Assembly: GCA_030823955.1 (NCBI GenBank)
Contig: JAVBYO010000008.1
Span: 1 to 64,000, forward strand
Source of the DNA: Gallionellaceae bacterium
GTDB taxonomy: Bacteria > Pseudomonadota > Gammaproteobacteria > Burkholderiales > Gallionellaceae
Direction of reading: 5' to 3'
DNA length: 64,000 nt
Position 1 is the stretch's first letter. The number at the start of each line of letters is the position of its first letter. Shown in pieces: positions 1-64,000 of this stretch. The position numbers and the translations under genes were made by a program. A model generated the notes under the pieces. That model saw only the letters and a program-made list of their open reading frames with translations, made no database searches and was not told the origin of the DNA.

Positions 1-470
1 CCTGTCAGTGCCGCCGTGATGAATAGCAGCAGGGAGCCGCGATACTGGTTCAGGGCGATGTTCACCATCGAGTCCATGTCTGCCGACAGGGTGTTGATCT
101 CGGAGCCGACATGGCGGTGGACGTAGCCGAAATAGACCATGTCGATGATCATCATCAGGATGAAGGTGAGCAGGGCAAGGTAGACGAGCCACCCCCAGAG
201 TCGCTGCCACAGGACATGGTGGCTCCAGCGGAACGGCAATAACAGCAGCAACAAGGGGATGCCGATCACCAGCACCGCCATCGAGAAGTCGAAGCGCAAT
301 CCGACCAGAAATGCAGCGAGAACCTGTCCGGCGTTCAGGCTGGCGAAGTCCTGATGATAGGCCAGGTAAAGTCCAAGTCGGATCAGGGTCGCGGGTAGCA
401 GGAACAGGAGCAGTAGAAGCAGGACGCGGCCATAAGGATGGGCGCGCAACATAAGTGGGGAGATATTCAT
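1..470 (-). CDS. N-terminal part of LTA synthase-family (sulfatase/phosphoglycerol transferase-like) membrane protein, truncated by window edge
   Basis: Reverse-strand reading from ATG at 470 gives MNISPLMLRAHPYGRVLLLLLLFLLPATLIRLGLYLAYHQDFASLNAGQVLAAFLVGLRFDFSMAVLVIGIPLLLLLLPF...YFGYVHRHVGSEINTLSADMDSMVNIAL; multi-TM start with RFDFS and FGYVHRHVGSEI motifs typical of LtaS-like proteins; no stop in window. Confidence 0.6.
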   Translation of the reverse strand, partial: MNISPLMLRAHPYGRVLLLLLLFLLPATLIRLGLYLAYHQDFASLNAGQVLAAFLVGLRFDFSMAVLVIGIPLLLLLLPFRWSHHVLWQRLWGWLVYLALLTFILMMIIDMVYFGYVHRHVGSEINTLSADMDSMVNIALNQYRGSLLLFITAALT

Positions 471-643
471 CCGCTCATTTTAACGTAGCACTGGAAAGTC
501 TGTCCTCGTGTGCATGAATATTTCAATAAATCATCGTATTGGAAATTGTTGCGCGGCGGGGGCGGGGGCGCTCCAGCCTTGGGGTGTATAATCCGCCCTC
601 CTGAAATTTGCGGCATTCTTGCCGCAGTCACTATTCGGACGAG

Positions 644-1993
644 ATGATAAAAAAACTGTTCAAGCGGGTGTTCGGCAAGTCTGCCAAAGTGAAGTCGCAA
701 GGTGCGGCCCGCGTGATCCCGTTCGAGGCGCACAAAGTGAGCCGCGACGGCATCAGTTACGGGGCGAAGCGCGTGACGGACGGGTTGCAGGCGGCGGGTT
801 TCAAGGCTTTTGTGGTGGGCGGTGCGGTGCGCGATCTGCTGCTGGATAAACATCCCAAAGATTTTGATGTGGCGACGGATGCCACGCCTGAAGAGGTGCG
901 CCGCGTGTTTCGCCGCGCGCGCATCATCGGGCGGCGTTTCCGTCTGGTGCATGTGATGTTCGGCGAGGAGACGGTGGAGGTCTCCACGTTCCGGCGCATG
1001 ATCGAAGCCGAGGATGCGCAGACCGACGAACATGGCCGTCTGTTGCGTGATAACGAATTTGGCGACCAGGAGCAGGATGCGGCGCGGCGCGATTTCACCG
1101 CCAACGGACTGTTCTACGACCCCACCACGCAAGAGATATTCGACTATCACCACGGCTACGAAGACATCCGCGCCAACACCCTGCGTATGATCGGTGATCC
1201 GGAAGTGCGTTACCGCGAAGACCCGGTGCGTATGCTGCGTGCGGTGCGTCTCTCCGCCAAACTGGGCATGAAGCTGGAGGCGGCGACCGCTGCACCGATC
1301 ACCAGGATGAAGGACTTGTTGGCGAACGTGCCGGAAGCGCGCATGTTCGACGAGATGCTGAAGCTGCTGTTGTCCGGCCACGCTTGGGAATGTATCAAGA
1401 AGCTGCGCGCGATGGAGTTGCATCACGGTATGTTGCCGATGCTGGATGTGATCCTGGAGCAGCCGATGGGCGAGAAGTTCGTCACGCTGGCGCTGCAAAA
1501 CACCGATCTGCGCATCCGTGAGGACAAGCCGACCAACCCCGCGTTCCTGTTTGCCTGCCTGTTGTGGCACGAGGTGCTGGCCGCGTGGAAGATGAAACAG
1601 GAGGCGGGCGAAAAACCGATTGGTGCATTGCACGAAGCGATGGATGAGGTGCTGGACCGGCAGCGCGCGCAGCTTGCCATCCCGCGCCGTTACGATACGG
1701 TGATGAAAGAGATGTGGTTGATGCAGCCACGTTTCGAACAGCGCGGCGGGCAGCGTCCCCTGCGTTTGCTGGGTGTGCCGCGTTTCCGTGCGGCTTATGA
1801 CTTTATGTTGCTGCGTTGCGAGAGCGGCGAGGCGGACAAGGAGTTGGGCGAGTGGTGGACGGAATTTCAGGATGCATCGGAAGAGCGCCGAGCCGAGATG
1901 TTGTTGCCCGACGTTGGTCCGAAAAAGAAAAGACGCCGGCGCAGCAAACAGTCCGATACGGCTGAAGCACAGGCCGAACTTCCCATAGATTGA
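644..1993 (+). CDS. pcnB: Poly(A) polymerase I
   Basis: FVVGGAVRDLLLDKHPKDFDVATDATPEEVRRVFRRARIIGRRFRLVHV nucleotidyltransferase signature; basic C-terminus KKKRRRRSK. Confidence 0.93.
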   Translation: MIKKLFKRVFGKSAKVKSQGAARVIPFEAHKVSRDGISYGAKRVTDGLQAAGFKAFVVGGAVRDLLLDKHPKDFDVATDATPEEVRRVFRRARIIGRRFRLVHVMFGEETVEVSTFRRMIEAEDAQTDEHGRLLRDNEFGDQEQDAARRDFTANGLFYDPTTQEIFDYHHGYEDIRANTLRMIGDPEVRYREDPVRMLRAVRLSAKLGMKLEAATAAPITRMKDLLANVPEARMFDEMLKLLLSGHAWECIKKLRAMELHHGMLPMLDVILEQPMGEKFVTLALQNTDLRIREDKPTNPAFLFACLLWHEVLAAWKMKQEAGEKPIGALHEAMDEVLDRQRAQLAIPRRYDTVMKEMWLMQPRFEQRGGQRPLRLLGVPRFRAAYDFMLLRCESGEADKELGEWWTEFQDASEERRAEMLLPDVGPKKKRRRRSKQSDTAEAQAELPID

Positions 1994-2003
1994 GTACGGA
2001 CGC

Positions 2004-2501
2004 GTGACGGAACACAAGGTCTTCGTTGGTCTGGGCAGTAATCTGGCCGACCCGTGCGCGCAGGTGGGGCAGGCGATACGCGAGCTGTCCGCATTGCCGC
2101 AGACACGGGTGGTGTGCCGTTCCTCCCTGTATCGCAGTGCCCCGGTGGGTTATCTGGATCAGCCCGATTTCATCAATGCGGTGGTTCAATTGCAAACCGG
2201 TTTATCGCCGCGCGCCTTGCTCGATGAGTTGCTGGCGTTGGAACTAAGATGCGGTCGTACGCGCGAGTTCGTCAATGCGCCGCGCACGCTGGATCTGGAT
2301 GTGTTGCTGTATGACGATGTGCGGCATCACGAACACGGTCTGACCATCCCGCATCCGCAGATGCACCTGCGCGCATTCGTGCTGCAACCGCTGCTGGAGA
2401 TTGCGCCGGATGTCCTGATCCCGGGTATAGGAGCTGCGGCAGAGCTGGCGTTGCAGAGCGCGGACCAGAAATTGGAGCGGCTTGAACATGCCTTTGAATA
2501 A
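2004..2501 (+). CDS. folK: 2-amino-4-hydroxy-6-hydroxymethyldihydropteridine pyrophosphokinase (GTG start)
   Basis: VFVGLGSNL, SSLYRSAPVGYLDQPDFINAVVQLQT, RTLDLDVLLYDD, IPHPQMHLRAFVLQPLLEIAP. Confidence 0.95.
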   Translation: MTEHKVFVGLGSNLADPCAQVGQAIRELSALPQTRVVCRSSLYRSAPVGYLDQPDFINAVVQLQTGLSPRALLDELLALELRCGRTREFVNAPRTLDLDVLLYDDVRHHEHGLTIPHPQMHLRAFVLQPLLEIAPDVLIPGIGAAAELALQSADQKLERLEHAFE

Positions 2502-3126
2502 ATATCGCTACATCGTGGTCGAAGGCCCTATCGGCGTGGGCAAGACCAGTCTGACGCAACGGCTGGCCGAGCGCAGCGGGGCGCAGACGTTACTGGAAAA
2601 GCCGCAGGACAATCCGTTCCTGGCGCGTTTCTATCAGGACCCGGCGCGTTATGCTTTGCCCACACAATTGTTTTTTCTGTTCCAGCGTATCAACGAGGTG
2701 CGCGATCTGGCGCAGATGGACCTGTTCAGCAGCCGCACGGTTGCGGATTATCTGTTCGAGAAAGATGCGCTGTTCGCGCGACTCACCTTGAGCGAAGACG
2801 AGTACAAGTTGTATCAGAACATCTATCAGGGACTCGCGTTGCAGGCGCCGACGCCGGATCTGGTGATCTATCTACAGGCTTCGACTCCGGCTTTGGTCGA
2901 ACGTGTGCAGCGGCGCGGGCATAGTTACGAGCGAGCTATCAGTGACGATTATCTGGCGCGCCTGGGGCAGAGTTATGGCGAGTTCTTCCATCATTACAGC
3001 GCGGCGCCGTTGCTGGTCGTGAATAGCGACAATCTGAACTTCGTCGATCAGGACGAGGATTTCGAGTTGTTGTTGCAGCGTATCCAGAATATGCGCGGCC
3101 CGCGAGAATTCTTCAGTATGGGGTGA
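2482..3126 (+). CDS. Deoxynucleoside kinase family protein
   Basis: YIVVEGPIGVGKTSLTQRLAER P-loop; PDLVIYLQAS; RRGHSYERAI; alternative ATG at 2488. Confidence 0.88.
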   Translation: MNMPLNKYRYIVVEGPIGVGKTSLTQRLAERSGAQTLLEKPQDNPFLARFYQDPARYALPTQLFFLFQRINEVRDLAQMDLFSSRTVADYLFEKDALFARLTLSEDEYKLYQNIYQGLALQAPTPDLVIYLQASTPALVERVQRRGHSYERAISDDYLARLGQSYGEFFHHYSAAPLLVVNSDNLNFVDQDEDFELLLQRIQNMRGPREFFSMG

Positions 3127-3153
3127 GAATGAAAATTGAATCTCACGTTTGTC

Positions 3154-3177
3154 CTCTCTCCCGCTTGCGGGAGAGAG
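3154..3177. repeat. Intergenic palindrome CTCTCTCCCGC-TT-GCGGGAGAGAG
   Basis: Perfect 11-bp arms read directly; just before panB. Confidence 0.9.
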
Positions 3178-3195
3178 TTAGAGAGAGGGGCTTTG

Positions 3196-3987
3196 ATGCG
3201 TAACACATTGACCATATTGCAGGCCATGCGTGAGCGGGGCGAAAAGATCGCCGTGCTGACGTGTTACGACGCGAGTTTCGCTACGCTGCTGGAGAACAAC
3301 GGCGTGGAGGTGTTGCTGGTGGGAGATTCGCTGGGCATGGTGTTGCAGGGGCGCGAATCCACTCTAGCCGTCACACTGGACGCGATGGCTTACCACACGG
3401 CTTGTGTGGCCAGCGGTGCGGCACGGGCACTCATCATGGCCGATATGCCGTTTGGCACCTCGCAGGTCAGTCCGCGCGAGACGTTCGCCCACGCGGCACA
3501 GTTGATGGCTGCCGGTGCGCACATGGTCAAACTGGAAGGCGGCGCGGCGATGGCCGAGACCATCACATTCCTTACTGAGCGCGGTATCCCGGTATGCGCG
3601 CATATCGGGCTGACGCCGCAGTCGGTGCATCAGATGGGCGGTTATCGCGTACAGGGCAAGAGCGAACAAGACGCGCAACGTCTATTGCACGATGCGCAGG
3701 CGGTGGCACAAGCGGGAGCCGGAATGGTGTTGCTGGAGGCGGTGCCCGCAGCATTGGCAGCGCAGGTCACTGCGCAACTGAAAGTGCCCACTATCGGCAT
3801 CGGTGCTGGCGCGGGCTGTTCCGGTCAGGTGTTGGTGTTGCACGATATGCTCGACATCTACCCCGGCAGGAAAGCGCGCTTCGTGAAGAACTACATGCAG
3901 GGCGCGGATTCCATCGCCGCTGCGATAGCGAACTATGTACGCGAAGTGAAATCCGGCGCGTTTCCAGCCAAGGAACACAGTTTCTGA
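3196..3987 (+). CDS. panB: 3-methyl-2-oxobutanoate hydroxymethyltransferase
   Basis: [62 protein letters not shown]. Confidence 0.96.
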
Positions 3988-4817
3988 TGCGACAGATAAA
4001 TACGATCGCCGCGTTGCGCGAACATCTGGCGCAAGCTGGAACGGTGGCCTTTGTACCGACTATGGGCAATCTGCACGAGGGGCACATGGACTTGGTGCGG
4101 CAGGCACGAGGTTATGCGGATTGCGTGGTGGTGAGCATCTTCGTCAACCCTTTGCAGTTCGGTCCATCGGAAGATTTCGACAGATACCCGCGCACGCTGG
4201 AAGCCGATTGCGCCAAGCTCGACGGCCTGGCCGATGTGGTGTTCGCACCAGCGGTGAACGAAATGTATGCGCAGCCGCAGACGGTGTTCGTCGAACCACC
4301 GCAGATCGCCAATGAATTATGCGGCGCGGCGCGGCCCGGACATTTTCGCGGCATGGCGACCGTGGTGCTAAAGTTGTTGAACATCGTACAACCGCAGGTG
4401 ACGTTGTTCGGCAAGAAGGACTACCAGCAGTTGCACATCATCCGCCAGATGGTGGCGCAGATGAATCTGCCGATACGTATCATCGGCGGCGAGACGGTGC
4501 GCGCGGCGGATGGCTTGGCGCTGAGTTCGCGCAACCAATATCTGGGCCCCGCCGAACGCACCGAGGCAACTTTTCTGTGGCAGACATTGTCTAACCTGCG
4601 TCGGGATGCGCTCGGAGGTCTGCGCGACTATGCCGCAGCGCAGGCTACTGCTGTTGCCGCCCTTGCCGGACGCGGGTGGCGCGTGGATTACGTGGCAGTG
4701 CGTCAGCGTTCGACATTGGCCGCAGCGGGGGCGGCGGATCGTGAGTTGGTGGTACTGGCGGCGGCGTATCTGGGGACGACGCGGCTGATCGATAATCTGG
4801 AGATCGATCTGCCGTAG
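3987..4817 (+). CDS. panC: Pantoate--beta-alanine ligase
   Basis: VAFVPTMGNLHEGHMDLVRQAR; VSIFVNPLQFGPSEDFDRYPRT; LFGKKDYQQL; start overlaps panB stop. Confidence 0.96.
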   Translation: MRQINTIAALREHLAQAGTVAFVPTMGNLHEGHMDLVRQARGYADCVVVSIFVNPLQFGPSEDFDRYPRTLEADCAKLDGLADVVFAPAVNEMYAQPQTVFVEPPQIANELCGAARPGHFRGMATVVLKLLNIVQPQVTLFGKKDYQQLHIIRQMVAQMNLPIRIIGGETVRAADGLALSSRNQYLGPAERTEATFLWQTLSNLRRDALGGLRDYAAAQATAVAALAGRGWRVDYVAVRQRSTLAAAGAADRELVVLAAAYLGTTRLIDNLEIDLP

Positions 4818-4821
4818 TGGT

Positions 4822-4857
4822 TTGTCTTTCTGCGCAAGCGACTTATAATGCGCGCCC
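4822..4857 (+). promoter_or_regulatory. Candidate sigma70 promoter for panD (TTGTCT-16 bp-TATAAT, then GCGCGCCC)
   Basis: -35-like hexamer at 4822-4827 and perfect -10 at 4844-4849, ~55 bp before panD. Confidence 0.65.
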
Positions 4858-4905
4858 ACATTCGAAAGCCCGTGGTAAAAAGGGCTGGAATTTCCGGAGG
4901 TAGAT

Positions 4906-5286
4906 ATGCAACGAACCATGCTACAAGCGAAACTGCACCGCGTGCGCGTGACGCAATCGGAGTTGCACTACGAGGGTTCGTGCGCCATCGATGATGATTT
5001 GTTGGATGCCTCCGGTATCAGGGAATATCAGCAGATCGACATCTATAACGTCACCAATGGTGAACGTTTTTCCACCTATGCTATCCGCGCACAACGCGGT
5101 TCGCGCACCATCTCGGTGAACGGCGCGGCGGCACATAAAGCGGCCCCCGGCGATATTTTGATCATCGCGGCTTATTCGTCGTTCGCCGAAACCGAGTTGC
5201 GGGGGTATCGCCCTGTTCTTGTGTACGTCGATGAACATAACGGCATCATCGCGCAACGCGACCAGATTCCGGTGCAGGCCGCATAA
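4906..5286 (+). CDS. panD: Aspartate 1-decarboxylase precursor
   Basis: [34 protein letters not shown] (Gly-Ser self-cleavage site), [21 protein letters not shown]. Confidence 0.96.
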
Positions 5287-5326
5287 CAATCCTTACCCCG
5301 CCGCCCCGCCGGGAGGTAGAATGCAC

Positions 5327-5477
5327 TTACACATAGCGACATAAATCTACTGCGCGGTCACATGGCTGCGTTGCGCGGTGCTCGGAATCCTCGTGGACTT
5401 TTGTGTACATTCCGGTTCCTCCGCGCCGGGCGCCTTGCCCTGCAACCGCTCGCTACGATTTATGCCGCTATGTATAA
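5327..5477. repeat. ~150 bp inverted-repeat (MITE-like) intergenic element
   Basis: TTACACATAGCGACATAAATC at 5327-5347 and GATTTATGCCGCTATGTATAA at 5457-5477 are inverted repeats matching at 19/21. Confidence 0.7.
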
Positions 5478-5530
5478 AAACAAACTGGGTGCGGCGGAAG
5501 ATTATCCGCGCGAAGAGGAGAGGGGGAGTT

Positions 5531-7573
5531 ATGGTTTCTGCCATCATGAAGAAGGTGTCGTCACGGCGGGGGATGCGCTGGGTCTCTTGGTTGCTGGCGC
5601 TGGCATCAGTCTCTTCCGTGGTCATGCTGTATTACACCCAGAACCCTTTCCTGGAGGCGTTCGAGGCCAGAACCTATGACCTGCGTTTCAAGGCTATGCG
5701 CGGCCCGATCACGCCGCATCCCGATATCGCCATCATCGCGATAGACGACAAAAGTATCGCCGAACTCGGACGTTTTCCCTGGACTCGCACCGAATATGCA
5801 AGGCTGCTGAAGCAGACTTCCGCAGCCGGGGCGAAGGCGGTGTTGTTCGATGCCTTTTTCCCCGAACACGAGAGCGCCAGAGCTGATGGGGCTTTTGCCG
5901 AGGCCGCGAAAAAGGCCGGCAATGTAGTGTTGGCTACGTCGTTCAACTTCGACCCCTCATTCAGGATCACCAGCCGTATCCGCTCCATCGCGGAGATCGA
6001 ACGTGCCGCCAGCGGAGTCGGTCATATCAATTTCCTGCCCGATGGCGACGGGGTGAACCGGCGCAGCAGATTGCTCATCGAGCAGGACGGCCAGTTCATA
6101 CCCTCTTTGGGACTGATGGGGGCGATGGTGGCACTGGGCGAGAAGACGTTCGAGCCTGATGTGTTCGACATCGTATTGGGCGGCCAGCGCCATATTCCGG
6201 TGAGCGCCGATTATTCGATGTGGATCAACTTCACCGGGCCGCCCAAGATATATCCGCATTTCTCGTTCGCGGATGTCGCGCAGGGGCGTATCGCTCCGGC
6301 GTTGCTGAAAGACAAGATATTGTTCGTGGGAGCCACGGCGATGGGGGTGTATGACATGCGCGTCACCCCGTTTGACGGCAACACGCCGGGGGTCGAGGTG
6401 CACGCCACCATCGCGGACAACATCATCAGTGAGCGTTTCGTGCGCCAGACAGGCTTGGAGGCGTTGCTCGATATCACGTTCATCGTGTTGCTCGGTTCGA
6501 TGGCCTATTTTCTGACCACGCGCCTGCGCTTGTATACGGCCTTGCCGGCCACCGTACTGCTGGCATCGGCTTATGTCTGGCTGAGTTATACCTTTTTTCT
6601 GCAAGGGCATTGGGTCAGCATGATCTATCCGCCGGTTGCGGCGTTCGCGGCGTTGCTGGTCGGCGCAAGTTTCCGCTTTCTGGTGTTGGAGCGCAGTGCC
6701 AGAAAGATGCGCGCGATGTTCTCCAGTTATCTGTCGGACAAGTTGGTGGCCCGTCTAGAGAGGGATCCGGAAGCAGCCAAGCTGGGAGGTGACAGCAAAG
6801 AGGTGACGGTGTTGTTCACCGACATCAAGGGATTTACTTCCTACAGTGAAGGCCATACTCCGCAAGAGGTGGTGGCGCGCTTGAACGAATATCTGGGTGA
6901 GATGGTGCAGGTGATCGAGAATTTCGACGGTACCGTGGATAAGTTCATCGGTGACGGCATCATGGCCTATTGGGGGGCGCCGTTGGAACAACCGGATCAC
7001 GCCGAACTGGCGATCGCCTGTATCCGTGCCATGAAAAAGAAGATGAAAGAGCTCAGGGCCAAGTGGGAGAAAGAGGGAATTGAGCCTTTTTATATCCGGG
7101 GCGGACTACAGTCCGGGGATGTCGTGGCTGGTAATGTCGGTTGCGAGGGCAAAAAGATGGAGTACACGGTGATCGGTGATACCGTGAATCAGGCCGCCCG
7201 CCTGGAAGGGACGGCGAAATATTACGAGGTCACTTTCCTGATCGGAGAGAATACCTATGAAAAGACTGCGGCTACCAATCATTATCGCGAGTTGGATCGG
7301 ATAAGGGTGGTCGGCAAGCAGAATCCGGTGCGGATATATGAGTTGTCGGGTTTCACTGCCGGGATGGATGATGCGGCCATCGACGAGTTCAATGCGGCAC
7401 TGGTCTTGTATCGGGAGCGAAAATGGGCCGAGGCGCGCTACTGTTTCGAGCTCATCCTGCAGCGTGTGCCGAACGATAAACCCTGTAAAATATACATAGA
7501 GCGTTGCGAATTCTTTATGAAGAACCCGCCACCCGAGAATTGGGATGGTGTGTTCAATCGGCGTGAAAAATGA
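5531..7573 (+). CDS. CHASE2 sensor domain plus class III adenylate cyclase, membrane
   Basis: CHASE2-like FEARTYDLRFKAMRG...IAIIAIDDKSIAELGRFPWTR; three TM segments; cyclase VTVLFTDIKGFT, VDKFIGDGIMAYWGAP, MEYTVIGDTVNQAARLEG. Confidence 0.92.
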   Translation: MVSAIMKKVSSRRGMRWVSWLLALASVSSVVMLYYTQNPFLEAFEARTYDLRFKAMRGPITPHPDIAIIAIDDKSIAELGRFPWTRTEYARLLKQTSAAGAKAVLFDAFFPEHESARADGAFAEAAKKAGNVVLATSFNFDPSFRITSRIRSIAEIERAASGVGHINFLPDGDGVNRRSRLLIEQDGQFIPSLGLMGAMVALGEKTFEPDVFDIVLGGQRHIPVSADYSMWINFTGPPKIYPHFSFADVAQGRIAPALLKDKILFVGATAMGVYDMRVTPFDGNTPGVEVHATIADNIISERFVRQTGLEALLDITFIVLLGSMAYFLTTRLRLYTALPATVLLASAYVWLSYTFFLQGHWVSMIYPPVAAFAALLVGASFRFLVLERSARKMRAMFSSYLSDKLVARLERDPEAAKLGGDSKEVTVLFTDIKGFTSYSEGHTPQEVVARLNEYLGEMVQVIENFDGTVDKFIGDGIMAYWGAPLEQPDHAELAIACIRAMKKKMKELRAKWEKEGIEPFYIRGGLQSGDVVAGNVGCEGKKMEYTVIGDTVNQAARLEGTAKYYEVTFLIGENTYEKTAATNHYRELDRIRVVGKQNPVRIYELSGFTAGMDDAAIDEFNAALVLYRERKWAEARYCFELILQRVPNDKPCKIYIERCEFFMKNPPPENWDGVFNRREK

Positions 7574-7643
7574 TTTTTTATGATTCCCTGTTGGGCTGAT
7601 ATTTTGGCTGTCCGGCCAGTATCTTTCTGACGGGGCTTAACTG

Positions 7644-10600
7644 ATGGTGTCAATGATGCGTATCTCGACCATATTCTTTTGTCTGCTGGCCTCCTCCGTT
7701 GCGGGGGGCAGTTATGCGGCTGAGCCAACGGCTGCCGCGAGTGTCGCCAAAGCCGATTTCACCAAGGAAGTCCCTTTGCTCAGGGGCGGGCTGCGCCTAT
7801 TGGGGAGTGGCACGGAGAGGCTATTTTTTGCGCTCAAGGATGGCGCCGTTGCGGTGACCGATCTGGAGGGCAAGTTGCTGCATACCTTGCCCGCCAAAGA
7901 GGGAACGGAGCAAATATTGCGTAAGCCGGAATCTGTCGCTTTTGCTGCCGGTATCGTATATGTGGCGGACAGTGAGCTCAGTCAAGTTTCCATGTTCTCT
8001 ACCGACGGAAGATATGAAGGACGTTTCGGCGCGAAGAAGGGTGGGTTGTTCGGTGGAGGTGCCGAGCATCAGCTGGCTCGTCCGCGCGGAGTCGCAGTCC
8101 ATGAAGGTATTGTCTATGTTCTCGATGGCGAGCTGAAAAAGATATTGCTATTCGGCAGCAACGGGGTGTTTCTATCCGGTTTGAATATTCGTGAGGCGGC
8201 GGGAAAAGCGGGCGGTGAGACCTATAAATTGCGCCAGCCGGTCGATATCAAGGTTGATCTTGCCGGACGGATATATGTGTTGGATGTGGATGATTTTCTG
8301 GTCAAGGTATACAGCCCGGACGGGGAGTATCTGCGTGCACTTCCCGATGACGGCGCATTGATCGGTTTTACTGTCGCCCAGGACGGAGTTTATGTTGCGC
8401 GGAAAAATGATCTGACGATACAGAAATACGATTTTAATGACCGACCACTGTACCGTTTCGGCGGGTATGGAGATGCTGCTGGACTGTTCAAGGCGATCTC
8501 CGGAATCGCACTCGCCAAAGACCGTCAGGTTATTGTCGCCGATGCAGGCAAAGGTATGGTCAATCATTTTGTGGCTGATCCGGGGCTGTCTATCGAGGCG
8601 ATTCCCAGAGCAGCTTCCCGTACCTTCGTGCAAAGCACGGGCGAGGTACCGATGGTGGTGAGAAAGCTGGCCTGGAATGGAAAAGACACGGTCTATGGTG
8701 TGGATACAGAACACAATGCACTGGTCGCGTTACGCAATGGCAAGATAGAAGGGCAAATCAAGGTCAAGGATGTCGAGTTGCAGGCAGTCGCCTTTGATGG
8801 CAGCGGGGCAGCTTGGGTGCTGGACAGGAAGCAGCGTGTGCTCAAACTGGATGCGGCTGGCAAAGAGGTATTCAGTTTCGGTAGCAAGGGCTCTGCGGAT
8901 GGTCAGTTCGATGATCCGACCGATATGGTGATCGCCCCGTCGGGCAAGATATATGTGGCGGACAAGGGCAACGATTCGGTGCAGATATTCGATGCCGCCG
9001 GTGCCTTTCTGGGTGCTGTGCGCAAGCTCGACAATCCGGTGGCCATCGCGGTAGACCCGCAAGAGGGGCTGTATGTGCTGGGCAAGGGGGGCGAGGTCGT
9101 TTCGATCTTTTCGGGACAGGGTAATCAGGTCGGCAAGATTGGCAATGAGAAAGAAGGGTATCCCGGCAAACTGTCGGAGCCGGCCGCACTGATGGCGACC
9201 TTTGATGAAGTGATGGTGCTGGATGGCAGTGTGGTGAAGGTCTATAACCATCAAGGCCGATACGTGCGATCTTTCGCAGCCAAGGGCAAAGCTGTGGGTG
9301 AGTTGGACGGGCCCGTTGCTATCGCCCAGAAGGGCGCAGCCGAATTCCTCATTGCCGAGGAAGCCGGTAAGCGCGTACAGAGCTTTGTTACGCAATACAA
9401 ACCGGCCGCCCCGCAGGCATTGGTGGCTGAAGGCGGGATACACAATATCAGCGTGAGTTGGGCGGCTTCAGTGTTGCCCTATATCAAGCAATACCAGGTC
9501 TATCGCTCCAAGAACGAGTTGGGTGGTTTTGTGCGGGTCGGGACGGTTGCAAACAACCGCTTTGTGGATCGCGGGCTGGAGGTGGAAGGGAAATATTTCT
9601 ACCGTGTCGCGGCGGAGACTGTTTCCGGTTACGAGGGGGCGACCAGTGTCGCGGTAAGTGCTGTTTCCAAGCGTTATATCCCGCCGGCGTTGGATGCGGT
9701 TCAGGTCGAGGCCTCTGCCTGGCAGGTCAAGATGAGCTGGAAGCCGATCGAATCGGAATACCTCAGTTCCTACATCATCTATCAGAAAGAAGGCGAGACC
9801 TACACCAAGGCCGGGGAGGCGATCACGCCCGAATTCACCAAGGGAGAGTTGCAGCCCAATACGAGATACACCTTTTATATCGCAGCACGCAGTTCGGACG
9901 GCTCGGAAGCGGAGAAGTTCGCCGTGACTGCAACGACGGCGGCATTCAGCCAGGCGCCGCTGGAGATCGAAGTGTTGAAGCTGCGGCCGATCTTCTCGAA
10001 CAGCTACAAGCTGTATCAGGACGAGGGGATAGGCATGATCAAACTCACCAACAACACCAACAAGGTGATGGAAGGGGTGACATTCTCTTTCAAGGTGAAC
10101 GATTTCATGGATTTCCCCACGGAAAGCCGGGTGGAGAAACTGCTGCCGGGGCAGAGTGCCGAGATCAAACTGAAAGCAGTGTTTAATAACAACATCCTTA
10201 ATGTCACCGAGGATTCGGCGGTGCAGGCTATGTTGGAAGCAAGTTATTTCGACAATGGCAAACGCGAGTCTTACAGCAAGAACCCGACTGTCAATGTCTA
10301 CGAAAAACACAAGTTGTTATGGAATGAGCGCGAGCGTTATGCCACCTTTATCACGCCCAAGGATCCGCCGTTGTTGTCTTTTGTGCGCTCCATCGTGACG
10401 CAATACAAAGAGGTCAAGGATGACACCCAGTTGGCGGCGGCGTTGTTCAATGCGTTGGGGGTCTATGGCCTGACCTACACCGTGGATCCGAGCAATCCCT
10501 ATCAGGAGATCTCCGGCAAGACCAATGTGGTGGATTACATCCAGTTCCCACGCGAGACGCTGGAGCGCAAGTCGGGAGATTGCGACGATCTGGTCGCGTT

Positions 10601-11393
10601 TTATACCTCTGCGCTGGAGAGTATGGGAGTTAGTACACGAGTGGTCGAAGTGCCCGGACACATGTTCATGATGTTCTCCACCGGCATGGACGTGGAGGAG
10701 GACGGCTACAACATGGATGATATGTATGTCGTCTACGAGGATAAGTTATGGATCCCGGTGGAGACGACCGTGGTGGGGAGTTCATTCGTCAAAGCATGGG
10801 AGTTGGGGGCGGAGAGCTACTACAAGTGGAAAGACAAAGGGCTTACCATCCTAGATATACAGCATGCGTGGCAGACCTATAAACCGGCGAGTCTGGCCGA
10901 GTCCAAATGGAAGCCGGGCGAGGTGAGCAGAGAGATGATAGAGAAGAAGTTCCCGAGCGACTTCACCGCGATGCTCAAGATCGTTTCGCAGACCAAGACT
11001 CGCCATGACCGTTTGAGGATCGAGAAAGATCCCTCCGATGTGGAGGCGCACCTGCAGATCGGTATCGTGCTGGCCAAGCTGGGGGACAGGGTGGAAGCGG
11101 CGAAATATTTCGACAAGGTCATTGCTTTGCAGCCCAATAATGCTGCAGCGCTGAACAACAGGGGCAACCTGTTTATGATCGGCGACCAATATGCCGAGGC
11201 GCAAAGAGCCTATCGTGCCGCCGCAACTGCCAATCCGGACGATCCTTATATCTGGATCAACCTGGCCAGGGCGCACAAGGCGGTGAACGAGATCAAGGAG
11301 GCCAAAGAGGCGTTCATGAAAGCGCAGAGTCTGGATCCGGAGATCAAAAAGAAATATAAGGCGCTGGGATTGGAACTGTCGAACACGTTGTAA
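7644..11393 (+). CDS. Exported multidomain protein: NHL-type beta-propeller repeats, fibronectin III-like domains, transglutaminase-like domain, TPR repeats
   Basis: Signal peptide MRISTIFFCLLASSVAGGSYAAE; repeats of DxxGxIYVxDxxNxxVxxF type; FN3-like NISVSWAASVLPYIKQYQVYRS; SGDCDDLVAFYTSALESMGV / EVPGHMF / WIPVETT; C-terminal TPRs. Confidence 0.8.
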   Translation: MVSMMRISTIFFCLLASSVAGGSYAAEPTAAASVAKADFTKEVPLLRGGLRLLGSGTERLFFALKDGAVAVTDLEGKLLHTLPAKEGTEQILRKPESVAFAAGIVYVADSELSQVSMFSTDGRYEGRFGAKKGGLFGGGAEHQLARPRGVAVHEGIVYVLDGELKKILLFGSNGVFLSGLNIREAAGKAGGETYKLRQPVDIKVDLAGRIYVLDVDDFLVKVYSPDGEYLRALPDDGALIGFTVAQDGVYVARKNDLTIQKYDFNDRPLYRFGGYGDAAGLFKAISGIALAKDRQVIVADAGKGMVNHFVADPGLSIEAIPRAASRTFVQSTGEVPMVVRKLAWNGKDTVYGVDTEHNALVALRNGKIEGQIKVKDVELQAVAFDGSGAAWVLDRKQRVLKLDAAGKEVFSFGSKGSADGQFDDPTDMVIAPSGKIYVADKGNDSVQIFDAAGAFLGAVRKLDNPVAIAVDPQEGLYVLGKGGEVVSIFSGQGNQVGKIGNEKEGYPGKLSEPAALMATFDEVMVLDGSVVKVYNHQGRYVRSFAAKGKAVGELDGPVAIAQKGAAEFLIAEEAGKRVQSFVTQYKPAAPQALVAEGGIHNISVSWAASVLPYIKQYQVYRSKNELGGFVRVGTVANNRFVDRGLEVEGKYFYRVAAETVSGYEGATSVAVSAVSKRYIPPALDAVQVEASAWQVKMSWKPIESEYLSSYIIYQKEGETYTKAGEAITPEFTKGELQPNTRYTFYIAARSSDGSEAEKFAVTATTAAFSQAPLEIEVLKLRPIFSNSYKLYQDEGIGMIKLTNNTNKVMEGVTFSFKVNDFMDFPTESRVEKLLPGQSAEIKLKAVFNNNILNVTEDSAVQAMLEASYFDNGKRESYSKNPTVNVYEKHKLLWNERERYATFITPKDPPLLSFVRSIVTQYKEVKDDTQLAAALFNALGVYGLTYTVDPSNPYQEISGKTNVVDYIQFPRETLERKSGDCDDLVAFYTSALESMGVSTRVVEVPGHMFMMFSTGMDVEEDGYNMDDMYVVYEDKLWIPVETTVVGSSFVKAWELGAESYYKWKDKGLTILDIQHAWQTYKPASLAESKWKPGEVSREMIEKKFPSDFTAMLKIVSQTKTRHDRLRIEKDPSDVEAHLQIGIVLAKLGDRVEAAKYFDKVIALQPNNAAALNNRGNLFMIGDQYAEAQRAYRAAATANPDDPYIWINLARAHKAVNEIKEAKEAFMKAQSLDPEIKKKYKALGLELSNTL

Positions 11394-11423
11394 GGATGTA
11401 GTCGCTCATTAAAGGAGATAGTC

Positions 11424-11822
11424 ATGAAAAAGATCATTGCGCTGTTGTTGGTGTCATTGTCGGTAGGGCTGTTCGGTGCCTCATCGCTGTATGCGGCGGA
11501 TAACGGCAGTTCACTCAGCCTGTGGGAAAAGTTGCGCAGGAAGATCGAGAGTTTCACGCCGCAGAAGAAGATCGGCGCGACCAATGCGGTCGGCGGTGTG
11601 CGCGGCGCGCCCTCCGATGCCAATGACGTCTACTGGAAAGGCGAGAGCAAACGCGAAGTCATCGACGCGGAGGAGTTGGGCGCTTTTAAGAAAGCCATGG
11701 ACTTGGCTGCGGCGGGCGAATCGAAACAGGCTCATGCCGCATTTGCTGAATTCGTGAAGAAACACCCCGAGAGCAGCCTGCGTAAAGATGCGGATCAGGC
11801 TTTGGCTGCACTCGCCGAATAG
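11424..11822 (+). CDS. Small exported protein, possible single TPR
   Basis: Signal peptide MKKIIALLLVSLSVGLFGASSLYAAD; AFKKAMDLAAAGESKQAHAAFAEFVKKHPESSLRKDADQALAAL. Confidence 0.7.
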   Translation: MKKIIALLLVSLSVGLFGASSLYAADNGSSLSLWEKLRRKIESFTPQKKIGATNAVGGVRGAPSDANDVYWKGESKREVIDAEELGAFKKAMDLAAAGESKQAHAAFAEFVKKHPESSLRKDADQALAALAE

Positions 11823-11847
11823 TTCCGGCAGCTGTGCTGTCAAGCCG

Positions 11848-11892
11848 CTCAAATGAAACAGCCCCTGTGTATCAGGGGCTGTTTCATTTGAG
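11848..11892. terminator. Long perfect hairpin between convergent genes, probable bidirectional terminator
   Basis: CTCAAATGAAACAGCCCCTG-TGTAT-CAGGGGCTGTTTCATTTGAG, 20-bp perfect stem, 5-nt loop. Confidence 0.85.
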
Positions 11893-11908
11893 TGCTGCCG
11901 TGTGTCGC

Positions 11909-13318
<1,410 letters not shown>

Positions 13319-13339
13319 TTACCGCGAGTGAGTGGGAGT

Positions 13340-14434
13340 TCAGTTATTTTCTGCGCTGCCGATGATGCCGCCGCCCAGACACACTTCTCCGTCATACACC
13401 ACGACGGATTGGCCCGGTGTGACCGCCCATTGCGCCTCGGTAAAGGTGAAGTGCGCCGTATTATTTCCGCCCGGAACAATGCGACAGGCGGCATCCCTCT
13501 GGCGGTAACGAGTTTTGGCGGCATAAGCACGCAAGGTGTCCGGCGTCTGCCCGCTGATCCAGTGCATGTCCAGTGCATCCAGCTCCGGCTTGAGCAGCAG
13601 CGGATGGTCATGTCCCTGCACCACGATCAGGCGGTTGTTTGCCATGTCCTTGTCGGCGACGAACCAGGGTTCACCGCTGCCTTCCTTGTCACCGCCGATG
13701 CCCAATCCCTGACGCTGGCCGTAGGTGTAGAACGACAAGCCCATGTGTTGCCCCAGCACTTTGCCTTCCGGCGTGACCATATCGCCGGGCTTGGTCGGCA
13801 GGTAACGATTGAGGAATTCGCGGAACGGGCGCTCGCCGATGAAGCAGATGCCGGTGCTATCCTTCTTGGCTGCGTTGGAAAGGTTATGTTGGTGCGCGAT
13901 CTCGCGCACTTTGCTTTTGGGGATAGCGCCGAGCGGGAACATGGACTTCGACAGTTGCTGTTGGTTCAGCCGGTGCAGAAAATAACTCTGGTCTTTGCTG
14001 TCGTCGTCTGCCTTGAGCAACTGGAACAGGCCGTCCTGTTCGCGTACCTTGGCATAATGCCCGGTGGCGATCTGGTCGGCGCCGAGGCGGATGGCATGGT
14101 CGAGGAAGGCTTTAAACTTGATCTCGGAGTTACACAGGATATCCGGGTTCGGTGTGCGCCCGGCTGCGTATTCGCGCAGGAAATAACTGAACACGCGATC
14201 CTTGTACTCTTGCGCGAAATTCACCGCTTCGATGGGGATGCCGATGGTGTCGGCCACTGCGACCGCGTCGATCAGGTCTTGCCGTGAGGAGCAGTATTCG
14301 CTGTCGTCATCGTCTTCCCAGTTCTTCATGAACAGGCCGATGACTTCATAGCCCTGTTCTTTGAGCAGGAGGGCGGTGACGGAAGAATCGACGCCGCCGG
14401 ACATGCCGACGACGATGCAGCCGCGGGATCTCAT
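13340..14434 (-). CDS. mnmA: tRNA 2-thiouridine(34) synthase MnmA
   Basis: [66 protein letters not shown]. Confidence 0.96.
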
Positions 14435-14455
14435 ATTGCCGTCCGCGATTGCCCC

Positions 14456-14640
14456 CTCGCCCGCTTGCGGGGCGAAGGCGGGGTTTCGGGAAGCATGCTT
14501 CCCGCCGCTGAAGCCGGACGGGGATGCAGCCCCGTCCGTGGGGCGCGGAGCGGGGTTGCACCCGCAAGGGGTAGGCCGTGGTTGTAAGGGGCTGAAGCCC
14601 CAACAACACACGCTCGGGTGAGGGAACGAGCTTGCTCGTT
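14456..14640. repeat. Cluster of five consecutive hairpin/palindrome units
   Basis: CTCGCCCGCTTGCGGGGCGAAG; CGGGAAGCATGCTTCCCG; GGACGGGGATGCAGCCCCGTCC; GGGGCTGAAGCCCC; AACGAGCTTGCTCGTT, read in order from sequence. Confidence 0.85.
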
Positions 14641-15085
14641 ACTCATAGTGTGTGATGAGATCAAGCGGATAACGTTTGCCCGCGAGATAGTCTTCAACGC
14701 AACGCAGGATCAGCGGGCTGCGGTGGCGCGATTGTGTGGCGCGTATTTCATCGGGTGTCATCCAGACGGCGCGCACGATGCCTTTGTCCAATGCGCGTTG
14801 CGGATAATGTTTCAGGATGCGTCCGCTAAAGGCGAAGCGCAGGTAGGTGGCGTCGGAAGTGTGTGAATGCCAGCGATAGACTCCGATCAGGAACTCCGGC
14901 GCAAACTCATAAGCAGATTCCTCCAGTGCCTCGCGTACAGCACCTGCGGGCAAGGTTTCATTGGGTTCCCAATGTCCCGCCGGTTGATTGAACAGCAGGC
15001 CTTGTGCGGTATGTTCCTCCACCAGTAGGAACTTGCCGTCTTGTTCGAGGACGGCGGCGACGGTGGCGTGTGGTTTCCAGATCAT
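14639..15085 (-). CDS. NUDIX hydrolase
   Basis: HATVAAVLEQDGKFLLVEE...NQPAGHWEPNETLPAGAVREALEESAYE; Nudix box. Confidence 0.88.
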   Translation of the reverse strand: MIWKPHATVAAVLEQDGKFLLVEEHTAQGLLFNQPAGHWEPNETLPAGAVREALEESAYEFAPEFLIGVYRWHSHTSDATYLRFAFSGRILKHYPQRALDKGIVRAVWMTPDEIRATQSRHRSPLILRCVEDYLAGKRYPLDLITHYE

Positions 15086-15105
15086 GTTGCTATTTTAAAC
15101 GAAAT

Positions 15106-15137
15106 AAAAAAGGCAGGGTTCCCCCTGCCTTTTTTAA
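15106..15137. terminator. Bidirectional intrinsic terminator
   Basis: AAAAAAGGCAGGGTTCCCCCTGCCTTTTTT. Confidence 0.85.
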
Positions 15138-15148
15138 CTACTGCGAGA

Positions 15149-15388
15149 TTACTTTGCAGCAGGAGCGGCAGCAGCTGGAGCTGCGTCAGCCTTGGCTTCA
15201 GCTTTGGCTTTTTTTGCTTTCTTGGCTTTTTTTGCTTTTTTTGCAGGCTTGGCTTCAGCAGCGGCAGCAGGAGCGGCGGCAGCTTCTACCTTCGCAGGAG
15301 CAGCGGCAGCAGGTGCTGCGTCAGCGGCGATAGCGGAGAAAGAAGCAGCGGCAAATACAGCAGCGATCAGAGTGGACAACAGTTTCAT
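15149..15388 (-). CDS. Exported low-complexity Ala/Lys-rich protein
   Basis: MKLLSTLIAAVFAAASFSAIAAD signal peptide then APAAAAPAKVEAAAAPAAAAEAKPAKKAKKAKKAKKAKAEAKADAAPAAAAPAAK. Confidence 0.7.
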   Translation of the reverse strand: MKLLSTLIAAVFAAASFSAIAADAAPAAAAPAKVEAAAAPAAAAEAKPAKKAKKAKKAKKAKAEAKADAAPAAAAPAAK

Positions 15389-15497
15389 GTGGGACTCCAT
15401 TTTTGTAGGTTGATAAACGTTTATGACACTACCAGTGTCAGTGTGGCTATAACGATCAAGTATCCACCACGTTGACATGAATACAGATCGATATGTT

Positions 15498-15584
15498 TGG
15501 TGCCGGGGGGGGGACTTGAACCCCCACGCCCTTTCAGGCACCGGATTTTGAGTCCGGCACGTCTACCGATTCCATCACCCCGGC
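15498..15584 (-). tRNA. tRNA-Leu (CAA), CCA encoded
   Basis: Reverse complement GCCGGGGTGATGGAATCGGTAGACGTGCCGGACTCAAAATCCGGTGCCTGAAAGGGCGTGGGGGTTCAAGTCCCCCCCCCGGCACCA; class II long variable arm. Confidence 0.95.
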
Positions 15585-15666
15585 TTGGTGAAGGCGCGAA
15601 TTATCCATGAAACAGCGGGCTTCATCAACTACAATGCGCGCTTTTGCACCGAGTTTGCCGTCCTTA

Positions 15667-17792
<2,126 letters not shown>

Positions 17793-17851
17793 ACGTGCAT
17801 TCCTTCCGTGTTAGAATGCGCGCCTTTGAATTTTTAGTCAGGAGAATACAC

Positions 17852-18193
17852 ATGGTTTCGATCAGCAATCTGTTTATCAGCAACGCTTATGCCGAAGGTG
17901 CAGCAGCTCCGCAAGGCGGCGGTTTCCTCGATTTTCTGCCTTTGATCGCCCTGCTGGCGGTGTTCTATTTCCTCGTGCTGCGTCCGCAGCAGAAACGTGC
18001 CAAAGAACACAAGTCAATGACCGAAGGGCTGCAAAAGGGAGATGAAGTGGTTACCCAAGGCGGCGTATTGGGACGTGTGGTCAAGGTGGACGATAACTAT
18101 GTCACTGTCGAGATCGCCGAAGGTGTGAACATGATCGTGCAAAAGGCCGCAGTTCAGACCACATTGCCCAAAGGCACCATCAAAACCATCTGA
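17852..18193 (+). CDS. yajC: Preprotein translocase subunit YajC
   Basis: LIALLAVFYFLVLRPQQKRAKEHKSM; GDEVVTQGGVLGRVVKV. Confidence 0.95.
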   Translation: MVSISNLFISNAYAEGAAAPQGGGFLDFLPLIALLAVFYFLVLRPQQKRAKEHKSMTEGLQKGDEVVTQGGVLGRVVKVDDNYVTVEIAEGVNMIVQKAAVQTTLPKGTIKTI

Positions 18194-18230
18194 TCTTTAA
18201 AAGACACATCGAATCTACCGGGGCATCGCA

Positions 18231-20045
18231 ATGAATCGTTATCCGCTGTGGAAATATCTGTTGATCGCTGCGGTGGTCGCACTCGGCTTGGTGTATGCCC
18301 TGCCCAATCTGTACGGCGAGTCACCGGCGGTGCAGGTATTGCCGTTGCGCGCGAACCTCAAGGCGGATGAGGCGTTGCTAAAGCGGGTGGATGATGCTTT
18401 GAGGGCGGCGCAACTGGTGCCGGAGGTCTTGTCCCTCGATGCCACCAGTGTCAAAGCCCGTTTCGCCGATACCGACAGCCAGTTGAAAGCCAAGGATGTG
18501 TTACATGCACAGCTCGGCGAGGATTACGTGGTGGCGCTGAATCTGCTCTCGCGTTCACCGCAGTGGCTGAGTGATATGAATGCATTGCCTATGTATCTCG
18601 GACTGGATCTGCGCGGCGGGGTGCACTTCCTGTTGCAGGTGGATATGAAGAGTGCTTTGGACAAAGCATTGGAAGCGGCTAGCAGTGATATCCGCAGCAC
18701 TTTGCGCGAGCAGAACATCGCCTATTCCGGCGTGAGTCGCGAGGGCACGTTGGTGACGGTCAAATTTCGTGATGCCGAGACGCGCACTAAAGGTGAGGCC
18801 GAACTGAAGCAGCGTTTCGGCGGTCTGGCGTTCGAGGAGCGCGATACGGGCGGTGAGGTCTTGCTGAATGCCAGTTTGAAGCCTACCGAAGAGACACGTA
18901 TCCAGGAAACGGCGGTGCAGCAGAACCTGATCACTTTACGTAACCGGGTGAACGAACTCGGTGTGGCCGAGCCGGTAATCCAGCAACAGGGCATAGACCG
19001 CATAGTGGTACAGCTGCCCGGCGTACAGGACACAGCGCGCGCTAAAGACATCTTGGGGCGCACCGCGACTCTGGAAGTGCGTTTGGTGGATGATACCCAT
19101 CAGGTTGGTGCACCCGGCTCGGTCGCTCCGTTCGGTACCGATATGTTCAAGGATCGTGACGGCACTTTCATTCTGGTGAAGAAAAGTGTGTTGTTGACCG
19201 GCGAACGCATCAGCGATGCGCAGCCAGGTTTTGACAGCCGCGACAATGAACCCGCCGTGCACATCAATCTGGATGCGGTTGGTGCACGCAAGTTCAAAGA
19301 GGCGACGCGCGAGAACGTCGGCAAACGTATGGCCATCATCCTGTTCGAAAAAGGCAAGGGCGAGGTCGTGACTGCACCAGTCATCCGTGAAGAGATCGGC
19401 GGCGGGCGCGTGCAGATCAGTGGCAAGATGACCACGGAAGAAGCCAAGGATGTCTCCCTGCTGTTGCGTGCGGGCGCGTTGGCTGCGCCGATGGATATCG
19501 TCGAAGAGCGTACCGTTGGCCCCAGTCTGGGGGCTGACAACATCGAACGCGGTTTCGATTCCACCAAGATCGGTTTCTTCGTCATCGCGATCTTCATGAT
19601 CGTTTATTACCTCATGTTTGGCGGCATCTCGGTGCTGGCGCTGGGTGTCAACCTGCTGCTGCTGGTGGCGCTGTTATCCATGCTGCAAGCGACGCTGACC
19701 TTGCCGGGCATGGCTGGTATCGCATTGACGCTGGGTATGGCGATCGACTCCAACGTGCTCATCAACGAACGTATCCGCGAAGAATTGCGCAACGGTGTGC
19801 CGCCGCAGGCGGCGATCCACGCCGGTTACGAGAACGCTTTCGCCACCATCTTCGACTCCAACATCACCACCATGATCGCCGGTATCGCGCTGTTCATGTT
19901 CGGTTCGGGGCCGATCAAGGGCTTCGCGGTGGTGCTCTGTCTGGGTATCCTGACTTCCTTGTTCAGCGCGGTGCTGGTGTCGCGCGCACTGGTCAATCTG
20001 ATCTACGGTCGCAAGGCGCGGTTGAATAAAGTTGCGATTGGCTGA
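18231..20045 (+). CDS. secD: Protein translocase subunit SecD
   Basis: LGLDLRGGVHFLLQVDM; LGVNLLLLVALL; IDSNVLINERIREELRNG. Confidence 0.97.
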   Translation: MNRYPLWKYLLIAAVVALGLVYALPNLYGESPAVQVLPLRANLKADEALLKRVDDALRAAQLVPEVLSLDATSVKARFADTDSQLKAKDVLHAQLGEDYVVALNLLSRSPQWLSDMNALPMYLGLDLRGGVHFLLQVDMKSALDKALEAASSDIRSTLREQNIAYSGVSREGTLVTVKFRDAETRTKGEAELKQRFGGLAFEERDTGGEVLLNASLKPTEETRIQETAVQQNLITLRNRVNELGVAEPVIQQQGIDRIVVQLPGVQDTARAKDILGRTATLEVRLVDDTHQVGAPGSVAPFGTDMFKDRDGTFILVKKSVLLTGERISDAQPGFDSRDNEPAVHINLDAVGARKFKEATRENVGKRMAIILFEKGKGEVVTAPVIREEIGGGRVQISGKMTTEEAKDVSLLLRAGALAAPMDIVEERTVGPSLGADNIERGFDSTKIGFFVIAIFMIVYYLMFGGISVLALGVNLLLLVALLSMLQATLTLPGMAGIALTLGMAIDSNVLINERIREELRNGVPPQAAIHAGYENAFATIFDSNITTMIAGIALFMFGSGPIKGFAVVLCLGILTSLFSAVLVSRALVNLIYGRKARLNKVAIG

Positions 20046-20052
20046 TGATTAT

Positions 20053-20082
20053 CGCCCTTCTCCCGCAGGCGGGAGAAGGGCG
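20053..20082. repeat. Perfect palindrome between secD and secF
   Basis: CGCCCTTCTCCCGC-AG-GCGGGAGAAGGGCG, 14-bp arms. Confidence 0.9.
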
Positions 20083-20114
20083 AACCCCAAGATGTGAAGT
20101 TTTAGGAGTTGCAC

Positions 20115-21047
20115 ATGGAATTTTTCAAGATTAAAAAAGACATCCCCTTCATGAGTTACGGGAAAGTGACCACCAGCATCTCGCTGGTGACTTTCCTGCT
20201 GGCGGTGTTCTTTCTGGCAACCAAGGGCTTGAACTTCGGTGTCGATTTCACCGGCGGTACCGTGATGGAAGTGCATTACGCGCAATCAGCTGACCTGAAC
20301 AAAGTGCGTGACGAGTTGAGTCGTATCGGTCTGCATGATTCGCTGGTGCAGAACTTCGGTTCCAGCAAGGACGTGCTCATTCAGGTGCCGTTGAAACAGA
20401 ACAAAGTGGGTGCCAACCTTTCCGAGCAAGTGTTGCAGACCTTGCGTGCGCAGGATGCCAGTGTCGAGTTGCGCCGCGTCGAGTTCGTCGGTCCGCAAGT
20501 GGGCAAGGATCTGGTCGAGAACGGCGCGATGGCGCTGTTGCTGGTCAGTCTGGGTATCGTCGGCTATCTGTGGATACGTTTTGAGTGGAAATTCGGTCTG
20601 GCGGCCATCATCGCCAACCTGCACGATGTCGTTATCATCCTAGGGTTCTTCGCCTTCTTTCAGTGGGAGTTCTCGCTGTCGGTGCTGGCGGCGGTGCTCG
20701 CGGTGTTGGGCTACTCGGTGAACGAATCGGTGGTGGTGTTCGACCGGATACGCGAGAACTTCCGCAAGATGCGCAAGACCGAAGTCGCCGAGATCATCGA
20801 CAACGCCATCACCCGCACCATGTCGCGTACTATCATCACCCACGCCAGCACGCAGATGATGGTCACTTCGATGCTGTTCCTGGGGGGCGAGACGTTGCAT
20901 TATTTTGCGCTGGCGCTGACCATCGGCATCCTGTTCAGTATCTATTCCTCGGTGCTGGTCGCCAGTCCGCTGCTGATGATGTTCGGCGTGTCGCGCGAGG
21001 ACTTCATCAAGCCTGAAAAGACCGAAGCGGAAGAGGTATTGCCATGA
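20115..21047 (+). CDS. secF: Protein translocase subunit SecF
   Basis: GLNFGVDFTGGTVMEV; GYSVNESVVVFDRIRENFRKMRK. Confidence 0.97.
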   Translation: MEFFKIKKDIPFMSYGKVTTSISLVTFLLAVFFLATKGLNFGVDFTGGTVMEVHYAQSADLNKVRDELSRIGLHDSLVQNFGSSKDVLIQVPLKQNKVGANLSEQVLQTLRAQDASVELRRVEFVGPQVGKDLVENGAMALLLVSLGIVGYLWIRFEWKFGLAAIIANLHDVVIILGFFAFFQWEFSLSVLAAVLAVLGYSVNESVVVFDRIRENFRKMRKTEVAEIIDNAITRTMSRTIITHASTQMMVTSMLFLGGETLHYFALALTIGILFSIYSSVLVASPLLMMFGVSREDFIKPEKTEAEEVLP

Positions 21048-21688
21048 TGGAGTTGTTAACCGGCTTTTTAGACGTCGTCCTGCATTTGGATGCGCATCTG
21101 CTGGCATTGACGCAGGAATATGGCATGTGGATCTATGCCATCCTGTTCATCATCATCTTCTCGGAGACGGGACTGGTCGTGGCGCCCTTTCTGCCCGGCG
21201 ATTCCCTGCTGTTCGTCACGGGAGCGTTATGCGGCATGGGTTCGCTGGAGTTGCAGATCCTGATGCCGCTGCTGATTTTCGCTGCTTTCAGCGGTGACAA
21301 CACCAACTACTGGATAGGACGTCTGCTCGGATTACGTCTGCTCAACCATTCCAGTCAGCGCTTCATCAAACACGAGCATCTGGAGAAGACGCATCTGTTC
21401 TTCGACAAGCACGGCGGCAAGACCATCATCTTCGCGCGCTTCCTGCCCATCATCCGAACCTTCGCACCGTTTGTGGCGGGTATCGCCACCATGAACTACC
21501 GCTTGTTCGTGATGTTCAGCGCGCTGGGCAGTCTGGCGTGGATCGGCAGCCTGACGATCGCGGGTTACTTCTTCGGCAACATCCCCATCATCAAGAACAA
21601 CCTCACCGTGATGATCCTCGTCATCGTCGTTGTTTCGTTCATTCCGGCGATCCGCGAATTCATCAAGCATCGCAGGCAGCAGGCATAA
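21044..21688 (+). CDS. DedA family membrane protein
   Basis: ETGLVVAPFLPGDSLLFVTGALCG; GDNTNYWIGRLLG; RFLPIIRTFAPFVAGIATMNYRLF. Confidence 0.92.
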   Translation: MMELLTGFLDVVLHLDAHLLALTQEYGMWIYAILFIIIFSETGLVVAPFLPGDSLLFVTGALCGMGSLELQILMPLLIFAAFSGDNTNYWIGRLLGLRLLNHSSQRFIKHEHLEKTHLFFDKHGGKTIIFARFLPIIRTFAPFVAGIATMNYRLFVMFSALGSLAWIGSLTIAGYFFGNIPIIKNNLTVMILVIVVVSFIPAIREFIKHRRQQA

Positions 21689-21693
21689 GTCAT

Positions 21694-22641
21694 TCAAGCT
21701 GCGGGGAGCGTAGCGATTCCTCGCAGCCTCGTTGCATCCCAGTTCTGCATCGCCCAATCCAAGACCGTTCCCACATCGCTGCTGGCCAGCTCTGCAGGCG
21801 GTTGCTGCTGCAAAAAATCCAGCACACGCAACAATGTTGCAACCGGTTGGGAGACATCCACCGGTGCTGCCAAGGTCTGTTTACTCAACTTCTCTCCCAC
21901 CTCATTTACCACCACAGGCAAGTGCATGTAATGCGGAGTGGGCAGGCAGAGCAGTCGTTGTAGATGGATCTGGCGCGGCGTGGAAGCTAGCAGATCGGCA
22001 CCGCGCACAATGTGTGTGATGTTTTGAAAAGAATCATCCGCCACCACCGCCAACTGGTAGGCAAACAGCCCGTCGGCACGCTTGACGACGAAATCGCCGA
22101 GTTCTGTCTCAAGATTCTGGGAAATGTAGCCTTGCAGCACATCGTCGAATCCGGTCGTTTCGTTGTTTGTTCGCACCCGCCAAGCCGGTATCTCGCGTTG
22201 GTGTGCCATGCCGTTGCGGCAAGTCCCCGCATACACGAATCCTTCGATGCCGTTCAGCGCCGAGTCGGCGATCTCTTTGCGTGTGCAACAACACGGATAC
22301 ACCGCTTGGCGGTCTTTCAATCGTTGAAGGGTCTCTTCGTAAGCCGCTGTGCGGTGACTCTGATAGATGACGGGTTCATCGCTGCGTAGGCCGAAGGTAT
22401 CGAGTGTGCGCAGGATGTCGTCCGCCGCACCCGCCACACAGCGCGGTGTATCGAGGTCTTCCATGCGCACCAGCCAAGTGCCGAGGTGATGTTTAGCATC
22501 GAGATAACTGCCGACCGCGGCAACGAGTGAGCCGAAGTGCAACGGGCCGGTGGGGGAGGGGGCAAAGCGCCCCCTGTACTCTGGATCAGGCAGGGACCGC
22601 CTCTTCTTCAAAAGCCAGTCCGATCTTGCCATCGATAACAT
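21694..22641 (-). CDS. gluQ: Glutamyl-Q tRNA(Asp) synthetase (start uncertain)
   Basis: YRGRFAPSPTGPLHFGSLVAAVGSYLDAKHHLGTWLVRMEDLDTPR; truncated GluRS-like without anticodon-binding domain. Confidence 0.9.
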   Translation of the reverse strand: MLSMARSDWLLKKRRSLPDPEYRGRFAPSPTGPLHFGSLVAAVGSYLDAKHHLGTWLVRMEDLDTPRCVAGAADDILRTLDTFGLRSDEPVIYQSHRTAAYEETLQRLKDRQAVYPCCCTRKEIADSALNGIEGFVYAGTCRNGMAHQREIPAWRVRTNNETTGFDDVLQGYISQNLETELGDFVVKRADGLFAYQLAVVADDSFQNITHIVRGADLLASTPRQIHLQRLLCLPTPHYMHLPVVVNEVGEKLSKQTLAAPVDVSQPVATLLRVLDFLQQQPPAELASSDVGTVLDWAMQNWDATRLRGIATLPAA

Positions 22642-24838
22642 CCACGGTCACTTTACCGCCGTTCGCCAGCTTGCCGAACAGCAGTTCGTCAGCCAGCGCG
22701 GAGCGGATGGTGTCCTGGATCAATCTTGCCATTGGGCGGGCGCCCATTAGCGGGTCGAAGCCGTGCTCGGCGAGATAATCCTTGAGCGCGTCGGTGAAGA
22801 TGGCATCCACCTTCTTCTCGTGTAATTGTTCTTCCAGTTGCATGAGGAATTTATCCACCACGCGCAGGATGACCGCTTTGTCCAACGACGCAAAGGAGAC
22901 GATGGCATCCAGACGATTGCGGAATTCTGGGGTGAACAGCTTCTTGATGTCGATCATTTCGTCGCCGGAAGCGGCGGTCTTGGTGAAGCCGATCTGCACC
23001 TTGTTCAATGCTTCCGCGCCCGCGTTGGTGGTCATGATGATGACCACGTTGCGGAAGTCGGCCTTGCGTCCGTTGTTGTCGGTGAGCGTGCCGTGATCCA
23101 TCACTTGCAGCAGGATGTTGAAGATATCCGGGTGCGCTTTTTCGATCTCGTCCAGCAGTAGCACGCAATGCGGCTGTTTGCTGATCATCTCGGTGAGCAG
23201 GCCGCCTTGGTCGAAGCCGACATAACCGGGAGGGGCGCCAATGAGGCGAGATACGGCATGGCGTTCCATGTATTCGGACATGTCGAAGCGGTGCAGCGGC
23301 ATGCCCATCACGTAAGCGAGCTGGCGCGCCACTTCGGTCTTGCCGACGCCGGTGGGGCCGGAGAACAGGAAGCTACCGATGGGCTTCTGCGGATTGCCGA
23401 GACCACTACGCGACATCTTGATGGCACGCGCCAATACGTCGATGGCTTTGTCCTGGCCGAACACGGTGGCCTTCAAATCGCGATCCAGATTTTTCAAAGT
23501 ATTCTTGTCATCATGCGACACGGTGCGTGCCGGGATACGGGCGATCTTGGCGATGATCTCCTCGATCTCGTGTTTGCCGACGACTTTTTTCTGTTTCGAT
23601 TTCGGCAGGATGCGTTGTGCGGCACCGGCCTCATCCAGCACGTCGATGGCCTTGTCCGGCAAATGGCGGTCGTTGATGAAGCGCGAAGACAATTCGGCGG
23701 CGCTGGTGATGGCGGCGGCGCTGAACTTGATACTGTGGTGTTCTTCGAAGCGCGTCTTCAAGCCTTTCAGGATCTCGATGGTTTGCTCGACCGAAGGCTC
23801 GGATACATCCACCTTCTGGAAGCGGCGTGACAAGGCCGAGTCTTTCTCAAAGATGCCGCGATATTCCTGATAGGTGGTCGCGCCGATACATTTCAACGCG
23901 CCACTGGAGAGCGCGGGTTTGAGCAGGTTGGAAGCGTCCATGGTGCCGCCGGAAGCGGAACCCGCACCGATGAGGGTGTGGATCTCGTCGATGAACAGCA
24001 CGGCATTCGGGGCGTCTTTCAGTTCTTTCAGTACCGCTTTCAGACGTTGCTCGAAATCTCCGCGATATTTGGTGCCGGCCAGCAGCGAACCCATGTCGAG
24101 CGAATAGACGTGGGCATCTTTGAGTATGTCAGGTACATCACCTTCAACGATACGGCGCGCCAGACCTTCGGCGATGGCGGTCTTGCCGACACCGGCTTCG
24201 CCCACCAGCAAGGGGTTATTCTTGCGGCGGCGGCAGAGTGTCTGAATGACACGTTCCAGCTCAAGGTCGCGACCAATCAGCGGGTCGATTTTTCCCGCGA
24301 GGGCCTGGGCATTCAGATCCACGGTGTAATTTTTCAGCGAGCTGTCGCTGTTGCTCTCCTGTTCGTTTTCGGTCTCGGTGGCCGATTTCTGTGCGGGCTG
24401 CTCCAGCGGCTTGTTGATGCCGTGCGCGATGTAGTTCACCACGTCGAGACGGGTGATGGCGCGCTGGTTGAGGAAATACACCGCATGCGATTCCTTTTCG
24501 CCGAACAGCGCAACGAGGATGTTCGCCCCGGTGACTTCTTTCTTGTTGGTGGATTGCACATGCAGGATGGCGCGCTGGATCACGCGCTGGAAACCCACGG
24601 TCGGCTGGGTATCCACCTCGCCGCCGCCGGGCAGGCGGGGAGTATGGGTCTCGATATGCTGGGTCAGCACCGCGCGCAGCTCGTCGAGATCCGCACCGCA
24701 GGCGCGCAACACATGCGCGGCGGAGGGATTGTCCAGCATGGCCAGCAGCAGATGCTCGACCGTGATGAATTCGTAGCGTTTCTGACGGGCTTCGACAAAG
24801 GCGAGATGGAGACTGACTTCGAGTTCTTGAGCGATCAT
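22586..24838 (-). CDS. clpA: ATP-dependent Clp protease ATP-binding subunit ClpA
   Basis: [81 protein letters not shown]. Confidence 0.97.
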
Positions 24839-25147
24839 TTAGTTTTCCTCCATGTGGCATCTCAGGGGATGCCCATGCTGCGTTGAAAATTCTGAAACCT
24901 GTGCGACCTTCGTTTCTGCGATATCTTTGGTATATACACCACACACAGCCGAACCCTCGTTGTGTATTTTGAGCATGATTTGCGTCGCTTGTTCCTGGTT
25001 CTTTGCAAAAAACGTCTGCAACACCTCAATGACGAACTCCATCGTCGTAAAATCATCGTTCAGCAGCAGTACCTTATAAAGCTTGGGCGGCTTGGTTTTA
25101 TTGCGTTCCAGTTCAAGTACGGATGAATTTTCGTGTTTAGTTGCCAT
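24839..25147 (-). CDS. clpS: ATP-dependent Clp protease adaptor ClpS
   Basis: [61 protein letters not shown]; directly upstream of clpA. Confidence 0.95.
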
Positions 25148-25337
25148 TGATGCCATTGTTGCACTTTGTTTGACGCCATATTTGACGATTAGCGTGGTTT
25201 TTTCAAGCGTATTAAAAAAACTTGCATTAAGTGCTTGACGGCTTGGAATTAACAAAGTAAAAAGCGCGTGGGTGTTTGAATCATAAGTATCTGCAGTACT
25301 GGTTTCGCCATGTGCGGTCTTTGGAATTCAAACAGTT

Positions 25338-25363
25338 TAACGGGAATCCACCCGGTTTTTTTA
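25338..25363 (+). promoter_or_regulatory. Terminator-like hairpin in the 5' leader of the cold-shock gene
   Basis: AACGGGAATCCACCCGGTTTTTTTA: CGGG/CCCG stem followed by T7, ~15 nt before the start codon. Confidence 0.4.
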
Positions 25364-25378
25364 GTAAGGAAGCAAGAC

Positions 25379-25582
25379 ATGGCAAACGGTACAGTTAAGT
25401 GGTTCAACGACGCAAAAGGTTTCGGTTTCATCACTCCGGATGATGGTAGCGAAGATCTGTTCGCGCACTTCTCCGCAATCAACATGAGCGGTTTCAAATC
25501 GCTCAAAGAAGGTCAGAAAGTGACTTTCGAAGTTGTGCAAGGCCCTAAGGGCAAACAAGCATCCAACATCCAAGCGGGTTAA
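25379..25582 (+). CDS. Cold-shock domain protein (CspA/CspD family)
   Basis: [67 protein letters not shown]1/RNP2 motifs. Confidence 0.96.
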
Positions 25583-25600
25583 TCCTCGGTTGAGTTGTGC

Positions 25601-25636
25601 AAAAAGCCCGCCACGAAAGTGGCGGGCTTTTTGTTT
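25601..25636 (+). terminator. Intrinsic terminator after csp gene
   Basis: AAAAAGCCCGCCACGAAAGTGGCGGGCTTTTTGTTTTT. Confidence 0.93.
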
Positions 25637-25648
25637 TTAGTGCTTGGT

Positions 25649-28459
<2,811 letters not shown>

Positions 28460-28472
28460 AGGTCGTCTGGGG

Positions 28473-28485
28473 TATAATGCGCGCC
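28473..28485 (+). promoter_or_regulatory. -10 plus GC-rich discriminator before FmdB-family gene
   Basis: TATAATGCGCGCC. Confidence 0.55.
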
Positions 28486-28512
28486 TTTGGAAAACCCCGA
28501 TAGGAGCCCGTT

Positions 28513-28758
28513 ATGCCTATTTACGAATATCGTTGCAGTGCCTGTGGCACGCACAAAGATGTCATGCAAAAAATCAGCGACCCCGTGCTGACTACCTGTC
28601 CGGAATGCAAGCAGGAGACATTCGGCAAGCAACTCACCGCCGCTGGCTTCCAGCTTAAAGGCAACGGCTATTACGCTACCGACTTCAAAAATCCGCCCGC
28701 CCCGAAATGCGAGCCGTCGGCCTGCGCGGCATGTCCGGCCATGAGTGGTAACGCATGA
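28513..28758 (+). CDS. FmdB-family zinc ribbon protein
   Basis: MPIYEYRCSACGTHKDVMQKISDPVLTTCPECKQETFGKQLTAAGFQLKGNGYYATDFK. Confidence 0.92.
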   Translation: MPIYEYRCSACGTHKDVMQKISDPVLTTCPECKQETFGKQLTAAGFQLKGNGYYATDFKNPPAPKCEPSACAACPAMSGNA

Positions 28759-29348
28759 AAAAATATATTTTTACCGGCCTGTTGGTGTGGGTGCCGCTGG
28801 GTATCACGATCTGGGTACTGAAACTGACCATCAATGTGATGGACCAGTCTTTGCTGTTGCTGCCGGAATCCTGGCGTGTGCCGGGTATGGGTGTTTTGCT
28901 CACGGTTGCCATCGTGCTTTCCACCGGTCTGCTCGCGCGCAACGTGCTGGGTCAGCGCCTGCTCGATTTTTGGCATGGCATCTTGCAGCGTATCCCGGTG
29001 GTCAACAGCATCTACAACAGCGTCAAACAGGTCAGCGATACGCTGCTGTCGGACAGCGGCAATGGTTTCGGCAAGGTGTTGCTGGTGCGTTACCCGCATC
29101 CGCAGTCTTGGTCGCTGGCATTCCAGACCACGGTGCCGGGCGAGGTGACGCGAGTGCTGGACGAGGAATACGTCGCCGTGTTCGTCCCCACCACGCCCAG
29201 CCCGGTGAACGGATTCTATTTCTACGTGCGCAAGGTCGATACCATCGAACTCGATATCAGCGTGGATGTGGCGTTCAAATCCATCGTGTCGATGGGCGTG
29301 GTGGCTTCTCCCGACGACGCGGCCAGCAAGCTGGCTGCGGTCAAATAA
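28755..29348 (+). CDS. DUF502 family membrane protein
   Basis: KYIFTGLLVWVPLGITIWVLKL; PVVNSIYNSVKQVSDTLL; YVAVFVPTTPSPVNGFYFYV. Confidence 0.88.
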   Translation: MKKYIFTGLLVWVPLGITIWVLKLTINVMDQSLLLLPESWRVPGMGVLLTVAIVLSTGLLARNVLGQRLLDFWHGILQRIPVVNSIYNSVKQVSDTLLSDSGNGFGKVLLVRYPHPQSWSLAFQTTVPGEVTRVLDEEYVAVFVPTTPSPVNGFYFYVRKVDTIELDISVDVAFKSIVSMGVVASPDDAASKLAAVK

Positions 29349-29390
29349 ATATTCCCCCTTCGATCTACCCCTAACTCAACAGATTTCATT

Positions 29391-31187
29391 ATGCGTACTC
29401 ATTATTGCGGACAACTCAACGCTTCCCATCTGGATCAAACCGTCAGCCTGTGTGGCTGGGCGCATCGCCGCCGCGACCACGGCGGGGTGATCTTCATCGA
29501 CCTGCGCGACCGCGAAGGTCTGGCCCAGGTGGTGTGTGATCCCGACCGTGCGGATATGTTCAAGCTGGCCGAATCGGTGCGTAGCGAATTCGTGTTGCGC
29601 ATCACCGGCAAGGTGCGCCGTCGTCCGGCCGGCACGACCAATGCCAACATCGGCAGCGGCGAGATCGAGATCCTGTGCCATGAGATCGAAGTGCTGAATG
29701 CTGCGGTCACGCCGCCGTTCCAGTTGGACGACGAGAACCTGTCCGAGAATGTGCGCCTGACCCATCGCGTGATTGATCTGCGCCGTCCGCAGATGCAGAA
29801 GAACATGCAGTTGCGTTACAAGACCGCGCGCGCGTTCCGCCGCTTCCTCGACGATAAAGGTTTCATCGACATCGAGACACCGATGCTGACCAAGTCCACA
29901 CCGGAAGGTGCGCGCGATTACCTCGTTCCTTCGCGCGTGCATGCGGGCGAGTTCTTCGCGCTGCCACAGTCGCCCCAGTTGTTCAAGCAGATGCTGATGG
30001 TGGCGGGCTTTGACCGTTACTACCAACTCACTAAATGCTTTCGCGACGAAGACCTGCGCGCTGACCGCCAACCCGAATTCACCCAAGTGGATATCGAGAC
30101 CTCCTTCATGTCGGAAGAGCAGATCATGGTGTTGATGGAAGAGATGATTCGCACCGTGTTCAAGGAAGTGCTGGAAGTCACCTTGCCCAATCCGTTCCCG
30201 CGCATGAGTTACGGTGAGGCGATGGCCCGCTTCGGTTCGGACAAGCCCGACATGCGCGTGACACTGGAGATTACCGAAGTCACCGATGTGGTGAAGGACG
30301 TGGCGTTCAAGGTGTTCAGCGGTGTGGCGAATTCAGACAATGGCCGTGTGGCGGCCTTGCGTGTGCCGAATGGCGGCACGTTCTCGCGCGGCGAGATCGA
30401 CGACTACACCAAGTTCGTCGGCATCTACGGCGCGAAGGGCTTGGCTTACATCAAGGTCAATGACATCTCCAAATTGAACGAAGAAGGCCTGCAATCGCCT
30501 ATCGTGAAGAACCTGCATGAAGCGGCGTTGAAGACCATCATCGAACGCACCGGTGCGCAAAATGGCGACATCATCTTCTTTGGCGCGGATAAGGCCAAAG
30601 TGGTCAACGACGCGCTCGGCGCATTGCGTAGCAAGATCGGCCATGAGAAGGGCTACACCAACGGCAAGGCGTGGGAGCCGCTGTGGGTGGTGGACTTCCC
30701 GATGTTCGAGTACGACGACGAAGCCAAACGATGGAACGCCTGTCACCATCCGTTCACCGCACCCAAAGATGAGCATCTGCAATTCCTCGAAACCGATCCT
30801 GGGCGCTGTCTGGCCAAAGCCTACGACCTCGCTTTGAACGGCTGGGAGATCGGCGGCGGTTCGGTGCGTATCCACAAAGAGGCCGTGCAGAGCCAAGTGT
30901 TCCGCGCGCTCAACATCGGCGCGGAAGAAGCGCAACTCAAGTTCGGCTTCCTGCTGGATGCGCTGCAATACGGCGCGCCTCCGCATGGCGGTTTGGCCTT
31001 CGGTCTGGACCGTATCGTCACCATGATGACCGGTGCCGAATCGATTCGCGACGTGATCGCCTTCCCCAAGACCCAGCGTGCGCAATGTTTGTTGACGCAA
31101 GCGCCGTCGGCGGTGGATGAAAAACAACTGCGCGAACTGCATATCCGTTTGCGCCAGCCTGCGCCGACTGAGGCAGCCAAGGGCTGA
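29391..31187 (+). CDS. aspS: Aspartyl-tRNA synthetase, bacterial type (probably non-discriminating)
   Basis: [83 protein letters not shown]. Confidence 0.97.
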
Positions 31188-31189
31188 AC

Positions 31190-31558
31190 ATGACGCGCGG
31201 CGTGAAAACGCTGTGGTTGATCTTGGTCGGGCTGCTGCTCTGGCAGTCTCCGGTTCAGGCCGGATTTTTTGCAACAGATACCGGCGCGGATATTCCCGTC
31301 ACCCAGCTTCCGGTCGAAGCACGCGACACGCTGCAACTCATCAAACAGGGCGGCCCCTTCCCTTATCCGCGCGACGGTATCGTGTTCAGTAATCGCGAAC
31401 ATCGCTTGCCCGAACATCCGCGCGGCCATTACCGCGAATACACCGTAAAGACGCCCGGCGTGCAGCATCGCGGTGCGCGGCGTATCGTGTGCGGAGTCGT
31501 TCCCGAGTGTTATTACACGAGCGACCATTACCGGACATTCAAACGCATCAGGGAGTGA
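31190..31558 (+). CDS. Secreted guanyl-specific ribonuclease (N1/T1/barnase superfamily, RNase Sa-like)
   Basis: Signal peptide to PVQA; GGPFPYPRDGIVFSNREHRLPEHPRGHYREYTVKTPGVQHRGARRIVCGVVPECYYTSDHYRTFKRI; Glu, Arg and His catalytic positions present. Confidence 0.88.
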   Translation: MTRGVKTLWLILVGLLLWQSPVQAGFFATDTGADIPVTQLPVEARDTLQLIKQGGPFPYPRDGIVFSNREHRLPEHPRGHYREYTVKTPGVQHRGARRIVCGVVPECYYTSDHYRTFKRIRE

Positions 31559-31561
31559 GCC

Positions 31562-31969
31562 ATGAGTGAAGTTCTGTGCGAACGTTTGCTGGATGTGCAA
31601 GAGGCGGGTGTCTATCGTTTGAGTTGCCCGCTGGCCGTACTGGAGGCGAACGTGGCCCTGTCCGGGCTGGTTTTGTTTGAAGTCGATCTCACTGCGCTAC
31701 ACGGAAAAGGCGCATTCCTCGCGCGCATGGCCCAGGTGCTCGGTGCGCCGGACTGGTTCGGCCACAACTGGGATGCCTTGGCCGATGTGCTCGGCGACCT
31801 CTCCTGGCAGCCTGCCGACGGTTATGTGCTGCTGCTGTGCGGCGGCGAGGCTAAGATCGGTCTGGGTGACAGCGACTACGCTATCCTGAACGACATCTTC
31901 AATGACACGGTGAGCTATTGGCGGTCTCAGGGTAAGCCGTTCTGGGTGTTCTTCTCTGATGGTTTATAA
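31562..31969 (+). CDS. Barstar-family ribonuclease inhibitor
   Basis: VDLTALHGKGAFLARMAQVLGAPDWFGHNWDALADVLGDLSW barstar signature. Confidence 0.9.
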   Translation: MSEVLCERLLDVQEAGVYRLSCPLAVLEANVALSGLVLFEVDLTALHGKGAFLARMAQVLGAPDWFGHNWDALADVLGDLSWQPADGYVLLLCGGEAKIGLGDSDYAILNDIFNDTVSYWRSQGKPFWVFFSDGL

Positions 31970-32414
31970 ACAGCCCGTATCGGCGCTGGTGGTGATCTAT
32001 ACCGCCGCGCTCGATGTGCTATTGCTGGAACGTGCCGATTATCCCGATGCATGGCAGTCTGTCACCGGTAGCCGCGATGGTGACGAAACGCTGCGCGAGA
32101 CTGCCATGCGCGAAGTGCTCGAAGAAACGGGTTTGGATGCTACGTGTTATGCGCTGACCGACTGGCAAGAGCAGAACGTATATGACATCTATCCCCAATG
32201 GGTGCACCGTTATCCGCCGGGTACGACCCGCAACACCGAGCATGTATTCGGTCTGCAACTTCCCCGGCAAGTTCCCGTCACACTGGCGCCGCGCGAGCAT
32301 CTGCGTTGCCTGTGGCTACCCTGGCAACTGGCGGCGGAAAAAGTGTTCTCGCCCAGCAACCGTGCGGCGATATTAGAGTTGCCGGAGCGCGTGATTCGTT
32401 CTGCTGACTGCTGA
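31959..32414 (+). CDS. nudB: Dihydroneopterin triphosphate diphosphatase (NUDIX)
   Basis: VYKQPVSALVVIYT; WQSVTGSRDGDETLRETAMREVLEETGLDA; overlaps barstar gene. Confidence 0.88.
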   Translation: MVYKQPVSALVVIYTAALDVLLLERADYPDAWQSVTGSRDGDETLRETAMREVLEETGLDATCYALTDWQEQNVYDIYPQWVHRYPPGTTRNTEHVFGLQLPRQVPVTLAPREHLRCLWLPWQLAAEKVFSPSNRAAILELPERVIRSADC

Positions 32415-32421
32415 TGGCTGG

Positions 32422-33078
32422 TCAGGGGAGTTTGCCGGCGTTCACCATACGGCTGAACAGGATGTTGGATGACACCCAAGTTACCAGATCATCAAACGTA
32501 GGTGTCGGGTCGTGGGTGACGAAGCTGGTATTGGTGTTTGCATTCTCGACTTCATCTGCATCATTGCTTGTCGATAGCTGTATGCCTTGTGGTGTGTAGG
32601 CTCCGTAACCATTGCTGCCGTGGGAGATGAGTACGCACGGGAGGTTCGTGGCGGTATTGCTGCCGCCCGTCGCGGCATTCTTTACGGTCAATGTACCGCT
32701 TGAGGAGAGGGTGAAATTCGCTGTGGTGTATGCATTCGATGTTGCATAGGTGAAGCGCCTGCCCCAGGCATCTGTCTCCCCGATCGCCAATGTCACCCAA
32801 GGCAAGACACCGATAGTGAGCGAACAATCCGCTATGCCGGCGTTGCTAGAGCCGGTGGCAAGGGTTGCGTTGGCAGGGCAGGGTAAACGGTTATTGCTGA
32901 TGGCGTAGCCGGTTAAAGCTTCTTTGATCTCATCTATCTGTTTGCGGGTTTCATCGCGCCGTTGTTGCGCAATCTGCCCGGACAGGGCGGGCAATAGTCC
33001 GGCCAGCAACAGGCCAAGGATGGCTAACACGATGGCCATCTCCAATAGCGAGAAACCGTTGTCTGGCGGACGCTTCAT
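32422..33078 (-). CDS. Type IV prepilin-like protein
   Basis: KRPPDNG/FSLLEMAIVLAILGLLLAGLLPALSGQIAQQRRDETRKQIDEIKEALTGYAISNNRLPCP; class III signal peptide. Confidence 0.85.
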   Translation of the reverse strand: MKRPPDNGFSLLEMAIVLAILGLLLAGLLPALSGQIAQQRRDETRKQIDEIKEALTGYAISNNRLPCPANATLATGSSNAGIADCSLTIGVLPWVTLAIGETDAWGRRFTYATSNAYTTANFTLSSSGTLTVKNAATGGSNTATNLPCVLISHGSNGYGAYTPQGIQLSTSNDADEVENANTNTSFVTHDPTPTFDDLVTWVSSNILFSRMVNAGKLP

Positions 33079-34476
33079 TCAGGGCGTAACAACCGTATCG
33101 TTGAAAGTGCCGGAAAAGCCCGCTTGTGTGAAAGTGTAGCCACCACTCAGGTCGGCATTCTGGTTGCCGCCTTCCAGATAATTAGCTGGCGCGCCTTTGT
33201 CGGCATTATTATTGCGTGATTGCCCCGTGACTTTCTTTCCCGCCACAATCACGACGAAGCGTTTGTCGTTGCCAGAGCCGGATGATGACAGGCTCAGGCA
33301 GGTTCCGCATGAAGCCGCATCGTTGGGAGTGGGGATCGGTTTATAGGCATCGGCCAGACCATAAAAGACGCTCTCCTTCCAGTTCAGCCACCAGCCAGAA
33401 TTGGAATTGATGTTGCAGTTACCCATCCAGGTATCGTTCATCTGATAGTTGCTGTCGCTGAGGGTGGTGTCGAACGGATTGTCCGGGATGCGTCCGAATG
33501 TTATTCCAGAGGTGTCGTCGTAGCTGACCGGGGCGGCGGGATCGAGTTTTGCCGCCCAAGGGTAACGCCCGAAGCTGCCGTCTGCTGCGGCATATTCGTT
33601 GAGGCACTGTTTCAGTTCTGCGGCCACTCGTTTTTGTACGGAGGACATGAGCTGGTCCTGGCTGATGACGATCAGTGTGTCGTTGAGTATCCAGTCTCCG
33701 TTGTTGTGTCTGATGTCTCCCTGTATGAATCCGCTTGTGCTCGAAAGATCGGTGAAGCTTTGGTTGTCATGGGTGATCCCGTTAAGGGTGGCGACATCAA
33801 GATAGTTGCTGCTGGTGTTGATGCCTGAAGTGCTGCGATCCTGCGGGTTACCTGTCGTTTGGCGAGTGAGCACTGCACCGGGGGCGATGACGACAGCGAC
33901 GGCACCTGTGCCGAAAGCTGCATCAGCACTACCCGGCTGGGGGCATTTGGGCAGGCTGTAAGCTATGCAGCCGTTATGACTGATATTGCCGAACGTATCA
34001 CGGACGGTGATGCTGCCCAGTGTGTCGCTATTCAAGAGAGAGATGGCGGTATTGTTCTTGAAGTTCGACGATACGGCATACCAGAGACGCTCTCCGCTAC
34101 TGTCGCGCAAGTCTTCGATACCCAATGTCTTCCAGGGGAGGCGCCCCAGCCGCAGATTCTGTCCGGTGCTGCCGGAAGCATTGCCACAGACGGTTTCCGC
34201 GATGCCGTCGTTATTGATATCCGGGCAGGGGAGATTGCCGGGACGTTTACTGCCTGCCGGGGTGAGTGCGACTGTGGTCGCATAGGAGATGAGCGCCGCT
34301 TTTGCTTGTGTTAAGGCATCTGCAGTTGTTTGAGCGCGGGCATTCTGCAAACGGACACTGCTGAGCGAGCTGATCAGCAATACGAGAGTTCCGCTGACCA
34401 ATAGCAGCAGCATCACGATCAATGTCGCGCCGCGTTGTGTCTTTGCGGAAGGTTTGCGGTGGGTCGGATCGCTCAT
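33079..34476 (-). CDS. PilX/MshP-like N-terminal TM plus large exported domain, pilus-associated
   Basis: TQRGATLIVMLLLLVSGTLVLLISSLSSVRLQNARAQTTADAL...RPGNLPCPD...GRLPWKTLGIEDLRDSSGERLWYAVS; last-but-one gene of msh-like operon. Confidence 0.6.
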   Translation of the reverse strand: MSDPTHRKPSAKTQRGATLIVMLLLLVSGTLVLLISSLSSVRLQNARAQTTADALTQAKAALISYATTVALTPAGSKRPGNLPCPDINNDGIAETVCGNASGSTGQNLRLGRLPWKTLGIEDLRDSSGERLWYAVSSNFKNNTAISLLNSDTLGSITVRDTFGNISHNGCIAYSLPKCPQPGSADAAFGTGAVAVVIAPGAVLTRQTTGNPQDRSTSGINTSSNYLDVATLNGITHDNQSFTDLSSTSGFIQGDIRHNNGDWILNDTLIVISQDQLMSSVQKRVAAELKQCLNEYAAADGSFGRYPWAAKLDPAAPVSYDDTSGITFGRIPDNPFDTTLSDSNYQMNDTWMGNCNINSNSGWWLNWKESVFYGLADAYKPIPTPNDAASCGTCLSLSSSGSGNDKRFVVIVAGKKVTGQSRNNNADKGAPANYLEGGNQNADLSGGYTFTQAGFSGTFNDTVVTP

Positions 34477-34856
34477 GGTGCCGACTCATCCGGAGCAAGC
34501 GACTGTCCCGTCGCTGCCGGGACATCTTTGTCGAGTACGATGCGTTGCCCGACCGCTATCTCGACTGATCCGGGTTTGCCGGGAATGGGTACGGTCACTG
34601 TATTCGGATATTTTTCGGGGGGAGTTTCTTGCATTCTTCCGTTGATCCATACGATGCGGCTACCATCGCTGCGTTTGATAATGCCATTCACGGTAATGAC
34701 GCTGTCGTGGCTTGTCGAGGCAAGCTGTTTACTTTCTTGCAGCTCCAAGCGGCTGCGTTCAGATGCACTGAAGAATAGTCTGCCAAGCGGATCTGCATGG
34801 GCTGGCGCGATCATCTCGACAAACAAAAATAGCATGATGCCGGTTGGTCTATTCAT
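34473..34856 (-). CDS. MshK/PilP-like pilus assembly protein
   Basis: ITVNGIIKRSDGSRIVWINGRMQE...VTVPIPGKPGSVEIAVGQRIVLD; operon context. Confidence 0.5.
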   Translation of the reverse strand: MNRPTGIMLFLFVEMIAPAHADPLGRLFFSASERSRLELQESKQLASTSHDSVITVNGIIKRSDGSRIVWINGRMQETPPEKYPNTVTVPIPGKPGSVEIAVGQRIVLDKDVPAATGQSLAPDESAP

Positions 34857-35461
34857 GGCGTACCCCGGTACTTCAGTGTGATCCAGCCTCCGATGCAGTC
34901 GACCTTGAGTGATGTGCGGATATCTTCTGGCGGTGATGTTTCATCGAGGTTAATCCGTTCCAGCGAACATCGCTCAATGATGAAGTTGCCTGCACTTTCA
35001 GCATGTACGTCGCGGAAGAAATCGATCAGTCGCATTTCGTGCAGGAGATTCGCCTGCAGGCTGAGCTCGCTCAGGCGGATTTCGATATCTGTGCTGCCTG
35101 TTTTAAGGGGGAGGCTGCGCTGGGGAGCAATGGTGTATTTGAGGCCGGAAAGATGATGTCGCCGTTCTAGTCGCTTGATATCTTCCATCCAGGAGAGGCG
35201 TTGTTCCTCGGTAATGATCTTGCGTTCCTGTATCGAGCTATATTCGGAGGCGTAGCGGGTTAGATTGGCGCTGTCGTTTTGTGCCACGGCTAGCGCTTGT
35301 TTGGCTTTATCCAGACGCATCTGTGCGTCATGCAATTGTTCGTGAGCATGGTCAAGGTGGCTGTTCCCTAGCCAGATTGCGCTGCCGCTGAGGGTCAGTC
35401 CGCAGGCGAGTCCGCACAGGCTTCTCTTTAGATAACGCAGATCGGCAGTCGAGAAAATCAT
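34853..35461 (-). CDS. MshJ/PilO-like pilus assembly protein
   Basis: One N-terminal TM then coiled coil and ferredoxin-like tail typical of PilO/MshJ; operon context. Confidence 0.5.
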   Translation of the reverse strand: MIFSTADLRYLKRSLCGLACGLTLSGSAIWLGNSHLDHAHEQLHDAQMRLDKAKQALAVAQNDSANLTRYASEYSSIQERKIITEEQRLSWMEDIKRLERRHHLSGLKYTIAPQRSLPLKTGSTDIEIRLSELSLQANLLHEMRLIDFFRDVHAESAGNFIIERCSLERINLDETSPPEDIRTSLKVDCIGGWITLKYRGTP

Positions 35462-36930
35462 CGCGCCGGTTCCCAAACCAGTTGCAGTGAGAATCTCGTG
35501 AGTTTGTCCGCTTCGCCTGACTCTCCCCCGCTGATGCTGCCCTGCGGACTGATGTCTACAGGCATCTTGTGTGAAGTAACGGTATAGCCGCGTTGCCGGA
35601 GCTGTTGTTGAAAATTCTCCAGGTAAGTGATGGCACCGCGATGATCATTGCCGAACTCAAGCAGCTCACCATCAAGATCGATCATATGCGCCGGATCGGT
35701 TGTGGTCGTGCTGGTTTGCCAAACAAGCTTGTGTGTGCGGATCTGCGTGAACTGATCAAGCACATCCGCTAGCGGAGCTAATAGTGCTGGCGGGGCGGGG
35801 AAAGTATTGTCCAGGGTATGCATCAGCGTGACGATAGTTTTCATCTCGGTGGCAGATACCTCTGTGTCTGGAAAGTTCTGTTTGAGGGTTTCTATTTCGT
35901 GGTGCAGATGTATCGTCTGGCTGAGTAGAGGTGCGGTTCTCGCGGCGTATCCATAACCGTGCCAAGCAGTCGAAGCGGCCCATAATAAGCCTGCCGATAA
36001 GGTGATGACGGCAAGTAGCCATAGAGCTCTGCGTATTTGCCATAGCCGGTAGTGGTGGGTGTGGAAGTGGTTGGCGTATTGGCAGTCGCGCGGGCGATGG
36101 GCAAGCAGATGCAAAAACAGGCGTGTGGAATCGGAGTCCGCACAATCATGGCCGAGTTTCGCTGCGTCACTGAGCTTCTGGATATCCAGATAAGTGCATT
36201 GCAGGTCGGGATGTTTGCTTAATACATCATCCAGTCCGGTAAAGTCTCTTGTGTGGCAGATGATATAAATTCCAGGCGGCTCGCTTTGTGGAAGATTCAG
36301 ACTTTGCAGATAATTCAGCATGCGCGGGATCTCGATGGCGACGGATTCGCAGAATGAGATCGTATCGTTGAGCGGAGTGAGTCTGGAGAGGTGTAACTTT
36401 CTGTTGTGGAAATAGCTCTGCCTCAGGCCCGCGTGTTTTTCCCAGGAGAGTAGCAAGATGTGTTCTGCTTTGAGCGTGCCAATCAGATCGTCGCTGATAT
36501 CGGGCAGGGAATAAACACCGACAAGCGGGGTGTGGTTGCGTGACAGGCATTCCAGCCAGGGGAGGATGTGCTGCGGGTTGGTCAGGGCGGAGAATAGCAC
36601 CTCGTCTTGTCTGCCATTTGCATGCTGTCCTTGTATCCTGGCTTGTCGAAACGGAGTGTTGCGGAAATATTGTTCAAGTCTGCGTTCGATCAGGTCGCGC
36701 CGGAGGCGTCCGTTCAGGTGGGGTACGGCCTCGTGGCGAAAATCCTGTTCAATGACATCGGTCAGCAGGTAGGCTGGTTCAGTATGTCGCTGTAGGTAGG
36801 TTGAGAATTGCTCTATTCCTTTTTGATCGTGAGCAAAGCTTTCGGCTTCGGACAGCGTTTTTCCGTTCCAGAAGTAAGTTTCCAGCTGGGCGGCGCTGAG
36901 ATAGAGCAGTGTCTTTTTTGACGAGTTCAA
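35458..36930 (-). CDS. MshI/PilM-PilN-like pilus assembly protein
   Basis: 490 aa, cytoplasmic N-terminus, single TM ALWLLAVITLSAGLLWAAS, periplasmic PilN-like tail; operon context. Confidence 0.5.
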   Translation of the reverse strand: MNSSKKTLLYLSAAQLETYFWNGKTLSEAESFAHDQKGIEQFSTYLQRHTEPAYLLTDVIEQDFRHEAVPHLNGRLRRDLIERRLEQYFRNTPFRQARIQGQHANGRQDEVLFSALTNPQHILPWLECLSRNHTPLVGVYSLPDISDDLIGTLKAEHILLLSWEKHAGLRQSYFHNRKLHLSRLTPLNDTISFCESVAIEIPRMLNYLQSLNLPQSEPPGIYIICHTRDFTGLDDVLSKHPDLQCTYLDIQKLSDAAKLGHDCADSDSTRLFLHLLAHRPRDCQYANHFHTHHYRLWQIRRALWLLAVITLSAGLLWAASTAWHGYGYAARTAPLLSQTIHLHHEIETLKQNFPDTEVSATEMKTIVTLMHTLDNTFPAPPALLAPLADVLDQFTQIRTHKLVWQTSTTTTDPAHMIDLDGELLEFGNDHRGAITYLENFQQQLRQRGYTVTSHKMPVDISPQGSISGGESGEADKLTRFSLQLVWEPAR

Positions 36931-36937
36931 GGTCGAC

Positions 36938-38134
36938 TCACATCTTTATGTTGCCGATGATGTCGTATATCGGCGATAACGCAGCCAACATCACCCAGCC
37001 CAATAACGCGCCGAGAATGATGGTGGTCGCCGGTTCCATGAGTGCTTGCAGTCTTTTGACCGTTTCTTTTACATCGCGGTTGTAGAAATAGCTGACATTG
37101 AGCAGCGCTTGATCGAGTCGTCCCGTAGTTTCTCCCACTTTGATCATGCGCAATACCAATGGAGGAAAAATTCCGGCATGCTGGAAGCTCTGGGTGAGGC
37201 TGTGGCCGGACTCGATGTCTCTCATCACGCCCTGTAGATGCTGGGCGATGACCAGGTTGCCGGCGATGTCGCGTGAATGTGCGATGCAATCAAGCACGCT
37301 GATGCCAGCTCCGTACATCATGGCAAAGGTATGGGAGAAGCGCGCCAGAATGGTTTTATGCAAGAGCGGGCCCGTGGGCCAAATATGCAACTTCAGGTTG
37401 TCGACGTGATACTTCAGCATTGGATCGAATGCGAGTGCCATTTTGTATACGCCGAACAGAAGGGCCGGTAGGATTGGGATCAAGTACCAGTAATGGGTGA
37501 CGACGGAAGACGCAGTCATCAATGCGCGCGTCTGGAATGGAATATCTGCCCCCATGTTCTGTATGAAAACAGCCAGCTGCGGTACGAGATAGAGCATCAG
37601 AAAGAGAGTGACTGCAAGGGTGATGCTGGCGACAAGTGCAGGGTAGAGCATCATGCTCTTGGTTTGTGCGGCGATCTCGTCCTGCCATTTGAGAGACTCG
37701 GTGAGATGTATGAGGATGTCGGGAAGCTTTCCGCTGTCTTCCCCCGCGCGAACCAGGCTGACGGTGATCTTGTCAAAGACACGGGGATGTTGTGCCATCG
37801 CCTGAGAAAGATGTTTTCCGCTTTCTATGCCATTCTTCAGGTCTGCAATGATTTTCCGAAATGCCGGTTCATTCATGCTGTCGTGTATGTCGGACAGGCT
37901 CTCCATCAGTGGGACACCTGCGCGGATGAGCTGGTCGAGATTGAAGAAAAACGTGATGAGATCACTGCGTTGAATCTTTAATTTTCCATGAGTCGATGTG
38001 CTTGCTTTAGCACGGATCAGGTCGAGTCCGCTGTGCTTCAGTTGCAGATCAAGATCAAGCGGGCTGGCGGCCTCCTGTATGCCTTTTACGTGCCTGCCTT
38101 GTGTGTCGACTGCCTGATAGGAGTAAAGAGTCAT
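36938..38134 (-). CDS. mshG: MshG/GspF/PilC family inner membrane platform protein
   Basis: YQAVDTQGRHVKGIQEAASP; FFFNLDQLIRAGVPLMESL; MYGAGISVLDCIAHSRDIAGN; KVGETTGRLDQALLNVSYFYNRDV. Confidence 0.88.
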   Translation of the reverse strand: MTLYSYQAVDTQGRHVKGIQEAASPLDLDLQLKHSGLDLIRAKASTSTHGKLKIQRSDLITFFFNLDQLIRAGVPLMESLSDIHDSMNEPAFRKIIADLKNGIESGKHLSQAMAQHPRVFDKITVSLVRAGEDSGKLPDILIHLTESLKWQDEIAAQTKSMMLYPALVASITLAVTLFLMLYLVPQLAVFIQNMGADIPFQTRALMTASSVVTHYWYLIPILPALLFGVYKMALAFDPMLKYHVDNLKLHIWPTGPLLHKTILARFSHTFAMMYGAGISVLDCIAHSRDIAGNLVIAQHLQGVMRDIESGHSLTQSFQHAGIFPPLVLRMIKVGETTGRLDQALLNVSYFYNRDVKETVKRLQALMEPATTIILGALLGWVMLAALSPIYDIIGNIKM

Positions 38135-38146
38135 TTTATGCTCCGG

Positions 38147-39850
38147 TCATCTGCGCTCGGTGAGGTCCACTACGCGCGCGACTTCTGCAATGGAAGTCTG
38201 GCCTTCGAGGATGCGCTGTATGCCATCTTGAGCCAAAGGGCGAAATCCTTTTTCCAGTGCGGTGTACTTGAGTTCGCGGATGCTGGCCCGGTGCGAGATC
38301 AGCTCGTCAAGGTCATTGTCGATACGGAGGATCTCCATGATCGTGCGTCGTCCCTTGTAGCCATGGAAATGACATAACTGACATCCTTTGGCGCGATACA
38401 GCGTGGCATCGTCATCGTACAGTCCGAGCAGTTCACGTTCGGTTTCATTCGGGAGATGGGTGATTTTGCAATGCGGGCACAGGATGCGGATCAGCCGCTG
38501 TGCGATGATGCCGATGATGTTGCCGGCCATGATGTCCGGAAGGATGCCGATGTCCAATAGCCGAGGGATTGCGCCGATGGCCGAGTTGCTATGCAGGGTG
38601 GAATAGACCTGGTGGCCGGTCATGGCGGCTCTGAATGCCATCTCGGCGGTGGCATGATCGCGGATCTCTCCGACCAGAATGATGTCCGGATCCTGGCGCA
38701 TGATGGAGCGGATGCCGCTGGAGAAATCAACCTTGGCGGCCTCGTTTATCGAGTGCTGGCGGATCATCGGGATCGGATATTCCACGGGATCTTCCAGTGT
38801 CATGATGTTGACCGCCTCGGTGTTGATATGGCTCATCATCGAATATAGCGTCGTCGTTTTTCCGCTGCCGGTCGGTCCGGTTACCAGTACGATTCCTTCC
38901 GGTTTGGCAATGATGCGAGTGAGGGTAAGAAGCGTGCTGTCATCAAGGCCAAGCTGGTCAATGGGGACGATTCCTTTTTGTCTGTCCAGAATACGCAGAA
39001 CGAAATTTTCGCCGTGGGTGGTGGGATGCGAGGCCACACGGAAATCGATAGGACGGCCTGACATCTGCAAAGAGATATGGCCATCCTGCGGAGCGCGACT
39101 CTCCGCGATGTTCATGCCGCTCATGATTTTCATCCGTACCACCATGGCCGGCCAGAAACTCTTGTGCAGGCTGCGTACTTGGCGCAACACTCCATCCACC
39201 CGGTAGCGGATGCGCAAGAAGCCGCTTTCCGGCTCAAAGTGAATGTCCGAAGCGCTTTGTTGCACGGCCTCCGTGAGCAGGGCGTCGATCAGGCGTACTA
39301 CAGGTTGACTGAATTCATTCACGCCAAGCTGGAGGTTCTGGCGTTCCGTTTCTCCCGGTTCGATCTCGTGCAAGATGCCGTCTATTGAAAGTTCAAATCC
39401 GTAGTATTGGTCGATAGCACGCAGGATTTCGGATTCGCCGGCGAGTTGGGTGGTAAGGCGATATTTATCTTTGAGTAGTGCCCGAACCTGGTCGAGCGCG
39501 ATGATGTTATCCGGGTCGGAGATGGCAAGTTTTAAATCCATGTTGCCTATGTCGACCGAGAGTGGCAGCAGCTGGTAACGGCGCGCGATCTCTTGGGGGA
39601 TGAGTGCGAGTGCGGCAGAGTCGATGAGAATGCCGGAAAGATCGACACTCTTCTGTCCCATGTCTTCGGACAACACATCACGGAGAGTAGCTTCCGAAAG
39701 AAAGCCGAGGCGCACCAGTAACCGCCCCAGCGGTTGTGAGATTTTGGCTTGCTCTTGTAGTGCGATATTCAATTGATCTTCGCTGATAACACCTTTGGAC
39801 AGGAGTAACTGCCCGATGGTTTGATGGGAAGGCTGCGGGTTCAATGACAT
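38147..39850 (-). CDS. mshE: MshE/GspE/PilB family assembly ATPase with MshEN-type N-terminal domain
   Basis: IGQLLLSKGVISEDQLNIALQEQ; LVTGPTGSGKTTTLYSMM; LEDPVEYPI; RQDPDIILVGEIRDHATAEMAFRAAMTGH; CPHC...CQLC. Confidence 0.92.
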   Translation of the reverse strand: MSLNPQPSHQTIGQLLLSKGVISEDQLNIALQEQAKISQPLGRLLVRLGFLSEATLRDVLSEDMGQKSVDLSGILIDSAALALIPQEIARRYQLLPLSVDIGNMDLKLAISDPDNIIALDQVRALLKDKYRLTTQLAGESEILRAIDQYYGFELSIDGILHEIEPGETERQNLQLGVNEFSQPVVRLIDALLTEAVQQSASDIHFEPESGFLRIRYRVDGVLRQVRSLHKSFWPAMVVRMKIMSGMNIAESRAPQDGHISLQMSGRPIDFRVASHPTTHGENFVLRILDRQKGIVPIDQLGLDDSTLLTLTRIIAKPEGIVLVTGPTGSGKTTTLYSMMSHINTEAVNIMTLEDPVEYPIPMIRQHSINEAAKVDFSSGIRSIMRQDPDIILVGEIRDHATAEMAFRAAMTGHQVYSTLHSNSAIGAIPRLLDIGILPDIMAGNIIGIIAQRLIRILCPHCKITHLPNETERELLGLYDDDATLYRAKGCQLCHFHGYKGRRTIMEILRIDNDLDELISHRASIRELKYTALEKGFRPLAQDGIQRILEGQTSIAEVARVVDLTERR

Positions 39851-39852
39851 GC

Positions 39853-40902
39853 TTAGTTAGCGCTCGTGTTGAGTTGATGCAGCCTACGCTCAGCTTGAAT
39901 CCGGTCAAACCCGGCGTTCCCGGAAGATGCGCGATCTATTGCTTGCCGATAATATTTTGCGGCGCTCCTGTGTTGTCCGAGGTGATCGAGACTGACTGCC
40001 AGATTGAAAGCGAACAAGGCATTGCCGGGCTCCATGGTGAGCGCGTTGAAATATGCCTGTTGCGCCTCTGGCCAACGAGATTGTTCGGCATAAAGATGTC
40101 CTAGTGCGAGATGTAGCGCGGCTTCGTCTGGTTGGTGCAGGATCAGTTGTTTCAGGCGATTTTCTCGGGATGTACTGTCGCTCCCGCCAAATGAAGCCAA
40201 TCCGGCGTGCGCAAGCGGGTCACGCGGATCGAGCGCCAACACTTGCCGATAATAATTTACGGAGACGGTATCCTTTTCCTGTTGTTGACTGATAACCGCT
40301 AGCCCCAGTAGCGCATCACGGTTTTGCGGAGCGTGTGCAAGGGCTGCCAGATAGTCCCTGCTTGCGCTTGCGTAGTCGCCATTCTGGTAGGCTGCATAGG
40401 CGCTCGTCAGTAGCAGGTCTACAGCATCTGTTTCCTGTGCACTTTGGATATCTACCTGTTGCACCGAAGAAGTTTGTGGCGCGGGCTGATTGGTTGATTT
40501 TTTCGAATGACTCATCGAGGTGGATTTTGAAATATCCCGCATGGGTGGATTATTTGATGACGATATGAGCGGAGGGGGTGGGGAGCGCGGATATGGCAGG
40601 TCAGTGGCCGCTGGTGAGGTGATGTGTGGTGCGGGTGCTAGTGCCGGAGGGTGGGGCGAATCTTGTTGAACGCCGGTTGTCTCGCGGTAGGTGAAGTAGC
40701 TGTCTGTGAGCCATACCCCGCCGATGATCAGCGGAATCGATGTGAGGCTGGCCCAGAGGTATTTGTTACGTATCGACGAAAAGAAATCGGCAGCGTTTCT
40801 TGGCGTCGACTGGGGTGACGCAGCAGGCTGGGCATTTGCAGGCGGTATGGATGCTACGTTGTGCGGATTGGATTTTTTTAGAGCGGCGATCAGCAGGTTC
40901 AT
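39853..40902 (-). CDS. mshN: MshN-like TPR protein with single N-terminal TM
   Basis: N-terminal MNLLIAALKK, TM YLWASLTSIPLIIGGVWL, Pro-rich linker, TPRs (YAAYQNGDYASASRDYLAALAHAPQNRDALLGLAVI); between mshL-like and mshE-like genes. Confidence 0.6.
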   Translation of the reverse strand: MNLLIAALKKSNPHNVASIPPANAQPAASPQSTPRNAADFFSSIRNKYLWASLTSIPLIIGGVWLTDSYFTYRETTGVQQDSPHPPALAPAPHITSPAATDLPYPRSPPPPLISSSNNPPMRDISKSTSMSHSKKSTNQPAPQTSSVQQVDIQSAQETDAVDLLLTSAYAAYQNGDYASASRDYLAALAHAPQNRDALLGLAVISQQQEKDTVSVNYYRQVLALDPRDPLAHAGLASFGGSDSTSRENRLKQLILHQPDEAALHLALGHLYAEQSRWPEAQQAYFNALTMEPGNALFAFNLAVSLDHLGQHRSAAKYYRQAIDRASSGNAGFDRIQAERRLHQLNTSAN

Positions 40903-40917
40903 AATCTGCCCCAGTGC

Positions 40918-42705
40918 TTAATGCTTGGCGATTGAATCGTTAAAGAAATTGGCACTGGGCAAATTGCTGCGCAGTCTGTTGAAGTCGGCATCGATGCCGG
41001 CTTCTTTGATGATTACCGGGCGCAGAAAGATGATCAATTCCGATTTCACGTTCTTCTCATTGCGGTATTTGAATAGGTTCCCCAGATAAGGGATGCGTCC
41101 CAGTAGTGGTATTTCGTCTGTCTGATGGTTGATTTCGTCCTGCATCAGCCCGCCCATCACTGCGATCTGATTATTCTCAACCTTTAACACGGATTCCATT
41201 TCGCGAGTCTGTGTCTGCGGGATCTGACTGACTACACCTGCCTTGGCTAAATCTGGATTGGGGTCGTTGACGAAACCGAACAGGCGGGTGATGGATGGGC
41301 GCATATTCAGCAACACACTGTCGTTATCATTGATCTGCGGCGTTACGCTCATGGTGAATCCTACGGGAACGCTGTTTGACGTGGTGCTGTAGGTGGTGAT
41401 CGCGGGCGCACCGCCAGTGGAGGACACGGTGGTCGCATTGATCGTGAAATAGACGTAATTGTCCACTACGCGCAGCATTGCGGTTTGATTGTTCAAGACG
41501 CTGAGTTTTGGGCTGGATAGGACTTTTACTTGGCCGAACGACTCCATCATTTTGATCGATGCGCTGATCACTCCAAGATCGGAGGTCGAGTTCGCATAAT
41601 TCAGGGTGAACAGACTTCCCGTGCTGGCTGCAGAGAGCGTGCCGCTGCCGGTTTGGCCAAGTTGAAAGCCGCTGCTACCAGGCTGGCTCAGGTTGGACCA
41701 GTTGATACCTTGCTGGTATTGCTCACTCAGTCGTACTTCCACGATGGTGGCTTCGATCAGCACTTGGCGGCGAGAATTTGTCATGACATGAGAGATGAAG
41801 TCCTGGATTTTTTCGTGCTGTCGGCCACTTGCGCGCACCGTGATGATGCCGCTTTCCGGGTTAGTGATGACTGAAGCAGCTTCGCGAAAGGTATTCAACC
41901 GAGTGACTGTTGTGCCTTCGCCTGCTAACGCGGCCGCATTCGGGCTGTTCTCGATGCCGCCTTTGAGGGGGGCGGATTTTTTGCCGTTTGCCGCGGGCGA
42001 GATTCCGGTTCCAGTCGTGCTGGTGGTGGAGCTTTGCTGGACAACTGTCTCGCTGGAGCCGCTTGGTAAAAGCTTGTCGGTCTCGCGCAAGATATCTTTG
42101 ATGTTTGATTCCAGACGTTCCCAGAAGTGGTTCTTGGCAGAACTCTTGATCGACAGGTTAGAGGTGTTTCCGGAGCTACCCGCCGTACCGGTCATTCCAG
42201 AGATACCTGAGCCGACCTGGGTGGCGTTGGAGATGCCTCCATCCGAATCCCGGTTCATGTTTACGTAATCGATCTTATAGATTTTTAGATAGGGAGAATC
42301 TGGCATGACGATGAGATTGCCATTATCCAGTTCATAGCGCATATCCACTTGTTTGGAGATGCGGTTCAATATCTGCGGCAACGTTTGCTTGATTGCATTG
42401 AGAGTGACATTGCCCTGAATGCCGGGGTTGATATCGAGATTGATCTTTGCATCACGCGCCAGCGCAAACAATATTTCCGGTGCGGGCACGTTCGTCACAA
42501 TGAGGCTGTAAGTCTCGACTTTGGAGCTGGGTTTGGGTGGGGGGAGCGGAATAACACGCCTATTCGCCTGAGGAATATCGCTATACAGAGAGGAGTCTTT
42601 GATTTGTAGGTGATTGTCGGACAGATGGGGGCGGGCGTGTCTGTTTCCTCCGCATGCGGAGATCGCGGGAAGCCATAAGAGCAGCAGTAGGTGGTGTATT
42701 TTCAT
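40918..42705 (-). CDS. mshL: MshL-type secretin, lipoprotein
   Basis: Lipobox LPAISAC; INLDINPGIQGNVTLNAIKQTLPQILNRI; secretin core VLIEATIVEVRLSEQYQQGINW...VLSSPKLSVLNNQTAMLRVVDNYVYF...IPLLGRIPYLGNLFKYRNEKNVKSELIIFLRPVII. Confidence 0.88.
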   Translation of the reverse strand: MKIHHLLLLLWLPAISACGGNRHARPHLSDNHLQIKDSSLYSDIPQANRRVIPLPPPKPSSKVETYSLIVTNVPAPEILFALARDAKINLDINPGIQGNVTLNAIKQTLPQILNRISKQVDMRYELDNGNLIVMPDSPYLKIYKIDYVNMNRDSDGGISNATQVGSGISGMTGTAGSSGNTSNLSIKSSAKNHFWERLESNIKDILRETDKLLPSGSSETVVQQSSTTSTTGTGISPAANGKKSAPLKGGIENSPNAAALAGEGTTVTRLNTFREAASVITNPESGIITVRASGRQHEKIQDFISHVMTNSRRQVLIEATIVEVRLSEQYQQGINWSNLSQPGSSGFQLGQTGSGTLSAASTGSLFTLNYANSTSDLGVISASIKMMESFGQVKVLSSPKLSVLNNQTAMLRVVDNYVYFTINATTVSSTGGAPAITTYSTTSNSVPVGFTMSVTPQINDNDSVLLNMRPSITRLFGFVNDPNPDLAKAGVVSQIPQTQTREMESVLKVENNQIAVMGGLMQDEINHQTDEIPLLGRIPYLGNLFKYRNEKNVKSELIIFLRPVIIKEAGIDADFNRLRSNLPSANFFNDSIAKH

Positions 42706-43038
42706 ATCCCTCTCCTGACGTATGCGCAACGTAGCATTAGGGTAACAGCTTGAACAATATGCCATTTGGCCTATGCCGTACTATGCCGACATAGACCGTC
42801 GAGCCGGCCAAAAGGCCGAACTGATAGGGAATGGAAGGGATTGCAGATGATGAATATAGTCGCGCAAGCCTCTTGTTTGCTGGCGAATAGTTAGCTAGGA
42901 TGTGCCTCGCGGGAAGTTCAGAGGATCGAAGGTATTCTAGGAAGATATAGATATTTTCACGTATTGCCAGCAGGGAAATTTTCCATGACAATGCAGTCCC
43001 GCTTTAATTAACCCTTAACATACGGAGTATATGAACTC

Positions 43039-43323
43039 ATGAACAGAAAAGAACTTGTTGACGCACTGTCCGCCAAAACTGATTCCACCAAGGCCGACGC
43101 TGAGCGCAATATCGCCGCACTGATCGAAATCATCACTGCCACTCTGAAGAAGGGTGATTCCATCTCTCTGGTGGGTTTCGGTTCTTTTGAGGTGCGTAAG
43201 CGCGCTGCTCGTACTGGTCGCAATCCTAAGACTGGCGCAGAGTTGAAGATCAAAGCTTCCAAGGTTCCAGCATTCAAGGCCGGCGCAACACTGAAGGCTG
43301 CTGTGAATGGCGGTAAGAAGTAA
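43039..43323 (+). CDS. hupB: DNA-binding protein HU
   Basis: MNRKELVDALSAKTDSTKADAERNIAALIEIITATLKKGDSISLVGFGSFEVRKRAARTGRNPKTG. Confidence 0.94.
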   Translation: MNRKELVDALSAKTDSTKADAERNIAALIEIITATLKKGDSISLVGFGSFEVRKRAARTGRNPKTGAELKIKASKVPAFKAGATLKAAVNGGKK

Positions 43324-43349
43324 GTTCAAGCGGGATTCGTTGTGAGTTT

Positions 43350-43386
43350 AAGCCCCTTGGTCGCAGGCCAAGGGGCTTTGCTTTTG
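43350..43386 (+). terminator. Intrinsic terminator after HU gene
   Basis: AAGCCCCTTGGTCGCAGGCCAAGGGGCTTTGCTTTT. Confidence 0.88.
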
Positions 43387-43498
43387 CATTGCTTGATTTT
43401 GCTGTGTTGTGTACCATCTGAGCGGTTACAGTTCCGTCCGCGGCTTTTTTGTTGTCGGGGGGCGGGTCGAATCGATAATTTTGCCTAAGGAGTTGGAT

Positions 43499-44080
43499 AT
43501 GTTTCTGAATCGTGTTCTTGCCGTATCTTTGTTGATTGCCAGTCCGGCAGTCTTGGCTGATTCTCTTGATGTGAATCTGAACAATAATGCGGCGGCGTTC
43601 AAATTCAATTCCTCAGCCAGTGATTACATCGAGGGTAATTCCGAGATTTATGGCGGTCTGGCCTATAACGATAGAAACAACATGTTTTTTGATGCCGGCC
43701 TGATTGTTAAAGGCGGGGAAGAGGACTCGCCGGGATTGAGCGTCGGTGTCGGTGTGAAAGGGGTGTTTGGCGTTATTCATCCTGCGAATGTGCCGAATAC
43801 AACGAATACCGGCTCTGCGCTGGCAGTGGGAGGTGAAGCAGTTTTTGCATTGCCGACGCCGACGCGTATTGCTGTGGTAGCTGAATATTATGCATCGCCA
43901 AAGATCATGTCATTTGCCGATGCGGAGCGTTTTAACCAATTTGGAGCTCGAGTAGAAATTGAAGTTTCCCCTCAGGCTAATGTGTATTTTGGTTATCGTG
44001 AGATCGGCTTCGGTATCAAAAATGGCGGTAGCCAGACTCTAGATAGCGGCACACATCTGGGCGTGCTGGTGTTGTTCTGA
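43499..44080 (+). CDS. YfaZ-family outer membrane protein
   Basis: Signal peptide FLNRVLAVSLLIASPAVLADS; DSLDVNLNNNAAAFKFNSS; VYFGYREIGFGI; C-terminal Phe. Confidence 0.75.
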   Translation: MFLNRVLAVSLLIASPAVLADSLDVNLNNNAAAFKFNSSASDYIEGNSEIYGGLAYNDRNNMFFDAGLIVKGGEEDSPGLSVGVGVKGVFGVIHPANVPNTTNTGSALAVGGEAVFALPTPTRIAVVAEYYASPKIMSFADAERFNQFGARVEIEVSPQANVYFGYREIGFGIKNGGSQTLDSGTHLGVLVLF

Positions 44081-44112
44081 TCCGGCCCGTAATTACTCGG
44101 CGATTATTCAGT

Positions 44113-44442
44113 GTGATGGTGAATATGTTTCGGTTTATGTTGGCGATAGGTTTGTTCAGCCTTGTACCTGCCGCTCAAGCGAAGGATGTCTCGGCGCAGC
44201 AGGCCGGGGTCGAGTACGCGCGCCAGGAGATTGAGCGGGCCGATGTGCAAAACAAATCTGATCTGGACGATGTGGCGGCTGCGGAAAAACTGCTGGAGCA
44301 GCGTAAGCGTGCTTTTGAGCAGCAGACAAAGCGGCTGGCTGATGATCGCAAAAAGGCCGAACTGTCAAAAAAACGCCTGCAGGACGCAAAGCTGAAATAC
44401 AACAAGGCGCAGGTGCTACTCGATCAGGCTTGGAAAGAGTAG
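44113..44442 (+). CDS. Exported coiled-coil protein, unknown function
   Basis: Signal peptide FMLAIGLFSLVPAAQAKD; long Lys/Glu/Ala helix. Confidence 0.65.
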   Translation: MMVNMFRFMLAIGLFSLVPAAQAKDVSAQQAGVEYARQEIERADVQNKSDLDDVAAAEKLLEQRKRAFEQQTKRLADDRKKAELSKKRLQDAKLKYNKAQVLLDQAWKE

Positions 44443-45512
44443 TCCGTGTCGTTTCGGCTTCCGTTCGGGGCATTCAATAACTGTTGAGCTACATACAGCA
44501 GTTCCGCTTCATCCAGCGTGGAAAGATGTAATGTCTGCGCGTTTTCGAGCAGGGGAAAGTTGCTTCCGGTAGAACGTTGGTAGGCTGGGTCATAATGGAA
44601 GTTGAGCAGTTCCGCGACCAATATCGGCCATTCTCCTCGCTTTGCCAGTTTGTCCCATTGTTCTAGCGTCTTTTGCCCGTGCAACTCTTTCAGGGGAAAT
44701 AAAGCCTGGCTGAGCAGATCAGCGTCTTTCAGGTAGTGTGCATAATCTTCCATGAGTAATCTTACGCGGGCAGATATGTCGGCTTCGATGACGAAGCATT
44801 CGGATAGGCGTATCTTTTCGAGCAGTGCAGAGGGGATGGAGAGATGGCCGATCTTGCGGCTTTCAGCTTCGACAAAGACCGGCTGTCGTGTATCGAAACT
44901 TCGCAGCACATGCCATAAGCGGGTCTCGAACAGTTTCTGTGACGGTTGGGGCTGAAGCGGAATGTTGCCCAGCAATGAGCCACGATGTTGGGCGAGTTGT
45001 TCCAGGTCCAGTACTTGCCCTCCTTGGCTATGCAAGACCTGTAACAGGCGGCTTTTGCCGCTGCCGGTTGCGCCGCATACGACACGAAACCGGATGTTGT
45101 TGGGCACGTTTTCCAATGTTTCGATGACATGGCGGCGATAGGTCTTGTATCCCCCTTGCAGTTGTCCGACGCGCCAGCCGATCTGCGCGAAGATATGCGC
45201 CATCGCTCCGCTGCGTTGTCCGCCGCGCCAGCAATATATGAGCGGCTTCCACTCGCGCGGACGCTTGTGGAACAGGGTTTCCAGATGAACGGCGATGTTG
45301 CGCGCGATGAGTGCGGCCCCCAGTCTTTGCGCCTCGAACGGCGATACTTGTTTGTACAAAGTGCCGATGCGCGCACGCTCTTCGTTGTTTAGCACCGGGG
45401 CGCTGATCGCGCCGGGGATATGGTCTTCGGCAAATTCTGCGGGCGAACGCACGTCGATGATGTCGTCGTAATCGGAGAGTTGTGATACGTTCGCTAACTG
45501 GATTTTACGCAT
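44424..45512 (-). CDS. selU: tRNA 2-selenouridine synthase
   Basis: Rhodanese DVRSPAEFAEDHIPGAISAPVLNNEERARIGTLYKQVSPFEAQRLGA; YCWRGGQRSGAMAHI; P-loop VVCGATGSGKSRLLQ; HRGSLLGNI. Confidence 0.94.
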   Translation of the reverse strand: MRKIQLANVSQLSDYDDIIDVRSPAEFAEDHIPGAISAPVLNNEERARIGTLYKQVSPFEAQRLGAALIARNIAVHLETLFHKRPREWKPLIYCWRGGQRSGAMAHIFAQIGWRVGQLQGGYKTYRRHVIETLENVPNNIRFRVVCGATGSGKSRLLQVLHSQGGQVLDLEQLAQHRGSLLGNIPLQPQPSQKLFETRLWHVLRSFDTRQPVFVEAESRKIGHLSIPSALLEKIRLSECFVIEADISARVRLLMEDYAHYLKDADLLSQALFPLKELHGQKTLEQWDKLAKRGEWPILVAELLNFHYDPAYQRSTGSNFPLLENAQTLHLSTLDEAELLYVAQQLLNAPNGSRNDTDYSFQA

Positions 45513-45527
45513 ATAGGTTCTTCAAAA

Positions 45528-46574
45528 ATGGCATCGCCGATCAAACTCACTCAATACTCTCATGGCGGAGGCTGCGGCTGTAAGATCGCCCCCTCTGTGC
45601 TCACTCAGATACTGGCTGCCATGCCGCGACCGCCATCTTACCCGAACCTCATGGTGGGTACCGAAAGCAGCGATGATGCCGCCGTGTATCGCCTGAACGA
45701 CCAGCAGGCTGTAGTGGTGACTACCGATTTCTTCATGCCCATCGTCGATGACGCGCGCGACTTCGGGCGCATCGCCGCCACCAATGCACTCTCCGATGTT
45801 TATGCCATGGGCGCCACCCCCATATTGGCCTTGGCCGTGGTGGGTATGCCGATCGACAAACTACCGCTGAACACGATACGCGACATCCTCGCGGGCGGCA
45901 CTGCTGTATGTGAGGCTGCGGGCATCCCCCTTGCGGGCGGGCACTCCATCGATGCGCCGGAGCCTATCTATGGCCTGGTCGGTGTTGGTGTCGCGCATCC
46001 CGACCACATTAAGCGCAACGACCGTGCGCAGGCGGGCGATGTGCTGATCTTGGGCAAGCCGCTGGGTGTGGGCATACTCAGCGCCGCGCTGAAAAAGAAC
46101 GAACTCAGCGCAGCGGGCTATCGCGAGATGGTCGACACCACCACGCAACTCAACCGTACCGGCGCGAAATTCGGCACGATGAAAGACGTGCATGCTATGA
46201 CCGATGTCACCGGCTTCGCGTTGCTTGGCCATCTGCTCGAGATGTGTCGAGGTTCCAAGCTGGGAGCGACCATCCGTTATACCGATCTGCCTATCCTGCC
46301 CACCGCGTTGCAACTGGCGCAGCAAGGCTACGCCACGGGTGCAGCGGAGCGCAATTGGGCGAGTTACGGTGCAGAAGTGGATCTGCCGGATGGACTTGCC
46401 GAGTGGCAAAGAAAGTTGTTGTGCGATCCGCAGACCAGCGGCGGACTGCTGGTGGCCTGTGCACCGTCAGCGGCAGCTGAAGTGCTGGCTGCTTTTGAGG
46501 CCGATGGTTTCGCTGCGGCATGTGTGATCGGGACGATGGTGGCGGGTGCGGCGCGTGTGAGAGTGGTGATCTAA
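45528..46574 (+). CDS. selD: Selenide, water dikinase (Cys form)
   Basis: LTQYSHGGGCGCKIAPSVL; DDAAVYRLNDQQAVVVTTDFFMPIVDD; TNALSDVYAMGATP; GGHSIDAPEPIYGL. Confidence 0.96.
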   Translation: MASPIKLTQYSHGGGCGCKIAPSVLTQILAAMPRPPSYPNLMVGTESSDDAAVYRLNDQQAVVVTTDFFMPIVDDARDFGRIAATNALSDVYAMGATPILALAVVGMPIDKLPLNTIRDILAGGTAVCEAAGIPLAGGHSIDAPEPIYGLVGVGVAHPDHIKRNDRAQAGDVLILGKPLGVGILSAALKKNELSAAGYREMVDTTTQLNRTGAKFGTMKDVHAMTDVTGFALLGHLLEMCRGSKLGATIRYTDLPILPTALQLAQQGYATGAAERNWASYGAEVDLPDGLAEWQRKLLCDPQTSGGLLVACAPSAAAEVLAAFEADGFAAACVIGTMVAGAARVRVVI

Positions 46575-48358
46575 TAACCTAACGCCCTTGCTCCCTGGTA
46601 GAACACAAAACTCACTCCCCACGCCAAGGCCAGCGACCAGCCCAGCGAGAGCCACATAAAACCGTTGCTCTTTGATTCGCTGCGCAAGGTGGCGATGGTG
46701 GACAGGCACGGGGTGTAGATCAGGGTGAACAGCATGAAGCTGTATGCCTGTACCCAATCAAGCTGCAAAGCCAATGTCCCGCTCAACGCTTGCCCGCTCA
46801 GGCCGTAGATCACCGCAAGCGAGCCGACGACGATCTCTTTTGCGACAAAGCCGAAGATCAATGCGATGGTTAATTCGGCAGTGATGCCGATTGGCTCGAA
46901 CACGGGATGCAACCAAGCGCCGATGTGTCCTGCCCAAGTATCTGGGCCTGCGGGCACGGCAGAAGTCGGCAAGTGCGTGAGCAGCCACACGAGCACCACG
47001 CCGAGGATGATGAACTTGCTGGCGCGATGGATGAAGTGATACACCTCGTGCCAGCCGCGCAACAGCATCTGGCGTAGTGTTGGAAAGCGATAGGGGGGAA
47101 GTTCCAGTACGAAAGGTTCGCTGTTGCTGAAGTGGCGTTTGAATATCAGTGCAGTCAGAATGGCGGCAGCGAAGCTGAACAGGTACAGGCTGAACACGAC
47201 CATTGCGGCAGATTGTGGTGCGAACAAGGCCGCCGTGATGAATACGAACACCTGCAAGCGCGCGGAGCACAGCGAAAAGGGGATCACCAGCATGCTGAGC
47301 AGGCGCAGCGAACGTGAACGCATCACCCGGGTGCCCATCAGCGCGGGAACGTTGCAGCCGAATCCCATCAGCAGCATGACGAAGCTGCGCCCGTCCAGCC
47401 CCAGTCTCGCCATCAGTGCATCCATCAAGAACGCGGCGCGCGACAGATAACCGGTGTCTTCCACGATGGCCATGAACAGGAAGAACAGTACGATGATGGG
47501 GATGAAGGCGGCGACCGTGGCGACCCCGTTGTATACGCCGTCGAGCAGCATACCTTGCCAGAATTCCGGCAAGCCGCCCAGTAGCGGTTCAACTGCGCTC
47601 TCGCGCAGCCAGCCGAACAGGTCGCCCACCCCTACTTGTAGCGGCTGGCCGAAAAAGAATATCCCCTGGAACAGCAGATACATGATGCCAAAGAAAATGG
47701 GCAGGCCCAGCCACGGGTGCAGCATCAGGTGATCGAGCTGTGTGGTGAGATTGTCGGGCAAGCGCGCGGGGACCTGTACCGAATGTTGCAGTACACGCGC
47801 CATCTCACTCTCGATATGCGCATCCTGTTCGAGTTGTGAGCGCAGCTCTTCCGCCATGCCCGGTGTGGTGTAACGCAGCGCTTTGGTGACCGCCTGTAAA
47901 GACTCCTGGTAGCCGTTGCCATATTTTGCACTGAGCAGAAAGATGGGGATGCCGAGAGACGCAGACATCTTCGCGGTATCGATGGTGATGCCGAACTTCT
48001 TGGCTTCATCGGCCATGTTCAGCAAGACCACCATATTCAGGTTGTATTGCTTGAGTTGCAGAAGCAGACTTAGCTGTCGCTCGATCTGTGTGGCGTTGAG
48101 CACTACGATGGCGAGATCGGGCACGTTGTCATGCAGAAAGTGGCGTACCACCTGTTCGTCTTCTGAGAAGCCGTGGATATCGTAGATGCCGGGCAAGTCG
48201 ATGATCTCGACCATGTCGCCGCCGATGAGTATCTTGCCGCTGAGCAACTCCACCGTGATACCCGGCCAGTTGCCGACCCGCGCCGCGCCGCCTGTCATGC
48301 GGTTGAATAGCGTGGATTTGCCCGTATTGGGCATGCCTAACAGGGCGATCCGTTTCAT
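46571..48358 (-). CDS. feoB: Ferrous iron transport protein B
   Basis: KRIALLGMPNTGKSTLFNRMTGGAARVGNWPGITVELLSG; DLPGIYDI; LLMGFGCNVPALMGTRVM. Confidence 0.95.
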   Translation of the reverse strand: MKRIALLGMPNTGKSTLFNRMTGGAARVGNWPGITVELLSGKILIGGDMVEIIDLPGIYDIHGFSEDEQVVRHFLHDNVPDLAIVVLNATQIERQLSLLLQLKQYNLNMVVLLNMADEAKKFGITIDTAKMSASLGIPIFLLSAKYGNGYQESLQAVTKALRYTTPGMAEELRSQLEQDAHIESEMARVLQHSVQVPARLPDNLTTQLDHLMLHPWLGLPIFFGIMYLLFQGIFFFGQPLQVGVGDLFGWLRESAVEPLLGGLPEFWQGMLLDGVYNGVATVAAFIPIIVLFFLFMAIVEDTGYLSRAAFLMDALMARLGLDGRSFVMLLMGFGCNVPALMGTRVMRSRSLRLLSMLVIPFSLCSARLQVFVFITAALFAPQSAAMVVFSLYLFSFAAAILTALIFKRHFSNSEPFVLELPPYRFPTLRQMLLRGWHEVYHFIHRASKFIILGVVLVWLLTHLPTSAVPAGPDTWAGHIGAWLHPVFEPIGITAELTIALIFGFVAKEIVVGSLAVIYGLSGQALSGTLALQLDWVQAYSFMLFTLIYTPCLSTIATLRSESKSNGFMWLSLGWSLALAWGVSFVFYQGARALGY

Positions 48359-48600
48359 GTCTTGTGTACCGATATCTTCGATGCTTCGTTCCTGCGCAAC
48401 AGGATATCCGTCGTGCCGATGCGTACTTGCAGTGGCCCGGAAAAACTCGCTTTGCGGATCAGCTCGATGCGTTTCCCGGCGCGGAATCCCAGTGCCGACA
48501 AGCGTTGGCGCAAGGCTTCGTCGGTCTGTATGGCGACGATGGTCGCGCTTTCACCCGGAATGAGGCTGTCCAGGTTCGGGGTTGAATTGATGGTTTTCAC
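48355..48600 (-). CDS. feoA: Ferrous iron transport protein A
   Basis: LIPGESATIVAIQTDEALRQRLSALGFRAGKRIELIRKASFSGPLQVRIGTTDILLRRNEASKI. Confidence 0.9.
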   Translation of the reverse strand: MKTINSTPNLDSLIPGESATIVAIQTDEALRQRLSALGFRAGKRIELIRKASFSGPLQVRIGTTDILLRRNEASKISVHKT

Positions 48601-48739
48601 GGTGTGGGGATTATTTCATAGCTGCCTGTCTTTGCGGAAATCTTTAAACCCTTATTGTCGGCGTGGCTTCTGCGGCAGTGCCGGCATGCCTTCCGAGGTG
48701 CAGGGTGCCGATTCGGCTTGACGGGGGGCCGGATATCGC

Positions 48740-48810
48740 TATAATCCGCGCTCCCTAAAAACCTTGCTCCACCGTTCACGCATGACGGGGGGCTTTAACC
48801 ACAAGGAGAT
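48740..48810 (+). promoter_or_regulatory. rpsF promoter and candidate S6:S18 ribosomal protein leader structure
   Basis: TATAAT at 48740-48745; CCTTG (48762-48766) pairs with SD-containing CAAGG (48802-48806); inner GCTCC-A-CCGT / ACGG-GGGGC stem. Confidence 0.5.
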
Positions 48811-48813
48811 GTA

Positions 48814-49191
48814 ATGCGACATTACGAAATCGTATTTATCGTGCATCCCGATCAGAGCGAGCAGGTTCCCGCGATGATCGAGCGCTATCGCACGCTGGTG
48901 ACCGGAAAGAACGGCCACATCCACCGTCTGGAAGACTGGGGACGCCGTCAAATGGCCTACCCTATCCAAAAGATCCACAAGGCTCATTACGTGCTGATGA
49001 ACATCGAAGCCGATCAGGAGACTCTGGATGAGCTGGAGCACGCATTCAAGTTCAATGATGCCGTGTTGCGCCATCTGATCATCAAGGTCAAGGCCGCTGT
49101 TATTGCGCCTTCCGCGATGATGAAGGAAGAGAAATCCCGTTCGTTGACCAGCGATGCTGCAGAAGCGGCACCGGTTGCAGCGGCGGCTTGA
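48814..49191 (+). CDS. rpsF: 30S ribosomal protein bS6
   Basis: [54 protein letters not shown]. Confidence 0.97.
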
Positions 49192-49493
49192 TTGGTTTGA
49201 GTAGCAACCGTTGCATCATCGACGGTGAATTGCTTGAGTTGGACGATCTGCGCTACACCCCCGCGGGAGTTCCTCGGATCGGATTGAAGATACGCCACGT
49301 ATCGACGCAACAAGAAGCAGGTGTCTCGCGACAGTTACAGTGCGACATTCCTGCGGTGGCTCTAGGCGGGGCGGCAGAGCAGGTGGGCCGTTTGAAGATA
49401 GGGCAGAGCGTACGGGTGGAAGGCTTCTTGGCTCAACGCAGTTTGCGTATCGCGCAACTGGTGCTGCACATTGATAACGTTAAATTGAAATAA
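49188..49493 (+). CDS. priB: Primosomal replication protein N
   Basis: OB-fold protein between rpsF and rps[25 protein letters not shown]. Confidence 0.9.
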
Positions 49494-49503
49494 GGGGCAC
49501 AAC

Positions 49504-49773
49504 ATGGCTCGTGTATTTAAGAAAAAAGACGACAAGAAGAACAATTCTTCGCGTCAATTGTTCAAGCGCCGCAAATTCTGCCGTTTCACGGCCGAGAAGA
49601 TCGCCGAAGTGGATTACAAGGACATCAATATCCTCAAGGAATTCATCTCCGAGAACGGCAAGCTCATCCCGGCACGCATCACCGGCACCAAGTCCCGTTA
49701 TCAACGTCAATTGAGCGTCGCGGTGAAACGCGCACGTTTCCTGGCGCTGTTACCTTACACAGATTTGCACTAA
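49504..49773 (+). CDS. rpsR: 30S ribosomal protein bS18
   Basis: [66 protein letters not shown]. Confidence 0.97.
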
Positions 49774-49782
49774 GGAGTCGCC

Positions 49783-50229
49783 ATGCAAGTTATTCTGATG
49801 GAAAAAGTGGTTAACCTCGGCCAGCTGGGCGATGTGGTTAAAGTGAAGAATGGTTTCGCACGCAACTTTCTGATCCCGCAAGGCAAGGCCAAGCGCGCGA
49901 CAGAAAACAACGTGGCGGATTTCGCGGCACGTCGTGCCGAGCTGGAAGCGGCAGAAGCCGCCAAGCTGGCAGAGGCACAAGCGCGTGGCGAAAAGCTGAG
50001 CGGCCTGACTGTGCAGATTGTGCAAAAAGCGGGTGTGGACGGCAAGCTGTTTGGTTCCGTCACCAATGCCGACATCGCTGTCGCGTTGGAAGCGCAGGGC
50101 TTCAAGGTCGAGAAGGCACAAGTGCGTATGCCGGACGGCCATATCAAGCAGATCGGCGATCATCCGATCAGCGTTGCTTTGCACGCTGATGTGGTGAGTA
50201 ACATCACGGTATCCGTGTTGGCCGAATAA
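49783..50229 (+). CDS. rplI: 50S ribosomal protein bL9
   Basis: [40 protein letters not shown]. Confidence 0.97.
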
Positions 50230-50250
50230 GTTTCGGATTGTTGTAGTGAC

Positions 50251-50282
50251 AAAAAGGGCTGGCAACAGCCCTTTTTGTTTTT
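50251..50282 (+). terminator. Intrinsic terminator after rplI
   Basis: AAAAAGGGCTGGCAACAGCCCTTTTTGTTTTTT. Confidence 0.9.
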
Positions 50283-50324
50283 TCATTCGGTGTAGAATCC
50301 TCCTCCCGAAAATATTTCCGTGCC

Positions 50325-51740
50325 ATGCAGAACTTCGCCGCTCCAGTAGTTGATCCGCAAATGGATGCCATCAAGCTGCCGCCACATTCCGTGGAGGCGG
50401 AGCAGTCCGTGCTGGGCGGCATCCTGCTGGATACCAGCGCCTGGGACAAGATCGCGGATCTGGTCGCCGAGCGGGATTTCTACCGCAACGAACACCGTTT
50501 GATCTATCGCCACATCGCGCGTCTGACCGAGCACGCCAAGCCGGTGGATGTGATCACGGTGGCGGAGTCGCTGGAGAGCAATGCCGAGCTGGAGAAAGCG
50601 GGGGGATTGTCCTATCTTGGTTCGCTGGCCGCCAATGTGCCGACCGCTGCCAATATCCGTCGTTATGCCGAGATCGTGCGCGAGCGTTCCATCATGCGCA
50701 AGCTGGTGGAAGTCGGCAGTGACATCGCTACCAGTGCCTACAATCCCGGCGGACGTTCCGCCGGGCAATTGCTGGACGAGGCAGAAAGCCGTGTGTTGGA
50801 GATCAACGAAGAAGGCGAACGCGGCAATAAGGGGTTCGTGGCGATCCCGCCGCTGCTGACCCAAGTGGTCGAGCGTATCGAGACTTTGTACGGACGTGAC
50901 AACGCCAGTGATGTGACCGGTATCGCTACCGGTTTTAGCGATCTCGATAGCAAAACATCAGGTCTGCAGCCAGGCGATCTCATCATCGTTGCTGGGCGTC
51001 CGAGTATGGGCAAGACCGCGTTCTCTATCAATATCGCGGAGAACGTGGCGCTCGACTCGAACAAGCCGGTGGCCATTTTCAGTATGGAAATGGGCGGTAC
51101 ACAATTGGCGATGCGTATGATCGGCTCGGTCGGTCGGCTCAATCAACACACTTTGCGCACGGGCAAGCTGGAAGATGACGACTGGTCGCGTATGACACAT
51201 GCGCTCGGACGTTTGAACGATGCGCCGATCTTCATCGACGAAACGGCGGCACTTAACTCGCTGGAATTGCGCTCGCGCGCGCGGCGCTTGCACCGACAGA
51301 CCGGAGGGCTTGGTCTGATTGTGATCGACTATCTGCAATTGATGTCCTCGCCGATGACGGGCAAGGGCGGCGGCGAAAACCGCGCCACCGAGATTTCGGA
51401 AATTTCGCGTTCCCTGAAGGCGTTGGCCAAAGAACTGCACGTGCCGGTGATCGCACTGTCGCAGTTGAACCGCAGCTTGGAGCAGCGTCCCAACAAACGT
51501 CCGGTCATGTCGGATCTGCGCGAGTCCGGCGCGATCGAGCAGGATGCCGACCTGATTCTGTTCATCTACCGGGACGAAGTTTATAACCCGGATTCGCCCG
51601 ACAAGGGCAAGGCGGAGATCATCATCGGCAAGCAGCGTAACGGTCCGATCGGCTCCGTGGCGATGGCCTTCCGTGGCGAGTACACCCGTTTTGAGAACCT
51701 GGCGCACGATCATTATCCCGCTGCAGGGGCGCAATATTAA
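50325..51740 (+). CDS. dnaB: Replicative DNA helicase
   Basis: LPPHSVEAEQSVLGGILLD; LIIVAGRPSMGKTAFSINIAENVA; LIVIDYLQLM; SDLRESGAIEQDADLILFIYRDEVY. Confidence 0.97.
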   Translation: MQNFAAPVVDPQMDAIKLPPHSVEAEQSVLGGILLDTSAWDKIADLVAERDFYRNEHRLIYRHIARLTEHAKPVDVITVAESLESNAELEKAGGLSYLGSLAANVPTAANIRRYAEIVRERSIMRKLVEVGSDIATSAYNPGGRSAGQLLDEAESRVLEINEEGERGNKGFVAIPPLLTQVVERIETLYGRDNASDVTGIATGFSDLDSKTSGLQPGDLIIVAGRPSMGKTAFSINIAENVALDSNKPVAIFSMEMGGTQLAMRMIGSVGRLNQHTLRTGKLEDDDWSRMTHALGRLNDAPIFIDETAALNSLELRSRARRLHRQTGGLGLIVIDYLQLMSSPMTGKGGGENRATEISEISRSLKALAKELHVPVIALSQLNRSLEQRPNKRPVMSDLRESGAIEQDADLILFIYRDEVYNPDSPDKGKAEIIIGKQRNGPIGSVAMAFRGEYTRFENLAHDHYPAAGAQY

Positions 51741-51752
51741 AGAACGAAGGGC

Positions 51753-51788
51753 TTGTTACGTGCAGGGCAAATCCCTATAATGCGCGCC
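51753..51788 (+). promoter_or_regulatory. Promoter of tRNA-Val (TTGTTA-17 bp-TATAAT-GCGCGCC)
   Basis: Hexamers at 51753-51758 and 51776-51781, immediately before the mature tRNA 5' end. Confidence 0.8.
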
Positions 51789-51794
51789 TGCTTT

Positions 51795-51869
51795 GGGAGC
51801 ATATTTCAGCGGTAGAATATTTCCTCGACAAGGAAAAGGTCACTGGTTCGATCCCAGTTGCTCCCACCA
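51795..51869 (+). tRNA. tRNA-Val (GAC), CCA encoded; atypical anticodon loop
   Basis: GGGAGCATATTTCAGCGGTAGAATATTTCCTCGACAAGGAAAAGGTCACTGGTTCGATCCCAGTTGCTCCCACCA folds as cloverleaf; loop TCGACAA. Confidence 0.85.
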
Positions 51870-51929
51870 AATTTTTTTGAAGTTTGATTTTAGTGCGGCT
51901 CTGCCGCATTTTCTTTTGATAGAGTCATT

Positions 51930-53825
51930 ATGCCGATCATCACTTTGCCGGATGGATCACAACGCAGCTTCCCTCAGCCGGTCACGGTAGCGGAGGTCGC
52001 GCAAAGCATCGGCGCGGGATTGGCGCGTGCCGCCCTGGTCGGGAAGGTTGACGGCCAGCTGGTGGATACCTCGCACCTGATCTCCGCCGATGCCCGGCTG
52101 GCGATCATCACTGACAAAGATGCGGATGGTCTTGATCTGATTCGCCACTCCACCGCGCACTTGCTGGCTTACGCGGTGAAGGAGCTGTTTCCCGAGGCGC
52201 AGGTGACCATCGGCCCGATGATCGAGAACGGTTTCTATTACGACTTCGCCTACTCGCGCCCCTTTACTCCGGAAGATCTAATCGCCATCGAGAAGCGCAT
52301 GGCGGAGCTGGCCAAGAAGGATTTGCCAGTGACACGCAAGGTGGTGCCGCGCGATGAGGCAGTTGCCTATTTCAAATCGCTGGGCGAGAAATACAAAGCG
52401 GAGCTCATCGAAGCCATCCCTGCCGATCAGGATGTGTCGCTGTATAGCGAAGGTGAGTTCACCGATCTGTGTCGCGGCCCGCACGTGCCTTCGACCGGCA
52501 AGCTCAAGGTGTTCAAGTTGATGAAGGTGGCCGGAGCCTATTGGCGCGGCGACTCCAAGAACGAGATGTTGCAGCGCATCTACGGTACGGCTTGGGCGAA
52601 GAAGGAAGACCTCGACGCCTATCTGCTCCAATTGGAAGAGGCGGAAAAACGCGACCATCGCAAGCTGGGCAAACAGCTCGACCTGTTCCACATGCAGGAC
52701 GAAGCGCCGGGTATGGTGTTCTGGCATCCCAAGGGCTGGGCGATGTGGCAGGTGATCGAGCAATATATGCGCGGCGTATATCGCGACAACGGTTATCAGG
52801 AGATCCGCTGCCCGCAGATCATCGACCGTGTGTTGTGGGAAAAATCCGGCCACTGGGAGCACTACAAGGCCAACATGTTCACCACCGAGTCGGAGAAACA
52901 CGACTACGCCATCAAGCCGATGAACTGTCCCGGCCATGTGCAGGTGTTCAATGCCGATCTGCGCTCCTATCGCGAATTGCCGCTGCGTTACGGCGAATTC
53001 GGCTCCTGTCACCGCAACGAGCCTTCCGGCGGCTTGCATGGACTGATGCGGGTGCGCGGTTTCGTGCAGGATGACGGCCACATCTTCTGCACCGAAGGTC
53101 AGATCGAGTCCGAAGTGACGGCGTTCAACGCGCTGGTGCTCAAGGTCTACAAGGATTTCGGCTTCAATGACGTCAAAGTGAAGCTGGCGCTGCGTCCGGA
53201 AAGCCGTGTCGGATCCGACGAAATCTGGGATAAATCAGAGAGCGCTTTGCGCGCTGCTTTGCGCGCTTCCGGCCTGAGCTGGGATGAATTGCCCGGCGAG
53301 GGTGCATTCTACGGCCCCAAGATTGAGTTCCACATCAAGGACGCCATCGGACGTTCCTGGCAATGCGGCACCATTCAGGTCGATTTTTCCATGCCCGGTC
53401 GTCTGGGGGCTGAATTCGTTGATGAAGACAATACGCGCAAGGTGCCTGTGATGCTGCATCGGGCTATCCTGGGATCGCTGGAGCGCTTCATCGGGATTCT
53501 GGTGGAAAACCATGCCGGAGCCCTGCCTTTGTGGCTGGCGCCGGTACAGATGGTGGTGATGAATATCTCGCAAGCGCAGGAGGCTTATTCCGAAAAAGTG
53601 ACGGAGACTTTGCGTGCAGCAGGCTTCCGCGTGCAATCGGATTTGCGCAATGAGAAGATTACCTATAAAATACGAGAACATAGCTTGCAGAAGCTACCTT
53701 ATCAGCTGATCATCGGCGACAAGGAGATGGCTGCAGGCCTCGTTGCCGTGCGAAACCGTCAAGGTGAAGACCTTGGGCAGATGTCGGTGGAGGCGCTGAT
53801 CGAGCGCTTTAGAGCCGAGCTGTAA
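51930..53825 (+). CDS. thrS: Threonyl-tRNA synthetase
   Basis: TGS domain [81 protein letters not shown]. Confidence 0.98.
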
Positions 53826-53857
53826 CGGGCGCACGGCTTAATTTTGTAAATGGAGAA

Positions 53858-54382
53858 ATTGCAATAGCACAAGATAAATCACAGCGCATGAATGAGCAGA
53901 TCACGGCACCTCAGGTGAGGCTCATCGGCGCGGAAGGCGAGCAGCTAGGAGTCGTGGCAGTTGCGGAAGCACTGCGTTTGGCGGATGAGGCGGAACTGGA
54001 TCTGGTGGAGATTGCGCCATTGGCGGAACCTCCGGTCTGTCGGATCATGGATATCGGCAAATTCAAATATGCCGAAGCCAAGAAACAGCACGAAGCGAAA
54101 CTCAAGCAGAAGCAGGTACAGATCAAAGAGATCAAGTTCCGTCCGGGTACGGATGAGGGCGACTACAACATCAAGTTGCGTAACCTGATCAAGTTTTTGG
54201 CTGATGGAGACAAGACCAAGATCACTTTGCGTTTCCGCGGGCGTGAGATCGCCCACCAGCAGATCGGTATGCAATTGTTGGAGCGGGTGAAGCAGGATCT
54301 GTTGGAGCACGGCGTGGTGGAGCAGTTTCCCAAGATGGAAGGCCGTCAGATGGTGATGGTGCTCAGCCCGAAGAAGAAGTAG
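53858..54382 (+). CDS. infC: Translation initiation factor IF-3 (non-canonical start proposed)
   Basis: [64 protein letters not shown]; in-frame upstream ATT 53858 / ATA 53864; first ATG only at 53888. Confidence 0.9.
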
Positions 54383-54393
54383 GGGCTTCACCG

Positions 54394-54479
54394 GGGAAGA
54401 GGGAAGGGTTAAGAGGGAAGGGTAAAACCGGTGCTCTTGATTCGGAGAGTGGGGTAACCCTTCTCCCTTCCCACTTCCC
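54394..54479. repeat. Inverted array of GGGAAG-type repeats between infC and rpmI
   Basis: GGGAAGAGGGAAGGGTTAAGAGGGAAGGGTAA ... TAACCCTTCTCCCTTCCCACTTCCC. Confidence 0.8.
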
Positions 54480-54614
54480 AAGATTTTTATGCTGTGTCAG
54501 GTAAGGGACTGACTGACGCAGTGTAGCGGTACCCCAGTCCCGGATAAGTGGTTCCGGGTTTTCAAGTGTCTCTGCCAGAGTCCTCCCGGCGTCATCAAAT
54601 AAAATGGAGTCGTT

Positions 54615-54812
54615 ATGCCAAAGATGAAAACCAAGAGCGGTGCGAAGAAACGCTTCGTCGTCCGTGCCGGTGGCAGCATCAAGCGCGGTCAAGCGTTCAA
54701 GCGCCACATCCTTACCAAAAAAACCACCAAGAACAAGCGTCAACTGCGTGGCTCGACTGGTGTCCATGAAACCAACACGGCGTCTGTGCGCGCCATGATG
54801 CCCTACGCTTAA
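54615..54812 (+). CDS. rpmI: 50S ribosomal protein bL35
   Basis: [46 protein letters not shown]. Confidence 0.97.
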
Positions 54813-54824
54813 GGAGTATAGAAA

Positions 54825-56254
<1,430 letters not shown>

Positions 56255-56255
56255 T

Positions 56256-58610
56256 ATGAAATTCTCCGAATCCTGGTTGCGTACCTTCGTGAATCCCTCG
56301 CTGTCCAGCGAGGAGTTGTCGCATCTGCTGACCATGGCCGGCCTCGAAGTGGAAGAGATGGTGGGCATCGCTCCCGCCTTCGACAAAGTGGTCGTGGCGC
56401 AGGTGCTGAGCAAAGAAAAACATCCCGATGCGGATCGCCTGAATCTGCTCAGTGTCGATGTCGGTCAAGCCGAGCCGCTGACCATCGTGTGTGGCGCACA
56501 GAACGTGACGGTGGGCATGAAAGCGCCGTGTGCCCTGGTTGGTGCAAAATTGCCCGGCATCGAGATCAAACAGGCCAAGGTGCGCGGCATCGCCTCCTTC
56601 GGCATGATGTGTTCGGCCAAGGAACTCGGTCTGGCGGAGGAGAGCAGCGGTCTGATGGTGTTGGATGCCGATGCATCGGTCGGGCAGAGTATCCGCGACC
56701 ATCTGGATCTGGACGATAAGCTGTTCACGCTCAAGCTCACTCCCAACCGCTGTGATTGTCTTTCGCTGTACGGCATCGCCCGAGAAGTATCTGCATTGAC
56801 CGGCGCACCGCTACAGCATGTATTACCGGCCAATTTCAAATTGGGCACAGGCCAGGGACGCAAGGTCGCGGTCACGGCAGCAGCGGCCTGTCCGCGCTAC
56901 ATCGGAAGCGTCATCAAGGGGGTCGATGCCAAAGCGAGCACACCGGTCTGGATGGTGCAGCGTCTGGAGCGTTGTGGCCTGCGCAGCATCAGCGCACTGG
57001 TGGATGTGACCAACTACGTGTTGCTGGAACTGGGGCAGCCCTTGCACGCCTTCGATCTGAACAAACTGAGCGGCGATATCGAGGTGCGTTTTGCACGTGC
57101 CGGAGAGAAACTGAAGCTGCTGAACGAGCAGAGCGTGGATTTGCAGGAAGACATGCTGGTGATCGCGGACAGCAAACACCCCGTGGCACTGGCCGGTGTG
57201 ATGGGCGGTGCGGATAGCGCGGTGGACGACACGACTACCGACATCTTTTTGGAAAGTGCATTCTTTGCTCCCGGCGTGATCGTGGGCAAGTCGCGCCGCA
57301 TCGGTTTCGGTTCGGATTCCTCCTACCGTTTCGAGCGCGGCGTGGATTTTGCCGCCACGCAAGTGGCGCTGGATCGGGCGAGCGAATTGATCCTCGATAT
57401 CTGCGGCGGGCAGATCGAGGCAGTGACCGAGGTTGCGGGGAATCTGCCTGCGCGTCCTCCGGTGAAATTGCGTACTGCGCGGGTACTGCGCGTGCTCGGT
57501 ATCAGTCTGGCGCCGGAAGAGATCGCGCAGATACTGAAACGGCTCGGTATGGCATTCCAGCAGCAAGGTGATGAATTCTCGGTAACACCACCCAGCTACC
57601 GTTTCGATATCGTCATCGAAGAGGACCTGATCGAAGAGGTCGCGCGCGTTCATGGCTACGAAAAGATACAGCCCGCGCCGATACAGGCACGCATGAGTAT
57701 GTTGCCTTTGCGGGAATCGCAACGCCCCTTGAGCAAACTGCGTCAAGTCATGGTACAGCGCGATTATCAGGAAGCCATCAACTATGCTTTCGTTGACGCC
57801 GATTGGGAACGTGATCTGTGCGGGAACACGACACCTGTCGTTCTGCAAAATCCCATCGCCAGCCAAATGAGTGTGATGCGCAGCAGTCTGTTGGGTGGGC
57901 TGCTGGGAGCATTGCGTGCCAATCTGGCACGAAAGCAGCCCCGCGTGCGTCTATTCGAGATCGGCGGCTGTTTCGCGCGCGGGGAGCGGGACTATGTGCA
58001 GCAAGAGCGCTTGGCCGGGCTGGCATACGGGGCGGCTTGCTCTGAACAATGGGGTACGACTGCGCGCGACGTCGATTTCTACGACGTGAAGGGGGATGTC
58101 GAGGTCTTGTTTGCACCGCACGGTCTGACCTTCGAGGCCGCGACCCACCCCGCATCGCATCCGGGGCGGTCTGCACGTATCCTGCTGGAGGGGCGGGCGG
58201 TCGGCTGGATAGGCGAGTTACATCCCCAGTGGCAACAGCGCTACGATCTGGCGCAGGCTGCGGTCTGGTTCGAGATCGAATTGGGCGCGCTTTTGGCGCG
58301 CAATGTTGCGTCGTACAGCGAAGTCTCGAAATTGCCGCCGGTGCGCCGAGACTTGGCGGTGGTGGTGGATGAAAACATCGCCGTGCAAGATTTGCTGGGC
58401 CCATTGCGTGGTGCTAAGGCGGCCTACGTGGTGGACGTTGGGTTGTTCGACGTATACCGTGGCAAAGGTGTGGAGGAAGGCAAAAAAAGCCTTGCTTTCC
58501 GAGTGTTATTGCAAGATACTCAAAAAACTCTGACAGAAACCGAGATTGAACAAAGCATCGCGCAGCTGGTGGCGATATTGCAGCAGCATGGAGCGCAGAT
58601 GCGAGCTTGA
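56256..58610 (+). CDS. pheT: Phenylalanyl-tRNA synthetase beta subunit
   Basis: MKFSESWLRTFVNPSLSSEELSHLLTMAGLEVEEM; ALAGVMGG; FAPGVIVGKSRRIGFGSDSSYRFERGVD. Confidence 0.98.
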   Translation: MKFSESWLRTFVNPSLSSEELSHLLTMAGLEVEEMVGIAPAFDKVVVAQVLSKEKHPDADRLNLLSVDVGQAEPLTIVCGAQNVTVGMKAPCALVGAKLPGIEIKQAKVRGIASFGMMCSAKELGLAEESSGLMVLDADASVGQSIRDHLDLDDKLFTLKLTPNRCDCLSLYGIAREVSALTGAPLQHVLPANFKLGTGQGRKVAVTAAAACPRYIGSVIKGVDAKASTPVWMVQRLERCGLRSISALVDVTNYVLLELGQPLHAFDLNKLSGDIEVRFARAGEKLKLLNEQSVDLQEDMLVIADSKHPVALAGVMGGADSAVDDTTTDIFLESAFFAPGVIVGKSRRIGFGSDSSYRFERGVDFAATQVALDRASELILDICGGQIEAVTEVAGNLPARPPVKLRTARVLRVLGISLAPEEIAQILKRLGMAFQQQGDEFSVTPPSYRFDIVIEEDLIEEVARVHGYEKIQPAPIQARMSMLPLRESQRPLSKLRQVMVQRDYQEAINYAFVDADWERDLCGNTTPVVLQNPIASQMSVMRSSLLGGLLGALRANLARKQPRVRLFEIGGCFARGERDYVQQERLAGLAYGAACSEQWGTTARDVDFYDVKGDVEVLFAPHGLTFEAATHPASHPGRSARILLEGRAVGWIGELHPQWQQRYDLAQAAVWFEIELGALLARNVASYSEVSKLPPVRRDLAVVVDENIAVQDLLGPLRGAKAAYVVDVGLFDVYRGKGVEEGKKSLAFRVLLQDTQKTLTETEIEQSIAQLVAILQQHGAQMRA

Positions 58611-58621
58611 GGGGGAAGTAA

Positions 58622-58930
58622 ATGACGACGTTAACCAAGGCCGAACTGGCCGATTTGTTGTTTGAAAAAGTAGGATTGAACAAGCGCGAAGCCAAAGACA
58701 TGGTGGAGGCGTTCTTCGAGGAAATTCGGATACAGCTGGAGGCTGGTGAGAGCGTCAAGCTTTCCGGCTTCGGCAATTTCCAGTTGCGCGACAAACCGCA
58801 GCGGCCAGGGCGCAATCCCAAGACCGGCGAAGAGATTCCTATCACGGCACGCCGTGTGGTCACATTCCATCCCAGCCAAAAGCTGAAGAGCATGGTAGAG
58901 AAGACCTATCATGGAACAGCACGTTCCTAA
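58622..58930 (+). CDS. ihfA: Integration host factor subunit alpha
   Basis: [77 protein letters not shown]. Confidence 0.97.
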
Positions 58931-59282
58931 TTCCGCATTACCGCCCATCCCCGCCAAACGCTATTTCACCATCGGTGAAGTGAGCGAGTTGTGCGGGGTG
59001 AAGGCGCACGTCTTGCGTTATTGGGAGCAGGAGTTTACCCAGCTCAAGCCGGTCAAACGCGGCGGCAACCGTCGCTACTACCAGCATCACGAAGTGTTGC
59101 TCATCCGCCGTATCCGCCAGTTATTGTACGAAGACGGCTTCACCATCAGCGGTGCACGCAGCCGTCTGGATCAGCAGGTCACCAAACAGGTCGAGCCGCT
59201 TCCGGTCGGGACAAAAACCTCATTGGACACCATCGGGTTGCGCCGCGAGATACAAGACGTTCTCACCCTGTTGCGGGCGTGA
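58911..59282 (+). CDS. MerR family transcriptional regulator
   Basis: [66 protein letters not shown]. Confidence 0.93.
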
Positions 59283-59331
59283 TGCATGTGCACGCGAGCT
59301 GCAAAATCTGTTCAATGGATATCCGCTCTGC

Positions 59332-59344
59332 TATAATCCGCGCC
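59332..59344 (+). promoter_or_regulatory. -10 and discriminator of tRNA-Pro
   Basis: TATAATCCGCGCC a few nt before tRNA 5' end. Confidence 0.7.
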
Positions 59345-59346
59345 TT

Positions 59347-59423
<77 letters not shown>

Positions 59424-59431
59424 GAACAATA

Positions 59432-59465
59432 AAGACTTACACCGTAACGGGCGTAAGTCTTTTCT
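59432..59465 (+). terminator. Intrinsic terminator after tRNA-Pro
   Basis: AAGACTTAC(N)GTAAGTCTTTTC hairpin. Confidence 0.8.
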
Positions 59466-59477
59466 GCTTCTGGGGGT

Positions 59478-60218
59478 TCATACGGCGATGCCGTGACGGC
59501 GCAATTCGGCCCGGCATCGGGCATGGTCTGGGCAGACGTTTTCCACCACGCGCCAGAATGCGGCCGAGTGGTTCATTTCGACGAGGTGGGCAAGTTCATG
59601 CACCACCACGTAATCGATCAGATGCAAAGGCATCTTCACCAATTGCCAGTTCAGCCGCACGACACCGCGCGAGGTACAGCTCCCCCATTGGGTGCGCGCT
59701 GAAGAGAGCTTCACTTGTCTGGGGACAACCTGCATGAGCGGCGCATAATGCGCCACACACTCCAGGAATACACGTTCGGCCTCACGCCGATACCACTGGG
59801 TGACGGCTTTCTCGATTGCGGGTTCGTCGCCGATGTCGGTGATGTGGAGATGTAACTGCTCACCGCGCAATTGTGGTGCCGAGGCGAACAGGGCGGGGAA
59901 GATGCGCAGCGTGAACATCTCGCCACGGAAGCTGAGGCATTCGCCATCCTGCCAGCGTGGTGTGGCGTCTTTTCTGCCTTGCCAACTACCGAGTTTCTCG
60001 ATGACCCACGAGGCTTTCTCGTGCAGCACAGTGTGCAGCCACTTTTCCGAAGCGCGTAACGGCATGCTGACAGTCAAACCGCGATCATCGATCCGCAGCC
60101 CGATGCTGCGACGTTTACCGCTGCGTTTGAGTGTGTAGGTGACGGGTTTGCCGGCCAGTTCGATACTGCGCTGTTCGGGGGGCGGCAGTGTGGCGGTACG
60201 GCGCAGCCTGCCCAGCAT
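59478..60218 (-). CDS. YgjP/SprT-like M48-type metallopeptidase (DUF45)
   Basis: YTLKRSGKRRSIGLRIDDRGLTVSMPL; QWGSCTSRGVVRLNWQLVKMPLHLIDYVVVHELAHLVEMNHSAAFW. Confidence 0.9.
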   Translation of the reverse strand: MLGRLRRTATLPPPEQRSIELAGKPVTYTLKRSGKRRSIGLRIDDRGLTVSMPLRASEKWLHTVLHEKASWVIEKLGSWQGRKDATPRWQDGECLSFRGEMFTLRIFPALFASAPQLRGEQLHLHITDIGDEPAIEKAVTQWYRREAERVFLECVAHYAPLMQVVPRQVKLSSARTQWGSCTSRGVVRLNWQLVKMPLHLIDYVVVHELAHLVEMNHSAAFWRVVENVCPDHARCRAELRRHGIAV

Positions 60219-60922
60219 TATTTCATCCGCTCCATCTCGGCCTCTATCCATGCTTCGGCCTGGCGGTTGATCTCGTCCGCCTTGAGTCCGTGCGGATTGA
60301 TCGGTTGGCCGATGCTCATGGTGATGGTGCCGGGATATTTCAAAAAGGCATTGCGACTCCAGTAACGACCGGCGTTATGGGCCACAGGAACCGCCAATGC
60401 GCCGCTCGATTCGGCCAGCAGAGCGCCGCCGATCTTGTATTTGCCGCGTGCGCCGTAAGGCATGCGGGTCCCTTCGGGAAAGATCACCACGCAGAATCCT
60501 GCGGCAAGACGTTGTTTGCCCTGCTCCAGCAACTGTTTGATCGCTTCTTTGCCTTTGCTGCGGTTGATCGCGATCGGGCTGGTCAGAGCCAATCCCCAGC
60601 CGAAAAAAGGCAGCAACAACAGTTCGCGTTTAAGTACCCAAACCTGCGGCGGGAAAACCGTCTGCAAGGCAAAAGTCTCCCAGGCAGACTGATGTTTGCA
60701 CAGCACGACGCAAGGCTCACTCGGGATGTTCTCCTTGCCGCGTACCTCAATGCGTATATCGCACACCACCCGCAGTAGCCACATCATGCTGTAAGCGAGA
60801 CCGGAGATGATGCGGTAACGGGTCAATGCGCCGAACGGAAAGGTGAACAGCGAAAACGTCGCATAGACCGGAGTCCAGAGCAATTGAAGTATCAGAAAGG
60901 CGAGCGAGCGAAAGAAGATCAT
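60218..60922 (-). CDS. plsC: 1-acyl-sn-glycerol-3-phosphate acyltransferase
   Basis: CVVLCKHQSAWETFALQTVFP (HX4-like HQSAWE); VVIFPEGTRMPYG; VPVAHNAGRYW. Confidence 0.92.
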   Translation of the reverse strand: MIFFRSLAFLILQLLWTPVYATFSLFTFPFGALTRYRIISGLAYSMMWLLRVVCDIRIEVRGKENIPSEPCVVLCKHQSAWETFALQTVFPPQVWVLKRELLLLPFFGWGLALTSPIAINRSKGKEAIKQLLEQGKQRLAAGFCVVIFPEGTRMPYGARGKYKIGGALLAESSGALAVPVAHNAGRYWSRNAFLKYPGTITMSIGQPINPHGLKADEINRQAEAWIEAEMERMK

Positions 60923-60923
60923 G

Positions 60924-61457
60924 TCAGGTAAGCAGATGGCTGACTACCGCAGCCAGATCGGGGAAGGTCAAAGTGCCTTCCGGCAGGCCACCTTTTGCCT
61001 GGGTCTTCTTGCCTTTACCGGTGAGCACCAGATAAGGCTGTGCGCCGAGCCGTGCGCTGGCTTCCAGGTCGCGCAATGAATCACCCACGGCCGGTACGCC
61101 GTGTAGTTCAGTGTTGTAACGCTGGGCGATCTCTTCCATCATGCCGCTCTTGGGTTTGCGGCATGTGCAGTCTGCTTCGCCGGTATGCGGGCAGAAGAAC
61201 ACCGCATCAATGCGTCCGCCCAGCAGGGCGCATGCCTTGTGCATCTTGTCGTGGATGGCATTGAGAGTGGGCATGTCGAACAGGCCGCGCCCGATACCGG
61301 ATTGATTGGTGGCGACCACCACGCGATAGTCGGCTTGGCACAGGCGCGCGATGGCCTCCAGGCTGCCGGGAATGGGTTTCCATTCTTCCGGACTCTTGAT
61401 GAACTGGTCGGAATCGAAATTGATGACACCGTCGCGGTCTAGGATGATGAGTTTCAT
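60924..61457 (-). CDS. gmhB: D-glycero-beta-D-manno-heptose 1,7-bisphosphate 7-phosphatase
   Basis: KLIILDRDGVINFDSDQFIKSPEEWKPIPGSLEAIARL; ATNQSGIGRGLF; CPHTGEADCTCRKPKSGM. Confidence 0.94.
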   Translation of the reverse strand: MKLIILDRDGVINFDSDQFIKSPEEWKPIPGSLEAIARLCQADYRVVVATNQSGIGRGLFDMPTLNAIHDKMHKACALLGGRIDAVFFCPHTGEADCTCRKPKSGMMEEIAQRYNTELHGVPAVGDSLRDLEASARLGAQPYLVLTGKGKKTQAKGGLPEGTLTFPDLAAVVSHLLT

Positions 61458-61466
61458 TGGAAATCT

Positions 61467-61584
61467 GTGAGGCGTGAAAGGTGAAAGGTGAAACGTGGAA
61501 AGCGGGGCGAAACTCCATGAATAGCTGGGTAATGAGAGCAGGCAACGGTTTTTAACATTTCACTTTTCACCTTTCACATTTCAC
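61467..61584. repeat. Inverted array of GTGAAAG-type repeats between gmhB and glyS
   Basis: GTGAGGCGTGAAAGGTGAAAGGTGAAACGTGGAAAG ... TTAACATTTCACTTTTCACCTTTCACATTTCAC. Confidence 0.8.
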
Positions 61585-61589
61585 TGAAT

Positions 61590-63737
61590 TCAAGCCGCCA
61601 GCTTGGAAATGTCTGCTACCTGATTCATCAATCCGCCCAATTGTTGCAGCAGCGCGGCGCGGTTCATGCGTATGGCTTTATCTTCCGCCATGACCATCAC
61701 CTGGTCGAAGAAATCATCGATGAACGGTTTCAGCGTCACCAGTGCTTTCAGGTTCTGGCCGTAATCGCCCCGGTCAAAATAGCCCTGTGCGAACGGCGTG
61801 ATGTCTTGTATGGCCTGATGCAAACTGCGTTCGGCGTCGTCGGTCATCAGCTTGGTATCGACCTTGGCATTGGCCATGGCATTACCCAGTTCTTCCAGGT
61901 TCTTGCGGATGATGTTCTGCACCCGTTTGTTCGCGGCGGCGAGGTCTTTGGCAACGGCCAGTGCGGCAAACGCTTTTACTCCTTGCAGGCGCGGCAGAAC
62001 TTCATGCAACCGCCCGCCCACGGTATGGAGTACCGCTTCGATATGCGACGGCTCGAAGTCGCGGTCTCTCAGATAACCGCGCAGACGATCCAGCATGAAA
62101 CCTTCGATGTCCTTGGCGACCGAGGCAGCCAACATACCGGCGGGGAAATTCTCCGCCGAGATCTTGAGCAGCAAGGGTAACGGGATGTCGAGCGGGGCTT
62201 CGATCAGGATACGCAGCACACCGAGTGCCTGACGGCGCAGGCCGAACGGGTCTTTGTCTCCGGTCGGAATCTGGCCGATGCCGTAGATGCCGAGCAGCGT
62301 TTCCAGCTTGTCGGCCAGTGCCACCGCACAGGCCAGCTTGCCCTGCGGCAGGCTGTCTCCCGCAAAACGCGGATGGTAATGCGCTTCGATGGCTGCGGCC
62401 ACATCGGCCTGTTCGCCGTCATGCAGCGCATAGTAGCGTCCCATCACGCCCTGCAACTCGGGAAATTCACCGACCATATCGGTGAGCAGGTCGGCTTTGC
62501 ACAGGCGTGCGGCCAGTTCCGCAGCGGCCTTGTCTGCGCCGAGCAGATGAGCGATGCCACCCGCCAGCGTGACGATACGCGACACACGTTGCAGTTGCGA
62601 CCCCAGCTTGTTGTGATAGACCACTTGGCCCAGTTTTTCGACGCGCGATTCCAGCGTCTGTTTGCGATCCTGGTTGTAGAAGAAACGCGCATCGGCCAGG
62701 CGCGGACGTACCACGCGCTGATTGCCTTCGATGATGTGATGCGGGTCGCTTATCTGCATGTTGGAGACGATGAGGAATTTATTGAGCAGTTTTCCGCTCT
62801 GATCCAGTAGTGGGAAATATTTCTGGTTCTGCTGCATGGTGAGAATCAGACATTCCTGCGGCACTTCCAGATATTCCTGTTCGAACTCGCCGATATAGAC
62901 TTCCGGCCATTCCACCAGCGCGGTCACTTCATCCAGCAGCGTGCTCAGCACACTACGGTCCTCGTTGGATAGGCTGAGCAGTTTTTTCAGGTCGATATTC
63001 GAGTGGCCCACCCAGGTCGCTTTGAGCGATTCGGCATGGTGATCGAGCTTGAGCGCGATCATCTCGCGGCGTTTCGCGTAACTCGGCACCACATGGCCCT
63101 CGTTTTCCAGCAAGGTCTCGTAGTCGTCGGCATGGGTGATGGTGATCGCTTCCGTCGACAGGAAGCGGTGCCCCCGGGTGACGTTGCCGCTATGCAGGCC
63201 GAGCACTTCGATCGGCACGATGCGGTTGCCGTGCAGGGCGGTCAGCGCATGCACCGGGCGCACGAACTGGTGATCGCTATCACCCCAGCGCATCAGTTTG
63301 GGAATGGGAAGTTTCTTCAGTGCATGGATGATGATCTCGGCGAGGCACTCGTCCAGAGCTTTGCCTTTTTGCGCAATCTGGGCCACGAAATATTCCGCTT
63401 TGCCGTCGCCAACACGTTGCAATTGCTCGAAGGTTGCGTTGGCGGAGCGCATAAAGCCTTCCAGTGCTTTGGAAGGTTTGCCTTCCGCATCCAGTCCTGC
63501 GCTCACTGCGGGCCCTTTGCGTTCGATCACACGATCCGCCTGCAATGCGGTCACGCCGGAGATGGTGAAGGCCAGTCGGCGCGGGGTGGCATAGGTCGTA
63601 CATTGACTGTTGCCATCCGCGAACACCTGTTCTTGCAATGTAGCGAACACTTCTGCGGCGAAGGTGGACGAGAGTCGTTCCAGTGCTTTGGGTGGCAGCT
63701 CTTCAGTGAGCAGTTCGATCAATAGGGTTTGCTTCAT
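61590..63737 (-). CDS. glyS: Glycyl-tRNA synthetase beta subunit
   Basis: TLLIELLTEELPPKALERLS; CTTYATPRRLAF; GVMGRYYALHDGE; DPFGLRRQALGVLRI. Confidence 0.97.
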   Translation of the reverse strand: MKQTLLIELLTEELPPKALERLSSTFAAEVFATLQEQVFADGNSQCTTYATPRRLAFTISGVTALQADRVIERKGPAVSAGLDAEGKPSKALEGFMRSANATFEQLQRVGDGKAEYFVAQIAQKGKALDECLAEIIIHALKKLPIPKLMRWGDSDHQFVRPVHALTALHGNRIVPIEVLGLHSGNVTRGHRFLSTEAITITHADDYETLLENEGHVVPSYAKRREMIALKLDHHAESLKATWVGHSNIDLKKLLSLSNEDRSVLSTLLDEVTALVEWPEVYIGEFEQEYLEVPQECLILTMQQNQKYFPLLDQSGKLLNKFLIVSNMQISDPHHIIEGNQRVVRPRLADARFFYNQDRKQTLESRVEKLGQVVYHNKLGSQLQRVSRIVTLAGGIAHLLGADKAAAELAARLCKADLLTDMVGEFPELQGVMGRYYALHDGEQADVAAAIEAHYHPRFAGDSLPQGKLACAVALADKLETLLGIYGIGQIPTGDKDPFGLRRQALGVLRILIEAPLDIPLPLLLKISAENFPAGMLAASVAKDIEGFMLDRLRGYLRDRDFEPSHIEAVLHTVGGRLHEVLPRLQGVKAFAALAVAKDLAAANKRVQNIIRKNLEELGNAMANAKVDTKLMTDDAERSLHQAIQDITPFAQGYFDRGDYGQNLKALVTLKPFIDDFFDQVMVMAEDKAIRMNRAALLQQLGGLMNQVADISKLAA

Positions 63738-64000
63738 CATTTAGTCTCCCCGTTCTTCAGCATCGGGAAGCCCAGTCTTTCTCTCGATTCAAAATAGGCC
63801 TGCGCTACGGCACGCGCCAACGCGCGCACGCGGCCAATGTAACCGGCACGTTCGGTGACCGAAATGGCCCCGCGCGCATCTAGCAGGTTAAAGCTATGCG
63901 AACACTTCATCACCATCTCGAAACCGGGCAATACCAAGTCCGTTTCGATCAGGCGTTTGGCTTCGCTTTCGTATTCGTTGAAATGGCGGAACAACATCTC
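63737..64000 (-). CDS. glyQ: Glycyl-tRNA synthetase alpha subunit, C-terminal part (5' end outside window)
   Basis: [49 protein letters not shown]. Confidence 0.95.

Follow-up and report, generated by a model that had tools for sequence, protein, structure and literature searches.

Gene content of the operon

The window analysed here comprises 64,000 nucleotides at the start of contig JAVBYO010000008.1 from a genome of the Gallionellaceae, a family of iron oxidisers (GCA_030823955.1, hereafter G000; 2.25 Mb, 36 contigs, 85% complete). At positions 32422-42705 it carries nine intact ORFs, all on the minus strand and in the order L-N-E-G-I-J-K-X-P, which bears out the tightly packed nine-gene run described in the initial annotation. 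The genes are separated by gaps of at most 15 nt or overlap by up to 4 nt, which suggests that they form a single transcription unit, and their homologues are found in identical order across dozens of genomes, far above chance. Promoter-like sites were not enriched (7 found against 8.2 expected from shuffled sequences). The flanks are unrelated in content, with aspS, a barnase-barstar pair and a NUDIX gene on one side and the genes for HU and a YfaZ-like protein on the other.

The first gene encodes an mshL-like lipoprotein secretin of 595 aa (40918-42705; PF00263, 1e-39) and is followed by an mshN-like TPR protein of 349 aa (39853-40902), recognised by TPR families and by a position that is kept in relatives. 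The mshE-like extension ATPase (567 aa, 38147-39850) matches PF00437 (T2SSE, 1e-124) and the MshE structure deposited as PDB 5htl (1.7e-15), and the mshG-like inner-membrane platform protein (398 aa, 36938-38134) likewise holds a conserved position. Next come an mshI-like protein of about 490-500 aa (35458-36930), a conserved family in a form typical of this lineage that lacks any Pfam or PDB match; an mshJ-like protein in the PilO position (202 aa counted from ATG, 34853-35461), conserved and without a named family above cut-off; and a small mshK-like protein in the PilP/GspC position (127 aa, 34473-34856), with a signal-peptide-like start and a conserved core around NGI(V)...WING. The operon ends with a PilX/GspK-like prepilin, X (465 aa, 33079-34476), and a class III prepilin, P (218 aa, 32422-33078; PF07963 (N_methyl), 6e-7; PF08334, 9e-5). 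As I, J, K and X gave no real Pfam match, their names derive from position and from homologous loci. When the sequences of I, K and X were compared with solved structures, no real match emerged, and PADLOC returned no matches for L, I, J, K, X and P.

Prepilins X and P

P is the one prepilin of the operon whose class III motif is complete, Glu5 included. Its predicted structure combines a 52-residue N-terminal helix with a beta-rich head (AF2 pLDDT 88.6) and yielded weak matches in a fold search, the best being a type IVb pilin (E=0.026). Alignment showed that X lacks Glu5, as do GspK and PilX. Its model (AF2 pLDDT 82) gave no match in the fold search, and X carries two tandem pilin-like heads, with hhalign probabilities of 99.7 for its first half against P and 97.6 for its second half against the first, each for a single profile pair built from MAFFT alignments. 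The X proteins of relatives range in size between about 330 and about 1190 aa, a spread that would suit an exposed tip.

Genes located elsewhere in the genome

The initial annotation reported that no MshM-like ATPase was present, and a profile search likewise found no mshM between L and N or elsewhere in the window. The genome does have one: a profile of three MshM proteins detected a single full-length mshM in the middle of another contig (G000:C30:72005-73390, E=1e-191), encoding AAA_22 and SPOR domains. Proteins of 480-530 aa encoded upstream of L in relatives are likewise MshM, as told by their start MYLEHFGLTEPPF. The genes on either side of the C30 mshM are common to two relatives, G117 and G092, which argues that the detachment was inherited and is not an assembly error. 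Among the matches listed for 76 Gallionellaceae genomes, M and L are no more than 4 kb apart in 65 and on different contigs in 11, some of the latter perhaps owing to short contigs. In G116, M adjoins a block of genes sized like those usually found upstream of the operon, and L to P retain downstream neighbours of the usual size; judged from gene sizes alone, this suggests that the cluster was split between M and L.

The claim that a single canonical prepilin is present holds for the operon only. Besides it, G000 contains six N_methyl matches, of which four fall in a minor-pilin region of C11, one is a PilA-like prepilin on C30 and one is an orphan on C15 (G000:C15:6700-7380). The orphan, termed A here, is a class III prepilin with the motif GFTLIEISIVLVIITLLIGGVMKGQELI (KGQELI-type). 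In other Betaproteobacteria, close kin of A directly follow the operon, as seen in 11 of 80 related loci, and those that were aligned share 34-51% identity with the C15 protein. These operon-linked kin often adjoin a histidine kinase and an antiporter of Na/H-exchanger/TrkA type. A block of kinase, two A genes and antiporter recurs in the Gallionellaceae genome G124 next to kdsD-like and kdsC-like genes; A adjoins the same kdsD-like gene in G000 and G117, and the C15 site is syntenic with that of G117. Strong A matches were further counted in 95 good-quality Gallionellaceae genomes and were present in 59 of the 62 that encode this form of MshI, in all 17 that have a strong MshL without this MshI and in one of the 16 with neither, co-occurrences that are not independent because most of the last group belongs to one genus (g12). 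The pattern is mostly driven by that clade. In a variant typified by G064, another MSHA-like operon ends with A genes, so that A may work with more than one machine. Given this linkage and co-occurrence, A is the leading candidate for the main subunit and a candidate counterpart of MshA.

These findings bear on the earlier proposal of a reduced machine that works without MshM and uses P as its single structural pilin. The absence of mshM from the operon and the restriction of the full class III motif to P made that call tempting. It is corrected by the rest of the genome, with mshM on C30, prepilin A on C15 and a prepilin peptidase on C26; moreover, relatives with the identical operon order have M and A in or near the operon. 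The initial annotation had itself named such finds, and a gene order that proves to be standard, as grounds for rejecting its proposal. We consider a reduced machine very improbable. Similarly little credence is due to a decaying locus, in which the detachment of mshM and A would mark loss of function. Such detachment does occur in several relatives, a search with part of the regulator sequence did not recover it, and regulator and kinase are absent near the parts, although this is weak evidence in a genome that is 85% complete. Against decay, the nine ORFs, mshM and A are all intact, E is 69-82% identical to its Gallionellaceae relatives, and in G117 and G092 the detached mshM has the same position. 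The locus illustrates that the parts of a complex machine can be dispersed and yet kept: mshM and the probable major pilin are both remote from the operon, and relatives have them at corresponding sites.

Relationship to MSHA, type II secretion and type IVa pilus systems

The identification of the operon as a machine of MSHA (mannose-sensitive haemagglutinin) type withstood comparison with curated models. L exceeds the cut-off of the MshL equivalog TIGR02519 (261.1 against 250.2 bits), E carries an N-terminal MshEN domain (PF05157, 2.2e-15; NF053729, 62.4 against 38) and G matches the T2SSF family expected of an MshG platform (PF00482, 1.7e-51). The secretin, ATPase, platform and pseudopilin of type II secretion systems are homologous to the operon's products, but every Gsp equivalog stayed under its cut-off (GspD 170.9/351.35, GspE 511.7/630.25, GspF 288.2/424 and GspG 47.1/88.85 bits). 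The same holds for type IVa pili, where the PilM-Q/PilB/PilC core is homologous but the PilQ (117.3/284.35 bits) and PilB (502.9/675.65 bits) models were not reached.

The operon shares with the MSHA locus of Vibrio cholerae and other gammaproteobacteria an MshL-family secretin, an MshE-type ATPase with MshEN, MshG, a TPR protein MshN and, in this lineage, an MshM-type ATPase. Both lack a prepilin peptidase within the locus; the only Peptidase_A24 gene of G000 lies on C26, outside the operon. In the published MSHA model MshM is mandatory and MshA is mandatory with a loner allowed, while the c-di-GMP motif is not a defining feature and gene order is not included (Denise 2019, PMC6668835); the MshM that it calls for is supplied in G000 by the gene on C30. 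The genome has further parts of type IVa pilus character, namely the C11 minor-pilin cluster, the PilA-like prepilin on C30 and PilT-sized ATPases of the T2SSE family on C1 and C27.

A secretion machine, in which P would be a GspG-like pseudopilin and X a GspK-like tip of a short periplasmic piston, draws on the weak T2SSG/GspG match of P and on the lack of Glu5 in X, as in GspK. The assembled genome also has few extension-type ATPases of the T2SSE family, so that a machine for secretion would not necessarily duplicate another. We nevertheless regard this reading as unlikely, for the GspD, GspE, GspF and GspG models fail where that of MshL passes, a second prepilin travels with the system and the operon holds no substrate gene. 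The operon probably encodes most, or the core, of a type IV surface-pilus machine of MSHA type, one whose genes are dispersed and whose lineage differs from that of Vibrio and Shewanella.

Gene order and distribution

To place the gene order, 80 loci from named genomes, retrieved via MshE, were scored with profiles built from the window proteins; they came from Gallionellaceae, Rhodocyclaceae, Sterolibacteriaceae, Oxalobacteraceae and Chitinibacteraceae. The order of the Vibrio MSHA locus, I-J-K-L-M-N-E-G followed by the pilins, occurred in none of them, in agreement with the initial annotation that the arrangement differs from that of Vibrio. N-E-G-I were consecutive in 64 loci, and in 48 an MshM-type ATPase stood directly ahead of L, followed by N-E-G-I-J-K; in loci where M directly precedes L, an NtrC-type regulator usually precedes M. 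The typical arrangement of this lineage is thus M-L-N-E-G-I-J-K-X-P, as opposed to I-J-K-L-M-N-E-G-pilins, and the order L-N-E-G-I-J-K is the norm in Betaproteobacteria. The description of it as permuted was not upheld.

Rearranged MSH loci have also been noticed before. The MSH clusters of Gallionella ES-2 and Sideroxydans ES-1, which are likewise Gallionellaceae, were reported to show 'a significant gene rearrangement' when compared with V. cholerae and P. tunicata (Emerson 2013, PMC3770913); that paper gives no gene order (data not shown), and a match to the L-N-E-G-I-J-K arrangement is inferred from related loci. MSHA clusters were reported for other Gallionellaceae in 2023 (PMC10734482), and on Betaproteobacterial MSHA loci the literature search yielded nothing more specific than these two papers.

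A possible separate MSHA-type lineage

We compared the window with twenty loci drawn from the whole class. Most of them were canonical, with small unmatched genes (about 320, 215, 230 and 120 aa) followed by L, an M of ~300 aa, N, E, G and pilins. On these canonical loci the I, J and K profiles gave no real matches and the X, P and A profiles gave weak scattered pilin matches; the M profile from this lineage also matched the gene between L and N. Three of the twenty (G235, G220 and G283) had the layout of the window, and G220 and G283 carried a canonical MSHA set on the same contig as well. In a phylogenetic tree of MshE, the 14 canonical rows formed one branch (support 86, or 98 without the longest row) and 23 rows of the window type together with one variant formed another (support 99), a split that is provisional as the tree came from a quick search with long outgroup branches. 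MshE of this lineage thus falls in a clade separate from canonical MSHA MshE. Two proteins differ in size as well: MshM has 450-500 aa with a SPOR domain as opposed to ~300 aa in canonical MSHA, and MshI has ~500 aa, canonical MSHA loci being unrecognised by the I/J/K profiles of this lineage.

It is plausible, though somewhat less likely than not, that these loci represent a separate and widely distributed MSHA-type lineage which coexists with canonical MSHA in some genomes and has a different job and control, marked by a SPOR-containing MshM, the ~500-aa MshI, a tandem-headed X, the pair P and A, its own two-component system and an eroded MshEN motif. The ~500-aa MshI, taken as a marker, was detected in 78 of 370 genomes of the class and in 133 of 298 genomes of the order (E<=1e-15, partial matches counted). 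If the second lineage is real, an MSHA-type machine is present in close to half of the sampled Burkholderiales genomes, and models based on canonical MSHA may misplace such machines or call them incomplete. The view that the system is under-described stands in part: rearranged MSH clusters have been known, in little detail, since 2013, and what is less well described is the lineage with SPOR MshM, ~500-aa MshI and double-headed X, of which no detailed account was found in the literature searched, a body that included few subscription journals and leaves room for one elsewhere. With its parts listed, the lineage is open to testing in members that can be cultivated, for example Sideroxydans, Undibacterium or Chitinimonas.

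Proposed function and control

In the proposed mode of working, the prepilin peptidase on C26, shared with other systems, would mature P, A and X. X, with its double head and without Glu5, could form together with P the tip that initiates the filament, which A as the main subunit would then extend. MshE would power extension through the platform G and a bridge formed by I, J and K, and the filament would leave the cell via the lipoprotein secretin L, aided by N and M. The shared PilT-type ATPases on C1 and C27 may retract it. As in MSHA pili, the filament would probably serve to attach cells to surfaces and to start biofilm formation. Expression would be controlled by the NtrC-type regulator found upstream of M in most relatives and the histidine kinase found next to A in some. 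EmbRS of Rubrivivax was considered as a possible partner two-component system and dropped.

In V. cholerae, extension and retraction of MSHA pili answer to c-di-GMP via MshE (PMC7096442). At the MshEN sites corresponding to Arg9, Gln32, Arg38 and Gln61 (numbering after V. cholerae MshE; PMC5013675), the window MshE has Thr, Gln, Pro and Asp, respectively; the glycines and leucines are kept, and the motif as a whole is not intact. Since the equivalents of Arg9, Arg38 and Gln61 are replaced, c-di-GMP control should not be assumed for this protein, and judging by its residues such control is uncertain. When Arg9 or Gln32 of the V. cholerae protein was substituted, affinity fell about fivefold at most. 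The Gln61 equivalent is also replaced in those window-type relatives for which that site was displayed.

Variation in the organization of MSHA-type operons

A third MSHA-like layout within Gallionellaceae was found at locus L206 (G064:C23:48501-68000), where a short M is followed by L, N, E and G, then by a divergent I, by J and K and by a P-like ORF of 477 aa, and two A-type pilin genes close the operon (M to K denote the MshM- to MshK-like parts, X a PilX/GspK-like prepilin, and P and A class III prepilins). At L238 (G220:C1:80001-99500) both MSHA-type systems adjoin back to back, with M-L-N-E-G-I-J-K-X-P-A followed by a canonical, Vibrio-type L-M-N-E set.

At L212 (G114:C263), M and L are parted by two ORFs, and N and E by several kb of unrelated genes. 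Matches to MshL and to the ~500-aa MshI typical of the window-type lineage share a contig in two genomes, and the distances between them, about 160 kb on G066:C7 and about 55 kb on G071:C1, suggest either that the operon is split or that another MshL is present.

A window-type operon (L114) was present on a contig labelled Desulfoprunum. The MshE it encodes closely resembles the one from L122, a Proteobacteria bin; the occurrence of the operon under the Desulfoprunum label may reflect either transfer or misbinning.

The genome carrying the window encodes a further T2SSE-family ATPase (G000:C31:162252-163493; L003, L134), which lies within an open frame of >800 aa near one end of the contig; the start of the next gene looks similar. 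Beside the window's own operon, a barnase-like secreted-type ribonuclease gene (PF00545) is directly followed by a barstar inhibitor gene (31190-31969), and aspS adjoins this pair.
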